DNA from: Deltaproteobacteria bacterium
GTDB lineage: Bacteria > Desulfobacterota > Desulfomonilia > UBA1062
Assembly (NCBI GenBank): GCA_017992605.1
Contig: JAGOOG010000003.1
Location: 1 to 64,000, forward strand
DNA: 64,000 bases
Direction: 5' to 3'
The notes beneath the pieces were generated by a model that was not told the DNA's origin, did no database searches, and saw nothing but the letters and a program-made list of their open reading frames with translations. Of this stretch, positions 1 through 64,000 are shown in pieces. Every line of letters begins with the position of its first letter. The first letter of the stretch is position 1. Made by a program: the position numbers and the translations under genes.

Positions 1-412
1 GCACGTCCACCACCACCACGTCGGCCAGGCTCAGCGCGTCGTAGGTGTAGGTGGCGATGAGGTTCTTCCGTTCCAGCACGCAGCGCCGGATGAGCATGTC
101 CACCTCGGGGTCCTCGGCCTTGACCGGTGACACGCCCGTGTTCAGCATGGGCGTCTTCCAGAAGCTGCGCGGGCTGGGCCGCTGCATGCCGATGACGAAC
201 TTCCTGGGCTTTCCCGTCTTCTTGTCCGTGCTGTCGGCCACCACGGCGGCCATGACCGCACCCACGAAGCCGAGGCCCATGACCACCACGATCTCGCAGC
301 CCTTCTTCCTCTGGGCTGCCACTATCTTCCTGAGGCGCTCGAACTCCCTGGCGTAGTCGCTCTTCTTCGGGAGCGGGTACTTCCTGCCGTCGGGACTGAC
401 GGAATAGTCCAT
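1..412 (-). CDS. Nucleotide-sugar dehydrogenase, N-terminal part (UDP-GlcNAc 6-dehydrogenase type)
   Basis: Only the first 137 codons are in the window; the rest lies beyond the left edge. After a 40-residue basic lead, a Rossmann nucleotide-binding motif GLGFVG sits at residues 46-51, as in the UDP-glucose/GDP-mannose dehydrogenase family that oxidises a sugar C6 to a uronic acid using NAD. The start at 412 has an AGGAGGA ribosome site about 7 bases upstream. The region after the Rossmann motif contains a charged stretch (around residues 60-105) not typical of the short WbpA/Ugd enzymes, so the exact substrate is open. Its neighbours encode WbpB/D/E-like steps, which suggests UDP-GlcNAc as substrate. 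That is inference from context. Confidence 0.8.
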   Translation of the reverse strand, partial: MDYSVSPDGRKYPLPKKSDYAREFERLRKIVAAQRKKGCEIVVVMGLGFVGAVMAAVVADSTDKKTGKPRKFVIGMQRPSPRSFWKTPMLNTGVSPVKAEDPEVDMLIRRCVLERKNLIATYTYDALSLADVVVVDV

Positions 413-445
413 GGATGATTCCTCCTCGAGTATAATGTTGTAGAG

Positions 446-471
446 AAAAAACTACCCCTCTCCCCGAGAGG
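446..471 (-). terminator. Rho-independent terminator after the WbpB-WbpD fusion gene
   Basis: Read on the minus strand, a CCTCTC/GAGAGG stem with a 3-base loop (457-471) is followed within a few bases by six Ts (446-451). It lies between the stop of the fusion gene (496) and the start of the dehydrogenase gene (412), so the dehydrogenase may be expressed by partial read-through or from its own promoter. Confidence 0.55.
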
Positions 472-495
472 AGGGGGATCCGGCGGATCAGTGGG

Positions 496-2073
496 TTATG
501 CCTTGAGCTGCAGTCCCTGTCCGTGCTTCCTGTAGGTCTTGCCGCAGTGGGAGCAGGCGAACGTCTCGTCGAGCCGGTTGCCGCACTCGCACATCCAGCC
601 GATCTGCTTGGCCGGGTTGCCCACCATGAGCGCGTGGTCCGGCGCGCCGCGCGTCACCGTAGCCCCGGCCCCGATGAATGCATAGGCCCCGATGGTGTAG
701 CCGCACACGATGGTGGCGTTCGCCCCGATGGTGGCGCCCTTCTTCACGAGCGTGGGCCGCACCTCGTCCATGCGCGGGATGTGGGCCCGGGGGTTGAACA
801 CGTTGGTGAACACCATGGACGGCCCGCAGAACACGTTGTCCTCAAGGTTCACGCCCTTGTAGACGGACACGTTGTTCTGCACCTTGCAGGCGTTGCCCAC
901 GCTCACGTCGGGCCCGATGACCACGTTCTGCCCGATGCTGCACCCCCTGCCGATGCGCGAACCGGAAAGGATGTGGCTGAAGTGCCAGATCCTCGTGCCC
1001 TCGCCGATGAGCACGTCGTCGTCCACGTAGCTCGACTCGTGCACCGTGTAGTGCCTCGGCTTCGCGGAGGCGTCCGCCAGGAAGATCTTCTTCCCGCCGG
1101 TGTTCAGCGAGTCCTGGCCGGCTTTCAGGATCTTGAGCACCTCGATGCCCTCGCGGGCGTCAGTGACCGGCGCCTGCCTCGTGGCCATGCACGAAAGGAA
1201 GTGCGTGCACTCGGCCTTGAGCGGCTCGCTCTGCTCCACCTCCACCCTGATCTCCTCCTTCTTGTCCGGCACGGGCACCCCGTCGTGCCACTGGATGTTG
1301 TGCGGGTAGAGCAGGAGCTTCTCCCCCCAGGGCGCGGTGTCCCGGAACACGGCCATGTTCCGCTCGGCCACCACCACGAGCGTCTGCTCCTTGAAGGGGT
1401 GGAGCCACGACACGAACACGTGCGCCTTGAGCCCGCTGGGGAATTCGAGGTGGGTTGTCGTGACGTCCGCGATCTTCTTGTGCAGGTAGTTGCCTCCCGT
1501 GGCCATCACGTACTCCGGCGCCTCCTGGGCCAGGGTGAGGATCATGGAGATGTCGTGCGGCGCGAAGCTCCACATGATGTCCTCCTCCCGGCGTATCTTG
1601 CCGAAGCTGAGCCGGTTGGAGTAGATGTAGTGGATCCTGCCGAGCTCGCCGGAGCGTACGAGTTCCTTGAGCCTGATGAACGCGCTGTGGTACTGGAGCA
1701 GGTGGCCCACCATGAGGATGCGCCCGTTCTTCTCGGAGACGGCCTTGAGCTCCTCGGCCTCACTGACGTTGAGCGCCAGCGGCTTCTCCACGAACACGTC
1801 CTTGCCCGAGAGCAGGGCCTCACGCGCCAGGGAGAAGTGCGTCTCGGCGGGGGTGGCGATGACGATGCCCTGCAGCGCCCCGTCGCCGAGGAGGTCCAGA
1901 TAGTTCGAGGTGTACTTCGCCTGCGGATACGTCTGCCTGAACGCGTCGAGCGACCGCTCGTTCGTGTCGCAGACCGCCCCCAGCGCACCGAGTTCGGCAT
2001 AGTTCCTCACCAGGTTCCTGCCCCAGTAGCCCGAGCCCACCACGGCAACCTTCACTGCATCGTTCTTCTTCAC
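496..2073 (-). CDS. Fused WbpB-like sugar 3-dehydrogenase and WbpD-like N-acetyltransferase with C-terminal zinc ribbon
   Basis: A 525-residue fusion. The N-terminal part (about 1-320) is a Gfo/Idh/MocA oxidoreductase with GSGYWG at 13-18 and an EKPLALN motif near residue 95. The second part (about 335-495) is a left-handed beta-helix hexapeptide acetyltransferase resembling WbpD/WlbB. The last 25 residues carry two CxC/CxxC pairs (CECG and CSHC) that look like a zinc ribbon. In the known Pseudomonas pathway these activities oxidise UDP-GlcNAc-uronate at C3 and acetylate the 3-amino product, with WbpE acting in between; WbpE is the next gene upstream. The GTG start at 2073 is chosen because AGGAG lies 7 bases upstream; a TTG at 2088 overlaps that ribosome site. 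The acetyl donor would be acetyl-CoA. Confidence 0.85.
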
Positions 2074-2105
2074 CCGGAATCTCCTCAATGGATCGTGCTC
2101 ACGGA

Positions 2106-3260
2106 CTACTTGTAAGCCTTTTGTATCGCATCCGCAATCATTGCCTGGTCCCGCTCTTCCAGGTACGGGTGCATGGGCAGCGAGAAGATGCCCGCAGCGC
2201 TCTCCATGGAGACCGGGAAATCATCGGCGGCGTACCCCAGGTAGGCGTACGCTCCCTGCACGTGCAGGGGTTTGGGGTAGTAGATGGCCGTGGGGACCTT
2301 GGCCTCCTTGAGCGCATCGAGCACGGCTTCGCGCCTGGAACACAGCACCGAGTACTGGGCCCACGCGCTGATGTTGCCGGCCCTGACCACGGGACAGGTT
2401 ATCCCGCCGATATTGCCGAGCAGGTTGTTGTACCGCGACGCCACCTCCTGGCGCAGGGTGATCTCCTCGGGGAAGACGGCGAACTTGGCCAGGAGGATGG
2501 CGGCCTGCAGCGTGTCGCACCGGCCGTTGATGCCGATGCGGACGTTGTCGTACTTGTCCGAGCCCTTGCCGTGCACCCGGATGGAGTCGAGCCTTCCGGC
2601 CATCTCGTCGTCGTCCGTGAACACCATGCCGCCGTCCCCGTAGCACCCCAGGGGCTTGGCAGGGAAGAACGAGGTGGCCGCCACGCCGGCCAGGGAGCAC
2701 GCCCTCGCTCCGTCCTGCTCCGCCCCGAAGGACTGGGCCGCGTCCTCGATGACGAACAGGCCGTGCTCTTCGGCAACCCCGTTTATCTTCCGGTAGTCGG
2801 CGCACTGGCCGAACAGGTCCACCGCGATGATGCCCCGTGCGGTGAGCTTCTCGTGGCCCTTCGGCAGCGGGTGCTTTCCGGGGTTGCGCTCCTTGAGGGC
2901 TGCAACGGCCTCCCTGAGCCTGTCCGGGTCCATGTTGAAGGTGCCGGGCTCGATGTCCACGAACACGGGCGTGGCGCCGAGCAGCGAGACGACCTCGGCC
3001 GTGGCCACGAAGGTGAACGGCGTGGTGAAGACCGCGTCGCCCGGGCCCACGCCGTAGGCCATGAGCGCCATGAGCAGGGCGTCGGTACCCGAGGCGCAGG
3101 ACACGGCGTGCTTGGCCCCCACGTACTCGCCGAGCCTCCTCTCGAGCTCCCCTATCTCCGGGCCCATGATGTACTGGCCGTGTCCCAGCACGGCGGAGAT
3201 GTTCTCCGTGAGTTGCGCATGAATACGCTTCTGCTGTGCCTTCAGGTCGATGAACTGCAT
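2106..3260 (-). CDS. DegT/DnrJ/EryC1/StrS aminotransferase, WbpE-like
   Basis: A 384-residue PLP-dependent sugar aminotransferase of fold type I. It opens MQFIDLKAQ, has the substrate-pocket segment [15 protein letters not shown], and has the [14 protein letters not shown] segment whose lysine should bind PLP. It closely resembles WbpE/WlbC enzymes that transaminate the 3-keto intermediate of UDP-2,3-diacetamido-uronic acid synthesis with glutamate. The ATG at 3260 has GGAGG 10 bases upstream; the longer reading frame to 3341 lacks a ribosome site. It lies 32 bases upstream of the WbpB-WbpD fusion, in the same direction, so the two should be co-transcribed. Confidence 0.88.
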
Positions 3261-3591
3261 GCTCGTGTAACCTCCGTAGATTCTATACAGCTCCGCAATG
3301 GGTGGTGAAAAGGCCTTTGTCTGCCGGGATGGGCATACCACCGCATTCTAAAGAATCCCGTATTCATTACCACAGACAGGTACGGGAAATCAAAGACGGG
3401 ATGGGGGAAAATCCATGAGTTTGTTTGCAGGGTTCTTGTCTTTGGTCTTTCACTGACCTGGCCGGATCGGGAAATCTTGCTGGGGAAAAATGGGGTCAGA
3501 GTCGATTTGTCATGCCGGGGGAAAAACGACTCCGACCCCATTTTGAATCATTGTGAAGACTTGTGGGATGGCTGCCCGGCTCAAGCCTTCC
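3261..3591. other. Gene-free stretch upstream of the wbpE-like gene
   Basis: This 331-base stretch separates the sugar-nucleotide genes from the acyl-CoA redox genes. It holds the REP-like palindrome at 3487-3544 and, nearer 3260, the presumed minus-strand promoter of the wbpE-like gene. A TATAGA-type -10 is visible around 3281-3286 on the minus strand, but no convincing -35 goes with it. No coding sequence or RNA gene was recognised. Confidence 0.5.
3487..3544. repeat. REP-like palindrome, copy 1
   Basis: Two 18-base arms (3487-3504 and 3527-3544) are inverted copies with one mismatch and a 22-base loop. The core is TGGGGTCAGAGTCG opposite CGACTCCGACCCCA. The same core recurs at 7044-7122. 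The layout matches REP-like elements mobilised by Y1 (RAYT) transposases in many genomes; no transposase gene is in this window, so that link is inference. Confidence 0.75.
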
Positions 3592-4752
3592 TTACAGCAG
3601 TATCTCCAGGTCCTGAAGCGGGTAGGCCATGCATGGGTGGATGTAGCCGAACTGACGGTCCGACCTGCGCAGCTTCACCCCGTCGGGCTGGAAGACCCTG
3701 CCCGAGAGCAGCTTGGTGCGGCACAGGCTGCACTCGCCCGACCTGCACAGGGCCGGGATGATCACGCCGCCGCGCTCCAGGGAGATCATGAGGGGCTCGC
3801 CGGCCCTGGCGGGTATGGTCCTGCCTCCCCTGATCCTGACCGTGAAGGTGTCTGCGGACTTCACGTCGCCGGGCCAGCCGGGCTGGCACGTGACATCCTT
3901 GGGCGGGCCGTAGACCTCGGTGCGGATCCTCCTGCGGGCGATGCCGAGCTTCTCAAGCTCTTTCCGGCAGAAGTCGTACATGACTTCCGGCCCGCACACA
4001 TAGAAGGTCTTCGCCGAGACGTCACCGAGCAGGTCCTTCATGAGCTCCGCCGTGATGAACCCCTTCAGACCCCTGAAGCGCTCCGGCGGGTTCGAGATGA
4101 CGTGGCTCACCACGATGTTCGGGTGGCGCCCGGTTATCTGCTCGAGCTCCTCCTCGAAGATGATGTCCTTGACGTCCCGGCTCCCGTAGATGAGGTGGAT
4201 GCGGCGGTCGAGGCCCCGCTGGGAGACCTCGCGGATCATGCTCATGAACGGGGTCACGCCGCTGCCGCCTGCCAGGAAGACGAGGTCGCGTCCGTGGAAC
4301 AGGGGGTTGTAGGTGAAGGTGCCGGCAGGCGACGAGCTCTCGAATGCGTCGCCGACCTTGACCTCCTCGAGGAAATAACTCGACACGAACCCGTCTTCCA
4401 CGCCCCGGATGGTGATGTCGTAGTACCCGGTCTGGCTGGGCGACGAGGCGATGCTGTAGGGCCTGCTCGTCCTCACGCCGCCGGTCTCGACGAAGACGTT
4501 GATGTACTGGCCCGCCATAAACGGCGGCAGGTGGCCGGTAGCGCCCACGAGCCGGAAGGTCTTGGCGGTAGGCGTCTCCGCCGTGATCTCGGAGACGGCG
4601 AGGTTCACGGTCTTGGGGTGCAGCAGGGCGATCATCCGCTCCACTTCGCCCTTGCGGTCGGTGTAGTCGGACCCGTACTTCCTCAGGGTCTTTATCTCTT
4701 CTACGATCTCGGTGTAGCCCTCGATATCCTTCATGACGTCCTTGAGTGCCAT
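3592..4752 (-). CDS. FAD/NAD-binding reductase with C-terminal 2Fe-2S ferredoxin domain
   Basis: 386 residues. A helical N-terminus (about 1-55) is followed by a ferredoxin-reductase FAD domain with RPYSIASSP near residue 115, an NAD-binding domain with the segment LIYGSRDVKDIIFEEEL, and a C-terminal plant-type 2Fe-2S domain with CRSGECSLC and a further Cys in HPCMAYP. The FAD-NAD-2Fe2S order is that of PaaE and phthalate dioxygenase reductase-like enzymes, which pass electrons from NAD(P)H through FAD to the cluster. It follows the phytoene-desaturase-like gene by 10 bases, so the two probably form an electron-transfer pair. The partner and substrate are unknown. Confidence 0.85.
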   Translation of the reverse strand: MALKDVMKDIEGYTEIVEEIKTLRKYGSDYTDRKGEVERMIALLHPKTVNLAVSEITAETPTAKTFRLVGATGHLPPFMAGQYINVFVETGGVRTSRPYSIASSPSQTGYYDITIRGVEDGFVSSYFLEEVKVGDAFESSSPAGTFTYNPLFHGRDLVFLAGGSGVTPFMSMIREVSQRGLDRRIHLIYGSRDVKDIIFEEELEQITGRHPNIVVSHVISNPPERFRGLKGFITAELMKDLLGDVSAKTFYVCGPEVMYDFCRKELEKLGIARRRIRTEVYGPPKDVTCQPGWPGDVKSADTFTVRIRGGRTIPARAGEPLMISLERGGVIIPALCRSGECSLCRTKLLSGRVFQPDGVKLRRSDRQFGYIHPCMAYPLQDLEILL

Positions 4753-4762
4753 GTCCGCCTCC

Positions 4763-6256
4763 TTACTTGTTCTTCAGTGCCTTCAGGACTGAACGCGCCG
4801 TGGTTCTTCCCGAGGTCAGGGTGGGCTGGAACCCGCCGCCCCCGACCCACGAGCCTGCAAAGTAGAGGCCCCTGATGGCCGACCTGTTCGTCAGAAAGTA
4901 CGCGGAGTCCTTGGCATACTGGTCGAAGCCGTAGATGGCCCCGCCTGGGTGGCCGAGGTAGCGCAGGTGGGTGAGCGGGGTGGCCGCCTCGACCTCCTCG
5001 ATGTGACCTCGGATCTTCGGGAAGACCCGCTCGGCCAGCTGAAGCATGCCCTCGGCATAGCGGTACTTGGCCTCCGCGTACTCGTGGGACGGTACCGCGA
5101 ACCACGGGTCGCCGTACAGGAGGGACACCAGGGCCGCCTGACAGGTGCCTGGCGGCGAAAAGTCCGGGTCGGACACGTCGTAGCAGGTGAGCAAGGCCCA
5201 TCCCTGCTGCTCCATGGTCTTCCACAGACTGAAGGCCTTGTCCGAGTCAACGGTGGTGGTGATGAAGTTGGTGGTCTCATGGATGCCGATTTCAGCCGGC
5301 TCGCAGTCGAACCCCATGTAGAGGGTGAAGGCGGACGGGCCGATGGTGTGGCTCTTGAGCGCCTCGAGCTCGCTTGGTGGGACATCGTTCCGGTCGATGA
5401 GGTCAATGTAGGTATGGATCGTGCTCGCGTTCGATATCACGAAGCCCGCCTCCACACGGTCGCCCTGCTCGGTGACGACGCCTTTGACCGCACCGCCGTC
5501 CACCACGATCCTTCTGGCCGCACAGTTGAACCGCACCTCGCCGCCGGCCTCCAGGTAGGCATCCAGCAGGGCGTTGGACATGGCCTGGGAACCGCCCCTG
5601 AGATGGTAAGGAACGAACTCGATGTAGGCCCACAGCATGATGGCCAGGTCACCGAAGGGCAGCCTGCTGGGCGGGACGCCCACGTAGCCCCAGTACACGC
5701 TCAGGATGGATTTCAGCAGCGGGTTCTCGAAGAACTCGTCCAGGACCTCCTGGGTGTTCCGGAAGACGTACCTGAAATAGGTCGGGTACTTCTCCTTCGA
5801 GATGTCCGGGTCGTGGAAGAACAGCCCCTGGACCATCTCCATGCTGAACGTGTAGACCAGGTCCATGAACCGGGAGACGGCGTCGGCCTCCCCAGGGAAC
5901 ATCGTGGAGAGCTCCTTGATGATGCCGTCCTTGTTCGTGGGCAGCGTGACGTCGAAGGTGCCCGGGAACACGACGCGGTAGAGATTCTCCATGGGCACGA
6001 ACTCCAGCCTGTCCATGACCCCCAGCTCGCCGAGGACGGCGCGCAGCGGGCCGGGGCGCTCGGGCGAGCCCATGCCGGAGAGCTGGTGGAGCGCCACCTC
6101 GAACTCGAACCGGCCGCGCACGAAGCTCGTGGCGCACCCGCCGGGTATGTTGTGCCGTTCGAGCAGGAGCACCTTCCTTCCCGACCTGGCAAGGGTAAGG
6201 GCCGCTGTGAGACCGCCGTTTCCTGCACCGATGACCACCGCATCATAGACGGGCAT
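4763..6256 (-). CDS. FAD-dependent oxidoreductase of the phytoene desaturase/retinol saturase family
   Basis: 497 residues. The N-terminal dinucleotide-binding motif GAGNGGL is at residues 11-17, followed by LLERHNIPGGCATSF. The C-terminal FAD-binding signature is GLYFAGSWVGGGGFQP. This fold (CrtI, retinol saturase) introduces or reduces carbon-carbon double bonds in hydrophobic substrates. The start at 6256 has an AGGGGGG ribosome site. It is first in a two-gene unit with the 2Fe-2S reductase and lies opposite a phosphoesterase gene across a palindromic region. The neighbouring acyl-CoA operon makes a lipid-like or alicyclic substrate plausible, but nothing in the sequence fixes it. Confidence 0.82.
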   Translation of the reverse strand: MPVYDAVVIGAGNGGLTAALTLARSGRKVLLLERHNIPGGCATSFVRGRFEFEVALHQLSGMGSPERPGPLRAVLGELGVMDRLEFVPMENLYRVVFPGTFDVTLPTNKDGIIKELSTMFPGEADAVSRFMDLVYTFSMEMVQGLFFHDPDISKEKYPTYFRYVFRNTQEVLDEFFENPLLKSILSVYWGYVGVPPSRLPFGDLAIMLWAYIEFVPYHLRGGSQAMSNALLDAYLEAGGEVRFNCAARRIVVDGGAVKGVVTEQGDRVEAGFVISNASTIHTYIDLIDRNDVPPSELEALKSHTIGPSAFTLYMGFDCEPAEIGIHETTNFITTTVDSDKAFSLWKTMEQQGWALLTCYDVSDPDFSPPGTCQAALVSLLYGDPWFAVPSHEYAEAKYRYAEGMLQLAERVFPKIRGHIEEVEAATPLTHLRYLGHPGGAIYGFDQYAKDSAYFLTNRSAIRGLYFAGSWVGGGGFQPTLTSGRTTARSVLKALKNK

Positions 6257-6270
6257 AGATACCCCCTTGG

Positions 6271-6313
6271 AAGAGTTAAATATTAAAGCTTGACTTTAAC
6301 CTTTAATACTCTT
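6271..6313. promoter_or_regulatory. Nested palindrome in divergent promoter region (candidate operator)
   Basis: Nested inverted repeats are roughly centred near 6291: AAGAGT (6271-6276) with ACTCTT (6308-6313), TATTAAAG (6281-6288) with CTTTAATA (6301-6308), and TTAAAG (6283-6288) with CTTTAA (6294-6299). It is AT-rich in a GC-rich setting and sits just upstream of the flavoprotein gene (6256, minus), opposite the phosphoesterase gene (6392, plus). A dimeric repressor site is the simplest reading; no regulator gene is adjacent. Confidence 0.5.
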
Positions 6314-6391
6314 GCGGCGCGGTCCTGTCAAGAGGCGTTTGCCGCACGCCTTTCCCTTGCAAACGATCACACTTTCTTCTATGGCTGTGAC

Positions 6392-7021
6392 ATGCCCCTT
6401 GACCTTGACGGCCCCATCGGCCTCATCGCGGACAGCCACGGCAGGACAGACCTCCTCGCGGCGGCCATCGACAGGCTCGAGGCCATGGGGGTGAGCAGCA
6501 TCATCCACCTCGGCGACATCTGCGACTCCCTGGCCCCGCTGGCCCTGGAGGACGCCGTGGCCGTCCTGCAGGAGCACGGCGTGCACGCGCTGCGGGGCAA
6601 CAACGAGTACGCCATCCTCGTCAACCACCAGGGCGAACGCGCGGGCAGCCTGCCGGCTGGCGTGCTGTCGTATCTCGAGGCGCTGCCGTATACCATCACC
6701 CTCGGCGACATCCGCTTCGCCCATTCGGCCCCCTTCGACTTTCCTGCAGCGGCGAGCTGGCCCATCACGGATGGCCACCCGCTCATCGACCTAGCGGGCA
6801 TCATCGACTGCCGCATCCTGTTCCGGGGTCACTCCCACACGCCGTCCGTGGTGGAGCTGGCGGAGAAGGCCATGCGCAGAATTCCGGCCGCGGCCGGATT
6901 CCACGTGAAGCTCCACGGGGACAGACGGTACGTGGTCACGGTGGGGGCCATCGAGGAGAAGGCTCTGGCCGTGTTCCTGCCCGAGCAGGACGAGGTGCGG
7001 TTCCTTGGGCTGGGTGCGTGA
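6392..7021 (+). CDS. Calcineurin-like metallophosphoesterase
   Basis: 209 residues with the metal-binding motif series of the family: ADSHG near residue 13, LGDICD near 40, RGNNEY near 70, and RGHSHTP near 150. These residues hold two metal ions that hydrolyse phosphate mono- or diesters. The reading frame is open from 6290, but the ATG at 6392 puts the first metal motif at the usual position; no strong ribosome site is visible for it. It is divergent from the phytoene-desaturase-like gene. The substrate cannot be told from sequence. Confidence 0.75.
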   Translation: MPLDLDGPIGLIADSHGRTDLLAAAIDRLEAMGVSSIIHLGDICDSLAPLALEDAVAVLQEHGVHALRGNNEYAILVNHQGERAGSLPAGVLSYLEALPYTITLGDIRFAHSAPFDFPAAASWPITDGHPLIDLAGIIDCRILFRGHSHTPSVVELAEKAMRRIPAAAGFHVKLHGDRRYVVTVGAIEEKALAVFLPEQDEVRFLGLGA

Positions 7022-7043
7022 TGGCTCCGTTCTCTGAAATCCT

Positions 7044-7122
7044 CCCGGAAATGGGGTCAGAGTCATTTTTTAATAAAAGCATGCACTTTTGAGATTAAAT
7101 CGACTCCGACCCCATTTTCGGG
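7044..7122. repeat. REP-like palindrome, copy 2 (extended cruciform)
   Basis: The arms 7044-7065 and 7101-7122 share the TGGGGTCAGAGTC core of the copy at 3487. Inside them TTTAAT (7069-7074) faces ATTAAA (7094-7099), and AAAAG (7075-7079) faces CTTTT (7086-7090), so almost the whole 79 bases can fold as one hairpin with a CATGCA tip. It sits between two convergent gene ends (7021 and 7173) and could also stop transcription. Confidence 0.72.
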
Positions 7123-7172
7123 ATCCCACGCCCGAAGGCATGGGCATGGGGATCCCTGCAGCGATGCGATAC

Positions 7173-8081
7173 CTACTGGAGCAGCGGGCCCAGCACGCCG
7201 AACATTTCGGGGAGCTGATCGAAGTACTTGGGATTCTCCAGGCTCTTGATCTTGTCCCAGGCCGCCATGATCTCCTCGGGCTCGGGTATCTTGTGCCCGT
7301 CGGAGAGGAACGCGCCGGGTCCGGTGACGATTGCGGAGCGGCTGTAGTAGCCGAGCGTGCAGTTGATGATCATGCCCGTGTCCGTGCACTGCTCGGATGC
7401 CAGGTAGAGCACCAGCGGCGTGATGAAGTCGGGCTTCATCTTCTCGAAGAGCTGGGGCGGCAGCACGTCTTCCGTGAGCCGGGACGCGGCCACCGGGGCG
7501 ATGACGTTGGTCCTGATGTTGTACTTGGCCCCCTCGAGCTTCATGACGTTGGTGAGCCCCACGATGCCCAGCTTGGCCGCGGCGTAGTTGCTCTGGCCGA
7601 AGTTGCCGAACAGCCCCGCCCCCGAGGTGGTCATGATGATCCTGCCGAAGCCGTTCTCCCGCATGTTGTTGAAGGCGGGCTTGCTCACGCAGTAGGCGCC
7701 CCTGAGGTGGACACCCACCACCGCGTCCCAGTTCTCCTCCTCCATCTTGTTGAAGGTCTTGTCCCTGAGGATGCCGGCGTTGTTCACGAGGATGTCCACC
7801 TTGCCGAAGGCGTCGACGGCGGTCTTGGTGATGTTCTCGCCGCCCGCGATGGTGGCCACGTTGTCATAGTTGGGCACCGCCTGCCCGCCCAGGGCCTTGA
7901 TCTCGTCCACCACCTTGTTGGCCGCGGCGTCGCTGTGGCCCACGCCGTCGCGGGTGCCGCCCAGGTCGTTCACCACCACCTTGGCGCCCCGCTTGGCCAG
8001 CTCCAGGGCATGCTGCCTGCCCAGGCCCGCGCCGGCCCCCGTCACAATCGCAACCCTTCCGGTCAAATCGATCTTTGCCAT
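7173..8081 (-). CDS. Short-chain dehydrogenase of the HSD17B4 / (3R)-hydroxyacyl-CoA dehydrogenase type
   Basis: 302 residues. The NAD-binding TGAGAGLG is near residue 13, NNAG near 93, and the active-site YAAAK near 160 follows a TTSGAGLFG segment. The sequence resembles the dehydrogenase domain of peroxisomal multifunctional enzyme 2, which oxidises (3R)-hydroxyacyl-CoA to 3-ketoacyl-CoA. The start at 8081 has GGAGGAG 9 bases upstream; the frame extends to 8138 without a better site. It is last in the acyl-CoA operon, directly after the two MaoC genes that would supply its hydroxyacyl-CoA. Confidence 0.88.
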   Translation of the reverse strand: MAKIDLTGRVAIVTGAGAGLGRQHALELAKRGAKVVVNDLGGTRDGVGHSDAAANKVVDEIKALGGQAVPNYDNVATIAGGENITKTAVDAFGKVDILVNNAGILRDKTFNKMEEENWDAVVGVHLRGAYCVSKPAFNNMRENGFGRIIMTTSGAGLFGNFGQSNYAAAKLGIVGLTNVMKLEGAKYNIRTNVIAPVAASRLTEDVLPPQLFEKMKPDFITPLVLYLASEQCTDTGMIINCTLGYYSRSAIVTGPGAFLSDGHKIPEPEEIMAAWDKIKSLENPKYFDQLPEMFGVLGPLLQ

Positions 8082-8112
8082 GTCTCGCTCTCCTCCTTCA
8101 TATGTGCGTGCG

Positions 8113-8547
8113 TCAGCCCCTCTTCGGGAGGGCCGCATCGAAGCTTCCCGTGATCTTCACGTCGCCGGTCTCGTCGGCGGCCGTCACCTCGCAGGTGATG
8201 ATGTTTTCCCCGCCGACGCTTTTCTTATCCGTCACTTTCCCCGTGATGGTTATGGTGTTGCCCTGCCTGGTCATGCCGGCAAACCGCACCCCGAAGCGCC
8301 GCAGGTACTTCTTGGGGACCCAGGCCGTGATGGCCTGCCCCACAAAGCCCATGACGAGCATGCCGTGGGAGATGGCACCGGTGGGCATGCCCACTGCCTT
8401 GGCGAAGTCGTCGTCCGTGTGGAGCGGGTTGAAGTCGCCCGAGGCACCTGCATAGATGACATGCTGGAGCTTCTGCATGGGACCCTTGACGAGCTGGGGC
8501 ATCTGTGTCCCCACCTGTATATCATCAAAATAGATTTCGTGCGCCAT
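8113..8547 (-). CDS. MaoC-like (R)-specific enoyl-CoA hydratase
   Basis: 144 residues, a single hotdog domain. It has the hydratase-2 signature GDFNPLHTDDDFAKA followed by GMPTGAISHGML; the Asp and His of GD..PLH are the catalytic pair in the family. It hydrates trans-2-enoyl-CoA to (3R)-hydroxyacyl-CoA. It lies 10 bases after the gene for an N-terminal-type MaoC protein, and such pairs usually form a heteromeric hydratase with one active half, as in steroid side-chain pathways. Confidence 0.87.
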   Translation of the reverse strand: MAHEIYFDDIQVGTQMPQLVKGPMQKLQHVIYAGASGDFNPLHTDDDFAKAVGMPTGAISHGMLVMGFVGQAITAWVPKKYLRRFGVRFAGMTRQGNTITITGKVTDKKSVGGENIITCEVTAADETGDVKITGSFDAALPKRG

Positions 8548-8557
8548 GGTTGTCCTC

Positions 8558-9007
8558 CTACTTCCGTTCCACGAGCAGCGATCGCGCCCTGGCGACCTTC
8601 TCGTTCCGCTGGTTGGTGTAGAGCAGCTCCACGGTCACCATGTCCATCTTCCTGCCCGACTTGCTCGTCTTCTCCTCGATGGCCGCGATCTTCGGCGTGG
8701 CCGTTATGACGTCGCCGGGGTAGATCTCCTGATAGTACTCGTATTCCTCCTCGCCGTGGAGCACCATCATGAAGTTGATGGCCAGGTCCGTGATCACGAA
8801 GGGCATGGAGGTCGACCACATCATGGGCACGGTGAGGAACGTGGCAGGCGCCGGCGTGTCCTTGTATCCTTCCTTTCTTGCAGCCTCCCTGTCCTGGAAT
8901 ATGGGGTTCGGGTCGCCGATGGCCTTGGCCAACTCCCTGATCTTTCCCCGCTCCACCTCCCAGACGACGGGTGCGTACTCTTTTCCGATCTTTGAATGAT
9001 CCGCCAT
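8558..9007 (-). CDS. MaoC N-terminal-type dehydratase subunit (FAS1-like)
   Basis: 149 residues with a hotdog fold of the MaoC_dehydrat_N kind: GDPNPIFQDREAA near residue 30, APATFLTVP in the middle, and a C-terminal strand ending VERK. The ATG at 9007 has GGGAGG just upstream and is preferred to the TTG-type start at 9028, which overlaps the end of the thiolase gene. It is probably the partner subunit of the next gene product in an R-specific enoyl-CoA hydratase. Confidence 0.82.
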   Translation of the reverse strand: MADHSKIGKEYAPVVWEVERGKIRELAKAIGDPNPIFQDREAARKEGYKDTPAPATFLTVPMMWSTSMPFVITDLAINFMMVLHGEEEYEYYQEIYPGDVITATPKIAAIEEKTSKSGRKMDMVTVELLYTNQRNEKVARARSLLVERK

Positions 9008-9020
9008 GGATGACCTCCCT

Positions 9021-10229
9021 TCAGTCACCGTACCGGCCGATGATGGCTATACTGCAGACATTGAGCATGGGGAACCCGCCGAGGTTGTGGGTGAGCCCGA
9101 ACCTCGGATTTTTGATCTGCCGTTCTCCGGCCCTGCCCAGGAGCTGGAGGTACATCTCGTAGAGCATCCTCAGGCCCGAGGCACCGATGGGGTGGCCGAA
9201 GCACTTGAGCCCCCCGTCGACCTGGCAGGGGACCGTGCCGCCGCGGTCGAAAAAACCGTCCATGATGTCTTTCGGCGCCTTGCCCCGCGCCGAGATGTGC
9301 AGGTCCTCCATGGTGACGAGTTCGGTGATGGAGAAGCAGTCGTGCACCTCCATCATGCTGATCTCCTTCCTCGGGTCCTTGATGCCCGCCTCGGCATAGG
9401 CCGCAGCGCTCGCCTTGGTGGTGGTGACGAAGTGGGCACCGTCCCAGTCGCTGTATGACAGCTCGGTTCCGTTGGAAAGGGCCAACTGGAGAGCCTTGAC
9501 CGAGATGACATCCTTCTTGCCCAGCGACTTCGCGATCTCGGGCGTGGTCACGATGGCGCAGGCAGCGCCGTCGGAGACCCCGCAGCAGTCGAAGAGCCCC
9601 AGGGGAAAGGCGATCATGGGCGACATGAGCACCTGCTCCTCGGTGACCGGTCGCCTCAGGTGCGCCTTGGGGTTGAGCGCGCCGTTGGCGTGGCTCTTCA
9701 CCGAGACGTGGGCCATGGCCTTCTTGACCTCCTGGATGTCCAGGCCGTACCTGGCCGCATAGCCCGTGGCCAGCATGGCGAATCCGCCCGGGGCCGTCAG
9801 GTTCGGGAACCACATCGAGTTCGTGATCCCCATGGCCGAGCTGAACTCAGGCAGCCCGCCGTACCCGATGTCCTTGAGTTTCTCCACGCCCAGGGCCAGG
9901 GCTATGTCACAGGCCCCGGACGCCACCGCGTAGACCGCTCCACGGAAGGATTCCGTACCGCTGGCGCAGAAGTTCTCCACCCGGGTGACCGCTATGTTGG
10001 GCAGACGCAGCGTGGTCGAGGCCGCCAGGGCGCTCTTGCCGATGTGGATTTCATCGAAGCACACGCCGAGCCATGCAGCCTGGATCTCCTTCTTTTCGAT
10101 CCCGGCGTCCGCAATGCACTCAGTGAAGGCCTCCACCAGGAGGTCTTCCGCGCTCTCGTTCCACCGCTCCCCGAACTTGGAGCACCCCATGCCGAGAATG
10201 GCTACCTTATCTCTGATTCCGCTTGCCAT
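9021..10229 (-). CDS. SCP2-type thiolase family protein
   Basis: 402 residues. The nucleophile cysteine is in ENFCASGTESFRGA near residue 88, and the C-terminal catalytic histidine is in CFGHPIGASG near 350. The usual second catalytic Cys region reads LTHNLGGFP instead. This pattern is that of SCP-x type thiolases and the Ltp2 aldolases, which often need a DUF35 partner. Such a DUF35 domain is encoded in the adjacent gene. It should cleave a 3-ketoacyl-CoA or perform a retro-aldol cleavage; the sequence does not decide which. Confidence 0.86.
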   Translation of the reverse strand: MASGIRDKVAILGMGCSKFGERWNESAEDLLVEAFTECIADAGIEKKEIQAAWLGVCFDEIHIGKSALAASTTLRLPNIAVTRVENFCASGTESFRGAVYAVASGACDIALALGVEKLKDIGYGGLPEFSSAMGITNSMWFPNLTAPGGFAMLATGYAARYGLDIQEVKKAMAHVSVKSHANGALNPKAHLRRPVTEEQVLMSPMIAFPLGLFDCCGVSDGAACAIVTTPEIAKSLGKKDVISVKALQLALSNGTELSYSDWDGAHFVTTTKASAAAYAEAGIKDPRKEISMMEVHDCFSITELVTMEDLHISARGKAPKDIMDGFFDRGGTVPCQVDGGLKCFGHPIGASGLRMLYEMYLQLLGRAGERQIKNPRFGLTHNLGGFPMLNVCSIAIIGRYGD

Positions 10230-10240
10230 GGCTCACCTCC

Positions 10241-11698
10241 TCACCCTTGCACCTGGGGCACGGCCTTCCAGAAATAGCCCGTGAATCCCCGCATCGCATC
10301 TCGGGAACGCCGCCGGAAGGTCATCCTGATGGGCATGCCCACCTTGACCTGGTTCATGTCGCAGTCGGTGAAGTCAAGGAAGGCCTTGCCGCCGCCCGTG
10401 AACGAGACGATCCCGTACACCGCGGGAGGATCCACCGAAGGCGAGAGGAGGTCTCCCGTGAACATCTCCACCCTGCCGGGCTTGTCGGCGAACTCGTAGT
10501 CCTCGAACTGCCCCGCACACTGGCAGTCAGGGTTCACGCACACCGGCATGGGCGGGAACTGGGGTGTGCCGCACCTGGTACACCTGAGCCCGTTGAAGCC
10601 GAGGATCATCTTGCGCTTCCGCCACAGCACGGTCAGCGAGGAGTTCGGGTTCGCCTCGCCCCTGATGCCGAGGTCCGCCGTGATGAGGTCGCGGAACTTG
10701 GCGAACTTGAGATAGTTGGGGAAGTCCACCTTGGCTGCGAGGTAGCCGGACACGCCCATGGCCGGCTTGAATTTCTTGATCTTGTCCGTGACCTCGAAGC
10801 ACAGCACGTCGCACCCCTGTCCGAACCCCGCCAGCAGGAGTTTCTCCCCGGGCTTTGCCTGCTCCAGTGCCGCAGCGAACATGACGAGCGGGTGGGCAGT
10901 GCCGGTGTCGCCGCAGGTGCCGTGGAGATTGTCCTGGAGCTTGGCGGGATCGATGCCGAGGCTCTTCGCGATGGCCTTGTGGGTGCCGGTGAAGTAGCAC
11001 GGGTAGACCACCTTGCTGATGTCGGCCATGCCCATTGAGTACTTCTTGAGGAACCCGGCTATGGCCTCGGGGATGATCCTGCCGTACCCCTCGTCCCTGA
11101 CCCAGCGCTCCTCCCAGCCATAGTCGAACTCCTTGCCGGAACCCTTGTAGTGGTCGACGAAGTCGCAGCTGATGGAATGGGCACCCTTGAACTCGGCGAT
11201 CACGTCCTCGGTGCCGAAGAGCAGGGCTGCGGCACCGTCGCCGTAGAACATCTCGAACATGGTGGCCATCTTGGTGCGCCTCTGGTCGGAAGCCACCACG
11301 AGCACGCTGTTCTTCCCCCCGGACTTGACCGCCTCGACGGCGGCGATGGAAGCGGTCGTGCCCGCCTTCATACAGGCACTGAAGTCAGCTGCCCCGAGAC
11401 CCTCCTCCCTGAAGTTCAGGGCCGCGGCGACGATCCCCGCATTCAACCTGTCCGCAAAGGGCAGGGTCGTGGACGCGAGGTACATGCCGTCGACCTTCTT
11501 CCTGTCCTTGAGCGCCATGCAGTCATAGGCCGCAGCAACGGCCATGCTGACCGCATCCTCGTCCCAGTTGGCAATGGCCTTCTCGCCGCCGGCCACCGCC
11601 ATGATCACCGGGAAGTACCACGCCATGTTCTGGATAATGGTCATGCGGCTTATCCGGTAGCGCGGTATGTACCCTCCATACGCAGTGATGCCAACCAT
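10241..11698 (-). CDS. HMG-CoA-synthase-like protein fused to a DUF35 zinc-ribbon/OB-fold domain
   Basis: 485 residues. Residues 1 to about 345 are a thiolase-fold HMG-CoA synthase-like domain with a candidate nucleophile Cys in ADFSACMKAGTTA near 110, YGDGAAALLFG near 155, and a His in FTGTHKAI near 230. The segment HGTCGDTGTAHPL replaces the Asn-containing motif of ketoacyl synthases. Residues from about 365 form a rubredoxin-like zinc ribbon (CTRCG and CVNPDCQC) and an OB fold typical of DUF35. In archaea a separate DUF35 protein bridges thiolase and HMG-CoA synthase; here it is fused to the synthase and the thiolase gene is 11 bases downstream. The reaction is not known. Confidence 0.85.
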   Translation of the reverse strand: MVGITAYGGYIPRYRISRMTIIQNMAWYFPVIMAVAGGEKAIANWDEDAVSMAVAAAYDCMALKDRKKVDGMYLASTTLPFADRLNAGIVAAALNFREEGLGAADFSACMKAGTTASIAAVEAVKSGGKNSVLVVASDQRRTKMATMFEMFYGDGAAALLFGTEDVIAEFKGAHSISCDFVDHYKGSGKEFDYGWEERWVRDEGYGRIIPEAIAGFLKKYSMGMADISKVVYPCYFTGTHKAIAKSLGIDPAKLQDNLHGTCGDTGTAHPLVMFAAALEQAKPGEKLLLAGFGQGCDVLCFEVTDKIKKFKPAMGVSGYLAAKVDFPNYLKFAKFRDLITADLGIRGEANPNSSLTVLWRKRKMILGFNGLRCTRCGTPQFPPMPVCVNPDCQCAGQFEDYEFADKPGRVEMFTGDLLSPSVDPPAVYGIVSFTGGGKAFLDFTDCDMNQVKVGMPIRMTFRRRSRDAMRGFTGYFWKAVPQVQG

Positions 11699-11724
11699 AC
11701 CTGATTACCCCCTTTTACGAAATC

Positions 11725-12921
11725 TTACACCCCGCCGATGATTCCCTTCGATTTCAGATCAGCTATGTCATCCCCGGTCATGCCGAGGGACTTCAGCACG
11801 TCCGCCGTGTCCTGCCCGAGGGCCGGTCCGGCCCGGTCGTAGGCAGGCTCGTATCCAGAGAACTTGATGGGGGCTGCCACCTGAGGGATGGGCGATCCAT
11901 CGGGCCCGGGCACCTCCACCACGATCCCACGCGCCTGTGCGTGAGGGCTCGAGGTCGCCTCGAGGACGCTCAGCACCGGCTCAACGCAGGCGTCGACCTC
12001 GCTGAACACCTGCACCCAGTGGGACAGGTCCTGCGAACGGATGACCTCCGTGACCCGGTCCTTCAGTTCGCCGTTGATATCGGGCTCCAGGAGCCTGGCG
12101 ATATAGTGACCGAGCCCCAGGGCCTGCAGGAATGCGCTCAGGAACTGGGGCTCCAGGCCCCCAAAGGAGAGGTAGCGGCCGTCTTTGGTCTCGTAGAAGC
12201 CGTATAGGGACCCGCCGTTGAGGATCTCGGTCTCGTAGGCCGGCTCTGCCCCGCCCACCAGGCATCCCAGCGCGCTCACCACGTGGTAGGGGAACATGCC
12301 GTCGGTCATGGACACGTCGATGTGCTGACCCCTGCCCGTCCGCATCCGGCCGATGACGGCGGCCAGTATCCCGATGGCAGCGTTGTTGGAGCCCGACCCC
12401 ACGTCCGCCACCTGGATGCCCATGATGCCCGGTCCCGTCTCCCTCGATCCGGAGTAGCTCATGACACCCGCCAGGGAGAGGTAGTTGATGTCGTGGCCCG
12501 CCCTGTCGCGCAAGGGACCGGTCTGCCCGTAGCCCGTAATGGAGCAGTAGATGAGTCCCGGGTTGATCCCGGAGAGCGTCTCGTAGGACAGCCCGAGCCG
12601 CCCCATGGCCCCGGGGCGGAACTGTTCGATCACCACGTCGTAGCCCATTTCCGCGATGAGGCGTTTGATGATAGCGATGCTCTCCGGATACTTCAGGTCG
12701 AGCGCGATGGACTTCTTGTTCCTGTTGAGGAAGGCGTGCATGCACGAGACCGTGCACTGACTGTCCACGTAGGGCGGGGCGAGCCGGGCCATGTCCATGC
12801 GGGTGTGGGACTCCACCCGGAGCACCTCGGCGCCGAGATCACTCAGGATCATGGTGGCGAACGGCCCGGGGAGGAGGTACGTGAAGTCGAGGATCTTGAT
12901 GCCGGACAATAAGGGTTCCAT
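11725..12921 (-). CDS. Family III CoA-transferase / alpha-methylacyl-CoA racemase-like protein (CaiB/BaiF)
   Basis: 398 residues. It begins with GIKILDFTYLLPGPFATMIL, carries LDLKYPES and YDVVIEQFRPGAMGRLGL, and has an Asp in QVADVG near residue 170 that is the conserved acyl-carrying or catalytic Asp of this family. Members either transfer CoA between acids or epimerise 2-methylacyl-CoAs, and sequence by eye does not separate the two. The ATG at 12921 gives the family's normal length; the open frame to 13131 encodes a basic, unrelated stretch overlapping the promoter. It is the first gene of the six-gene operon, so it may supply the CoA thioester that the rest degrade. Confidence 0.85.
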   Translation of the reverse strand: MEPLLSGIKILDFTYLLPGPFATMILSDLGAEVLRVESHTRMDMARLAPPYVDSQCTVSCMHAFLNRNKKSIALDLKYPESIAIIKRLIAEMGYDVVIEQFRPGAMGRLGLSYETLSGINPGLIYCSITGYGQTGPLRDRAGHDINYLSLAGVMSYSGSRETGPGIMGIQVADVGSGSNNAAIGILAAVIGRMRTGRGQHIDVSMTDGMFPYHVVSALGCLVGGAEPAYETEILNGGSLYGFYETKDGRYLSFGGLEPQFLSAFLQALGLGHYIARLLEPDINGELKDRVTEVIRSQDLSHWVQVFSEVDACVEPVLSVLEATSSPHAQARGIVVEVPGPDGSPIPQVAAPIKFSGYEPAYDRAGPALGQDTADVLKSLGMTGDDIADLKSKGIIGGV

Positions 12922-13064
12922 GTCGATTACGCGACCTGCCTTTTCTTGTCGTATGACCTGGCGCCTAGAAACACGACGGGCCGTTCTGCCCCGATCTCGT
13001 GATGGAGGACCACAGCGAGGAAAGATCAAGGCTTGCAGGGTCCGGGGAATACGTCCCCACACCT

Positions 13065-13085
13065 GATGTAATACTTCATAACATC
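13065..13085. promoter_or_regulatory. Inverted repeat downstream of the acyl-CoA operon -10 box
   Basis: GATGT (13065-13069) and ACATC (13081-13085) face each other across 11 bases. With the -10 at 13099-13104 on the minus strand, the repeat would lie just after the transcription start, a common repressor position. Confidence 0.4.
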
Positions 13086-13098
13086 TGTATGGTACGGT

Positions 13099-13128
13099 AT
13101 TATTCCACTGCCGGCACGCCGTTGTCAA
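13099..13128 (-). promoter_or_regulatory. Sigma70-type promoter for the acyl-CoA operon
   Basis: On the minus strand TTGACA (13128-13123) and AATAAT (13104-13099) are 18 bases apart, upstream of the CoA-transferase gene at 12921. The untranslated leader would be about 170 bases. The 342-base gene-free stretch 12922-13263 otherwise shows only the palindromes listed next to this entry. Confidence 0.55.
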
Positions 13129-13144
13129 CATGTTTCGTATGTTT

Positions 13145-13159
13145 GTAATACATCATTAC
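13145..13159. promoter_or_regulatory. Palindrome GTAAT-N5-ATTAC upstream of the acyl-CoA promoter
   Basis: A perfect 5+5 inverted repeat lies about 20 bases upstream of the -35 box, where an activator or second operator would bind. It also lies upstream of the plus-strand glycosyltransferase gene at 13264, so either gene could be its target. Confidence 0.35.
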
Positions 13160-13263
13160 GATTTTACTTCTGCCTCGCCGCACGCTCCCCGGGCGGAATG
13201 CATTATCCACTTTGTCAGCTATCTTCTTGTTTTTATCCTTCATGATGATATAGGACAACTTCC

Positions 13264-14391
13264 ATGAGGGTGCTCATGGTCACGAACTCCTACCCGGATT
13301 TTCCTGGATCGCACCGGGGCCTCTTCATCAGGAAGCTGTGCCTGCATATGAACAAACAGGGCGTGGAGATAAAGGTCCTTACGCCGAGGATTCATTCTAG
13401 AAGTCCTTTCACTGAACACGATGAAGGCATAACGATCCATCGATTTCGATTCCCGAGCGGGAACAGGCCATTGAATCAGCTCGAATCAATCCCAGTGCTC
13501 CCCATGGCCGTCTATATGATAACCGGTCTTGCCGGTGCCTTGCAGCTCGCGGCACAATGGAAACCCCATGTCATCCATGGAAACTGGATCTTGCCCACCG
13601 GCCTCATTGCTGCACTGGCCGGGCGCTTCCTCCGGATACCAGTACTCAACACCGCACGGGGGATGGACGTGCGCATCAGCGAACGGCAGCCGCTGAGAGC
13701 GCTCTTCGGACTCGCCGTGAGACTTTCGGACATGGCGACCGTGGTTTCCTCCAGTATGAGGACCAGAACATGTCTTGAACATGCATCGATTACTCCCACA
13801 GGCGTAGACGATGCATTCTTCGATGTTCACCCGGGACGGATCACGAAAACCATCCTGTATACGAGGAGCCTCGAACGCGTATATGATGCCGAGACACTCA
13901 TCAGGGCCATGCCCATTGTCCGGGAGCGGGTCCCCGAGGGGCGCCTCATTATCGCGGGATCGGGGTCCCAAGAGGTTTTCCTCAGGACTCTTGCCCGGAA
14001 TACCGGACCGGGGGACAGCATCACCTTCCTCGGCCTCGTCCCCTCCGATCACATACCGGCCCTGATGGAACAGGCTTCGGTGTTCGTGTCCCCGGCACTG
14101 TCGGACGGCACATCCATCGCGCTCATGGAGGCCATCGCTGCCGGCCTCATCCCGGTAGTGACGGACATCGATGCAAACCGGCCGTTGATAAGGAACGGCA
14201 TGGACGGCCTCCTCTTTGAACCCGGGAATGAAAAGGATCTTGCCGAAAAGATCATCACCGCCTTCTCGGGGGCCATACCCCCTGGAACCCTTGATATCAA
14301 GCGGAAGGAGTACAGGTCGAGGGTTTCCTGGCGCTCAGTTGCCGGAGATTTCATCTCCTTGTACAAAGGCTTCTCCCAGGGGCGCACCTGA
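13264..14391 (+). CDS. Glycosyltransferase family 4
   Basis: 375 residues of GT-B fold. The N-terminal domain opens RVLMVTNSYPDFPGSHRG (residues 2-19). The C-terminal domain has ILYTRSLERVYDAETLIRA and a nucleotide-sugar site around ALSDGTSIALMEAIAAG near residue 285, where Asp replaces the more usual Glu of the EGxP pattern. It transfers a sugar from a nucleotide donor to a growing glycan at the inner membrane. A weak AGGA ribosome site lies 8 bases upstream. It opens the plus-strand O-polysaccharide run. Confidence 0.85.
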   Translation: MRVLMVTNSYPDFPGSHRGLFIRKLCLHMNKQGVEIKVLTPRIHSRSPFTEHDEGITIHRFRFPSGNRPLNQLESIPVLPMAVYMITGLAGALQLAAQWKPHVIHGNWILPTGLIAALAGRFLRIPVLNTARGMDVRISERQPLRALFGLAVRLSDMATVVSSSMRTRTCLEHASITPTGVDDAFFDVHPGRITKTILYTRSLERVYDAETLIRAMPIVRERVPEGRLIIAGSGSQEVFLRTLARNTGPGDSITFLGLVPSDHIPALMEQASVFVSPALSDGTSIALMEAIAAGLIPVVTDIDANRPLIRNGMDGLLFEPGNEKDLAEKIITAFSGAIPPGTLDIKRKEYRSRVSWRSVAGDFISLYKGFSQGRT

Positions 14392-14560
14392 ACATGCACG
14401 CGGCCGTGCAGGCAGGATCACTGTTGCTTATTACCCCATCCTATTGTATCCATTGATCCAGTATTGTTTTATGGATTTCCAGGAGTCTTTCGTAAAAACA
14501 GACAAGCCCTCCGGTTCACCCGGTTGAGCGGAGCATTGCGTATAACCACATGATTGCACT

Positions 14561-15406
14561 ATGACAGCCACACCACCAGAATCCACCAGGCACAGCATCT
14601 GCATAAAGAAAAAGAGCGGGTTTCAGGCGGCCGACCTGAGGGAAATCTCACATTACCGGGACTTCCTCGGCTTTCTGGTTATCAGGGACATCAAGGTCAA
14701 GTACAAACAGACGGTCCTGGGCGGGTTGTGGGCCATCATCAGACCGTTCTGCATGATGATCGTGTTCACGCTCTTCTTCGGAAAGCTGGCGAAAATTCCT
14801 TCTGACGGATTACCATACTCCATCTTCAATTATACTGCCATGGTCGTATGGACGTACTTCTCTACAGCCATCACGGGATCCAGCAACAGCCTGATCGGAT
14901 CAAGCAGTCTTATATCAAAGGTATACTTTCCACGACTCTTCATCCCCCTGACCCCCATACTTGCAGGCCTCCTGGATTTTATTATCGCCTTTCTCGTGGT
15001 CATCTGCATGATGTTCTATTATCGGATCTATCCTACCATCATGGTCCTTTTCCTTCCCGTCCTGTCACTGCTCATGGTGCTTTCAGCCACAGGGGTCGGC
15101 CTCATTTTCTCCGCCATGAACGCGAAGTACCGGGACATTCAATACACTATTCCCTTCCTGACCCAGTTCTGGATGTTCGCCACACCCATCGTGTATCCTG
15201 CTTCGCTCGTTCCTGAGCGGTATCGAATGATCTATGCGTTGAATCCCATGACAGGCATCGTGGAGGGATTCCGCTCCGCACTCCTTGGGACGATCGCCTT
15301 CCCCACGGAGATGGTGCTCATATCCGCGGCAGTGAGCACAGCCCTGTTCATCGTGGGCATCGTCTATTTCAACCAGGTGGAACGATATCTTGCGGATGTG
15401 ATCTAG
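14561..15406 (+). CDS. wzm: ABC-2 type polysaccharide export permease (Wzm/TagG family)
   Basis: 281 residues. A cytoplasmic N-terminus with [20 protein letters not shown] is followed by about six membrane segments, ending near HLRIPD-free residues ERYLADVI. This is the ABC2_membrane type that exports lipid-linked O-polysaccharide across the inner membrane. It is followed after 2 bases by the matching ATPase gene. No clear ribosome site is visible before this ATG. In the 169 bases before it only a small TGCACG/CGTGCA hairpin (14395-14410) stands out. Confidence 0.9.
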
Positions 15407-15408
15407 CG

Positions 15409-16737
15409 ATGAGCGACCCGATCATTCAATCCGACTCCCTCTCAAAGATCTATCGTCTGGGATCCAGAGAACGGGAGAACAGGACTTTCCGGGAGGCTTT
15501 CATGGACGCATTGGCTTCCCCGGTCCGCAATCTTCGGGAACTCAGGAGACTCACGACCTTCAGGCCCGAGGAGACAGGGACAAAGTCAGACCCTGACAAG
15601 AAAGAGACGGACTTCATCTGGGCGTTGAAGGATGTATCCTTTGCCGTTGAAGAGGGCGAGGTCACAGGAATTATCGGGAAAAACGGGGCTGGAAAGAGTA
15701 CGCTCCTGAAGATCCTGAGCCGCATTACGGAGCCCACTTCAGGAGAGGTCTACCTGCACGGCCGTGTATCAAGCCTGCTTGAGGTGGGTACCGGATTTCA
15801 CCCTGAACTCACCGGGAGGGAGAATATCTACCTGAATGGTACCATCCTCGGTATGAGGAAAGCCGAGATCGACCGGAAGTTCGATCAGATTGTCGCATTC
15901 AGCGAGGTGGAGAAATTCCTCGACACTCCGGTGAAGCGATATTCAAGCGGCATGTATGTCCGCCTTGCCTTTGCCGTGGCAGCTCACCTGGAATCGGAAA
16001 TTCTCCTGGTGGACGAGGTGCTTGCTGTCGGCGACGCGGCATTCCAGAAGAAATGCCTCGGGAAAATGAGCGACATATCCTCCCGGGAAGGCAGAACCAT
16101 CCTGTTCGTCAGCCATAACATGCCTGCCGTGAGAAAGTTCTGCAAGAGGGGGATCCTGCTGGATGGCGGGCAGATCCAGCTCGACGGGGATGTGAACACC
16201 GTCGTCAACCGCTACCTGGAGCTCGGCAGTCATACCACCAGTTCCGTTACATGGGACCCGGACAAGAGGCCGGGTAATAGATCAATGGAGATTGTCTCCC
16301 TGATGCTCTCGGATGAGAGGGACCGGGAGACGTCCGTCACGAACATATCCGCGGATCTGTTCGTCCGGATCACGTACCGTGTCAAGGCCGACAGGGCTGT
16401 CCCCCAATTCTCCCTCATGCTCTTCGATGTCGATGGGAACAGCGTCTTCAGTTCCCTCAACAATAAAGACAACAACCTCTACGGAGCCCCGGTCTCAAAA
16501 GGGATATTCCGCACACGTTGTCGTATCCCCGGCAACCTTATGAATGCCGGCCGATTTTCCATCTCCGTAGCCGGTTTCGTAAACAACTGGTATGAAGGAT
16601 TCCGCGTTGAGAACGTCCTGTCTTTTGACGCAGTGGATGACGGGGTTCTCAAGGGCGACTACCACGGTAACTACAGCGGCCCTGTCAGACCACTTCTGTC
16701 ATGGCATACCGAGCAGATACAGGACGGCAAGGAATGA
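15409..16737 (+). CDS. wzt: ABC transporter ATPase for O-polysaccharide export with Wzt-type C-terminal domain
   Basis: 442 residues. Walker [10 protein letters not shown] is near residue 88, the signature [12 protein letters not shown] near 182, and Walker [16 protein letters not shown] near 202. A C-terminal extension of about 170 residues looks like the Wzt carbohydrate-binding domain that recognises a capped or modified chain end before export. The N-terminal region before Walker A is longer than usual by some 30 residues. It works with the permease encoded immediately upstream, marking this locus as the ABC-transporter-dependent type rather than Wzx/Wzy. Methyltransferases encoded downstream could supply the chain-terminating mark it reads. 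Confidence 0.9.
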
Positions 16738-16769
16738 GACTCTCCATGAAAATCCAGTGAACATTCTAT

Positions 16770-17594
16770 ATGGAAAAGAATATTGACAAGCTCAATGCTG
16801 AATTCTGGAATGAATTGTGCGGCAACGCCCTTGCCAGACATCTCGGGATAAGCGACCATTCCATTGAATCATTGCAGAAATTCGACAAGTACTATCTGGA
16901 CTATTATCCGTACCTCCTTCAGGAAGTACCGCTGAAGGAATTCGCCGGCAAGAAGGTCTTGGAGATAGGCTTGGGATATGGAACCCTCGGACAACAGATC
17001 GTTGAGGCCGGCGCCTGTTACACTGGACTGGATGTGGCCAAAGGACCTGTAAGGATGATGCTCCATCGCCTGGCACTCCAGAATCTTCATGGCACCGTTC
17101 TCAGGGGGAGCATACTGGATAGCCCGTTCGGCAGAGAGGAATTTGATGCCGTTGTATCCATAGGATGTTATCATCACACCGGTGATGTGAGACGATGCGT
17201 AGACGAAACATACCGCATACTGAAGCGTGGCGGAAAGGCCTATATCATGCTCTATAATCAATTCTCTTTCAGGCAGTGGAGGAATTGGCCGAAACAGACC
17301 CTCCTTTGCCTCTTCACTACATGGGGCATAATGAAAAAGAAGAACAGCGTCATTAATGATGAGATGCGGAGATCATACGATGCCGACAGTCACGAGGTTG
17401 CAGCACCCGAGACAAGCTTCCATTCCATTCATGAATTGGGAACCATGTTCAGCCGGTACTCCTCCGCCAGGTTTTCAAAACAGAATTGTGATCATCTCAT
17501 ACTTTTCCACCGTCTTACCATTCAGAGAGAATACCTTCTATCAAGCCTGGGTAAATACTTGGGCCTGGATATCTATGTTACTGCGACCAAATAA
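16770..17594 (+). CDS. Class I SAM-dependent methyltransferase
   Basis: 274 residues. The SAM-binding motif VLEIGLGYGTLGQ is near residue 60, followed by the acidic GLDVAKGP and FDAVVSIGCYHHTGD near 125. The substrate is not evident; given its position after wzt it may modify the O-polysaccharide or its end. No ribosome site is obvious. Base composition is more AT-rich than the genes on either side of the locus, as is the next gene, suggesting separate acquisition. Confidence 0.78.
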   Translation: MEKNIDKLNAEFWNELCGNALARHLGISDHSIESLQKFDKYYLDYYPYLLQEVPLKEFAGKKVLEIGLGYGTLGQQIVEAGACYTGLDVAKGPVRMMLHRLALQNLHGTVLRGSILDSPFGREEFDAVVSIGCYHHTGDVRRCVDETYRILKRGGKAYIMLYNQFSFRQWRNWPKQTLLCLFTTWGIMKKKNSVINDEMRRSYDADSHEVAAPETSFHSIHELGTMFSRYSSARFSKQNCDHLILFHRLTIQREYLLSSLGKYLGLDIYVTATK

Positions 17595-17602
17595 GGACCA
17601 TC

Positions 17603-19018
17603 ATGAAAATCCTCATTGTGTACTATCTGGTACGAAGGACCGACAGAAACACCATTGATGAACATCTCTATTGCTTCAAGCGGTATTCCGGGAATGATTG
17701 CTTCTATCTCAATGCATTCTTCGGAGTTCCTGAATGGATAACCAAACTTCCCTTTGACTTGATCATCTACCACTATACCTTCACCGGGCTTAAATGGGAT
17801 GGGCCGATACGCTTTCAGGCCTATCTTGAGAGATTCAAGTCCTTGCGGCATCTATCCGGTTACAAGGTAGCCATTCCCCAGGATGAGTATGTCAATACAG
17901 TCCCTGTAAGCAGGTTCTTCACCGATTTCGGCATCAAAACCGTGTTCACCTGCTTCAGCCCCGAGGATTACGAAAAGGCCTATCCCCGCGAATTATCGGG
18001 CATCGAACACTATATCACGGTGCTCACCGGCTACATCGATGAAGGATCCCTCTCAGAGGTCCAGCAATTCTGCAGGCCACATTCCGAGAGACCCATTGAC
18101 CTTGGATACCGTGCCCGTAAAGTGCCTTTCTGGCTTGGCAGGCACGGCCTCGTGAAGTGGCAGCTTACCGAGAGATTTCTTGATGTGTCTCGGAACCATG
18201 CTGCAAAGGTTGATTTATCCAATGACTACAAGGACGTTTTCATTGGTAAGGACTGGTATAAGTTCCTGAGCAACTGCAGAGTTGTACTGGGATGTGAGGG
18301 CGGGGCAAGCATGCATGATCCAGATGGCACGATCAGACAAAGAGTTGAAGACTATGTCTCGGCCCATCCGGACGCATCTTTCGACGAGGTGGAAAGGCAA
18401 TGCTTTGCCGGCCTTGATGGAGACCTACGTCTCTTCGCACTTTCTCCGCGCCATTTCGAGGCCTGCATCACGAAGACATGCCAGGCCCTTGTCGAGGGAG
18501 AATATGCCGGCATATTTAAACCCGGGATTCATTACATAGAGATCAAGAAGGACTGGGGTAATCTCGAAGAGGTGATCTCAGCCATACAAGATGTCGACCT
18601 GTGCGAACAGATAGCTCAGCAAGCTTATCAGGATATCGTACTTTCAGGAGAATATACCTATAAAAATTTCGTCCGGAGCATCCTCAATCACGTCAGGGAA
18701 GTGCATCCCATCACAAACACAAGGCACGGCCCGTGTGAAGCCTTCCTGTTCCTCCTGCTCGATACCAGGGAAAAATGGCCGTTCCTCTTCTCGCCCCTGT
18801 ACTTCATCATGCCGATACTCTATGAATCGAGGTTCTATGCGTATTCCAGGGATACGCTGTTCGCCTTTCTGAAAAAGTACGACCTGGAACGGGAATACCG
18901 TGTGCTGCGGCACGGGCATCTCGGATTTTCCCTGCAATTTCTCAAGGAGGCCGCGAAGTTCATCCGGAAGGCGGCGCTATCCGTCCTGAAATCCAGGGAC
19001 ATGAAAAACAGAATCTGA
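17603..19018 (+). CDS. CgeB/GT1-like putative glycosyltransferase, copy A
   Basis: 471 residues. The N-terminal half resembles a GT-B donor-less domain (MKILIVYYLV, then LIIYHYTF near residue 56). The C-terminal half has RPIDLGYRARK near 158, VVLGCEGGASMHD near 230, and RHFEACITKTCQALVEGEY near 285 followed by HYIEIKKDWGNLEE. The last region corresponds to the nucleotide-sugar site of CgeB/glycosyltransferase group 1 proteins but carries TKTCQ where that family normally has a Gly-rich turn. It is clearly homologous to the protein at 23126, and each is followed by an asparagine-synthase-like gene. The exact reaction is unknown; sugar transfer is inferred from fold and context. AAGGA precedes the ATG. 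Confidence 0.6.
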   Translation: MKILIVYYLVRRTDRNTIDEHLYCFKRYSGNDCFYLNAFFGVPEWITKLPFDLIIYHYTFTGLKWDGPIRFQAYLERFKSLRHLSGYKVAIPQDEYVNTVPVSRFFTDFGIKTVFTCFSPEDYEKAYPRELSGIEHYITVLTGYIDEGSLSEVQQFCRPHSERPIDLGYRARKVPFWLGRHGLVKWQLTERFLDVSRNHAAKVDLSNDYKDVFIGKDWYKFLSNCRVVLGCEGGASMHDPDGTIRQRVEDYVSAHPDASFDEVERQCFAGLDGDLRLFALSPRHFEACITKTCQALVEGEYAGIFKPGIHYIEIKKDWGNLEEVISAIQDVDLCEQIAQQAYQDIVLSGEYTYKNFVRSILNHVREVHPITNTRHGPCEAFLFLLLDTREKWPFLFSPLYFIMPILYESRFYAYSRDTLFAFLKKYDLEREYRVLRHGHLGFSLQFLKEAAKFIRKAALSVLKSRDMKNRI

Positions 19019-19164
19019 CCGATAGATATCCTTGTGCGACTTTTCAGATGGGGAACATAGAGCCTGCTCAGTCAGATGCCGAGGCGTCGAAAGTATATGC
19101 AGGCATCTCAACCAATGCAGGGCCACGAGATCTATGATATCCTTTTCCTGAGGAGACCTCTGAG

Positions 19165-21084
19165 ATGTGCGGAATAGCTGGTATACATTTCCAAGACATG
19201 AAGACAAGACCTGAGCTGGAGCGCCACCTCAGGACCATGAACCACCTCCAGCGCCACCGTGGGCCTGACGACGAGGGGTTCTTCATACACCCCCGGGGGC
19301 ATACCGGCTTCGCCCACCGCAGGCTCTCCATCATCGACCTCACGACCGGCGGCCAGCCCATGACAGACGGTGCTGGCCGCACCATATGTTACAACGGCGA
19401 GATCTACAACTACCGGGAACTCAGGGCTGAGCTCTCCGGATATCCCTTCCGGACCTCATCGGACACCGAGGTTATCCTCGCTGCCTACGACCGGTGGGGG
19501 CAGGACTGCGTACATCATCTCAGGGGCATGTTCGCCATCGCCCTCTGGGATGAATCAAAGCAGCTCCTCTTCTGCGCACGGGACCGGTTCGGCATCAAGC
19601 CTTTCTATTATACAACCACCGCTGACGCCTTCTTCTTCGCATCGGAGGCCAAAACGCTACTGCCGTTTCTTCCCGAGATCAGGACCGATGTGAACGCCCT
19701 GAAAGACTACCTGGCCTTCCAGCTGTGCCTGGACGGGAAAACCCTTTTTAAAGGTATCCACGAACTGCTCCCCGGCCACAGGATGAGTATCGCTGGCGGG
19801 AACATGAACATTAACCGCTACTGGGAGGTCTACTACCGGCCCGACTTCGACCACACGCGGAAGTACTTCACGGAGAGGCTCAGGGAACTGCTTGAGGACT
19901 CGGTCCGAGTCCACACAAGGAGTGACGTACCCATCGGATCCTATCTGAGCGGCGGTCTCGATTCCAGCGCCGTTGCAGCGCTCGCCGTCAAGAACAGGGA
20001 AGCGGGCGACGAATTCATGGCCTTCACCGGTAAGTTCTCCCTGGGAGAGCTCTACGACGAGAGCAGGTACGCCAGGGCAGTGGCCGAGGCGTGCGGCATT
20101 CCCCTCGAGGAGATCGACATCACGAGCACAGACTTCTTGGAAAGCATTTCCCAGGTGATATACTCCCTCGATTACCCGGTGGCCGGACCGGGCTCATTTC
20201 CTCAGTACCACGTCTCGAAACTTGCCGCCCGGCACAGGAAAGTAGTCCTGGGCGGGCAGGGCGCCGACGAGATCTTCGGTGGTTATGTCCGGTACCTGCT
20301 GGCCTACTTCGAACAGTGCATTAAGGGGGCTATAGAAGGGTCCCTGAAAAGCGGCAACTTCATCGTCACCTATGAGTCCATCATACCGAACCTTGTAGCC
20401 CTGCAGAATTATAAGCCCCTGATCAGGGAGTTCTGGCGGGACGGGATCTTCGAGTCGCTGGACAAGCGGTATTACCGGCTGATCAACCGGGCGCCATCTA
20501 TTGAGAAGGAGGTCAACTGGGAGACGTTGAGCGACTATTCGCCTTTCGAGACCTTCAGCACGATCTTCCATGGCAAGAACGTGGGCAAGGAATCGTATTT
20601 CGACAAGATGACCCATTTCGACTTCAAGACGCTGCTGCCGGGCCTGCTTCAGGTGGAAGACCGGATGAGCATGGCCCATGGACTGGAATCCAGGGTGCCC
20701 TTCCTGGACCATGCCATCGTGGAGTTCGCCGCCACCATGCCTTCCGACATCAAGTTCAAGGATGGCACCCTCAAAAAAATACTGCTGGATGTTGTCGATG
20801 AAGATCTTCCCAGCCTCATCACCGAACGCAAGAACAAGATGGGCTTCCCCGTACCCCTGAACGAGTGGTTCCGGGGTGACCTGAAGGATTTCGTCCTTGA
20901 CATCTTCACTTCATCGGGAACAAAGAAGCGTGATTATTTCAACCACAAGGCGATCCTGGAATCCTTGAACGACGAGCCCCAGTTCGGTCGCAAGCTCTGG
21001 GGCCTCCTGTCGCTGGAGCTCTGGCATCGGGAATTCCATGACAAGCAGCCATATTACTCAGAACTTGGAGAAAAAGGAGTATAA
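19165..21084 (+). CDS. asnB: Asparagine-synthase-like amidotransferase, copy 1
   Basis: 639 residues. The N-terminal glutaminase domain has the nucleophile Cys2 (MCGIAGI), RHRGPDDEG near residue 32, the catalytic Arg region AHRRLSIID, CYNGEIYNYRELR near 75 and SDTEVILAAYD. The C-terminal synthetase domain has the ATP-binding SGGLDSSA near 265 and GGQGADEIFGGY near 365. The enzyme moves the amide nitrogen of glutamine to an adenylated carboxylate. In polysaccharide loci such enzymes can amidate uronic acids, for example WbpS-like cases, so the target may be the uronate made elsewhere in the window. GAGGAG precedes the start. Confidence 0.85.
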   Translation: MCGIAGIHFQDMKTRPELERHLRTMNHLQRHRGPDDEGFFIHPRGHTGFAHRRLSIIDLTTGGQPMTDGAGRTICYNGEIYNYRELRAELSGYPFRTSSDTEVILAAYDRWGQDCVHHLRGMFAIALWDESKQLLFCARDRFGIKPFYYTTTADAFFFASEAKTLLPFLPEIRTDVNALKDYLAFQLCLDGKTLFKGIHELLPGHRMSIAGGNMNINRYWEVYYRPDFDHTRKYFTERLRELLEDSVRVHTRSDVPIGSYLSGGLDSSAVAALAVKNREAGDEFMAFTGKFSLGELYDESRYARAVAEACGIPLEEIDITSTDFLESISQVIYSLDYPVAGPGSFPQYHVSKLAARHRKVVLGGQGADEIFGGYVRYLLAYFEQCIKGAIEGSLKSGNFIVTYESIIPNLVALQNYKPLIREFWRDGIFESLDKRYYRLINRAPSIEKEVNWETLSDYSPFETFSTIFHGKNVGKESYFDKMTHFDFKTLLPGLLQVEDRMSMAHGLESRVPFLDHAIVEFAATMPSDIKFKDGTLKKILLDVVDEDLPSLITERKNKMGFPVPLNEWFRGDLKDFVLDIFTSSGTKKRDYFNHKAILESLNDEPQFGRKLWGLLSLELWHREFHDKQPYYSELGEKGV

Positions 21085-21087
21085 GCC

Positions 21088-22035
21088 ATGAAGGTACTCA
21101 TTACCGGTGGGGCCGGGTTCATCGGATCACACCTGGCGGACAGGCTTGTCGCCCGCGGCGATACGGTCCTGGTCATCGACAACTATTCCACGGGAAGGCG
21201 CGACAATCTCAAGCCCCATAAGCTGCTCACCATCGTGGAGGGTACTATCGCCGACGAGGGAATTGTGGAGAAGGCATTCGCAGGATTCAGGCCCGACCTG
21301 GTCATCCACGCTGCAGCATCCTACAAGGACCCGGACAACTGGGAAGAGGACATCAGGACGAACTGCCTCGGGACTGCGGTGATCGTGCATGCCTCCATGC
21401 GATACGCGGTCAACCGCATCATCTATTTCCAGACCGCCCTGTGCTATGGTCTGCACCCCATCGAACAGCCGATCACCCTGGACCACCCCATCATCTCCGG
21501 GGGAAGCAGCTATGCCATCAGCAAGACCACGGCCGAGCAGTACATAGAGCTGAGCGGCCTTGATTATATCTCCTTCCGGCTCGCAAACGCGTACGGCCCG
21601 AGAAACATCAGCGGTCCACTGCCCACCTTTTTCCAGCGCCTCACCACGGGCAAGCAGTGCTTCGTCATGGACACCCGCCGCGACTTCATCTATGTGGACG
21701 ACCTGGTGAACTGCGTGCTCATGGCCATCGACGGAAAAGGCTCCCGGGGGCCCTATCACATCTCCTCAGGCAGTGATTATGCCATCAAGGAACTCTTCGA
21801 CGCCACCATCAAGGCACTTGACATCACCCTGGAAAAAGAGGTCGAGGTAAGGCAGCGGGGGCCCGAAGACGCCTTCACCATCCTCCTGGACCCCTCCAAA
21901 ACCCACGCCGACTTTGCCCCATGGAAGGTAAACACTCTCCTTGAGGCGGGCGTTCGCAAAGCGATCGAGTACTACAAGGAATTCGGGATCAGCGAGACCT
22001 TCACCCACCTGAGGATCCCGGACAAGAAAGACTAG
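21088..22035 (+). CDS. NAD-dependent epimerase/dehydratase, copy 1
   Basis: 315 residues of the extended short-chain dehydrogenase family. The NAD-binding TGGAGFIGSHL is at residues 6-16, the catalytic YAISK (Tyr and Lys) near 149, and the substrate end has FRLANAYGPRN near 166. It probably epimerises or dehydrates a nucleotide sugar. Its GGAG ribosome site lies inside the end of asnB copy 1, and the genes are 3 bases apart, so translation is likely coupled. The precise sugar cannot be assigned. Confidence 0.82.
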   Translation: MKVLITGGAGFIGSHLADRLVARGDTVLVIDNYSTGRRDNLKPHKLLTIVEGTIADEGIVEKAFAGFRPDLVIHAAASYKDPDNWEEDIRTNCLGTAVIVHASMRYAVNRIIYFQTALCYGLHPIEQPITLDHPIISGGSSYAISKTTAEQYIELSGLDYISFRLANAYGPRNISGPLPTFFQRLTTGKQCFVMDTRRDFIYVDDLVNCVLMAIDGKGSRGPYHISSGSDYAIKELFDATIKALDITLEKEVEVRQRGPEDAFTILLDPSKTHADFAPWKVNTLLEAGVRKAIEYYKEFGISETFTHLRIPDKKD

Positions 22036-22085
22036 GCGGGCGGTCCGTTCATACAGCCCGGGAAGATCCCTTCAGGAGAACCTTC

Positions 22086-23129
22086 ATGAGCCAGTTTACC
22101 AGCGCAAGGATCCTGGTTGTCGGCGGAGCCGGGTTCGTGGGAAGCAACCTCGTACGCATGCTTCTGGCAAAGGAACCCCGCCAGGTTCTCATCGTTGACA
22201 ACCTGATCTCGGCAGAGCGTTTCAATGTCCCTGACAGTCCGATCGTCACCTTCATTGAAGGGTCCATAACCGATGATGCCATCCTCCGGTCCATCAAAGA
22301 CGATCTCGACTATGTGTTTCACCTGGCCACTTATCACGGCAACCAGAGCTCCATCCACGACCCCCTCGCCGACCATGATAACAACACCTTGACAACCTTG
22401 AAGCTCATGAATCACCTCAAGGATCACCGGCACATGAGAAAGATCGTCTATTCATCCGCCGGGTGTTCAGTGGCCGAGAAGACCTTCGACCAGGCACGGG
22501 CCACCACCGAAGAAGACCCCATTTCGCTCGTTCAGGACAGCCCCTATTCCATCTCCAAGGTCATCGGAGAGTTCTACTCGGTCTATTTCCACCGCCAGCA
22601 CGGGCTGCCGACAGTACGGGCCCGATTTCAGAACGTCTACGGACCGGGTGAGATTCTTGGTGCGGGCCGCTGGAGAGGCACACCTGCGACCATCTGGCGG
22701 AACGTCACTCCGACCTTTCTCTTCAAGGCCCTGCAGGGAGAACCACTGCCCGTGGAAAACAACGGTATCGCCTCGCGGGACTTCATCTATGTCGAAGACA
22801 TCTGCCGTGGTCTCATGGCATGCGCTGAAAAAGGAACCCCCGGCGGGGTCTACAATATCGCAAGCGGCCGTGAAACAACCATTCTGGAGCTCGCAACCCT
22901 CATCAACGACCTCGCCGGCAACCAGGGAGGCATCGCATTCATGCCAGCCCGTCCCTGGGACCATTCCGGAAAGCGCTTCGGCAGTACGGAAAAGGCTTCC
23001 CGCGAACTCGGTTTCACCGCCACCGTCAGCCTACATGATGGCCTTGAGAAGACCATCGAATGGACAAAGGCGAATCTGTCCATCATCAGGCAATGCATGG
23101 AAAAACACCGCAGGCACATGGGGGAATGA
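22086..23129 (+). CDS. NAD-dependent epimerase/dehydratase, copy 2
   Basis: 347 residues. The Rossmann motif GGAGFVGSNL is near residue 12, the active-site YSISK near 155, and RARFQNVYGPGEILGAGRWRG follows. The insertion after GPGE and the FLFKALQGEPLP segment resemble UDP-glucose 4-epimerase or GDP-mannose 4,6-dehydratase relatives. GGAG precedes the ATG. The stop overlaps the start of the next gene by four bases (ATGA), so the two are translationally coupled. Confidence 0.82.
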   Translation: MSQFTSARILVVGGAGFVGSNLVRMLLAKEPRQVLIVDNLISAERFNVPDSPIVTFIEGSITDDAILRSIKDDLDYVFHLATYHGNQSSIHDPLADHDNNTLTTLKLMNHLKDHRHMRKIVYSSAGCSVAEKTFDQARATTEEDPISLVQDSPYSISKVIGEFYSVYFHRQHGLPTVRARFQNVYGPGEILGAGRWRGTPATIWRNVTPTFLFKALQGEPLPVENNGIASRDFIYVEDICRGLMACAEKGTPGGVYNIASGRETTILELATLINDLAGNQGGIAFMPARPWDHSGKRFGSTEKASRELGFTATVSLHDGLEKTIEWTKANLSIIRQCMEKHRRHMGE

Positions 23130-24358
23130 GCATCTCGAAACTGCACACCCTCGTTCTCTACGCGCATTATACCGACAAGCTGTCCTACTACGACGACTGG
23201 CTGCAGGCCTTCGAATCCCACGAGGACTTCCGCACCCGATCCATCAACATATGCGAACGGGTGCATGCCGGTTCGTTCAGAAAATCCATCAGGGACTACG
23301 ATGTCATTGTGCTCCTGCACTCTGTCAACGCAGACACCCTGACCTTCCTCGACCCCTGGCGGTCTGTCCTGAAAGACCGGAAGGGCAAGCTCCTGAGCTT
23401 CGTGGGCAATGAGGTGAACTTGCCCAGGATCTCCATGAAGGCCAAGATCGAGTTTCTCAAGGATATCTCTGCCGACTTCATCGGCACCCAGATCCCCCCC
23501 GAAACCGGTACCTGGCTTTATGCGGAATGCACATCATCGCAGGTGGTGGCGCTCCCCCATGCGTTGAATCCCGATGCCTTCCGTCCCATTGTCCCCCATC
23601 GAGACCGTCCCATCGACATTGGGGCACGCTCTCAGCAGTACTGGTCCTGTATCGGTGACAATGAACGCAACGAGCTCTTCACTTTCTTTACCACCCATGC
23701 CTTTAACCCGCCCCTGAAGATCGACATCGATACCGGAACCCGTTACGACCGGTCTGGCTGGGCAGGATTCCTCAACCGATGCAAGGGGACCATATCCAAC
23801 GAAGCTGGATCGTACTATCTGGAACGCGACGATGCAACAGTGGCACGGATCCAATCCTTCGTAGAAGCACAGCAAAAAAGATCAGGCACCACAATGGTAA
23901 GACCTGATTCAACAGCGGAGCGGATCTGGAACCTCCTGCCCGGTCGGCTCAAGAGGATTGTCAAGGCGCCGCTGGGCAGTTTCCTGAAGACCATGAACAT
24001 CAGCTATTATTCCGACATCTACGAACAGCTCGACTTCCCGGAGACATATGAGTTGTTCTTCAAGGATACCGGACGGTGCCCCTTCTACAGCAAGGCAATA
24101 TCCTCACGGCACTTCGATGCCATCGGGACCAAGACCTGCCAGGTCATGCTGCGGGGAAGGTTCAACGATATCCTTGTTGCCGATCAGCATTATATCTGCC
24201 TTGAGCACGACTATTCCAATATCGAAGACGCCATGGGACGGTTCAGGGATGATGACTACCGACAGGCCATGGTGGACAAAACGTACCAATACGCCTTAGC
24301 CTGTCACACCTACCGCCACCGGATCGATACGGTCCGCGATCTGATGCAGCGCGACTGA
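23126..24358 (+). CDS. CgeB/GT1-like putative glycosyltransferase, copy B
   Basis: 410 residues. It shares with the protein at 17603 an ordered set of motifs: RPIDIGARSQ near residue 172, a GWAGFLNRCKG...SNEAGSYYLERDD block near 210, then SSRHFDAIGTKTCQVMLRGRF near 330 and HYICLEHDYSNIEDAM. The TKTCQ pentapeptide is identical in the two. The ATG at 23126 overlaps the previous stop (ATGA); the longer frame from 23060 runs inside the epimerase gene. Like copy A it is followed by an asnB-like gene. It is probably a glycosyltransferase-like protein, with function unproven. Confidence 0.6.
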   Translation: MSISKLHTLVLYAHYTDKLSYYDDWLQAFESHEDFRTRSINICERVHAGSFRKSIRDYDVIVLLHSVNADTLTFLDPWRSVLKDRKGKLLSFVGNEVNLPRISMKAKIEFLKDISADFIGTQIPPETGTWLYAECTSSQVVALPHALNPDAFRPIVPHRDRPIDIGARSQQYWSCIGDNERNELFTFFTTHAFNPPLKIDIDTGTRYDRSGWAGFLNRCKGTISNEAGSYYLERDDATVARIQSFVEAQQKRSGTTMVRPDSTAERIWNLLPGRLKRIVKAPLGSFLKTMNISYYSDIYEQLDFPETYELFFKDTGRCPFYSKAISSRHFDAIGTKTCQVMLRGRFNDILVADQHYICLEHDYSNIEDAMGRFRDDDYRQAMVDKTYQYALACHTYRHRIDTVRDLMQRD

Positions 24359-24411
24359 CCTTCATGCCAATGACTCTCACCGCCACCCCGGACCAACCTA
24401 TGCCATAGCCT

Positions 24412-26325
24412 ATGTGCAGGATCACCGGAATCTGGAGAAGGTCTGACACGGACAGCCTTGCCGCTTTGTGTTCGGCCATGCGGGACTCCATGACCCATGG
24501 CGGGCCAGACGATGCAGGTCTGTTCATGGACGGACATATGGGCCTCGCACTGGGCCACCGGCGCCTCACCATCATTGACCTCACCGAAACCGGGCACCAG
24601 CCGATGACCGCCAGCGACGGCAGGTACACCATCTGCTACAACGGCGAGGTATACAACTACCGGGAGCTCAGGCCCGAGCTCGAGGCCCTGGGATTCAGCT
24701 TCCGGGGCACCTCGGATACCGAGGTTGTGCTCAACGCATTCGCCGCCTGGGGACCGCAGAGCGTGGAGCGCCTCATCGGCATGTTCGCCTATGCCGTCTG
24801 GGACAGCATCGGACAGGACCTCTACCTCTTCCGGGACCGCATGGGCGTCAAGCCCCTCTTCTTCTACCGACACGAGGGCATCTTCGCCTTCGCCTCCGAG
24901 CTGAAGGCCTTGCACGCGGGACTCGGCACTCGTCTCGAAGTCGATCGAGCGACCCTGGCCGAATTCCTCCACTACGGGTACATCGCCGGTCCCCGGTGCA
25001 TCTACCGCCATGTTGAAAAGCTGGAGCCGGGGTGCTGGATACGGGTGGACGGGGCCCTTGCCATCGAGCATCACCGGTACTGGGACCCGGTAAACATCTC
25101 CCGGATGCCTTTGTATACCGATGATGAGGAGACCCTTACGGACAGGCTTGAGGAGATCATCACCGACGCCTTCCTCAAGCGCCTCATCGCCGATGTACCC
25201 GTGGGTGTCTTCCTCTCGGGGGGCATCGATTCGTCTCTGGTGACCGCCATCCTGGCCCGGCATACACGCTCACCCATCAGGACCTTCACCATCGGCTTTG
25301 CCGAAAAAAACTACGACGAGTCGGGCTGGGCCCGGGCCGTGGCTCAGCACCTGGGAACCGAACATGTCGAGGAGACCGTGACCCCCGACCATGCCAGGGC
25401 AATCCTGCCGCTGTGGCCCGAGATCTACGACGAGCCCTTCGGCGACATTTCCGGCATACCCACCACCATCGTGTCGCGGATGACGAGGAAGCACGTGAAG
25501 GTGAGCCTGTCAGCAGACGGGGGGGATGAGCTGTTCTGCGGGTACCACCGCTACTGGGTCATGGAGAGGCTCCAGCACTATCTGTCGCCATTTCCTCGGG
25601 TACTCCCCAGGGCCATAGGCAGGGCCATCGGCCTGATCGGGACCGACATTGCCGCCGATGTCGCTGCGGCCCACCCCGGCCTCAGGCTGCCGGCCATCAG
25701 GGACCGCATGCGCAAGCTCCAGGCTGTGCTGGCCAACTGGAAGGGCGATGCGGGAGGCGCCTATCCGTATGCCGTGGCCTACTGGCTCCCTGATGAGATC
25801 CGCATGCTCACCGGCGCCTATGCCGACCCCCGGGAGTCGCTGAAGGACCTGGACACGACCTTCCTTACGTCCATGATGATCTGGGACATGAAGAACTACC
25901 TGCCTGAGGACATTCTCACCAAGGTGGACAGGGCCACCATGTCGGTGAGCCTGGAAGGGAGGGACCCTTTCCTGGACCACCGCATCGTGGAATTCGCCCT
26001 CAGGCTGCCCATGTCGCTGAAGTACCGCAGGGGCTCCATGAAGTACATCCTGAGGAGGCTTCTGGCAAGATATCTGCCTGAGGGCCTCTTCAACAGGCCC
26101 AAGCAGGGGTTCGCTGTTCCCATCTACTCCTGGCTCCACGACGATCTCAGGAACCTTTTGGATGAGCACCTCAACCCGGACAACCTTGCAGCTCAGGGCG
26201 AAATCGACCCGGAACCGGTGCTCGGGACCATCGCCGAGTTCAAGGGCAGGAAGGGGTCCGTGGCCGTGGATCGCATCTGGCTGCTGCTCGTGTACATGAT
26301 GTGGAGGAGACGATACATTGGTTGA
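24412..26325 (+). CDS. asnB: Asparagine-synthase-like amidotransferase, copy 2
   Basis: 637 residues. Cys2 is present (MCRITGI), with YNGEVYNYRELR near 80, SDTEVVLNAF, and SGGIDSSLV in the synthetase domain near 265. The motif that reads RGPD in most relatives is GGPD here, replacing an arginine that helps bind glutamine in the E. coli enzyme. GHRRLTIID keeps the second conserved arginine. It should still be an ATP-dependent amidotransferase but may use another nitrogen donor. No ribosome site is evident before the ATG. Its end overlaps the next gene by 8 bases. Confidence 0.82.
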   Translation: MCRITGIWRRSDTDSLAALCSAMRDSMTHGGPDDAGLFMDGHMGLALGHRRLTIIDLTETGHQPMTASDGRYTICYNGEVYNYRELRPELEALGFSFRGTSDTEVVLNAFAAWGPQSVERLIGMFAYAVWDSIGQDLYLFRDRMGVKPLFFYRHEGIFAFASELKALHAGLGTRLEVDRATLAEFLHYGYIAGPRCIYRHVEKLEPGCWIRVDGALAIEHHRYWDPVNISRMPLYTDDEETLTDRLEEIITDAFLKRLIADVPVGVFLSGGIDSSLVTAILARHTRSPIRTFTIGFAEKNYDESGWARAVAQHLGTEHVEETVTPDHARAILPLWPEIYDEPFGDISGIPTTIVSRMTRKHVKVSLSADGGDELFCGYHRYWVMERLQHYLSPFPRVLPRAIGRAIGLIGTDIAADVAAAHPGLRLPAIRDRMRKLQAVLANWKGDAGGAYPYAVAYWLPDEIRMLTGAYADPRESLKDLDTTFLTSMMIWDMKNYLPEDILTKVDRATMSVSLEGRDPFLDHRIVEFALRLPMSLKYRRGSMKYILRRLLARYLPEGLFNRPKQGFAVPIYSWLHDDLRNLLDEHLNPDNLAAQGEIDPEPVLGTIAEFKGRKGSVAVDRIWLLLVYMMWRRRYIG

Positions 26326-27463
26326 ACGGCCCGTCAGAGTGCTTCATCTCATATCCAGCCTTGACGTGGGTGGTGCCGAGCACAGTCTCTTCAGGCTTGT
26401 GACATCCATGAACAGGGATCTCTTCGCCAACGAAGTGGTATGCATGAAGGACCAAGGCCCAATGGGCCGGAGGCTCGAAGAGGCCGGCATACCTGTTCAC
26501 AGCCTCAAGATGAAAAAAGGCACCCCTGAGTTCAGTGCGATCTTCAGGCTTCGTTTCCTGAGAAACCTGTTTCAGCCTGATATAATACAGTGCTGGATGT
26601 ATCACGCGAACCTCATGGGGCTTACCCTTTTTCAGGCATCCCGCACCCTCTGGAATATCCGCTGCTCAGACATGGACCTTACCATATATGGAGCAGTGTA
26701 TCGGTTTTCCGTCCTGGCCGGTGCAAGGCTATCCCGATTTCCCAGGGCCGTGGTGGTGAATTCACAAGAGGGCAGATCGATCCATGAGAAACTGGGCTAC
26801 CATCCCAGGGAATGGATCGTCATCCCCAACGGCATCAACACCGATATCTTCAGGCCTGACTTGGCAGCGCGAGTTTTGACCAGAAAATCACTGGATATCC
26901 CTGAAGATGCCCTGGTTATCGGTCTTGTCTGTCGTTTCGATCCCATGAAGGATCACGCAACTTTCTTTCAGGCGGCCGGAAAGTTCTTGAAAGTTTATCC
27001 GGATGCACGTTTCGTTCTTGCCGGCCGCGGAGTGGAACGGACAAATCAAGATATGAAAAGGCTCGTGCCAGGAGGCGATGTTGCTGACAGGATGTATTTC
27101 CTCGGTGAACGCCAGGACATCGAGAAGATATACCCACTGTTCGACATCATGACGTCATCCTCGGCCTGGGGCGAGGGTTTTCCCAATGTCATCGCCGAGG
27201 CCATGGCGTGCGGGATACCCTGTGCGGCCACCGATGTCGGCGATACAGGCCTCCTGATAGGTGATACCGGCATACTGGTCAGAAGGCGGTCTCCCGGGTG
27301 CCTGTGCAGCGCATGGGACACCATCGCCCGCATGGATCTTGCAGGCCGCAAGGCCATGGGTATTAAAGCCCGGGAGCGGATCAGGCTGCACTACTCGCAG
27401 GAAAGGACGACAGGGACCTACGAACAATGCTATCGAGGCATTGCCGCAATGCATCCCAAGTGA
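26318..27463 (+). CDS. Glycosyltransferase family 4
   Basis: 381 residues. The GT-B N-terminal domain has VLHLISSLDVGGAEHSL at about 8-24. The C-terminal domain has VGLVCRFDPMKDHATF near 205 and the donor-site segment WGEGFPNVIAEAMACG near 290. It is a retaining transferase that adds a sugar to the O-polysaccharide or its linker. The start is TTG at 26318, supported by GGAGGAG 8 bases upstream inside asnB copy 2. It is the last gene of the plus-strand run, before the bidirectional terminator. Confidence 0.85.
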   Translation: MVERPVRVLHLISSLDVGGAEHSLFRLVTSMNRDLFANEVVCMKDQGPMGRRLEEAGIPVHSLKMKKGTPEFSAIFRLRFLRNLFQPDIIQCWMYHANLMGLTLFQASRTLWNIRCSDMDLTIYGAVYRFSVLAGARLSRFPRAVVVNSQEGRSIHEKLGYHPREWIVIPNGINTDIFRPDLAARVLTRKSLDIPEDALVIGLVCRFDPMKDHATFFQAAGKFLKVYPDARFVLAGRGVERTNQDMKRLVPGGDVADRMYFLGERQDIEKIYPLFDIMTSSSAWGEGFPNVIAEAMACGIPCAATDVGDTGLLIGDTGILVRRRSPGCLCSAWDTIARMDLAGRKAMGIKARERIRLHYSQERTTGTYEQCYRGIAAMHPK

Positions 27464-27520
27464 AATACCATAGACACATATCGACTGGACCGTAGCCTCA
27501 GAACGGACTAAAGAGACAAG

Positions 27521-27551
27521 AAAAGGAGGGCCGGCAGCCGGCCCTCCTTTT
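27521..27551. terminator. Bidirectional rho-independent terminator between convergent runs
   Basis: A perfect 14-base stem (27521-27534 with 27538-27551) has a 3-base CAG loop and a GC-rich core flanked by A and T runs on both sides. It separates the plus-strand glycosyltransferase (ends 27463) from the minus-strand one (ends 27584) and can stop transcription from both. Confidence 0.85.
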
Positions 27552-27583
27552 CTCTTTATACACACCCGTACAAGGAGTGGCGA

Positions 27584-28360
27584 CTACCGCTTCGCTCCCT
27601 GCACGGTCCGTTGATCGTCTCCCCTGTGATGGTCGGGTTTACCATGGTCGCAGCCATTGCTGAGGGTCTCGATCCTCATCCTTACAGCGGACAGGCTGTA
27701 GGTGAACAGCATCCTCAGGAAACGAGACTTGCTCGCACCCTGGGTACGGGCCTTGTACACGGCTGGTATTTCCACGATCGACATACCCGCGGCCTGTCCG
27801 TAATGGATGAGCCTGAAATAATATTCTCCGTACCCGTAGAAGATCCTGTCCAGCGGAAGCTGCAAGACCCTCGCCCTGCTCATGGTGAAATACCCGCCCA
27901 GGTTGTCCTGCACCTGAGTGCGCAGGATGATTCTGAGAAACAGGTTGAAGGCCATGCTCGCGAGATAATGCCTGGTGTCCTGCATGTTCCCGCCCGGACA
28001 GAACCGCGAACCGCTCACGATATCGTACATCTTCCCGACATGGAGCAGTCGCGGGATCTCCACAGGGTCATGGGTGAAATCAGTATCCATGACCACTACC
28101 TGATCTCCTGTCGCCGCCTCGATTCCCGCCCTGATGGACTTGGCAAGGCCCCTGTCGGTGGTCCTTAACACAGGGACAACCTGCGGATCATCACCGAAAG
28201 ATCTCCGAACGAGCTCACATGTCCCGTCGGGACTGTTGTCATCGATGACAATGATTTCATGATCCCATGCCTGAGGGATTCTGTTCCCGATCTCCGTTAC
28301 GAGTTCCACGATGTTTCCTGATTCGTTATACGTCGGCAGGATCACCGAGACCTTGCTCAT
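27584..28360 (-). CDS. Glycosyltransferase family 2, polyprenol-phosphate mannosyltransferase-like
   Basis: 258 residues. It has VSVILPTYNESGNI at residues 4-17, the metal-binding region VVMDTDFTHDP near 90, and GSRFCPGG near 118, the layout of dolichol- or undecaprenyl-phosphate hexose synthases. No membrane helices follow, unlike the longer ArnC type. It would charge a lipid phosphate with a sugar that a GT-C membrane transferase then uses; such a protein is encoded at 32741-34117 in the same operon. Its start overlaps the preceding methyltransferase by four bases (ATGA). Confidence 0.85.
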   Translation of the reverse strand: MSKVSVILPTYNESGNIVELVTEIGNRIPQAWDHEIIVIDDNSPDGTCELVRRSFGDDPQVVPVLRTTDRGLAKSIRAGIEAATGDQVVVMDTDFTHDPVEIPRLLHVGKMYDIVSGSRFCPGGNMQDTRHYLASMAFNLFLRIILRTQVQDNLGGYFTMSRARVLQLPLDRIFYGYGEYYFRLIHYGQAAGMSIVEIPAVYKARTQGASKSRFLRMLFTYSLSAVRMRIETLSNGCDHGKPDHHRGDDQRTVQGAKR

Positions 28361-29169
28361 ATGCTGTCTCCTTTCTCAAGGGCAAGGAATACGAGGGCCC
28401 CTTTACCGGTGTTGAGACTTCTGTTCAGCATTCTATCCACGGAATGCGAGAGTATCCGCATGACACTCCGCCTCAGGCCGGGGAAGAGTACCCACCGTCC
28501 GAAAACGCGTTTCTCGACAAGGCTGAACCCTGCGAGCGGGTAAAGGGCGTCATTCAGCAGGCAGATACACATGGGATCGTATTCCCGGGCGGAAATGACC
28601 CTGAATCCCGATGCAATGGCCAGCGACCGCCATCCGTCGACGAAGTGGTAGTGCTGCTGTTTCCACAGTACCCTGCTGCAGAACAGCCGATATCTGGCGG
28701 CAAGTCCTGCACATCCGCATGATTCAAGCACCGTGTTCAAGATGGTGTAGCGCTCGAACAACGGCGAGGGCACGGTGAGATAGAAACGTCCTCCAGGGGC
28801 GAGGAGACGGTGAACCTCTCGGAATACAGGCTCTATCATGGGTATGTGCTCGAGTACGCTGTTTGAGAACACGGTCCGGTATGCCCCTGAAGGTTTTGGA
28901 ATGGCATGCCCCTGACACTCGATCAGCTCATGATGGGAAAAGAGCGTTCGTGCACGTGCAATCTCCTTGGGATCAGGGTCAATACCCGTATCCACCGGTT
29001 CGGTGAAAAGGATGTGGGCGAAAAGTCCATCCCCGCACCCGAGGTCCAGTACCGGACGTTTGAAGGGAAACCGCCTGTATATGCTGCACTCCAGTGCCCG
29101 CTCGAATGCAAGGGCAAGGGGAGCCATACTCATATAGACCAGGAGGGTGCCGTCCCTGAATTGCATCAT
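28357..29169 (-). CDS. Class I SAM-dependent methyltransferase
   Basis: 270 residues. The SAM motif VLDLGCGDGLFAHILF is near residue 40, DTGIDPDP near 60 and an FSNSVLEHIP segment near 110. It resembles Methyltransf_11 proteins of O-antigen loci. The start ATG overlaps the stop of the aminotransferase gene by one base (TAATG). Its C-terminal 90 residues are aromatic-rich and may lie at the membrane. The substrate is unknown; a sugar or chain-end hydroxyl is plausible. Confidence 0.8.
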   Translation of the reverse strand: MMQFRDGTLLVYMSMAPLALAFERALECSIYRRFPFKRPVLDLGCGDGLFAHILFTEPVDTGIDPDPKEIARARTLFSHHELIECQGHAIPKPSGAYRTVFSNSVLEHIPMIEPVFREVHRLLAPGGRFYLTVPSPLFERYTILNTVLESCGCAGLAARYRLFCSRVLWKQQHYHFVDGWRSLAIASGFRVISAREYDPMCICLLNDALYPLAGFSLVEKRVFGRWVLFPGLRRSVMRILSHSVDRMLNRSLNTGKGALVFLALEKGDSI

Positions 29170-30275
29170 TACTTCCTGAAGGAACGCAGGTATCCGCAGA
29201 TGCTTGCAACCTGGTCGTTACTCAGCGTCGGGTAGGTCGGAAGGCTTATGACCTGGCGGCTTATCTCATCACATACAGGAAGAGGAGCTGCCTTATACAG
29301 GCCGATCTGACTGGCGGAGTAAAACCCGGGCCTCGTCTCGATTCCTACTTCCGCAAACTGGGCTATCAACCCGTCTCTGCCCTGAGGAAAGGCCTCCGGA
29401 TGAAGCTTCACGGCACATGACCAGAGCACGGCATCGACATCGGGTTCAAATCTCTGGGTCGTGGCACCATCAATCTCCCGGAGGAGGTCCGCATACAATG
29501 CCTGGATACGTCTCCTCTCCCGCATGATGGAGGGAAGCACCTCCATCTGGGCACAGCCGATGGCGGCCTGTAAATTTGTCATGCGGAAATTGTGCCCCGC
29601 AAGCTCGTGCCAATATCGAACGTTCTTCATGCCATGGTTCCGATAGAGCCACATGGTGTCGAACAACGTGGGATTCTCCGTGACCACCATCCCCCCCTCG
29701 CCTGTCGTTATGGTCTTGGTGGCCTGGAAGCTGAATGCACCAATGCCGCCCATGGTGCCCGCGAGTCTTCCCCGATAGCGTGACGGAAACGCCTCTGCGG
29801 CATCCTCGACCACGGCTATGCCGTGATGGTCGGCAAGGGAGAGTATGTCATCCATGGCGCAGACATTGCCATAGGTGTGGACGGGAACAATGAGCCTCGT
29901 CTTGCGGGTTATGCACCGCTCAATTCCTGCAGCGCTCACACACCAGGTATCAGGATCCACCTCGGCAAAAACGGGTTTCGCTCCCACATGGAGTGCAACG
30001 TTCGCGGCCGCAAGGAATGCAAATCCGGGGACGACGACCTCGTCCTCCTTCCCGATGCCGAGAGCCAGGTAAGCCATGTGCAGGGCCGTGGTTCCGTTCG
30101 ATGTGGTCAGAGCGAACCGTGTCCCGCAGTACCGCCGGAATTCCTCCTCGAATCTGTCGACAAAATCCCCGCCTGAGATCCATGTCGACCGGAACGCCTG
30201 CATGAGATAGCTCTCCTCGTTTCCGAAGAAAGCCGGCCGGGCCCAGGGTATCATGATTGCCGCTGCCTGCCCCAT
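29169..30275 (-). CDS. DegT-family aminotransferase, GDP-perosamine-synthase-like
   Basis: 368 residues. PLP-binding SFQATKTITTGEGGMVVT is near residue 190, and VVEDAAEAFPSRYRG near 165 holds the Asp that contacts PLP. The TKTITTGEGGMVVT pattern is typical of PerA/RfbE enzymes that aminate GDP-4-keto-6-deoxymannose to perosamine. The start at 30275 overlaps the preceding stop by one base (TGATG) with GGGAGGGGG just upstream; an ATG at 30254 is an alternative. The adjacent GDP-mannose-hydrolase-like NUDIX gene supports a GDP-sugar route. No GDP-mannose 4,6-dehydratase is certain in the window. Confidence 0.82.
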   Translation of the reverse strand: MGQAAAIMIPWARPAFFGNEESYLMQAFRSTWISGGDFVDRFEEEFRRYCGTRFALTTSNGTTALHMAYLALGIGKEDEVVVPGFAFLAAANVALHVGAKPVFAEVDPDTWCVSAAGIERCITRKTRLIVPVHTYGNVCAMDDILSLADHHGIAVVEDAAEAFPSRYRGRLAGTMGGIGAFSFQATKTITTGEGGMVVTENPTLFDTMWLYRNHGMKNVRYWHELAGHNFRMTNLQAAIGCAQMEVLPSIMRERRRIQALYADLLREIDGATTQRFEPDVDAVLWSCAVKLHPEAFPQGRDGLIAQFAEVGIETRPGFYSASQIGLYKAAPLPVCDEISRQVISLPTYPTLSNDQVASICGYLRSFRK

Positions 30276-31018
30276 CAGCCCCCTCCCGGTGTTGTAATCC
30301 CTCGGCTTACATCCGATCCCCGGGGAACCCTTTCTGCAGTGTCTAGATACCCGCTGGCAAAGGGACGCCTCTCCATGAGACGCCAACCATGATGGGCCAA
30401 GAGCGAATCGGTCAAGGATTGATCGAACCAGTGGAGATTCCTCACGTTCAATGCAGGGATCAGTCGGCGGACCCTGTTCGCCCAGTGGTCGGGGTCGAGG
30501 ATAAGGCAGTACAGAATCCTGGTCGTGGGCAGGATGTTCCCATAAAAGGCGGCAAGGTCCTCCACATAGGGGGTCACCCCCATTGCAAGGACGATATCCG
30601 ATGCCGGAAGGGGCTGAGTGGTGACATCCATGAGAAGATACTCTGCTGCGTCCGACCGCTCGGGTACGGTCTTCTCAACAAGAGCCCTCGTCAGTTCGAG
30701 CGCCTGCAGCGCATGGTCCACCGCCTTGACCAGTGCACCGCGCTTCAGGAGTTCCACCGTGAATACCCCGGTGCCGCACCCGACATCCACAACGACCATG
30801 CCTTCACGGACAAATCGCGAGATGAACTCCATGGTCAGGCGGTACCGCCGGGACATAAGCCGCGCCTCGATGGGCATTACGGTATGGCGGTAGATGAAGC
30901 TGAGCCATCTGGGCGCATTCATCTCTTCATCCGTGTGTGAAAGGTTCAGGTAAAACTTGCCCCATTCACCAATGTTCCTGTTCCAGTAATCTTCGGGTTT
31001 TTCCTTGTCGGCCATCAT
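30275..31018 (-). CDS. Class I SAM-dependent methyltransferase
   Basis: 247 residues. VVVDVGCGTGVFTVELL is near residue 78, followed by VKAVDHALQALELTR and an IVLAMGVTPYVEDL segment near 165. The N-terminal DYWNRNIGEWGKFYLN segment is similar to small-molecule methyltransferases of the Methyltransf_25 kind. It is flanked with overlaps on both sides in the minus-strand O-antigen operon. The substrate is not evident. Confidence 0.8.
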   Translation of the reverse strand: MMADKEKPEDYWNRNIGEWGKFYLNLSHTDEEMNAPRWLSFIYRHTVMPIEARLMSRRYRLTMEFISRFVREGMVVVDVGCGTGVFTVELLKRGALVKAVDHALQALELTRALVEKTVPERSDAAEYLLMDVTTQPLPASDIVLAMGVTPYVEDLAAFYGNILPTTRILYCLILDPDHWANRVRRLIPALNVRNLHWFDQSLTDSLLAHHGWRLMERRPFASGYLDTAERVPRGSDVSRGITTPGGG

Positions 31019-31467
31019 GCTATCCGGTCATGAAGCGTCATAGCGCCTGACACGAATGTATGGAGATGTTCACAAGACCATTGCTGAGATGTGCGCCACC
31101 CGTGGTCAATGCTCTGTTCATCCAGGCATACGGGGATACCGGCTTCCACACGCACCCCGTACAAGGTGGTGATGCCATGGTGCACTTCGCTTGTGGCAGG
31201 GTTTTCCAGCAGGACATCAAAGGTCCCGAGTTCCTGCGCCTGTGAGACATGGATTCCACATTCACTGCGGAGTATGCGCAGACATGCGTCCGACCGTTCC
31301 TCGAGGTAGAGGATGCGCCCGCCTGGAAACCACCACTGGCCTTGGGCGGGGTGATTTCTCCTCCTGAGAAGGAGCACGCGCGCCATGGAGTCAATTACGA
31401 GCAAATCACAGCAGGCTATGGGTATTGACCTGCGTACCTGTAGATAGAAATCTTCCGTGAGCATCAT
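31015..31467 (-). CDS. NUDIX hydrolase, GDP-mannose mannosyl hydrolase type
   Basis: 150 residues. The NUDIX box region reads GGRILYLEERSDACLRILRS followed by ECGI. The GX5E half and the Arg are kept, but the usual REUXEE glutamates are changed to RILRSE. GDP-mannose hydrolases of the Gmm/WcaH group have the same kind of departure (RLTMAE). These enzymes hydrolyse GDP-mannose or GDP-glucose with Mg2+ and may balance the sugar-nucleotide pool. The ATG at 31467 overlaps the stop of the methyltransferase gene upstream by four bases. Confidence 0.82.
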   Translation of the reverse strand: MMLTEDFYLQVRRSIPIACCDLLVIDSMARVLLLRRRNHPAQGQWWFPGGRILYLEERSDACLRILRSECGIHVSQAQELGTFDVLLENPATSEVHHGITTLYGVRVEAGIPVCLDEQSIDHGWRTSQQWSCEHLHTFVSGAMTLHDRIA

Positions 31468-32729
31468 AGATCGTCGATCCCTATGACTTGCACCTCGGGC
31501 AGGGGGAGGATGAATTTCCCGCCGTTTTCCAGAAACGCATGTTCCCGTCGAACGAAGACATCGATGAAGTGCCAGGGCAGAACAAGGAAAAAGTCCGGTG
31601 AGTCTTTGCGGGCCAGTTCTTCTGAGATAATGGGAATATCCGTGCCCAGGGTTCTCCGGCCCCACTTGTCGGGATTCCTGTCCGCAGCCTTGGGCAACAA
31701 GTTCCTGTCGATCCCGCAGTACTGCAGAATCGTGTTTCCCTTGGTCGATGCACCGTAGATATAGACCTTTCTGCCGTTCGAGGAGATCTCCCGCACGAGT
31801 TCCCGCAGATCTCTGGAAACCGTCATGACCTTTTCCCTGAAGCGATCGTATGGCGTATCGGTGGCAAGCCCGAGGGCCTCCTCTCGCTCCTCGACACCTC
31901 TGATCATCTCCTGAACCTCAGGGGGGACGGTGCCTGCCTCCTCTTTACGCATGAACAGCCGGAAGCTCCCGCCATTGATGTCGTTGAACTCTATACCATG
32001 AACCGCCAGCCCTTCACGCTGGAGCATCCAGGTAATCTGATGGAGGGAATAATATTCAAGGTGCTCGTGGCATATGGTGTCGTATGAGTTTTTTGCGAGC
32101 ATGAAGGGGAGATACGAGAGCTCTATTACCCAGATGCCGTCGTCTGCCAGAATGGAGGCGACGTCCCTCACAAAGGCGCGCGGGTCTTCCAGGTCATAGA
32201 ACATGGCTATGCTGGTCACCACCTTTGCCTTTTTCCCCGGCCGGGATCCCCTGAAGGCATGGGGAGAAAAGAAATCGCAGACCACATCGAGCCCCTTTTC
32301 CCGGGCGGAAAAAACCACATTCTCGGCGGGATCGAAACCCAGCCGGTCAATACCCCCCGTTTCATAGAACATGAGGAGGGTTCCATCATTACAGCCGATG
32401 TCCACAACTATATCGCCGGGTTTCAGGGTACTTCTCTGCTCGACCTTGGAGACGATGTCACGGAGATTCGCTCGCATAGCCTCATTGATTCCGGAGAGGT
32501 ATCCATAATGGGAATAGAGCACCCGGGGCGATACCGAATGCCTGAGTTGCACAAGTCCGCACCCCCCGGGATCAGCACACCTCACCACATCGAGGGGATA
32601 TCTTTGCTGGAGCTCATCCATGACACCATCGCCTGCGAATATGCTCGCAATATACTGACTTCCGAGATCAATGACGGGCCTCAGCGTCTTTCCTCCGCAG
32701 ATCCTGCATCGGTCGATCTCCTTAATCAT
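31464..32729 (-). CDS. C-methyltransferase-like protein with N-terminal zinc-binding domain
   Basis: 421 residues. An N-terminal Cys cluster (DRCRICGG, then VVRCADPGGCGLVQL) forms the zinc-binding Methyltransf_13 domain. DIVVDIGCNDGTLLMFYE near residue 110 binds SAM, and a C-terminal Methyltransf_14 domain has VYIYGASTKGNTILQY near 325. This three-domain layout is that of TylC3/TcaB9 sugar C3-methyltransferases acting on 4-keto sugars. The ATG at 32729 has AGGA 5 bases upstream; a GTG at 32747 overlaps the previous gene. It suggests a branched-chain deoxysugar in the polysaccharide. Confidence 0.84.
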   Translation of the reverse strand: MIKEIDRCRICGGKTLRPVIDLGSQYIASIFAGDGVMDELQQRYPLDVVRCADPGGCGLVQLRHSVSPRVLYSHYGYLSGINEAMRANLRDIVSKVEQRSTLKPGDIVVDIGCNDGTLLMFYETGGIDRLGFDPAENVVFSAREKGLDVVCDFFSPHAFRGSRPGKKAKVVTSIAMFYDLEDPRAFVRDVASILADDGIWVIELSYLPFMLAKNSYDTICHEHLEYYSLHQITWMLQREGLAVHGIEFNDINGGSFRLFMRKEEAGTVPPEVQEMIRGVEEREEALGLATDTPYDRFREKVMTVSRDLRELVREISSNGRKVYIYGASTKGNTILQYCGIDRNLLPKAADRNPDKWGRRTLGTDIPIISEELARKDSPDFFLVLPWHFIDVFVRREHAFLENGGKFILPLPEVQVIGIDDL

Positions 32730-32740
32730 TTCTTTCCTGC

Positions 32741-34117
32741 TCACCACGGGAAAACCCCCAATGTAAGATGGTACCCTTGTGATATCTTCGTGTAGTTACA
32801 ATATGCGAACCACGAACACAGGGCAAGACAGAACATGATCTTGCCTGAACGGCCCTTCACGCGATCCAGTACAGCCTGTGATCCCCACCCGAGAAGAATG
32901 GAAAATCCCAGGATGGAGAGGGCATGCTTGTAGTCAAGCAGGCTGACGTATCCGGGTAAAACAAAATAGGTCCGGTACATGACGGGAAGATGCACGGCGA
33001 ACCCTGCATATGTCAGTATAATGCCGAGAAGCGCCGGGAGAGCATTCTTCCTGTGCTTCGCGATATACACAAGGAGAACCGCCGTAAAGGCCAGGAAGAG
33101 ACCTCCGAGAAGCCCTGCGTACCAATCTCCCATGCCCCGGTAGTGGATGGTTGAATAGGGTGTGTATATTTTGTTGTATGCATTGTGGACATCCATATCC
33201 TGGTTTTTCAGGACCGACTGCGAGAGCATGGGCCATGGGAACAAGATCGGCTCCACGATGCTCGCTATGTGAAGGCTGGCGTTCACGGCCATGTCTTCTG
33301 CCATGAGGGCCCTGGTCGGATAAGAGAAGACATACTGAGCCTCTTTGATCGAGTTGGATTCCGAACTGATGGTCGGTGCATGGAGAGCGATGTATATGAC
33401 GCCGATCGTCAGAGGGATGAACAATCCATGGATCAGAATCGGTTTCGACAGCACCCGCCCGCTATGCACGGCAAGGATCAGGGACCCCACTATCAGGAGT
33501 CCGAGCAGGTTTATCCACTGCTCCCAGGAGCCAACGGCAAGGAACAGAGACAGGTAGTATCCTGCAAGATCGGGTAAGCGCCTGGAATGGAGATAGCGTA
33601 CGGCAAAGATGAGGAGGAACACAGTGTACACCAGCAGGAGCAACGTGGCCACCGTACTGGCATACCGGAAATAGTACGCGAAACCCTTGTTCAGGCCGAT
33701 GAAAAGGCCCGCTACAAGTGCCGCTGGAATCCCCAGGGACACCCTCCTGCAGAATCGGTAGGTCATAAGTGATATGAAGACGATCAGAAAAACGAACAGG
33801 GGAACCAGGCGATGTGCAGAGGCGAATCTCTCGCTGGGAAACTCTATCCCCAGCAAGGGTGCGAGATAATCGCGATCGAGCAATCCAACAGGAAGAAGTG
33901 CAGTGGGAGAATAGCGGTAGTAATTGCCGTAATCGATCCAGGTCCACATGGAGATCCAGTCGGTCTGGGCGATCGCCTTCAGTTCACCCATATAGACAGG
34001 AGCCTGCTTGACGGTCGTGGCGGTCACTACCGCCCAGAAGACAAGGACGCATATGATGAGAAAGGCCTGTGCTGTGAAGTCAGCTTTCCCTCCCCCATAT
34101 GGATTGTCAGGCACCAT
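32741..34117 (-). CDS. Polytopic membrane protein, GT-C glycosyltransferase-like
   Basis: 458 residues with about ten predicted membrane helices. The first helix (about 18-36) is followed by an outside loop, AIAQTDWISMWTWIDYGNYY, rich in acidic and aromatic residues, as in the first loop of GT-C transferases that use lipid-phosphate sugars. No family signature is strong enough for a firm name. It is the first gene of the minus-strand operon ending with the GT2 synthase that could provide its lipid-linked donor. GGGGAG precedes the ATG. Confidence 0.55.
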   Translation of the reverse strand: MVPDNPYGGGKADFTAQAFLIICVLVFWAVVTATTVKQAPVYMGELKAIAQTDWISMWTWIDYGNYYRYSPTALLPVGLLDRDYLAPLLGIEFPSERFASAHRLVPLFVFLIVFISLMTYRFCRRVSLGIPAALVAGLFIGLNKGFAYYFRYASTVATLLLLVYTVFLLIFAVRYLHSRRLPDLAGYYLSLFLAVGSWEQWINLLGLLIVGSLILAVHSGRVLSKPILIHGLFIPLTIGVIYIALHAPTISSESNSIKEAQYVFSYPTRALMAEDMAVNASLHIASIVEPILFPWPMLSQSVLKNQDMDVHNAYNKIYTPYSTIHYRGMGDWYAGLLGGLFLAFTAVLLVYIAKHRKNALPALLGIILTYAGFAVHLPVMYRTYFVLPGYVSLLDYKHALSILGFSILLGWGSQAVLDRVKGRSGKIMFCLALCSWFAYCNYTKISQGYHLTLGVFPW

Positions 34118-34191
34118 ACCCAGGCTCCCCGTACAAAAACGGCATCACAACAGGACTATGCATTTTGCATTGTGCAACGTACCGTGGTGAA

Positions 34192-34237
34192 CCCTGGGTG
34201 TCAAGATTCAATAGGGAAGCCCTGAATGCACCCAGGG
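34192..34237. other. Long imperfect hairpin downstream of trpA
   Basis: CCCTGGGTG (34192-34200) pairs with CACCCAGGG (34229-34237). Inside, ATTCA and AGGG pair with CCCT and GAAT around an AAG loop. No T-run follows on either strand, so it is not a standard intrinsic terminator. It and the next hairpin occupy the space between trpA and the O-antigen operon. Confidence 0.55.
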
Positions 34238-34240
34238 CCC

Positions 34241-34280
34241 GTGGCTGGCACGATTCACCCGGTCAGATGCCGCCAGCCAC
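34241..34280. other. Second hairpin downstream of trpA
   Basis: GTGGCTGGC (34241-34249) pairs with GCCAGCCAC (34272-34280) around a 22-base loop. It directly abuts the first hairpin. Together they could protect the trp mRNA 3' end or mark a rho-dependent stop. Confidence 0.5.
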
Positions 34281-34339
34281 ACCCCCTGTATGCACGACGA
34301 TAACTGCTGTGATGAGGGGAGAGAATCTTTGCTTCAGCC

Positions 34340-35107
34340 TCATGGGCTATCCCCGTTCATCAGCCTCCTGAGCGCATCCTGTGCCGCCTGCACGGGATCG
34401 TGGGCATTCATGATCCGCTGCATGAGGAAGCTCCCCACGATCACCCCGTCAGCAAAGCCCAGCAGCTCGTTCACCTGGGATGCCCGGGATACGCCGAACC
34501 CCACGCACACGGGCAGGTCGGTGAGCGCCTTGATGGAAGCAACCTGGTCCCCGATCCCCTCCGGCATGGTCCTGCGCTGCCCGGTTACCCCCTTGACCGA
34601 TACCGCATACACGTACCCGGAGCACTGGGAAAGGACTTCCGTTGCCCTTTCGGAAACGGTGGTCGGTGCCAGCAGCCTGATGAGGTCGAGGCCGATATCG
34701 CGGCAGTCAGCAAAGATCCTGCCTGCATCCTTGGGAAGGTCAGGGATAATGACTCCCCTGACACCGCCGTCCCTGAGCCTCTCCAGGGTCTCGTTCAGCC
34801 CCCTGCGCATGAGCGGGTTGATGTACGACATGACAATGAGCGGGATATCGACCGCGGCGCTCCAGCCGTCGAGACGTTCGAGGAGCGCATCCATTCTGAA
34901 CCCCGCCTGCAGGGCCCTGTAGGACGCCCTCTGGAGCACGGGCCCGTCGGCCATGGGGTCGGAGAACGGGATGCCTATCTCGACGGCGGCGGCCCCGGCA
35001 TCGGCAAGGGCCGCGACGATCCTGCCCGTGGCTTCGAGGTTCGGCAGTCCCGCCGTGACATAGGGGATGACCGCCCTGTGATGGTTTCGAATGCTCTGCG
35101 TTATCAT
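34340..35107 (-). CDS. trpA: Tryptophan synthase alpha subunit
   Basis: 255 residues, a TIM barrel. [18 protein letters not shown] near residue 40 holds the catalytic Glu, and [10 protein letters not shown] near 115 the second acidic residue. The C-terminal phosphate site is near [13 protein letters not shown]. It cleaves indole-3-glycerol phosphate to indole and glyceraldehyde-3-phosphate, and indole is channelled to TrpB. It is the last gene of the trp operon and overlaps trpB by four bases. Confidence 0.96.
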
Positions 35108-36258
35108 GATGCACCCCCGATTACGGTATGGATGTCCTTGTCCCCCCTGCCCGAGAGGTTGACCAGGACCTTTTTCCCCCGGTTGTCCCTGCAGTACTGC
35201 TCGAGGTATCCGATGGCATGGGCGCTCTCCAGTGCTGGCACTATGCCTTCGAGCCGCCCCATGAGCTTGTATGCGGCCAGGGCCTGTTCGTCGGTCACCA
35301 GGGTATAGCGGGCTCTCTTCGAGAAGGCGAGGAAGCTGTGCTGCGGCCCCACCCCGGGGTAGTCGAGTCCCGCCGCGATGGAATGGGTGTCCCTGACCTG
35401 GCCGTCCTTGTCCTGGAGCAGATAGGAACGCGTCCCATGAAGAACTCCCGGAGACCCGAAGCTGATGCTGGCCCCATGCCTGCCGTTTCCCTCACCGTAG
35501 GCCTCCACCCCGATCAATTCAACCGAAGGCTCGTCCATAAAGGAGCTGAAGATTCCTATGGCGTTGCTCCCCCCGCCCACGCATGCGACCACGGCATCAG
35601 GCAGCGAGGAGGTGCGCGCCACGATCTGCTCTTTCGCCTCGCGGCCGATGACGGCCTGGAACTCCCGCACCATGGTGGGGTACGGGTGCGGGCCGATGGC
35701 CGAGCCGATGAGGTAGTAGGTGGTGTCCACATTGGCTATCCAGTCGCGGATGGCCTCGCTGGTGGCGTCCTTCAGGGTCGCGGTGCCTCCGTCCACCGGC
35801 ACCACCTTGGTGCCCAGGAGCCTCATGCGCTCGACGTTCACCCGCTGCCTGGCCATATCAACGCTGCCCATGTACACGTGGCATTCCATGCCGAAGAGTG
35901 CGCATACCGTGGCGGTCGCGACGCCGTGCTGACCTGCCCCGGTCTCGGCAATGATCCGGTGTTTGCCCATGCGCCTTGCCAGGAGTATCTGGCCGATGGC
36001 ATTGTTGATCTTGTGAGAGCCCGTATGGTTGAGGTCTTCCCGCTTGAGCCACACCTCGCACCCGAAGTGCTCCGAGAGCCTTTTCGCATGGGTCAGCGGA
36101 GTAGGCCTCCCCATATAGTCTACCAGGTAGGAGGTAAACTCATCCCGGAAGGCGGTATCCGCAAAGGCCTCCTCCATGGCTGACTCGAGCTCCTCGAGTG
36201 CCGGCAGCAGCGTTTCCGGCACATACTGCCCTCCGAATTCTCCGAAGTATCCCTTCAT
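35104..36258 (-). CDS. trpB: Tryptophan synthase beta subunit
   Basis: 384 residues, PLP-dependent. The lysine that binds PLP is in [10 protein letters not shown] near residue 82, the phosphate-binding loop [10 protein letters not shown] near 225, and LSGRGDKD near the end. It joins indole to serine to form tryptophan. It begins with [15 protein letters not shown], typical of TrpB1 rather than the standalone TrpB2 type. It overlaps trpF and trpA by four bases on each side. Confidence 0.97.
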
Positions 36259-36815
36259 GACCTGGCCTCCCTGATGAAGTTCTCCACCTTGCCGGGGTCC
36301 TTGATGCCCGGTGCCGACTCGACCCCGGACGACACGTCCACACCGGCTGGCCTGGCAATGCGGACGGCTTCACGGACATTGTCCGGGGTCAGACCGCCTG
36401 CCAGGATATAGGGTATGTCCCTCTCCTTCCACTCGCCCTGCATGCCCGTGCCCCTGCTCGCGTCGATGAGGATGCGGCAGGGGAAACCGGGCATCAGGTC
36501 ATTCCTGTACTCCTTCATTGCATAGATAATCCCGTAGCGGCGATTCAGCCGCTCATGATCACCAGCCGGTTCCGCATGGAGCTGAATCGTGTCGATGCCC
36601 AGTCCATCGCAGACAGCCTGGATCTCCTCCACCGACTCGGTGGTGAAGACCGCGACCTTCTCGAGGCCGGTGATACCCCGTATCCACGGCAACGCCGATC
36701 GGGGGAGAATCCTGCGCGGGCTCTGCGTGAAAACGAAGCCAATGGCATCGGCACCCAGGGCACCTGCCGTCATGGCATCGTCACGCCTGGTTATGCCGCA
36801 GATCTTGACCCACAT
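36255..36815 (-). CDS. trpF: Phosphoribosylanthranilate isomerase
   Basis: 186 residues, slightly short for the family (about 200). The catalytic Cys is in [11 protein letters not shown] at residues 3-13, and the general acid Asp is in [10 protein letters not shown] near 163. It converts phosphoribosylanthranilate to the ribulose form in step three of the pathway. The ATG at 36815 has GGAGGAG upstream. Its start lies 35 bases inside the end of trpC, the only long overlap in the operon. Confidence 0.95.
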
Positions 36816-37551
36816 GGAAGATCTCCTCCCTCAGTGCCTTTCCGGCGAATGCCCTGCCGATGAGCGCTGCATCGTAGCCCGCATCGAAGAGCTCACTGAG
36901 CCTCGTACCCGAGGTAATGCCACTCTCCGCCACCTTGACCACGCCCGCAGGGATTTCTTCAACGAGTTCCTCATGCATCCGGGCGTGCACCTGCAGGGTC
37001 CTGAGGTCCCGGCAGTTGACCCCGATGATGTTCGCACCTACGGCCAGGGCCTTGTCCAGACCTTCAGGACCGTGAATCTCCACGAGACAGCCCATGCCCA
37101 GGTCCTGTGCGCAGGCATACAGCGCCCTGAGCTCTTCGAGGCACAGCATCTCTGTGACGAGCAGCACGGCATCCGCACCAAACGACCGGCCTGCAATGAT
37201 CTGCCGCTCATCCACGATGAAGTCCTTCATCATGACGGGAAGACTGCAGCTCGAGCGGACCATGGCGAGATATTCGAGCCTGCCAGCGAAATACTCCGGC
37301 TCGGTGAGGCACGAGACCGCTGAGGCCCCAAGCCTCTCATACTCACGGGCGATCACGTCCGGGGCATCGTTCACGCCCAGCATCCCATCGGCCGGGGTGG
37401 CATACTTCACCTCGGCGATGACGGCCATGCCGGGCGAGAGCAGGGCGGCCTTTAAGGACCGCACGGGCGGTCCAGCATCGGTCGGCGCAGCAAGCTCCTC
37501 GGCCCGTCGCCGCGACAGTCCGTACATCTTCTCCAGGAAGTCCCTGCTCAT
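36781..37551 (-). CDS. trpC: Indole-3-glycerol phosphate synthase
   Basis: 256 residues, a TIM barrel. VIAEVKYATPADG near residue 47 has the catalytic Glu and Lys region with an Ala-Thr in place of the more common S-P-S. MMKDFIVDERQI near 105 has the catalytic Lys, and GVNCRDL near 177 the Asn. It closes the indole ring, releasing CO2 and water. It overlaps trpD by four bases. Confidence 0.95.
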   Translation of the reverse strand: MSRDFLEKMYGLSRRRAEELAAPTDAGPPVRSLKAALLSPGMAVIAEVKYATPADGMLGVNDAPDVIAREYERLGASAVSCLTEPEYFAGRLEYLAMVRSSCSLPVMMKDFIVDERQIIAGRSFGADAVLLVTEMLCLEELRALYACAQDLGMGCLVEIHGPEGLDKALAVGANIIGVNCRDLRTLQVHARMHEELVEEIPAGVVKVAESGITSGTRLSELFDAGYDAALIGRAFAGKALREEIFHVGQDLRHNQA

Positions 37552-38536
37552 GCCCTGGCCCTGTTCAGGGCTTCCAGTGCCCTGCCGCTGCGAAGAACAT
37601 CACGGGCCATGGCTACGCCGTCCTTCAGATCCACGGTACCATCCACCGCCATGAAGGCGGCGGCAGCGTTGAGCAGCAGGCTGTTCAGGCAGGCACCTCC
37701 CAGGCTCTCCTCGAAGAGGTCCACGATCTTCCTGGCGGATTCCCGGGGAGAGGTCACCCTGAGATCGTCCGCCGGCAGAGGGGACAGGCCCGCATCCTCG
37801 GGCCTGAGATCGCCCCTGCTGATGGTGCCGCCGCTGAGCCTGGCATAGCGGGTCGGCCCCGACACCGATACTTCATCGAGGCCGCCGTGCACCACCATGG
37901 CACCCTTGAGCCCCATGTTCTTCAGCGCCTCGCAGATGGGGTCCACCAGGGACCGGCAGTACACACCGATGACCTGGTGTGTGGCACCTGCCGGGTTGGC
38001 CAGGGGCCCCAGCGTGTTGAAGACGGTGCGGATGCCGAGCTGCTTCCGTGCCGGCATCGCGTACTTCATGCTCGGGTGGTACGCAGGCGCGAACAGGAAG
38101 CAGAAGCCTTTGTCTCTCACGGCACTGGCGGCATCGGCAGGTTTCAGGTTGATGGGCACCCCGAGGGCCTCAAGGCAGTCGGCGCTCCCCGACGACGAGC
38201 TCACCGACCGGTTGCCGTGCTTGGCCACCTTGTATCCCGCCCCGGCCATGACAAAGGCCACGGCCGTGGAAATGTTGAAGGTGGAGGCGCCGTCGCCACC
38301 CGTGCCGCACGTATCGACGACGGTTCCGCACCCGGTGTTCACCGGCACCGCGTGTCTGCGCATGACCCTGGCCGCGGTCTCTATCTCGTCGGGGGTTTCG
38401 CCCTTGATCCTCAGCGCCGTGAGAAAACCGCCGATCTGCACGTCGTTCCCCCGGCCCGACATGATCATGTCGAAGCACCGCTCCATTTCGGGCCGGGACA
38501 AGTGCCTTCCTGCAATGACCTTTTCAAGGGACTCCT

Positions 38537-38540
<4 letters not shown>
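37548..38540 (-). CDS. trpD: Anthranilate phosphoribosyltransferase
   Basis: 330 residues. The PRPP-binding glycine-rich loop VDTCGTGGDGASTFNIST is near residue 76, followed by KHGNRSVSSSSGSADCLEALG near 105 and ALGPLANPAG near 165 (read here as TLGPLANPAG). It attaches phosphoribose to anthranilate. It is not fused to TrpG, which is encoded separately upstream with a four-base overlap. Confidence 0.96.
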
Positions 38541-39114
<574 letters not shown>

Positions 39115-39118
<4 letters not shown>

Positions 39119-40506
39119 GCTTCACCTCCCAGGGCCGACTGGAGGGCCTTGAGCTTGTTGTCGATCTCACGGAGCTCCCGCTCGGGTGTGGAGTCCCACA
39201 CGATGCCTGCGCCGGCCTGGAGATACGTCCTGTCTTCGCGAGAAAAGATGGTCCGGATCACAATGCCCGTATCCATGGTGCCGTTGTACGAGAGGTACCC
39301 CGCCGCCCCGGCATAGGGCCCCCGGCACATTCCCTCCAGTTCGTCGATGATCTCCATGGCCCGCACCTTGGGGGCACCGGAGACCGTGCCGGCAGGGAAA
39401 CACGCCTTGAGCACGTCCACGGCGTTGATGCCGGGCTTCCTGTCCCCCTCGACGCACGACACGATGTGCATGACGTGCGAGTAGAACCTCACCTTCTCCC
39501 TCGTCACCACGCGAACCGAGCCGGGCAGGCAGACCCTGCCCAGATCGTTCCTGGCCAGGTCCAGCAGCATGAGGTGTTCTGCACGTTCCTTCTCGTCTGC
39601 CAGGAGGTCGGCCGCCAGCTCGTCGTCCTCCATCTCACTCGTGCCCCGGGGCCTCGTCCCTGCAATGGGGACCGTGGTGACGGTGTCGCCCTGGAGCCGC
39701 ACCATCTCTTCGGGTGACGAACCGATGAGGGTCACGTCACTGATGCGTATATAAAAAAGATAGGGAGACGGGTTGATACGCCTCAGCCTGCGGTAGATGT
39801 CAAAAGATTCGCCGTCGAGCTCGATCCTCGCCCTGCGGGACAGGACCACCTGCATGATGTCTCCCCGGCGCAGGTACTCCTTGGCCCTGAGCACCGCGTC
39901 GGTGAACTCGGCGTCAGAGAGGGAGACCTCCCGAATGCCCCCGACGACGGGCATTCCCGCCCGGGCGGGGACCCGGCCCGCTGCGAGGGCCTCCTCGACC
40001 TCGCGGAAGCTCTCCCGGGCGACTGCCAGTGCATCCCGATCGGATATGCCAGGCACGGGTATCGCCCTGAGCATTCTGAGGTCCTGTTTCAGGTGGTCGA
40101 AGACGAGCAGCGTGCTCACCCTGCCCAGCAGGGCATCCGGGAATCCCGAGCCCAGCTTAGGCCGGGGCAGCACTTCCACGCCTCGGACCATGTCATAGCC
40201 TATATAACCCACGTACCCGCCTATGAACGGAGGCAGGCCGGCCCTGTTGAAGCTCAGCGGGCGGATGATGGCCGGGACGGCAGCCCAGGGGTTGTCCTTC
40301 CCCTCCTCCACGACGAGTACTCCGGCCTCGTCGAAACGGCCGACAAAACTGTAGGCGACGGGCACCGATTCCAGGAGAAAGCCCTGGGACTCCCCGACGA
40401 GCGCCATGTACGCACCCACGGGCGTGACGGTGTCGCATGCCATGCCCCGTGTGACGAGCACCCCGTTGTCGTTGACGTCTCTGAAAATTCTCATCTGATC
40501 CGGCAT
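39115..40506 (-). CDS. trpE: Anthranilate synthase component I
   Basis: 463 residues. The N-terminal feedback-site motif reads FLLESV near residue 40. The chorismate-binding domain has GTRPRGTSEMEDD near 285, LMLDLARNDLGRV near 310, and PAGTVSGAPKVRAMEI near 375. It converts chorismate and ammonia to anthranilate. The ATG at 40506 follows GGAG and lies just after the attenuator hairpin; the longer frame to 40572 would run through that hairpin, so it is rejected. It is the first structural gene of the operon. Confidence 0.96.
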
Positions 40507-40523
40507 TGTCTTCTCCAAACAAT

Positions 40524-40560
40524 AAAAAAGGCGGCAGACTCCCGGGGAGCCTGCCGCCTT
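40524..40560 (-). terminator. trp attenuator (intrinsic terminator)
   Basis: On the minus strand a 10-base stem AAGGCGGCAG (40560-40551) pairs with CTGCCGCCTT (40537-40528), with further pairing of CTCC/GGAG inside. It is followed by a run of Ts (to 40524), 18 bases before the trpE start. The 3' half of an upstream segment (40599-40587: GGGGAG and CTGCC) can pair instead with CTCCCC and GGCAG of this stem, giving an antiterminator. Confidence 0.93.
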
Positions 40561-40582
40561 CACGTGTGGCATATACCGTACC

Positions 40583-40645
40583 CTAGGGCAGACCTCCCCT
40601 CACACCATTCCTGGCGCGCCACCACCACCCGTTTGTCGTCCGCAT
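40583..40645 (-). CDS. trpL: trp leader peptide
   Basis: A 20-residue peptide, beginning MRTTNGWWW, with three consecutive TGG codons at 40627-40619. GAGGAG lies 7 bases upstream of its ATG. Its stop codon is directly after the antiterminator segment. A ribosome stalled on the Trp codons when Trp-tRNA is scarce would leave the antiterminator free to form; rapid reading to the stop would cover it and allow the terminator. A GGGTGG (overlapping the first Trp codon) can also pair weakly with CTGCCC. Confidence 0.93.
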   Translation of the reverse strand: MRTTNGWWWRARNGVRGGLP

Positions 40646-40663
40646 GGTCGATCTCCTCGTCAT

Positions 40664-40687
40664 GATGTTTCTGTATAGAGAAACATC
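40664..40687. promoter_or_regulatory. Perfect palindrome covering the trp -10 box (candidate operator)
   Basis: GATGTTTCT (40664-40672) and AGAAACATC (40679-40687) are perfect inverted 9-base arms separated by six bases. The -10 hexamer lies inside, so bound protein would block RNA polymerase. The sequence does not match the E. coli TrpR operator. Confidence 0.6.
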
Positions 40688-40700
40688 CACGGGTTGTCAA
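40672..40700 (-). promoter_or_regulatory. trp operon promoter
   Basis: On the minus strand TTGACA (40700-40695) and TATACA (40677-40672) are 17 bases apart, a near-consensus sigma70 promoter. Transcription would start about 20 bases before the trpL start codon. Confidence 0.88.
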
Positions 40701-40811
40701 CGTTTTTTTGTCGACCACGGGATCGACTTGATTTTTCGCCCCCCCGGCGATATCATTGACCGTGTTCGATCCACCCTTCACCATCACTACCTTCATTCAT
40801 AAGGGGGCACT

Positions 40812-41822
40812 ATGAACGACCGCATCATTTCCTTTGACCGCCACATCATGGACGAGCAGCGCAGGTACGGCGGCCGGGGTGATTTCAGCTCGATCCTGAG
40901 CCAGATCATCTTCGCCGCCAAGGTCGTGGCTGCCCAGGTTGCGCATGCGGGCATCGTGGAGGATATCCTGGGCAACGTCGGCCGCACCAACGTGCAGGGC
41001 GAGGAGGTCCAGAAACTCGACGTCTATGCCAACAAGCTCTTCATCAACGCGCTGAACTACATCGGCAAGGTATGCGTCATGGCCTCCGAGGAGGAGAAGG
41101 ACATGATCATGATCCCCGCGGAATACCCCAAGGGCGACTATGTGGTCATGTTCGACCCGCTCGACGGCTCCACCAATATCGACGTGGACGTGTCCATCGG
41201 CACCATCTTCGGCATCTTCCACCGGATCACCCCCGGCGGCGACGGCACCCTGGAGGACTGCCTCCAGCCCGGCCGGAAGCTCTTCGGTGCCGGATACATC
41301 ATCTACAGCTCGAGCACCATCCTGGTCTACTCGACCGGTCACGGGGTCAACGGCTTCAGCCTGGACCCGAGCGTGGGCGAGTTCGTCCTTTCACACCCCA
41401 ACATCACCATGCCGAAGCGCGGCAAGATCTACAGTGCCAACGAGGGCAACTACCCCTACTGGAAACAGGGGACCAGGGAATACATCGAGTATCTGAAGTC
41501 TGAACGGAACACACGCAAGGGACCCTACACGTCGCGCTATATCGGCTCGCTCGTGGCCGACTTCCACCGGAACCTGCTCAAGGGGGGCATCTTCCTCTAC
41601 CCCGAGGACACCAAGGACCCCAAGAAACCCACCGGCAAGCTGAGAATCCTCTACGAAGCCAATCCCCTGGCATTCATCGCCGAGCAGGCGGGGGGCTACG
41701 CGTCCACCGGCTACGAGCCCATCCTCGACATCCAGCCCACCGGCCTGCACCAGCGGGTGCCGCTCATCATCGGGTCCAGGGACGACGTGCTGGAATACGA
41801 GCAGTATGCGAAGAGGAATTGA
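40812..41822 (+). CDS. fbp: Class I fructose-1,6-bisphosphatase
   Basis: 336 residues. The metal-binding motif VMFDPLDGSTNIDVDVSIGT is near residue 112 and is preceded by ASEEEKD, where the acidic residues bind Mg2+. KLRILYEANPLAFIAEQAGG near 275 completes the substrate site. It removes the C1 phosphate of fructose-1,6-bisphosphate in gluconeogenesis. AAGGGGG precedes the ATG. It is divergent from the trp operon and followed 45 bases later by an aldolase gene, which would make its substrate. Confidence 0.96.
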   Translation: MNDRIISFDRHIMDEQRRYGGRGDFSSILSQIIFAAKVVAAQVAHAGIVEDILGNVGRTNVQGEEVQKLDVYANKLFINALNYIGKVCVMASEEEKDMIMIPAEYPKGDYVVMFDPLDGSTNIDVDVSIGTIFGIFHRITPGGDGTLEDCLQPGRKLFGAGYIIYSSSTILVYSTGHGVNGFSLDPSVGEFVLSHPNITMPKRGKIYSANEGNYPYWKQGTREYIEYLKSERNTRKGPYTSRYIGSLVADFHRNLLKGGIFLYPEDTKDPKKPTGKLRILYEANPLAFIAEQAGGYASTGYEPILDIQPTGLHQRVPLIIGSRDDVLEYEQYAKRN

Positions 41823-41867
41823 CCGGGGGTCATACACCCCATATCCGACAGAGCGAGGAGGCACAGT

Positions 41868-43139
41868 ATGGCACAAGGGAAAGATTTCACGAAGGCACTC
41901 GAGATCGGGCGGCCGCCGAACATCGCCAGGCTGTTTCCGAACTCCCGGGCCCTCATCGTGAGCGGCAAGGTCATCGACCGGGCCATGATGAAAAAGGGGA
42001 GGGCCATGACGATCGCGGCCAACGCACGGAACAGCATCGTGATCCGGGGGGTCCTGCAGGCGGCCCAGCGGGCCAATGCCGCCGTCATCCTCGAGATAGC
42101 CAAGTCCGAGGCAGGGTACTGCCTCATCAACATGTGGAATCTGGCCAGGTACGCCGACACCATCTGCAACGAGCTCGGCATAACCGTTCCCGTGGCCATC
42201 CACGCCGACCACTTCGGGCTGAAGAAACAACCCGAGGTGGGCAAGGCACGGACCGACATCCCGTCCATGTTCGACGCCGGCATCACCTCCATCGCCATCG
42301 ATGCATCCCACATGCCGGACGATCAGAACCTGCTGGCCAACATCGAACTGAGCTCATACATCCCCCCCTGGGCCGGCTACGAGACCGAGGTGGGCGAGAT
42401 CAAGGGCAAGGAGGGGCTCTCAACGCCCGAAGAGGCCCTGTTCCTCATCCAGGGGCTCAACGCCAACGACATCTTCCCCGACTGGATCGCCCTGAACAAC
42501 GGGACCACCCACGGGATCGAGGCTTCGGACTCAGGCATCGACGTCGACCTCACCAAGCGCATCCACGAGGCGCTGATGAAGTACGGCATATCAGGCGCCC
42601 AGCACGGCACCTCGGGCAACCACTACGAACGGCTCAAGCGTATCGCCGCCGAGACCCGCACCACCAAGGCCAACGTCGCCACGGCACTGCAGATGCTCTC
42701 CTGGGGCGTCAAGGTCAACGAGTTCGGCAATGCGGTCCTCGACGAGCAGAAGAATTTCATCAAGCTCCCCGATGCCGGCGTCACCGAGGAACTCTGGGCC
42801 GAGATGGTGTCCTATGCCCAGGGCAAGTCGCTCAAGGCAGGTGATTACAAGAACCTGAACCTGCCCTTCGAGAACAAGCTGCTGGCTCAGCCGAGAGAGG
42901 TCCGCGAACGGATGGCAAAGGGTGTTCAGGACTTCGTCTACGACCTGCTCGTGAAGTGGTTCAATGCGGCGGACACCGCTGACCTCGCCATCGAGGCGAT
43001 CCTCGAGAAAGGATCCCATGACCTGGGTCCCAAGGCGACGCGGATCGAAGACCAAGCGGCATGGACACCTGAAAAAATCGCGGAGAACGCCCGGAAGCTG
43101 GAGAAGAAGGAGACGGGGAAAGGGAGTTACGACGACTGA
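41868..43139 (+). CDS. Class II (metal-dependent) fructose-bisphosphate aldolase family protein, long form
   Basis: 423 residues, longer than the usual 280-360. AIHADHFGLKK near residue 108 holds the zinc-binding His and the catalytic Asp. IAIDASHMPDDQN near 142, GEIKGKEGLSTPEEA near 172, and QHGTSGNHYERL near 245 are the remaining metal and phosphate regions. A C-terminal extension of about 90 residues ends in charged repeats. It joins triose phosphates to fructose-1,6-bisphosphate in gluconeogenesis, next to fbp. The N-terminus and extension differ from E. coli FbaA, so another sugar bisphosphate cannot be excluded. GAGGAGG precedes the ATG. Confidence 0.85.
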   Translation: MAQGKDFTKALEIGRPPNIARLFPNSRALIVSGKVIDRAMMKKGRAMTIAANARNSIVIRGVLQAAQRANAAVILEIAKSEAGYCLINMWNLARYADTICNELGITVPVAIHADHFGLKKQPEVGKARTDIPSMFDAGITSIAIDASHMPDDQNLLANIELSSYIPPWAGYETEVGEIKGKEGLSTPEEALFLIQGLNANDIFPDWIALNNGTTHGIEASDSGIDVDLTKRIHEALMKYGISGAQHGTSGNHYERLKRIAAETRTTKANVATALQMLSWGVKVNEFGNAVLDEQKNFIKLPDAGVTEELWAEMVSYAQGKSLKAGDYKNLNLPFENKLLAQPREVRERMAKGVQDFVYDLLVKWFNAADTADLAIEAILEKGSHDLGPKATRIEDQAAWTPEKIAENARKLEKKETGKGSYDD

Positions 43140-43151
43140 GAACGGAAAGAT

Positions 43152-43180
43152 CCCCCTCTTTGACACAAGGAACGAGGGGG
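43152..43180. terminator. Possible terminator hairpin after the aldolase gene
   Basis: CCCCCTC (43152-43158) pairs with GAGGGGG (43174-43180) around a 15-base loop. No T-run follows, so its role as a terminator is weakly supported. Confidence 0.3.
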
Positions 43181-43271
43181 GTCCCGCGACCCATCACTAT
43201 ACTGATAACCCTTGACGTTCCCGTGTAAATATGGCATGAGGGCACTCACTTGAAAACCCAGGAAGGTAACC

Positions 43272-44563
<1,292 letters not shown>

Positions 44564-44908
44564 TCAGTCCTTGCTGTCCTTGATCACGCTGCCCGGGTCC
44601 GTCCGAAGCCGCTCCAGCTTGCTCTTGAATTCATCGGTGGGTTTCACCCCGGCCTTCTCGAGCATCTTCTCGGCGTGAAGCCCGATGTTCCTGCTGTCCT
44701 TGTAGAAGGCGTCCGAACGCCGTGCCTTCGGATCGAAGGATGCCAGCCTGTCGGTCGAGGAAGCGTGGTAGTTGGACCTCGAGATGATCCTCTTGAGGTC
44801 CGCAGCCCCGCATCGTTCGCAGGAGAGATCGTCCGGGTCGGCATAGCCCGGGACGATCCGGGTCGTTATGTGGCCACAGGCCCTGCAGCTGTATTCATAT
44901 ATGGGCAT
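44564..44908 (-). CDS. FmdB-type zinc ribbon protein
   Basis: 114 residues. It begins MPIYEYSCRACGH and has a second pair CERCG near residue 33, a classic small zinc ribbon of the FmdB/CxxC_CxxC_SSSS family. A charged helical tail follows. The family is thought to be regulatory, but its role is not settled. It is downstream of dnaK by about 54 bases in the same direction and may be part of the heat-shock unit. Confidence 0.82.
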   Translation of the reverse strand: MPIYEYSCRACGHITTRIVPGYADPDDLSCERCGAADLKRIISRSNYHASSTDRLASFDPKARRSDAFYKDSRNIGLHAEKMLEKAGVKPTDEFKSKLERLRTDPGSVIKDSKD

Positions 44909-44962
44909 GGTCCGTACGATGCAGGGGATCCGGCTCTTGCAGCGCTGGATCCCCCGAGCAGT

Positions 44963-46885
44963 TCATCTCTTGTCGCCTTTGACCTCTTCGAACTCGGCAT
45001 CCACGACGTCGTCGGCCGGTTTGCCGCCCCCCGCCGATGGGCCCGCCCCGGGTCCGGCCTGGGGTCCCGCACCGGCCTGGGCGGCAGAAGAGTAGATCAC
45101 CTCGGCCAGCTTGTGGGAAGCAGTGGTCAGCGCTTCGATCTTCTTCCTGATGAGGTCAGCATCGTCACCCTTCAGGGCATCCCTGAGGTCGGCCATGGCG
45201 TTCTCGATGCTGGACCTGGTCATGGAGTCGACCTTGTCGCCGTGCTCCTTCAGGGTTTTCTCCGTGGTGTAGACCAGGCTGTCGCCGGTGTTCTTCGCCT
45301 CCACGATGTCCTTGCGCCTGCGGTCGTCCGATTCGTGCTCCTCGGCCTCGCGGATCATCCCGTTGATGTCGTCCTCGCTCAGGCCCGAAGAGCTCGTGAT
45401 GCGGATCGACTGTTCTTTGCCCGTGGCCTTGTCCCTGGCCGAGACATGCAGGATGCCGTTGGCGTCGATGTCGAAGCTCACCTCGATCTGGGGTATGCCC
45501 CGGGGGGCCGGCGGGATTCCCATCAGGTCGAACTGCCCGAGGAGCTTGTTGTCAGCCGCCATGGGACGCTCACCCTGGAAGACCCTGATGGTGACCGCAT
45601 TCTGGTTGTCCTCGGCCGTGGAGAAGACCTGGGTCTTCTTCGTGGGGATCGTGGTGTTGCGCTCGATGATCTTGGTGAAGACGCCGCCCAGGGTTTCGAT
45701 GCCCAGCGAGAGCGGCGTGACGTCCAGCAGGAGCACGTCCTTCACCTCGCCACCAAGCACGCCGCCCTGGATGGCGGCGCCGACGGCAACCACCTCGTCG
45801 GGATTCACGCCCTTGTGGGGCTCCTTGCCGAAGATCTCCTTGACCCGCTGCACGACCTTGGGCATGCGCGTCTGACCGCCCACCAGGATGACCTCGTCGA
45901 TATCCCTGGGCGACAACCCGGCATCGGCCATGGCCTTGCGGCAGGGCTCATCGAGCTTGGCGATGATGTCTTCCACGAGGTTCTCCAGCTTGGCCCGGGT
46001 GAGCTTCATGTTCAGGTGCTTGGGGCCGGACTGGTCCGCCGTGATGAACGGCAGGTTGACCTCGGTCTCCATCATGGTCGAGAGCTCGTGTTTCGCCCTT
46101 TCCGCCGCCTCCTTGAGCCTCTGGAGTGCCATGCGGTCCTTGCCCAGGTCGACGCCGGTTTCCTTCCTGAACTCGGAAACCAGGTAGTCGATGATCCGGT
46201 TGTCGATGTCCTCTCCGCCGAGGTGGGTGTCGCCGTTCGTCGACTTCACCTCGAAGACCCCGTCGCCGATCTCAAGGATTGATATGTCGAAGGTGCCACC
46301 GCCCAGGTCGAAGACCGCCACCTTCTCTTCCTTCTTCCGGTCGAGGCCATAGGCCAGGGCTGCGGCCGTGGGTTCGTTGATGATCCTCTTCACCTCGAAG
46401 CCGGCGATCTTGCCCGCATCCTTGGTGGCCTGCCGCTGGGAGTCGTTGAAGTATGCCGGGACCGTGATCACGGCCTCATCGATCTTCTCTCCCAGGTACG
46501 CCTCCGCATCCATCTTGAGCTTCTGGAGCACCATGGCCGATATCTCGGGAGGTGCATAGCGCCTCTCGTCTATCTGGATGGCCGCGTCGCCGTTGTCCGC
46601 CCTCACGATCTTGAAGGGCACGACCTTGATGTCATTCTGGACTTCTTTGTCTTCGAATTTTCTTCCTATAAGGCGCTTGATGGCGTGCAGCGTCTTCTCT
46701 GAGTTGGTGATGGCCTGGCGTCTGGCCACCTGCCCCACGAGGCGTTCTCCTCCCGTGGTGAAAGCGACCACGGACGGCGTGGTCCTGGCGCCTTCGGCAT
46801 TGGTGATGACCTTCGGTTCCCCGGCCTCCATGATGGCCATACAGGAATTGGTGGTACCAAGGTCAATTCCTAATATCTTTCCCAT
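44963..46885 (-). CDS. dnaK: Chaperone DnaK (Hsp70)
   Basis: 640 residues. It begins [14 protein letters not shown], with ATPase motifs [14 protein letters not shown] near residue 195 and [11 protein letters not shown] near 340. The substrate-binding domain has [14 protein letters not shown] near 393, and the C-terminal tail is Gly/Ala/Pro-rich and ends in acidic EEVKGDKR. It folds and rescues proteins with DnaJ and GrpE. GGGAGGA lies upstream of the ATG. It is third in the HrcA-controlled operon. Confidence 0.97.
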
Positions 46886-46915
46886 GCGAGCAATCCTCCC
46901 TTGTGTTTTCTCCTC

Positions 46916-47467
46916 TTACGCGGAAACAGTAACCTTTGCAGGTCGCAGCACCCTGTCGTTTAACATGAAGCCTCTTTCAATCTCGTCAGCCACCATTCCG
47001 GGCTCGAGGTCCGGCCTCGAAACCTGCATCATGGCCTCGTGAACATTCGGATCGAACGCAACGTCTCTGGTTTGTATAGGTTCAACTCCGTGTTTTTTCA
47101 AGGTCTCCAGGAGCAGCCGCTCTATCATCTGCAGTCCGGTAATGAAGGGCTCGTCATCGGGATAGAGCTCCTGTGCGGAAAGAATGGACTTCTCGAGGGC
47201 GTCGTAGACCAGGAGAAAGTCCTTCAGCACGGACTCCTTGCCGTATTTGAGCACGTCGGCATGCTGGCGCTGCTGGCGCTTCTTCATGTTGTCCATTTCG
47301 GCCATGGCGCGCAGGTATCTGTCCTTGTAGTCCTCCACCTGGGCACTGAGCTCATCGATACCGGGCTGACGCTCCTGCCCGGTTTCCGCCTGACCTTCCG
47401 GCTCGATGCGGCCGTGTTCCATGGTCCCGTCGTTCTGTTCGTCCATGATGTTCCTTTCATCCGACAT
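46916..47467 (-). CDS. grpE: Nucleotide exchange factor GrpE
   Basis: 183 residues. An acidic, low-complexity start (about 1-35) is followed by a long coiled coil DYKDRYLRAMAEMDNMKKRQ near residue 50. The C-terminal beta domain has VAFDPNVHEAMMQVSRPDLE near 140. It releases ADP from DnaK. GGAGGA lies upstream of the ATG at 47467, inside the hrcA end. Confidence 0.95.
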   Translation of the reverse strand: MSDERNIMDEQNDGTMEHGRIEPEGQAETGQERQPGIDELSAQVEDYKDRYLRAMAEMDNMKKRQQRQHADVLKYGKESVLKDFLLVYDALEKSILSAQELYPDDEPFITGLQMIERLLLETLKKHGVEPIQTRDVAFDPNVHEAMMQVSRPDLEPGMVADEIERGFMLNDRVLRPAKVTVSA

Positions 47468-47468
47468 C

Positions 47469-48500
47469 CTACATGTCCTCCAGCAACTCGCTCAATATGT
47501 GTGCCATATAGCCCACCAGCGGTATGACCCTCGCGTAATCCATCCTCATGGGCCCGATTACGCCGAGGGAACCCACGGGGGTGTTCCTGCAGGAGTAACC
47601 GCTCGCGACCATACTGAAATTGTCCATGCCGATATGTTCCAGTTCCTCGCCCAGGAGCACCGAAACGCCCGGGACCTCGAGAACCCGGTTCAGTATCCGG
47701 ACGATCCTTCCCTTGTCCTCGAAGGCGTTCACGATGTCGCGGAGCCTGTCGAGGTTCGCCAGGTCCGGCTTGTTGAAGACCGTCTCCTTGCCCTGGATGA
47801 CGATGTCCGGGACATCCTCGACGGCCTCCAGCGCCGCCATGCCCAGGTCGAGAGCCTTTCCGACCAGGGTATCGAACCTCGCCTTGTCGCTGGACATCTC
47901 CCTCATGAGGGAGTCCCTCATCTCGTGTATGCTGAGGTCCTTGTAGACCTCGTTGAGGTAGTTCGCATACTGGTCAAGCTTGTTCTGGGGCAGGTCCTCA
48001 CCGTGGACCACGTGGTTGTACACCATGCCCGCCCTGCTCACGAGGATGACCATGATCCTGCTTTCATCAAGCCTGACGAAATCGATCCTCTTGAACGAGA
48101 AGGTGTCCATCTTGGGCAGGATGATTATGGAGGCGTTCTGCGATATCTTCGAGAGGACCACCGATGCCCTCCTGAGGGTGTCCTTGATGTCACCGGAACC
48201 ATGGGAGACCTGGCGGGTGATCATGGTCTTCTCGAGGCGCGGCAGATTCTTCACCTCCATGATGCCGTTGAGGTAGCACCTGAACCCCTCGGGGGTCGGG
48301 ATGCGACCGGCCGAGACATGCGGTTGGTAGAGCATTCCCATCTCCTCGAGATCCGCCATGACGTTGCGGATCGTGGCCGGAGACAGGTTGTAGAGGTACT
48401 TCCGGGAGATGATCCGGGAGCCTACCGGCTCCCCGGTTTCCACATACTCCCGTATGATGGCATTCAATATGCTTTTATCTCGGTCGGTTAGCTCGTGCAT
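47469..48500 (-). CDS. hrcA: Heat-inducible transcription repressor HrcA
   Basis: 343 residues. The N-terminal winged helix has SPATIRNVMADLEEMGML near residue 38 and HVSAGRIPTPEGFRCYL near 60; the C-terminal half is the GroEL-sensing domain. It binds the CIRCE element and represses the chaperone operon. The ATG at 48500 has AAGGAA 9 bases upstream and lies directly downstream of the CIRCE element, so HrcA represses its own gene. Confidence 0.95.
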   Translation of the reverse strand: MHELTDRDKSILNAIIREYVETGEPVGSRIISRKYLYNLSPATIRNVMADLEEMGMLYQPHVSAGRIPTPEGFRCYLNGIMEVKNLPRLEKTMITRQVSHGSGDIKDTLRRASVVLSKISQNASIIILPKMDTFSFKRIDFVRLDESRIMVILVSRAGMVYNHVVHGEDLPQNKLDQYANYLNEVYKDLSIHEMRDSLMREMSSDKARFDTLVGKALDLGMAALEAVEDVPDIVIQGKETVFNKPDLANLDRLRDIVNAFEDKGRIVRILNRVLEVPGVSVLLGEELEHIGMDNFSMVASGYSCRNTPVGSLGVIGPMRMDYARVIPLVGYMAHILSELLEDM

Positions 48501-48511
48501 GACCAGATTCC

Positions 48512-48538
48512 TTAGCACTCATATCGCTAGTGTGCTAA
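48512..48538. promoter_or_regulatory. CIRCE element
   Basis: TTAGCACTC, nine bases, then GTGTGCTAA: one base off the consensus GAGTGCTAA in the second arm. It overlaps the expected transcription start of hrcA and is the binding site of HrcA. Confidence 0.94.
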
Positions 48539-48545
48539 CAATCCT

Positions 48546-48574
48546 CTTATAGAATCCCTGCCCCCCCATGTCAA
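48546..48574 (-). promoter_or_regulatory. hrcA operon promoter
   Basis: On the minus strand TTGACA (48574-48569) and TATAAG (48551-48546) are 17 bases apart, a strong sigma70 promoter. CIRCE begins 8 bases downstream of the -10. A run of seven Gs lies in the spacer. Confidence 0.88.
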
Positions 48575-48699
48575 TATTGAACCTGGGCAACCGTGCAGCG
48601 GTGCGTTTTCCTCACTGGACAAAGGGCTGTTTTGATATTAAAGAGGCACCTGAATCCTCGAGGATCACAACACAGGCACGACCGAAGAACGAGGCGCCC

Positions 48700-50361
48700 A
48701 TGAAGGACAAGGTCGAAAGGCTGCTGAGGGAAACCCTCACCGGCCTCGTTGATGAAGGAACGCTCCCCGGGCTCGACATGGACAACATGTCGGTGAGCGT
48801 GCCCCCGAACAAGGACTTCGGAGATTTCGCCACGAACGTGGCCATGGTGTCGGCCAAGAAGGCGAAGATGCCCCCCAGGGAGATAGCCGCGGCCATCGCA
48901 GCGGCCCTCGCAGCCCGCAGCGATTTCCTGTCCAGGGTCGAGGTGGCCGGGCCGGGCTTCATCAACCTCTTCCTCGATCCTTCCGTCTGGGCCGAAACCC
49001 TGAAGGAAATATCCTCCGAGGGCGCAGCCTTCGGCAGGACCGACTTCGGTGCAGGAAAGAAGGTCCAGGTCGAATTCGTCAGCGCCAACCCCACCGGCCC
49101 GCTGCATATCGGCCATGGCAGGGGTGCCGCCGTGGGGGACACCCTTGTGCGCATACTGGATGCGGCGGGCTTCGACGTCCAGGCTGAATACTACATCAAC
49201 GACGTCGGCAACCAGATGAACAACCTGGGGCTGTCGGTCCTCCACCGCTACCGGGAGATCCACGGCCGTACCGAACCTTTCCCGGAGAGCGGCTACAAGG
49301 GAGACTACATACGCGACATCGCCCGGGACCTCACAGCGATCCACGGCGACAGCCTCCTGAGTGCCCCGGACGACGAGGCGGTTCGGATCTGCAGGGAGTT
49401 TGCGGCCGACTCCATCATGCAGGGCATCAGAGAGGACCTGGGCCTGTTCAATGTCCATTTCGACCATTGGTTCAGGGAATCGACCCTGTACCGGGACGAC
49501 AAGGTCAAAGACTCGCTTGATTATCTCAAGGACAGCGGCCTGAGCTACGAGGATGACGGTGCCCTGTGGTTCAGGACATCCGCCTTCGGGGACGAAAAGG
49601 ACCGGGTTCTGCGCAAGCAGGACGGGTCTCTCACCTACTTCGCACCGGACATCGCCTATCACAAGGACAAGCTCGACCGCGGCTTCGAGAAGATCATCGA
49701 TATCTGGGGTGCGGACCACCACGGCTACGTACCGCGCATGAAGGCCGCCATAGCAGCCATGGGGGCCCACCAGGACTGTTTCCACGCCCTGCTCATCCAG
49801 CTCGTCTCCCTCGTGCGGGAGGGCTCTCCGGTACAGATGTCCACCCGCGCCGGTGAATTCGTGACCCTGCGCGAGATCATCGACGAGGTGGGCAAGGACG
49901 TGGCCCGGTACTTTTTCATGATGCGCAGGTGCGACGCCCAGCTCGTGTTCGACCTTGACCTGGCCAAGAAGAAGAGCGACGAGAATCCTGTCTACTACAT
50001 CCAGTATGCCCACGCCAGGATCTGTTCCATCCTGAAGAACGCCGCCGAACAGGGCCTGGCACCGACGCGCGAGGGCACCGACCTGCAGGTTCTCGCCTCA
50101 GGCGATGATCTCGATCTCATACGGATCCTGGCAAGCTGTCCGGACATCATCGCCTCGGCGGCGGCCGACCTCGAGCCGCACCGCATAGCCTTTTATCTCT
50201 TGGATGTTGCCACGGCCTTCCACAGGTTCTATAATAGAAACCGGGTGATATCCGCCGACGTGGCCCTGACCCGTGCAAGGCTGGTGCTGGTGGATGCGGC
50301 ACGACAGGTCATCGCGAACACCCTGGCCCTCATGGGCATCGATGCGCCCGATAGTATGTAG
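48700..50361 (+). CDS. argS: Arginyl-tRNA synthetase
   Basis: 553 residues, class I. The HIGH motif appears as TGPLHIGHGRG near residue 130. The C-terminal tRNA-binding helical domain (DALR) begins near 430 with YYIQYAHARICS. The KMSKS motif is degenerate (around VQMSTRAGEFVTL), as is usual for ArgRS. It attaches arginine to tRNA-Arg. The ATG at 48700 has GAGG 6 bases upstream; the open frame to 48568 overlaps the hrcA promoter and is rejected. Confidence 0.96.
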   Translation: MKDKVERLLRETLTGLVDEGTLPGLDMDNMSVSVPPNKDFGDFATNVAMVSAKKAKMPPREIAAAIAAALAARSDFLSRVEVAGPGFINLFLDPSVWAETLKEISSEGAAFGRTDFGAGKKVQVEFVSANPTGPLHIGHGRGAAVGDTLVRILDAAGFDVQAEYYINDVGNQMNNLGLSVLHRYREIHGRTEPFPESGYKGDYIRDIARDLTAIHGDSLLSAPDDEAVRICREFAADSIMQGIREDLGLFNVHFDHWFRESTLYRDDKVKDSLDYLKDSGLSYEDDGALWFRTSAFGDEKDRVLRKQDGSLTYFAPDIAYHKDKLDRGFEKIIDIWGADHHGYVPRMKAAIAAMGAHQDCFHALLIQLVSLVREGSPVQMSTRAGEFVTLREIIDEVGKDVARYFFMMRRCDAQLVFDLDLAKKKSDENPVYYIQYAHARICSILKNAAEQGLAPTREGTDLQVLASGDDLDLIRILASCPDIIASAAADLEPHRIAFYLLDVATAFHRFYNRNRVISADVALTRARLVLVDAARQVIANTLALMGIDAPDSM

Positions 50362-50371
50362 TGATGAGGAT

Positions 50372-50899
50372 ATGAGAAAACCGAAGAAAAAGCGCACGCA
50401 GCGGAAAGGTGCTCAGCCATCGACCCTCAGGAACATTGCGCTTTTCTTCCTTTCGCTCGGACTGCTCTCCGGTGCGAGCCTGCTCTTCTCATATCTGGGC
50501 AACCGCGCAGACATCTCCCTCGACCCTATTCAGAAAGCCTTCAACGGCATGGTCGCCGAAAAGGAGGTGGGAGACAAGCCCATTGAGGAGGTCAAGGAAA
50601 CCTCGAGCGCGGTGAGCGGCTACGACTACAAGTTCTACGAACTCCTCGGTGAAAGAGCGGGCCAGGAACCTTCGGAAGAGCACTTCAGCATCCAGATCGC
50701 GGCCTTCAGGGACAGACAGCAGGCCAAGGAGTTCGTTCAGGAGCTCAAGGAGAAAACCAGGGTACCGCTGCGCATCGACAGGAACGGGAAGCTCAGCTGC
50801 GTGCGATGGGGTACTTTCACCACCCGGGAGGCCGCCGATAAGCAGTGTGCCAAGCTCTCCGACAAGCTCAAGAGGGACTGCATCGTGGTCAAGATGTAG
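50372..50899 (+). CDS. SPOR-domain protein with one membrane helix
   Basis: 175 residues. A lysine-rich cytoplasmic start (RKPKKKRTQRK) is followed by a single helix around residues 21-42 and a C-terminal SPOR domain (about 108-175) with EEHFSIQIAAFRDRQQAKEF. SPOR domains bind septal peptidoglycan lacking side-chain peptides, so the protein is probably envelope or division associated. It follows argS by 10 bases. The exact start is uncertain because the GAGGA just before ATG 50372 is very close. Confidence 0.75.
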   Translation: MRKPKKKRTQRKGAQPSTLRNIALFFLSLGLLSGASLLFSYLGNRADISLDPIQKAFNGMVAEKEVGDKPIEEVKETSSAVSGYDYKFYELLGERAGQEPSEEHFSIQIAAFRDRQQAKEFVQELKEKTRVPLRIDRNGKLSCVRWGTFTTREAADKQCAKLSDKLKRDCIVVKM

Positions 50900-50947
50900 G
50901 GATTCCGGGTCCGGCCGGAATTTTTGTGGATTGAGGAGGTACGAGCC

Positions 50948-51991
50948 ATCATCCTTCATATCGTTGGGGCCCGGCCCCAGTTCATCAAACTCGCCCCGGT
51001 CGTGCGCGCCTTCAGGGAGCTGGGCATTCCCTACGCCGTGCTGCACACCGGGCAACATTATGACTACGCCATGTCGGACCTCCACTTCACGTCCCTGGGT
51101 CTCGAAGACCCCCAATTCCACCTCGGCATCGGCTCGGACAGCCACGCTCGGCAGACAGCCCGCATGCTCGGCGGCATCGAAGAGGTTCTGCTCAGGGAAT
51201 GCCCCTCCTTTGTCGTCGTATACGGCGACACCAATTCCACCCTGGCTGGGGCACTGGCTGCCGTGAAGCTCGGCATACCCGTCGGCCATGTCGAGGCGGG
51301 CGTCCGCAGCTTCGACAGGAGGATGCCAGAAGAGATCAACCGGGTCGTGGCGGACCATGTGAGCGATCACCATTTCTGTCCCACCGCGAATGCTCTCTCT
51401 CTCCTCGGGAGGGAAGGGATCGAGGGCATCCTGACCGGGGATGTCATGTACGACGCCCTCCTGCAGACCCGCAGAGAGGAGATGACCCACCCCTACGCGC
51501 TCCCGTTCGTGCTCGTCACCATCCATCGTGCCGAGAACACCGATGTGCCGGAGAAGTTCGCGGGCATCTGGACGGGGCTGGAGCTCCTGTCGCACGAGAT
51601 CCCGGTCCTGTTCCCGGTGCACCCGCGAACGCGGCACCGGTTTCCTGACCTCCTGCATGACGCCCCCCCGAACCTCACCCTCATCGAGCCGGTGAGTTAC
51701 CTCACCATGCTCGCCATGGTCAGGGACGCATTACTGGTGATCACCGACTCCGGAGGCGTCCAGAAGGAGGCCTTCCTGCTGGGTACGCCCTGTGTGACCG
51801 TGCGCGACACCACCGAGTGGCCCGAGACCGTCCAGGCCGGCGCGAACACGCTCGTCGCGGCGGATCCCGAGGCCCTGCATCAGGCGGCGTGCACCATGAT
51901 GGGCCTGGAGTTTGAAATGAAGGACAATCCCTTCGGGACCGGCACGGCGAGTCTCGCCATTGCCGGGTTCACAAGGGACCATTACCTGTAA
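50948..51991 (+). CDS. Non-hydrolysing UDP-N-acetylglucosamine 2-epimerase (WecB/WbpI family)
   Basis: 347 residues if started at 50948. GARPQFIKLAPVVRA opens the fold, and VYGDTNSTLAGALAA near 90, HVEAGVRSFDRRMPEE near 118, and ITDSGGVQKEAFLLG near 272 are the substrate and UDP-binding regions. WecB gives UDP-ManNAc; WbpI acts on UDP-2,3-diacetamido-glucuronate, which the genes at 1-3260 would make. No ATG, GTG or TTG lies at the proper place: AGGAGG (50934-50939) is 8 bases before an ATC codon. A TTG at 50924 is in frame but lies before that ribosome site and has none of its own. Confidence 0.85.
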   Translation: MILHIVGARPQFIKLAPVVRAFRELGIPYAVLHTGQHYDYAMSDLHFTSLGLEDPQFHLGIGSDSHARQTARMLGGIEEVLLRECPSFVVVYGDTNSTLAGALAAVKLGIPVGHVEAGVRSFDRRMPEEINRVVADHVSDHHFCPTANALSLLGREGIEGILTGDVMYDALLQTRREEMTHPYALPFVLVTIHRAENTDVPEKFAGIWTGLELLSHEIPVLFPVHPRTRHRFPDLLHDAPPNLTLIEPVSYLTMLAMVRDALLVITDSGGVQKEAFLLGTPCVTVRDTTEWPETVQAGANTLVAADPEALHQAACTMMGLEFEMKDNPFGTGTASLAIAGFTRDHYL

Positions 51992-52070
51992 AGGCCGGAT
52001 CCCGAGCACCCTGCCCTGCATCCTGAGCGGATCCTCCTGATACCATGCATTGAACTATAAGGAGGATGTC

Positions 52071-53027
52071 ATGAACAACACCAAACAAGGCGCACCAGGT
52101 GTGCGCGAATTACTGGCGCAGGCGCAACGCGCGGCTGCCGACAGAGACCCGGACAAGGCCCTTCACCTCTTTTGGGAATGCACGCGGGAATATCTCAAAA
52201 GACAGCTCCCCTTCAAGGCCATTGCCGTGTCAAGGAGGGCGAGGACCGTCCTCGGTTCTCATCCCAGGGTCAGCGCCCTGATCATCAGCACCTACAGGGC
52301 AACCGGTTTTATGGGAGACGCCCGTGAGGAGCTGGTATCCGCTGCAGAAATCCTGCGGAAGAACGACCTGGCATTCCTTGCCGCCCTGGACGAGGAGGCC
52401 TTTGTCGACCTGCTTTCCATCATGGAGCTCGTCACGTACCGCAAAGGCAAAACCATCATGAAACGCCATGACCCGGGCGAGGATGTCTTCCTCGTTCTGC
52501 ACGGCTCCTGTGAGGTCGTCCGGGACGGCAGCAGGCTCGCTGTCATGAAGGAAGGGGATGTCTTCGGGGAGATCGGGTTTTTCGGCATGGCCTCCCGGAG
52601 CGCCACCGTGAAGACCCTCGAAAAGAGCACGTTGGTCAGGATGCCCTCGGGACCGCTGCGTGATATCCAGGAGCGTCATCCATGCCTCCGTGGAGTCCTG
52701 GAGAATATCTACAGCGCCAGGGTCCTGAACAAGGCAGGTGAAGACCTCGGGGCACCAGGACATGCCGGATCCCTGTCTGGAAACATAGTCACGATGAGCT
52801 ACGAGAAGGGCCAGGAGATACCCTTACATCCTGTGGACAGCGTTGCCGTCCTCAAACACGGGATCGTCGAGGTGGATTACGATGAGCCCTGCCTCAGGAC
52901 CAAGCGCTACCTCAAGCCCGGGTCCATCATCTCGCACAGACGATCGCGGGCCCTGGCCGGAACCGATGTGGTCATCATGGTTACAAAGGCGGGGTATGCT
53001 TTGACCGAAGAGACAGAAGACCTCTAG
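52071..53027 (+). CDS. Cyclic nucleotide-binding domain protein
   Basis: 318 residues. An N-terminal helical region (about 1-95) is TPR-like. A cNMP-binding domain (about 105-220) follows, with KRHDPGEDVFLVLHGSCEVV and the phosphate-binding cassette FGEIGFFGMASRSATV, which keeps the Glu and Arg that hold the cyclic phosphate. A second, weaker such domain may follow. There is no DNA-binding helix-turn-helix, so it is not a CRP-type regulator. The ATG at 52071 follows AAGGAGG; the TTG at 52050 is upstream of it. Confidence 0.78.
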   Translation: MNNTKQGAPGVRELLAQAQRAAADRDPDKALHLFWECTREYLKRQLPFKAIAVSRRARTVLGSHPRVSALIISTYRATGFMGDAREELVSAAEILRKNDLAFLAALDEEAFVDLLSIMELVTYRKGKTIMKRHDPGEDVFLVLHGSCEVVRDGSRLAVMKEGDVFGEIGFFGMASRSATVKTLEKSTLVRMPSGPLRDIQERHPCLRGVLENIYSARVLNKAGEDLGAPGHAGSLSGNIVTMSYEKGQEIPLHPVDSVAVLKHGIVEVDYDEPCLRTKRYLKPGSIISHRRSRALAGTDVVIMVTKAGYALTEETEDL

Positions 53028-53038
53028 ACATTCGGGCT

Positions 53039-53785
53039 TCAGCAGGATGGAGGGTCAAAAACACCGGCTGCACAGGCCATGACGATGCCCGCCGCCACGG
53101 CAACGTTGAGGGACTCGGTCCTGCCGGTCATGGGTATCCTCACGGTCTCATGCGCGATGGCCAGGACCTCCCTGCTGACGCCCGCGGCCTCCTGGCCGAG
53201 GCAGACGGCTGTCTTTCCCTTGAAGAGGGAGGGGCAAAGCGCCGTGCCGTCTCCAGGTGCCAGCGCAAGAATCCTGTGAGGAAGCCTTTTCGCCTCCCCA
53301 ACGCCGCCCCGTGCGATCCTGATACCCAGGCATGATCCCATGGATGCCCTGACCGCCTTGGCTGAGAAGGGGCTCGCCGTTGTCGGCATGATGAGCATGG
53401 CGGTGAAGCCGAAGGCCTCGGCGGTGCGTACGATGGTACCCACGTTGCCGGGATCCTGGAGCCCGTCAAGGATGACAACCCGGTCTTCTTTCACGATATC
53501 GTCCACCCTCGCCCAGGGCACTTCGAAGAAACCCAGGATTCCCTGGGGTGTCTCGGTGTCGGTCAGGTCTGCAAGCAGTGATTCAGAAAGGACAGCCTGC
53601 GGCTTGACGGCGAGGTGGCAGCCATCGATGAACGCGGCCGTCGCGGCGATGGATCTCGGCACGCAGCCGCGGGACAGCGCATCTTCCACGAGACGCCTGC
53701 CCTCCATCAGCATGACACCCCTGTCCTTTCTCATGTTCAGCAGGGCCTTGAACAGGGGGTTGTGCCTGCTGGTTATGGCTCCCAT
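53039..53785 (-). CDS. TrmH-family RNA 2'-O-methyltransferase
   Basis: 248 residues. The substrate-binding N-terminal part starts ITSRHNPLFKALL. The SPOUT domain carries motif 1 LDGLQDPGNVGTIVRTAEAF near residue 105, motif 2 VCLGQEAAGVS near 195 and motif 3 IPMTGRTESLNVAVAAGI near 220. It methylates a ribose in rRNA or tRNA using SAM. The motif 2 glycine-acid pattern is GQE rather than the more usual GSE or GNE. The RNA target cannot be told. Confidence 0.87.
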   Translation of the reverse strand: MGAITSRHNPLFKALLNMRKDRGVMLMEGRRLVEDALSRGCVPRSIAATAAFIDGCHLAVKPQAVLSESLLADLTDTETPQGILGFFEVPWARVDDIVKEDRVVILDGLQDPGNVGTIVRTAEAFGFTAMLIMPTTASPFSAKAVRASMGSCLGIRIARGGVGEAKRLPHRILALAPGDGTALCPSLFKGKTAVCLGQEAAGVSREVLAIAHETVRIPMTGRTESLNVAVAAGIVMACAAGVFDPPSC

Positions 53786-53802
53786 GGTCCCCGCCCGTAC
53801 GG

Positions 53803-54549
53803 CTATTTCTTGATGAGGGGTGCCAGCAGGTCGATGGGCAGCGGTATGATGGTATTGGTGGACCCTTCCGAAGATATCTCTCGGATGGTCTGCAGGAACC
53901 TGAGCTGTACGGCGATGGGCTCCTGGGCGATGACCACTGCTGCCTCGTAGAGCTTCTGCGCGGCCTGGAATTCACCCTCGGAATTGATGACCTTGGCGCG
54001 GCGTTCGCGTTCGGCCTCGGCCTGCTTCGCCATGGCCCGCTGCATCTCCTCGGGCAGGTCGATGTGCTTGAGTTCCACGGCCGACACCTTGATGCCCCAG
54101 GGATCGGTCTGCCGGTCGAGGATACTCTGGATGTGGGCGCTCACCTCTTCACGCTTGGACAGGAGTTCGTCCAGTTCGGCCTGGCCGCAGACAGACCTGA
54201 GCGTTGTCTGGCTGAGCTGGCTGGTGGCGTAGAGGTAGTTCTCCACCTCGATGATGGCCTTGAGCGGGTTGATGACCCGGAAGTAGATCACCGCATTGAC
54301 CTTGACCGTGACGTTGTCCTTGGTGATGACATCCTGGGGCGGCACATCCTGCACGATGGTCCTCAGGCTGATGCGGATGAAGCGGTCGACCAGGGGTATG
54401 ATGATGATGAGTCCCGGACCCTTGGGATCTCCGAGGACCCTGCCGAGCCTGAACACAACCGCCCGCTCGTATTCGTTGAGTACCTTGACCGCCGAAATCA
54501 GAAAGAGAACGGTGATGACGACTATGGTTATCACTACGTATCCACCCAT
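53803..54549 (-). CDS. SPFH-domain protein, slipin/stomatin family
   Basis: 248 residues. A membrane hairpin is at 5-22. The SPFH domain has [21 protein letters not shown] near residue 27 and [21 protein letters not shown] near 70, then a coiled coil with [20 protein letters not shown] near 165. It forms oligomers in membrane microdomains. Slipins usually neighbour a NfeD gene, which is absent here. Confidence 0.9.
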
Positions 54550-54579
54550 GGTTCACCTCCGAAAGACACTCGTGGGATA

Positions 54580-56223
54580 TTAGTGCAATGAGCTCACCTT
54601 TATCGATCTGTCAAGGGAGATATCATCCAGCATGGTGAGCCGCTTGAGGCTGACCTGCCTGAAGCCGGCCAGGGCGGTTCCCGAGAGTTTGGGGCCGTTG
54701 ACGGGCTTGAGCTTCAAGGGATTGATGTACTTCCCATTGTGCTGGACCCTGAAATCGAGATGAGGCCCGGTGGTGATGCCCGTGCTGCCCACATAGCCTA
54801 TCACGTCTCCCTGATCCACGCGCCTGCCCGCCTTGATTCCCTTGGCAAACCTGGAAAGGTGGCCATAATTGGTTACGTACCCGCTCGGGTGTTTTATGGT
54901 TATGGTCTTGCCGTAACCCCTGACCCACCCGCATCTCGTGACCTTGCCCTGGCCCAAGGCGACCACCGGCGTCCCTGTCGGTGCGGCATAGTCCACGCCG
55001 AGGTGGGGTTTCCTCACATGGAAGACCGGGTGTATGCGGCTGTGGGAAAAACCTGAGGAGATGCGGCGGTAATTGAGCGGTGCCTTGAGGAAGAGCTTGC
55101 GGATGGGCTTCCCGTGCTCGTCATAGTATCCCTGGTGTCCCTTGCCGTCATCGTAATAGATGGCGAGACGCTCCCGGCTGCTCAGGACGAACCGTGCGGC
55201 GACCACGCGCCCGACACCCCTCGGCTCCCCTTCGATGGAATACCGTTCATAGAGCACCGTGTAGCTATCCCCGGCCTGGATGTCGGTGAAGAAGTTGACG
55301 TCCCACCCGAAGATGTCCGTGAGGTCCATGACGATCTCGGGATTCACCCCCGCCTCCACCGCCGACTCGTAGAGTGAGCTCCTGATGGTTCCCTGGGCCC
55401 GCTCGTAGGAGACATCCCTCTTCCTGGTATGCGTGAGTGCCTTGAATGACTTCCCGTTGGGTGTGACCTCCAGGTACTTCAGGGGATCTATGTCGTAGGT
55501 GAGTCTCGCAAGTCTGCCCGGCACCCGGTCGTTGATCCATATCCTGAGCGGGTGACCGGGCGTGATGGCCGACAGGTTGTATTCCTTCCTGACCGCCCGG
55601 GAAAGGTTGTGGATCTGGTCGACCTCGATGCCGCAGGTCCTGAGGAGGTTGAAGAGGCTGTCCCCTTTCCTGATCTCGAGTTCCATCTCTCTGAGGTCCT
55701 CGGCGTAGCGGGGTTTGACCATGCCCTCGACCCTCTCGGTCCTGGCCTCGATCTTCTCCCCGTCGATGACCACCGACAGCCTGCTCAGCGCCGCCACCTC
55801 GTACTCGAGACCGGTGAGGGTCTGGTTGTCCTGACTGAAGACGAGCACGAGCTGGTTTCCCACGTCCAGCCGGGACAGGTCGAAGACTTCTTCCACCGCC
55901 TTCTGGATGTCCAGCGCCTGCTGTATGGATATCCCGTTCTCCTTGAGGATTCCGACAAAGGTGTCGCCAGGATTCACGCTGAGCTCTACCCTGTTTTCTG
56001 TCGCGGGATCGGTTTGTTTCTGCACCGGCTGGTGATCTGGCCGGGCCTGAACGGAGACATGGGGGTGGGGTGGAGGCTGGGGCTTCGCGTGCATCCCTCC
56101 GTGGAGGAATGCATAGGCGATTATCACCATGACCATGATGATAACAGGTATATATTTGAATTTATTGGGGTTCCTCCTCCCGCTCCCCAGGTACAAGGAC
56201 CCCCTCCGGAATTTCAAACCCAT
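54580..56223 (-). CDS. M23-family peptidoglycan endopeptidase (MepM-like)
   Basis: 547 residues. One membrane anchor is near residues 24-40. LysM/OapA-like repeats follow (PGDTFVGILKENGISIQQAL near 85 and KGDSLFNLLRTCGIEVDQIH near 185). The C-terminal M23 domain has HLGVD near 408, the first zinc His and Asp, and GHLS. The usual HxH pair near 485 reads HLDF, so the second His, a zinc ligand in LytM, is replaced by Asp. Related proteins with HLDFR are known to me in other genomes, but the catalytic state of this one is open. It would hydrolyse cross-links in the cell wall. Confidence 0.85.
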   Translation of the reverse strand: MGLKFRRGSLYLGSGRRNPNKFKYIPVIIMVMVIIAYAFLHGGMHAKPQPPPHPHVSVQARPDHQPVQKQTDPATENRVELSVNPGDTFVGILKENGISIQQALDIQKAVEEVFDLSRLDVGNQLVLVFSQDNQTLTGLEYEVAALSRLSVVIDGEKIEARTERVEGMVKPRYAEDLREMELEIRKGDSLFNLLRTCGIEVDQIHNLSRAVRKEYNLSAITPGHPLRIWINDRVPGRLARLTYDIDPLKYLEVTPNGKSFKALTHTRKRDVSYERAQGTIRSSLYESAVEAGVNPEIVMDLTDIFGWDVNFFTDIQAGDSYTVLYERYSIEGEPRGVGRVVAARFVLSSRERLAIYYDDGKGHQGYYDEHGKPIRKLFLKAPLNYRRISSGFSHSRIHPVFHVRKPHLGVDYAAPTGTPVVALGQGKVTRCGWVRGYGKTITIKHPSGYVTNYGHLSRFAKGIKAGRRVDQGDVIGYVGSTGITTGPHLDFRVQHNGKYINPLKLKPVNGPKLSGTALAGFRQVSLKRLTMLDDISLDRSIKVSSLH

Positions 56224-56278
56224 GGTTACGGGCAGTTATAAAAGATGTTTCTTGCAATATCAAGCAACTTTTGCCTTT

Positions 56279-56929
56279 ATGGTGTCTGTGCTGCGCTTCG
56301 TTGCCGACATCCACCTCAGACCTCATGCCGGAGATGAGGTCGAGCGCTTCGTCTCCTGGCTGAAGGGTGCCGCGGAAGCCAAGGACGACGTGTATATCCT
56401 GGGAGACCTCTTCGACTACTGGTATACGGGGATGGAATGTTGTTTTCCTGCGGTGATCCATGCCCTGATGTCCCCGAGGATCCATGTCCTGCCCGGCAAC
56501 CGGGACTTCCTTCTCTGGAATGCCCATATCCGGGGAGTGGATATCATCGAGAACGAGGAGACGACCCTTGTCACGGGAGGGAAAAGAATCCTGCTGGCCC
56601 ACGGACACACCCTGACCGATGCGGACAGAGGATTCAGGCTGCTCCACCGCTACGGCTGGCCGGTCATGGCACGCATCGACAGGATGCTGCCGACCCCCAT
56701 CAAGGACCGCCTGGCAAAGGCCCTGGTGAAGTCATCCGCAGTGGTAAGGCCCATGAGGACCGACATTAGGAGGGACATCGCCGGTGAAAAGGGTGTGGAC
56801 CTGGTGATATGCGGCCACCTGCACCGCCGTGTGGAACGGGTAGGACTCTTTGTGCTGCCGGCGTTCTTCGATTCCGGAGGCTGGCTCGGATGGGACTCCT
56901 CGGGGCCGGCCCTGAAGGGTCTCGGGTAA
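56279..56929 (+). CDS. UDP-2,3-diacylglucosamine hydrolase-like metallophosphoesterase (LpxH family)
   Basis: 216 residues. The motif series DIHL near residue 9, LGDLFDYWYTG near 40, LPGNRDFL near 75, AHGH near 110, and CGHLHRR near 182 matches the LpxH group, where the fourth motif is normally HGD. It cleaves the pyrophosphate of a UDP-diacylglucosamine in lipid A synthesis. No ribosome site is evident before ATG 56279. A GTG next in frame is an alternative. Confidence 0.78.
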   Translation: MVSVLRFVADIHLRPHAGDEVERFVSWLKGAAEAKDDVYILGDLFDYWYTGMECCFPAVIHALMSPRIHVLPGNRDFLLWNAHIRGVDIIENEETTLVTGGKRILLAHGHTLTDADRGFRLLHRYGWPVMARIDRMLPTPIKDRLAKALVKSSAVVRPMRTDIRRDIAGEKGVDLVICGHLHRRVERVGLFVLPAFFDSGGWLGWDSSGPALKGLG

Positions 56930-56933
56930 GGTT

Positions 56934-58088
56934 CTATCCCGCAATAGCCATCCTGGCCAGGACGGGCGCGGCGATGAACACCCCGATGCTGCTGCCCAGG
57001 TTGGACATGAAGAAGACCAGCAGGATGCGCGTGATGGGATTCCTCCACCACCCCCTCAGGGTCATGATGTCGTCGTGGATACGCTCGAAGTCGGCGACCT
57101 TGGGCTTCTTCATGTAGGCCTCGCTCAGCCCGGCAAACCACCCCGAGGCCAGGGCCGGGTGCAGGGTCGTCAGGGGCGCCACGAGGGTCGCCACGACTAT
57201 GGTCACCGGGTGGGCGAGGGCGATGACCGTGGCAATGGCGGTGCAGGCCATGGTGATGACGGCCCACGACTTGAGCATGTCACAGCCGTCCTTGGGTCCG
57301 CCGAAGAAAAACCCCGAGATCACCAGTGCCATGATGAACAGCGGCACAACCCAGCCCCAGAAGGTGCCGGAAACGGCGGGTACCTCTTCGAGGGCGTTCA
57401 GATCCTTGACCGGACGATCGATCTGTCCGGAGATCCCCTTCATGTGGCCGGCGCCGACCACCGCCACGACCCTCGACGAGGGGATGTCGGAGATCTTCCG
57501 TGCCATGTAGGCGTCCCGTTCGTCGATGAGCACCTCCTTGATGGTGGGGGCGTGCCTGGCCATCTCCTCCACCGCAGTGGTGAGCATGTCTTTTTCCTTG
57601 AGCTTCTCGATATCGTCCTCGCGGAGGTCCTCGGCCTCGAAGATGGCCACCAGCGATGCGTAGAGCAGCTTCATCTTCTCCCAGAAGGTGAGCGAACGCC
57701 ACGTGCGGGCCAGGGTCACCTGGACGTTCCTGTCCACGAGGACCACCTCGATGCCGTTCGCCTCCGCCTCTTCGATGGCCGCCCTCATCTCGTCGCCGGG
57801 TCTCACGCCGAGCTTCTCGCCGATGCGACGCTGGAAGGAGGACATGACGAGATTGGCCATGAGGAAGGCAGCCTTCTTCTCCTTGATGACCTTGAAGATA
57901 TCCATGTTCTGCCACATCCCCGGGTTCTTCATGACATCGTAGCGGGCCTGGCAGAGCTCCACGGCCACGGCATCGGGCCTGACCTCCCGGATGGTCGAAC
58001 GGACCTCCTCCACGGAGGTCTTCGAAACATGGGCGGTGCCCACCATGATGATCTCTTTCTCACCCAGGCGAATGGTCTCGGTCGGCAT
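56934..58088 (-). CDS. TraB/PrgY family membrane protein
   Basis: 384 residues. The N-terminal domain has GTAHVSKTSVEEVRSTI near residue 17 and VAVELCQARYDVM near 40, with VVAVVGAGHMKGI near 208: the TraB (pheromone shutdown) pattern. Four or more membrane helices fill the C-terminal 160 residues. The family is related to TIKI/erythromycin esterase-type metalloproteases and its bacterial role is unsettled. Confidence 0.8.
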   Translation of the reverse strand: MPTETIRLGEKEIIMVGTAHVSKTSVEEVRSTIREVRPDAVAVELCQARYDVMKNPGMWQNMDIFKVIKEKKAAFLMANLVMSSFQRRIGEKLGVRPGDEMRAAIEEAEANGIEVVLVDRNVQVTLARTWRSLTFWEKMKLLYASLVAIFEAEDLREDDIEKLKEKDMLTTAVEEMARHAPTIKEVLIDERDAYMARKISDIPSSRVVAVVGAGHMKGISGQIDRPVKDLNALEEVPAVSGTFWGWVVPLFIMALVISGFFFGGPKDGCDMLKSWAVITMACTAIATVIALAHPVTIVVATLVAPLTTLHPALASGWFAGLSEAYMKKPKVADFERIHDDIMTLRGWWRNPITRILLVFFMSNLGSSIGVFIAAPVLARMAIAG

Positions 58089-58146
58089 GGTCTCCTGCTC
58101 TCTTTTCGTATCCGCGGAGTCTTCTCGGCATTATCCGCCGCGATGG

Positions 58147-59272
58147 TTAATGGGGTCCGGCATCGGCGCCCTCCCGCCCTGAGGCGGCAAGCATGAGGTA
58201 GGCATCGATGAAGGGGGTGATGTCGCCGTCGAGCACGGCGTTCACGTTGCCCACTTCCAGGTTGGTCCGGTGGTCCTTGACGAGCTGGTAGGGCTGCAGG
58301 ACATAGGAGCGGATCTGGGAGCCCCAGGTGATCTCCTTCTTGCCCTTGCTGAACTCGTTCAGGCGCTCCTTCTGCTTTACCTCCTCCAGCTCGTAGAGCT
58401 TGGAGGCCAGGAGCTTCATGGCAAATGCCTTGTTCTTGTGCTGGGACCGCTCGTTCTGGCACTGGACCACGATCCCGGTCGGGATGTGCGTTATGCGCAC
58501 CGCGGAGTCGGTCTTGTTCACGTGCTGGCCGCCGTGGCCCGAGGCCCGGTAGGTATCGATCCTGAGGTCCTTCTCGTCGATGGCGATGTCGATGTTCTGG
58601 TCCACCTCGGGCGTGGTGAGCACTGATGCAAAGGAGGTGTGCCTGCGCTTGTTGGCGTCATAGGGGGAGATGCGGACCAGCCGGTGCACCCCGGTCTCCC
58701 CCTTGAGGTAACCGAAGGCCCACTGCCCCGAGACCTCCACCGTGGCGTGCTTGATGCCGGCCTCCTCGTCGGACGAGATATCGATGATGCGGGAGGAGTA
58801 CCCGTTCATCTCGGCCCACCTCAGGTACATGCGCAGGAGCATTTCCGCCCAGTCCTGAGCCTCGAGCCCCCCGGCACCCGCATGGATCTCGACGAAGGCT
58901 CCCTTGGCGTCGTCTCTTCCCGAGAGCACGTGGGCCTTCTCGATGTCGTGGATGTGGCTCTCGAGACCGTCGACCGTCGATTCGATGTCGGAGGCCACCG
59001 ACTGCTCGTCCTCCCTGGCCAGATCGAGAAATACCTGGAGGTCGTCCCAGAGGGTCGAGACGATCTTCCACTGGGAGAGGATTGCCGATATCCTGGATTT
59101 TTCCGACTGGAGGTCCCTGGTTCTGCCCTTGTCCTTCCAGACATCGGGCGTGCCCAGGAGCGCATCTATCTCGGAGAGCCTCTTTTCGCGCGCGGGGATC
59201 TCAAAGATACCCCCTCATGGCGCCAAGCCGCTCGCCAATGGATGTTATCTGCTGCTGGAGGTCTGCTATCAT
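58147..59272 (-). CDS. prfB: Peptide chain release factor 2, with programmed +1 frameshift
   Basis: It starts at ATG 59272, overlapping the lnt stop by four bases. Codons 1-23 run to CTT and an in-frame TGA (59203-59201). Shifting +1 at CTT-TGA continues as GAG ATC and runs to 58147 for 374 residues in all. The main part has the peptidyl hydrolysis motif GGQ in RASGHGGQHVNKTDSAVRI and the SPYDANKRRHTSFASV segment. RF2 terminates at UGA and UAA, and low RF2 favours the shift, giving autoregulation. Without the shift only a 23-residue peptide is made. Starting at 58998 would lose the first domain. Confidence 0.95.
59201..59215 (-). promoter_or_regulatory. prfB frameshift signal
   Basis: On the minus strand the codons read AGG GGG TAT CTT TGA. 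The AGGGGG acts as an internal Shine-Dalgarno three bases before the slippery CTT, exactly as in the E. coli prfB signal, followed by TGA in a G context (TGAG). Confidence 0.95.
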
Positions 59273-60741
59273 GCGCCTGTGGCTTTATCACCGAGTCTGC
59301 GCAATGTCAATGCTGCAATAATGGACAGCACGGCCCACAGGACCGGGATCAGGGGGCCGAACCGGACATAGAAGCTGACCTCATCGATCCTGGCTATCCG
59401 CTGGACGACCATGCCTTCCTCGAGCAGCCCGATCCGCTGCACGACCCTCCCGTAGGGGTCCACCACGGCCGATATCCCGTGATTCACGGCCCGCACGAGC
59501 CACCGCCTCGTTTCGATGGACCTGAAGCAGGCCTGTTGGAGGTGCTGCTCGGGTGTCGACCATGTCTTGAACCACGCATCGTTGGACATGTTCACGATGA
59601 GCCTGGCCCCCTTGCCGCAGAGCTCCCGGGAGAGCGCGGGGAAGATGCTCTCGAAACAGATGAGCACGCCGATGTCTTCAATCGGCTCGAGGTCTGTCCC
59701 GGCGCTGAAATCGCCCACCTCGGCAGTGAGCCCTTTGAAGTGATTCCTCAGCAGAGAGGCGAGAGGAAGGTATTCACCGAAGGGGACGAGGTGAACCTTG
59801 TCGTAGTATCCCAGAATCTTCGCATCCCGCAGCAGGTAGGCGCGGTTGTAGAAGAGTTCATCCTCATAGGCCGGACTGCCGACCAGAAAGTCCACGCGGT
59901 TCCCCCGGCTCAGCTCCAGGACGCGCATGGTCGGGGGCCAGTGCCTGAAGAGGTAGAAGGTACAGGCCGTCTCTGGCCACACCACCAGCTCGGCACCCTG
60001 ATCCAGGGCCTCCCTGGACAGGGAGAGGTAGGTGTCAAGCACCGCGTTGACCGTCTCGGGCCTCCATTTCTGGTCCTGGGGTACATTGGCCTGGACCGCG
60101 GCGGCATTCACGGGAACCCCGTCAAAGGTGCCGGCCTGCGTTCGCCAGGCGCCGAAGACGGCACAGGCAGCCACCAGTATCACCGTGGAGGCAAGCGGCG
60201 CATACCTCCTCCTGAGCGCCTGATAGGCGGCAACGTTCCCGCACATGACTATGGCGCTGATGAGAAAGACCCCTCCCAGCTCGGCCGTCTGGGCAAGGAC
60301 TGTGAAGGGAAGCTGGGAGTGACCGAGCAGGGCCCAGGGAAAACCCGAGAAGACCGCGTATGACCTGAACAGCTCCAGGCCGGTCCATATGCCGGCCAGG
60401 ATGAAAACGGCATACCTCGATGAGCCGAATCGGGAAGCCGCCCATGAAAAGGCCCCGAAATAGATCGAGAGATAGGTCAAAAGGACCGTCAACAGCAGGA
60501 TCGCGGTAAACAGGCCCATGCCGCCGTAGGTGTTCATGACCAGGGCGATCCAGTAGACCACGCCGGCCCACGCAACGAAACCCGCGATCAGGCCCGAGAG
60601 GACAGCCTGGCGGGTTGTCGTCCGCTCCACCCCCAGCAGGAGAGGCACGGCAAAGACCCACGCCAGGGGCCATACATCGAAGGAGGGGAATGCCAGAAAA
60701 TAGAGAACGCCGGATATGATCGGGAAAAAAATCCGCCTCAC
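59269..60741 (-). CDS. lnt: Apolipoprotein N-acyltransferase
   Basis: 490 residues. Five to six membrane helices fill residues 1-200. A nitrilase-like domain follows, with catalytic Glu in VVWPETA near 255, Lys in YYDKVHLVPFGEYLP near 320 and Cys in VLICFESIFP near 375. A final membrane helix is near the end. It adds the third acyl chain to lipoproteins in the inner membrane. The GTG start at 60741 overlaps the corC-like stop (GTGA). That gene pair is common. Confidence 0.95.
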   Translation of the reverse strand: MRRIFFPIISGVLYFLAFPSFDVWPLAWVFAVPLLLGVERTTTRQAVLSGLIAGFVAWAGVVYWIALVMNTYGGMGLFTAILLLTVLLTYLSIYFGAFSWAASRFGSSRYAVFILAGIWTGLELFRSYAVFSGFPWALLGHSQLPFTVLAQTAELGGVFLISAIVMCGNVAAYQALRRRYAPLASTVILVAACAVFGAWRTQAGTFDGVPVNAAAVQANVPQDQKWRPETVNAVLDTYLSLSREALDQGAELVVWPETACTFYLFRHWPPTMRVLELSRGNRVDFLVGSPAYEDELFYNRAYLLRDAKILGYYDKVHLVPFGEYLPLASLLRNHFKGLTAEVGDFSAGTDLEPIEDIGVLICFESIFPALSRELCGKGARLIVNMSNDAWFKTWSTPEQHLQQACFRSIETRRWLVRAVNHGISAVVDPYGRVVQRIGLLEEGMVVQRIARIDEVSFYVRFGPLIPVLWAVLSIIAALTLRRLGDKATGA

Positions 60742-61604
60742 GCTTTTTCTTTCAGGGCCGGCGCATGAACCACGAGCCTGCTTATCCTGCGCTTGTCCGC
60801 CCCGGCGATCTCGAAGACGAGACTGCCGTAGTCGAAGCGCTCCCCGGCCTTGGGGATCCGCTCCATACGCGAGGTGATGAACCCGGCCACGGTGTCGTAG
60901 TCGCCTTCGGGGATCTCTACTTCGAAGGTCTCGGCGAATTCGTCGATGGGCATCTTGGGGTCCACCGTGTAGACACCGTCGCCGGTGTGCTCCACGTACT
61001 CCTCGAACTCGTCCCCCTCCTCGCCGATCATGTCGCCCACGATCTCCTCCATGAGGTCGGCTATGGTGGCCATCCCGTCCACGGCGCCGTACTCGTCGAT
61101 GATGATGGCGATCTTGGTGCGCCGCTCCCTGAACTCCTTCAGGAGGTCCATGAGCTTCTTCCCCTCGGGGACGAAGAACACCGGGTGCAGGAGCTGCCTG
61201 ATGTCCGTGAGCTCGTCGCGGGCATTCCAGTATTTGAGCAAGTCCTTGGCATAGAGCACGCCGACGACGTTGTCCAGGTTGTCCTCGTAGACCGGGATGC
61301 GGGAGTATCCTTCGTCCGTAAAGACCCGCGCAAGCTCATCGACCGTGGTGGTAACGGGCAGGGCCACGATATCACCCTTGGGGATCATGATCTCGCCTAC
61401 AGCGGTGTCCTTGAGGAACAGGATGTTGTGGATCATGTCTCCCTGATCCTCGTCGATGATGCCCTGTTCCTCAACCTCGTCGAGGATCTTCTCGATCTGC
61501 CGCTTGGTGTCGTCGGCACCCTCCTCGTCTCCGGTCCGCGTGAGGTAGAGCCACAGTCGCTTCAACAGGGTGTCGGCAGGCTTGTTCTCGTCGTTATCGC
61601 CCAA
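60738..61604 (-). CDS. CBS-domain CorC/HlyC-like protein
   Basis: 288 residues. Two CBS domains (about 75-195) start at VGEIMIPKGDIVALP and include IIDEYGAVDGMATIADLMEEIVGD. A CorC_HlyC domain follows with ERIPKAGERFDYGSLVFEI. It lacks the membrane DUF21 region, like the E. coli YbeX (CorC) protein linked to magnesium/cobalt efflux and ribosome metabolism. The TTG start at 61604 has AGGAG 9 bases upstream; the open frame to 61700 encodes a dissimilar basic stretch. Confidence 0.85.
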   Translation of the reverse strand: MGDNDENKPADTLLKRLWLYLTRTGDEEGADDTKRQIEKILDEVEEQGIIDEDQGDMIHNILFLKDTAVGEIMIPKGDIVALPVTTTVDELARVFTDEGYSRIPVYEDNLDNVVGVLYAKDLLKYWNARDELTDIRQLLHPVFFVPEGKKLMDLLKEFRERRTKIAIIIDEYGAVDGMATIADLMEEIVGDMIGEEGDEFEEYVEHTGDGVYTVDPKMPIDEFAETFEVEIPEGDYDTVAGFITSRMERIPKAGERFDYGSLVFEIAGADKRRISRLVVHAPALKEKA

Positions 61605-61725
61605 TGACGATGTCTCCTGTACAGTGAATTCAGGACCTTCTTTGTAACGGAAACGCAGCGAACAGTCAATGCGGGGAAGACATTCTGACTTGTTCAGCAA
61701 AACACACTGGTTAGGGGAGTCCTAA

Positions 61726-61795
61726 CCTGCCGGTTTTGATCAAGTTCGACCGATGGATTATTATCAATCACACGAACTTGATCAAAACCGGCAGG
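61726..61795. repeat. Long perfect hairpin 1
   Basis: The arms 61726-61748 and 61773-61795 are perfect 23-base inverted copies around a 24-base loop. Each arm starts at the outer end with CCTGCC and contains TTGATCAA. Seventeen of 23 arm positions match hairpin 2. Confidence 0.95.
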
Positions 61796-61821
61796 CCACA
61801 ACGTGGATGTGGGGGCAGTAC

Positions 61822-61898
61822 AAAACAGCACTATCTCCTCCTCTCCATTGTACGCAACCATATCAGTAATTGTACAAATTGCTGTGCACTGCTGTTTT
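61822..61898. repeat. Central inverted repeat of the hairpin array
   Basis: AAAACAGCA (61822-61830) faces TGCTGTTTT (61890-61898). Inside are two TTGTAC copies. It is weaker than the two flanking hairpins. Confidence 0.55.
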
Positions 61899-61901
61899 CA
61901 G

Positions 61902-61959
61902 CCTGCTCAATTCGATCAACTTCCCCCGAAACGAAGGGAAGTAGATCGAATTGAGCAGG
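61902..61959. repeat. Long near-perfect hairpin 2
   Basis: The arms 61902-61925 and 61936-61959 pair at 23 of 24 positions with a 10-base loop. The outer end is CCTGCT, and CGATCAA lies inside. It is related to hairpin 1; where the two differ, both arms differ so that pairing is kept. Confidence 0.93.
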
Positions 61960-62057
61960 TCTGGGAAAGACCGAAGAACACCCCCCTCCTCCCTATTTCC
62001 ACCCCCTGCAGAGTGTGCTATGGGAAGAAGGCTATAGTCTACTTCAGGAGAAATCAC

Positions 62058-62894
62058 ATGCAGACCCACGAATTCACCGGTAGCAACAATTACGTCCTCG
62101 ACCCGGAGCTGTCCAAGATCGTCAATGCCAGCATCAGGCTCGAGATGCCCCTGCTCATCAAGGGCGAGCCCGGCACGGGCAAGACCCTGCTGGCTCACGC
62201 CATCGCCGAGAACCTCGCCATGCCGCTCATCATTCTGAACGTGAAGTCCAGCATGAAGGCCGTGGAGGCCCTGTACCAGTACGACACGCTGACCAGACTC
62301 AACGACAGCCGCTTCGGCGACTCGAAGCGCAACGTGAGCACCATCGAGGACTACATCAAGATGGGCAAGATCGGCCAGGCATTCGTGTCTGACCAGAAGA
62401 CGGTCCTGCTCATCGACGAGATCGACAAGGCGGATACGGACTTCCAGGATGACCTGCTTGATGTGCTCGACCAGATGTCCTTCGACATCATAGAGATCGA
62501 CAAGACGGTCCGGGCGAAGAACCGCCCCATCATCATCATTACGAGCAATGCCAAGAAGGACCTCTCGGATCCCTTCCTCGGCAGGTGCGTGTTCCACCAC
62601 ATCGCCTTTCCGGATGCCGACATGATGGACAAGATCGTGCATGCCCACTTCCCGGACCTGGACAGGAAGCTTTCGGAGGCATGCATCGAGACATTCTACC
62701 GGCTCCGGGGCGTCCGGGGCATCGAGAAGAAGCCCGCCACGAGGGAACTCATCAACTGGGTCAGGCTCCTGCTCATGGACAGGAATTTCGATCCCAGGCA
62801 CCTGGCAAAGAACGACATCCCCTACCTGGGTGTCCTGTTCAAGAAGAGCGAGGATTACAAGATTGTGCAGCGCCAGGTGACGGGGACGTACTGA
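62058..62894 (+). CDS. MoxR-type AAA+ ATPase
   Basis: 278 residues. Walker A GEPGTGKTLLA is near residue 36, Walker B VLLIDEIDKAD near 116, and sensor 1 IIIITSNAKKDL near 155. MoxR ATPases act with VWA-domain partners as metal-insertion or protein-remodelling chaperones, and one is encoded 19 bases downstream. AGGAG lies 7 bases before the ATG at 62058; the open frame to 61803 runs through the hairpin array and is rejected. Confidence 0.9.
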   Translation: MQTHEFTGSNNYVLDPELSKIVNASIRLEMPLLIKGEPGTGKTLLAHAIAENLAMPLIILNVKSSMKAVEALYQYDTLTRLNDSRFGDSKRNVSTIEDYIKMGKIGQAFVSDQKTVLLIDEIDKADTDFQDDLLDVLDQMSFDIIEIDKTVRAKNRPIIIITSNAKKDLSDPFLGRCVFHHIAFPDADMMDKIVHAHFPDLDRKLSEACIETFYRLRGVRGIEKKPATRELINWVRLLLMDRNFDPRHLAKNDIPYLGVLFKKSEDYKIVQRQVTGTY

Positions 62895-62913
62895 GCAAGG
62901 TGGGTCAGAAAAG

Positions 62914-64000
62914 ATGTTTGCCGAATTCTTCTACCTGCTCAGGGACCGCGGTGTCCCCATATCGCCCTCGAGTTTCCTGAGGCTCCAGGAGGCCCTGCAC
63001 AAGGGCTGCATCGGCTCGCTTGACGACCTGTACTCGGTGAGCAGGGCCGTGCTCATCAAGTCGGAGCGTCACTTCGACACCTATGACAAGGTTTTCGCCC
63101 ACTTCTTCCAGGGTGCGGAGCTGAGCCCGGAGGCCTATGCCGAGATCGACATGGCCATCAAGGCCCTGCTCGAAGAGTGGCTCAAGGACCCCAGGGTCAT
63201 GGCGGATTTCCTCGGCATCGACGAAGAGACCCTGAACAGGCTCACACCGGAGCAGCTGGAGGAATACTTCAGGCAGCGCCTCGCGGAACAGACCGAGCGT
63301 CACGACGGAGGCAACCGGTGGATCGGCACCGGCGGCACGTCTCCGGTGGGCCACTCGGGCTACCACCCTGGCGGCATGCGCGTGGGCGGCGCCTCGCGTA
63401 TGAAGTCAGCGGTCAAGGTGGCCCTGGAGCGGAGGTACAAGGACTATACCGAGGACATCCGGCTCGGCCCCTCCCAGATCTCGGACGCCATGAAGAGGCT
63501 TCGCCACATGGTGCCCACCGGGCCGAAGGATCACCTGAACATCGACAAGACCATCTACGAGACCATGAAGAATGCCGGCGAGATCGAGATCGTCTTCGAC
63601 CGGTCGCTCAAGGACAAGCTCAAGATCATCCTCATGATCGACAACGGCGGCTTCTCCATGGACCCTTACGTCAACGTGGTCCAGGTGCTGTTCAACCACG
63701 CCAAGAACCAGTTCAAGGACCTGCAGATATTCTACTTCCACAACACGATCTACAACCGGGTATGGAAAGACCCCCAGCGCTACGACAAGCCCGTCACCGT
63801 CGAGGAGTTCGCCCGGTTCGACCCGGCTACCCGGCTGATCATCGTGGGCGACGCGTCCATGGCGCCCTACGAGCTGTTCAGCCGGAACGGCAGCATCTAC
63901 TACAACTCCCGGTCCGACCCGAGCATAAAAAAGCTTGAATTCCTTGCCAAGACGTTCAAACATAGTGTATGGCTCAACCCCAAGTATGAATATACCTGGT
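62914..64000 (+). CDS. CoxE-like VWA-domain protein (incomplete)
   Basis: The first 362 codons are present; the stop lies beyond the right edge. The N-terminal part is helical (FAEFFYLLRDRGVPISPSSF at about 2-21). The VWA domain begins near residue 228 with KIILMIDNGGFSMDPYVNVV. Its metal site reads DNGGFSM, not the canonical DxSxS, so metal binding may differ. The family works with MoxR ATPases, here the gene just upstream. Only a weak ribosome site precedes the ATG. Confidence 0.82.
   Translation, partial: MFAEFFYLLRDRGVPISPSSFLRLQEALHKGCIGSLDDLYSVSRAVLIKSERHFDTYDKVFAHFFQGAELSPEAYAEIDMAIKALLEEWLKDPRVMADFLGIDEETLNRLTPEQLEEYFRQRLAEQTERHDGGNRWIGTGGTSPVGHSGYHPGGMRVGGASRMKSAVKVALERRYKDYTEDIRLGPSQISDAMKRLRHMVPTGPKDHLNIDKTIYETMKNAGEIEIVFDRSLKDKLKIILMIDNGGFSMDPYVNVVQVLFNHAKNQFKDLQIFYFHNTIYNRVWKDPQRYDKPVTVEEFARFDPATRLIIVGDASMAPYELFSRNGSIYYNSRSDPSIKKLEFLAKTFKHSVWLNPKYEYTW

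Follow-up and report, generated by a model that had tools for sequence, protein, structure and literature searches.

The window, a 64,000-nt stretch of genomic DNA, carries two long inverted repeats in the gap between a gene for a CorC/HlyC-type protein with CBS domains (CorC_HlyC + CBS; 60738–61607, minus strand) and a gene for a MoxR-type AAA ATPase (62058–62894, plus strand), where the original prediction had located the array; the two genes are divergent, with their 5′ ends facing the gap. Hairpin 1 (61726–61795, unstranded; arms 61726–61748 and 61773–61795) has a perfect 23-bp stem and a 24-nt loop, and its right flank reads CCACAACGTGGATG. Hairpin 2 (61902–61959, unstranded; arms 61902–61925 and 61936–61959) has a 24-bp stem with one mismatch and a 10-nt loop, with TTTTCAG on its left and TCTGGGAAAGACC on its right. 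The predicted pairing, perfect in hairpin 1 and 23 of 24 positions in hairpin 2, is therefore real, and it exceeds chance: the hairpins are the top two inverted repeats of the window (scores 23 and 21), as against maxima of 10–13 in ten Markov shuffles of the window. Their RNA fold z-scores are –9.0 and –8.8. The two left arms match at 16 of 23 positions on recount, rather than the 17 first reported, and differ at positions 6, 7, 8, 9, 12, 19 and 23; both arms have changed together at every difference, as had been claimed, but there are seven such positions and not six.

Hairpin 1 is followed by a conserved tail (61796–61809, plus strand; consensus RCACAACGTGGAYG) that is common to G003 C19, G003 C50 and G004 C73 and recurs with one change in C32 of the window's genome (G000). 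An unstranded spacer (61810–61901) separates the tail from hairpin 2 and contains a weak 9-bp inverted repeat (61822–61830/61890–61898). Small hairpins border the array on the outside (GGTTAGG/CCTAACC at 61709–61727; GGTCT/AGACC at about 61958–61972). The whole lies within extra sequence (unstranded, approximately 61680–61990) delimited by comparison with congeners G004, G001 and G002, whose corC–moxR gaps are about 290 nt shorter than that of G000.

A blastn search of the array against its own genome found no second copy and no near-identical copies that would show recent transposition; weak matches appeared at other loci of congener G003, each of which proved to be a long hairpin. Covariance models built from five (R1) and 27 (R2) sequences gave matches in four of the five members of the genus, namely G000, G001, G003 and G004 (the congener genomes are MAGs), and R2 had no match in congener G002 or in any of 55 genomes from outside the genus. 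Hairpin 1 scores 82.8 bits with R1, in whose building it was used, and 60.6 bits with R2; hairpin 2 scores 61.6 bits with R2. The covariance-model search of related genomes that had been proposed as a check thus uncovered a dispersed hairpin family, with about 10 copies in G000, where further copies had also been sought, about 40 in G001, and several each in G003 and G004. The sample analyzed below consists of 65 extracted hairpins (nine from G000, 40 from G001, eight from G003 and eight from the G004 bin), some of these counts being low, as weak or imperfect members (C32b; G000 C12:8994) were missed by one method or the other. Searches of phage and plasmid collections returned no family match; three IMG/VR matches to the subfamily-A tail lack a family hairpin and look like chance. 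There is good support for placing the window hairpins in a genus-restricted, dispersed family of DNA repeats.

Two of the bins appear composite. Three of the eight G004-bin hairpins lie on contigs C56 and C141, which are 99–99.8% identical to the window's genome, and G004's own orthologues are found on C86 and C110; C56 and C141 were therefore probably binned in error and would come from a strain of the window's species, a reading preferred over fast transfer once the true orthologues were known. The G001 bin apparently mixes contigs of two strains, which overlap at 96–97% identity (C109/C190, C235/C99, C137/C89). A gene lying between two inverted, near-identical G001 hairpins on C137/C89, which from its sequence we take to encode an AI-2E-type transporter, was rejected as an autonomous element, the contigs coming from two strains.

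A typical copy comprises a T- or A-rich flank, a near-perfect stem of ~24 bp (range 20–33 bp) that starts with CCT and ends with AGG, a loop of mostly 2–10 nt (up to 32 nt), and a tail. Tails are of three types: A (ACACAACGTGGACG), as at hairpin 1; B (TCAGG followed by an A- or T-rich run), the subfamily of hairpin 2; and C (CCAGCGCCGAAGGCGCTGCAGA). Copies stand singly, the common form, or in twos or threes (window, C32, C190). The hairpins of the window doublet share their orientation, as do those of the C32 doublet, but the two spacers, the A tail apart, show no significant similarity (score 27.5 against a shuffle maximum of 33.5), and a composite element was rejected on this ground for the window doublet. 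Neither the small outer hairpins nor the middle repeat, present in the window as originally described, were seen in any other copy, and they do not look like shared design. The proposal of a single symmetrical element is therefore not supported.

Nearly all copies are extragenic: 65 of 66 listed hairpins lie in gaps, and the sole exception falls where the moxR frame was spuriously extended at its start. Gaps between convergent genes are over-represented (24 of 63 hairpins, 38%, vs 16 of 132 background gaps, 12%; Fisher p = 5e-5) and those between divergent genes rather under-represented (8 of 63 vs 30 of 132, p = 0.12), these counts being approximate because gene calling relied on a simple codon-usage score.

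Pairing is maintained across highly variable arms. In 27 copies aligned over 22 stem pairs, 96.3% of cells are paired, with 160 double changes distributed over 20 of the 22 pairs; the covariation score is 0.738, compared with 0.194 for shuffled sequences and no more than 0.142 when the structure is slid. An arm is 95% complementary to its own partner and 57% to the arms of other copies. Under selection on RNA, the transcribed strand should show more G-U than A-C. Among the 1542 pairs of the 65 hairpins, 94.5% are Watson-Crick, and the mismatches include 25 G-T and 27 A-C; when copies are oriented by transcription, the numbers are 15 and 10. Since no preference for G-U over A-C is seen, the pairing is best explained at the level of DNA: equal G-T and A-C mismatches argue against RNA selection and are predicted by arm-to-arm DNA copying. 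The assumption of the original prediction that compensatory change alone shows maintenance of the folded form is not supported. Strong covariation, which commonly counts as proof of a functional RNA, can arise from palindromic DNA, with equal G-T and A-C counts as a simple diagnostic. The family thus lends itself to testing whether stems that are perfect and co-vary come from RNA function or from DNA copying.

Comparison of orthologous loci reveals stems that change while pairing persists, in line with the expectation that relatives would keep it. In the gap shared by G000 C58 and G003 C226 (flanks 84% identical) and in that shared by G003 C19 and G004 C73 (flanks 73–83%), the stems differ and remain paired. 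Copies are also gained and lost: the matching gap of G000 is shorter by about 200 nt and has no counterpart of the G003 C19 hairpin, and half-hairpins left over in G003 at the gaps of C57 and C32 are consistent with deletion. Near-identical strain pairs of G001 (C109/C190, C235/C99) carry one and the same hairpin with a perfect stem in one strain and an imperfect one in the other. Orthologous gaps of congeners are too diverged for mapping of target-site duplications. At C47/C141 the flanks are 99% identical, yet the stems are different, each fully paired, and the tail is on the opposite side. Substitutions at this locus are concentrated in the 100 nt nearest the hairpins (5.3% vs 0.1–0.5% farther off), making recombination with a diverged strain a fair alternative for the stem swap, which could have come about by homologous exchange; no such cluster surrounds the C32/C56 hairpins. 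The G003 corC–moxR gap has an unrelated palindrome instead of family hairpins. It belongs to a third palindrome type (GGTGACAGCATACATATTT / GGGGACAGTATACGTATTTCGG) that in G003 occupies gaps where G000 carries the family (corC–moxR gap, C47 gap; L070 about 1150–1260, L069 878–933, G003 C45:8720–8910).

We favor, at a probability of roughly 0.6, a model in which the family consists of dispersed, REP-like extragenic palindromes whose arms are maintained at the DNA level and which have spread as nonautonomous palindromic DNA. Spread may have involved single-stranded hairpins at replication forks, moved by some transposase or by recombination. After insertion, arm complementarity would be kept mainly in DNA, by template switching that restores a mutated arm with the other arm as template and/or by a requirement for a good hairpin in order to move; either route, template switching or hairpin-dependent mobility, could account for the likeness of the arms. 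Any effect on expression of neighboring genes would be secondary. Perfect stems can be kept up by template switching (PMC8794818), and REPIN hairpins commonly show compensatory changes (PMC3116915). The hairpins maintained by template switching likewise have perfect stems with multiple compensatory changes, but were described for RNA genes such as rRNA, whereas the present family is dispersed noncoding DNA (PMC8794818). No family hairpin lies within 1.5 kb of any of the 10 Y1 transposase loci, and inspection found no transposase between closely spaced family hairpins. The conserved stem base and near-constant stem length, which pure mutational homogenization would not need, suggest recognition by something. 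Among the three options left open by the original prediction, a nonautonomous mobile palindrome is thus favored, a regulatory RNA is disfavored, and a cruciform protein site keeps some plausibility.

An unlikely but more radical reading is a class of self-copying palindromes, in which arm sequence would be renewed wholesale, both arms at once, leaving each site with its own perfect, unrelated hairpin, through a cycle of hairpin copying that is driven by an enzyme or by replication and is independent of RAYT. Quite unlikely is that a cellular protein (a nucleoid protein, gyrase, an SbcCD-type nuclease or a recombinase) binds or processes the hairpins in cruciform or hairpin form and that they are selected as DNA structures: DNA-level pairing despite variable sequence, the conserved CCT...AGG base and the near-constant stem length would suit such sites, but no candidate protein emerged, and restriction to one genus, absence from one congener and gain and loss of individual sites argue against an essential housekeeping role.

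Selection for RNA pairing, with the hairpins serving as 3′-end stabilizers, regulatory RNAs or attenuators, is improbable. The folds are very stable, and enrichment between convergent genes recalls REPs acting in mRNA, but besides the mismatch counts, species differ through loss and swapping of copies, the copy in the window has divergent gene starts on its two sides, and Rfam gave only chance miRNA-like matches below the gathering score. Membership in a RAYT-driven REP/REPIN system is equally improbable. In its favor, the family comprises dispersed extragenic palindromes with compensatory arms, and Y1 transposases occur in the four family-bearing genomes and not in the family-free one (n = 5); against it, GTAG is found within 16 nt of the stem in none of the 65 copies, no family hairpin adjoins any of the 10 Y1 genes, and the stems are much longer than in published REPs. 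Intrinsic, possibly bidirectional, transcription terminators are very improbable despite the convergent-gene excess and the different long hairpins in one convergent gap of G000, its strain, G003 and G004, given that a T tract (at least 6 T among the 8 nt that follow the stem, on either strand) accompanies none of the 65 hairpins, stems of 20–33 bp go far beyond terminator needs, and about 12% of copies lie between divergent genes.

Set against known systems, the family is a new, genus-limited, REP-like and untagged one with long, variable stems. Like the GTAG- and CGTC-tagged REPs (Di Nocera et al., 2013; PMC3733652), its members are palindromic, extragenic, present in tens of copies and sometimes clustered, and favor convergent and unidirectional gaps; CGTC REPs also lack a linked transposase. 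The tagged REPs, however, have stems of 5–13 or 8–9 bp, compared with 20–33 bp here, and differ in that the arms of the present family are highly variable within one genome. A CGTC tag lies within 8 nt of the stem in none of the 65 copies and within 16 nt in seven. REPINs (Bertels and Rainey, 2011; PMC3116915) resemble the family in their long hairpin, conserved outer ends, variable inner arms and compensatory changes, and two inverted units with compensatory arm changes are found here too; the conserved ends of the family, in contrast, amount to a few bases rather than an invariant 16-mer, and no RAYT is adjacent. Untagged stem-loop families, for example in Bordetella and Brucella (mentioned in PMC3733652), are also REP-like without a terminal tag; the present family appears to be a new one and, in this search, is confined to one genus. 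BIMEs, clusters of REPs with linkers, likewise bring two or three hairpins together, as in the window, C32 and C190, but the window and C32 doublets have hairpins in the same orientation and a non-conserved spacer. The consensus ends, GCCT...AGGTCAG, do not by inspection contain the integron attC core sites RYYYAAC/GTTRRRY.

Other palindromes occur alongside the family. A palindrome similar to a CGTC-type REP dimer (GTCACCCCCGCGAAAGCGGGGGTCCAG...TGGATTCCCGCTTTCG) lies inside the array of family hairpins on G001 C190 (L244 about 1250–1430). A second palindrome family, AAAATGGGGTCAGAGTCGATTTT with its inverted partner, is present in the window at 3487–3544 and 7043–7123 and on G000 C12 at 10262, 17900 and 26315. 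Its arms are near-constant and its loops variable, unlike the variable arms of the family studied here, and it may be a RAYT-type inverted repeat.
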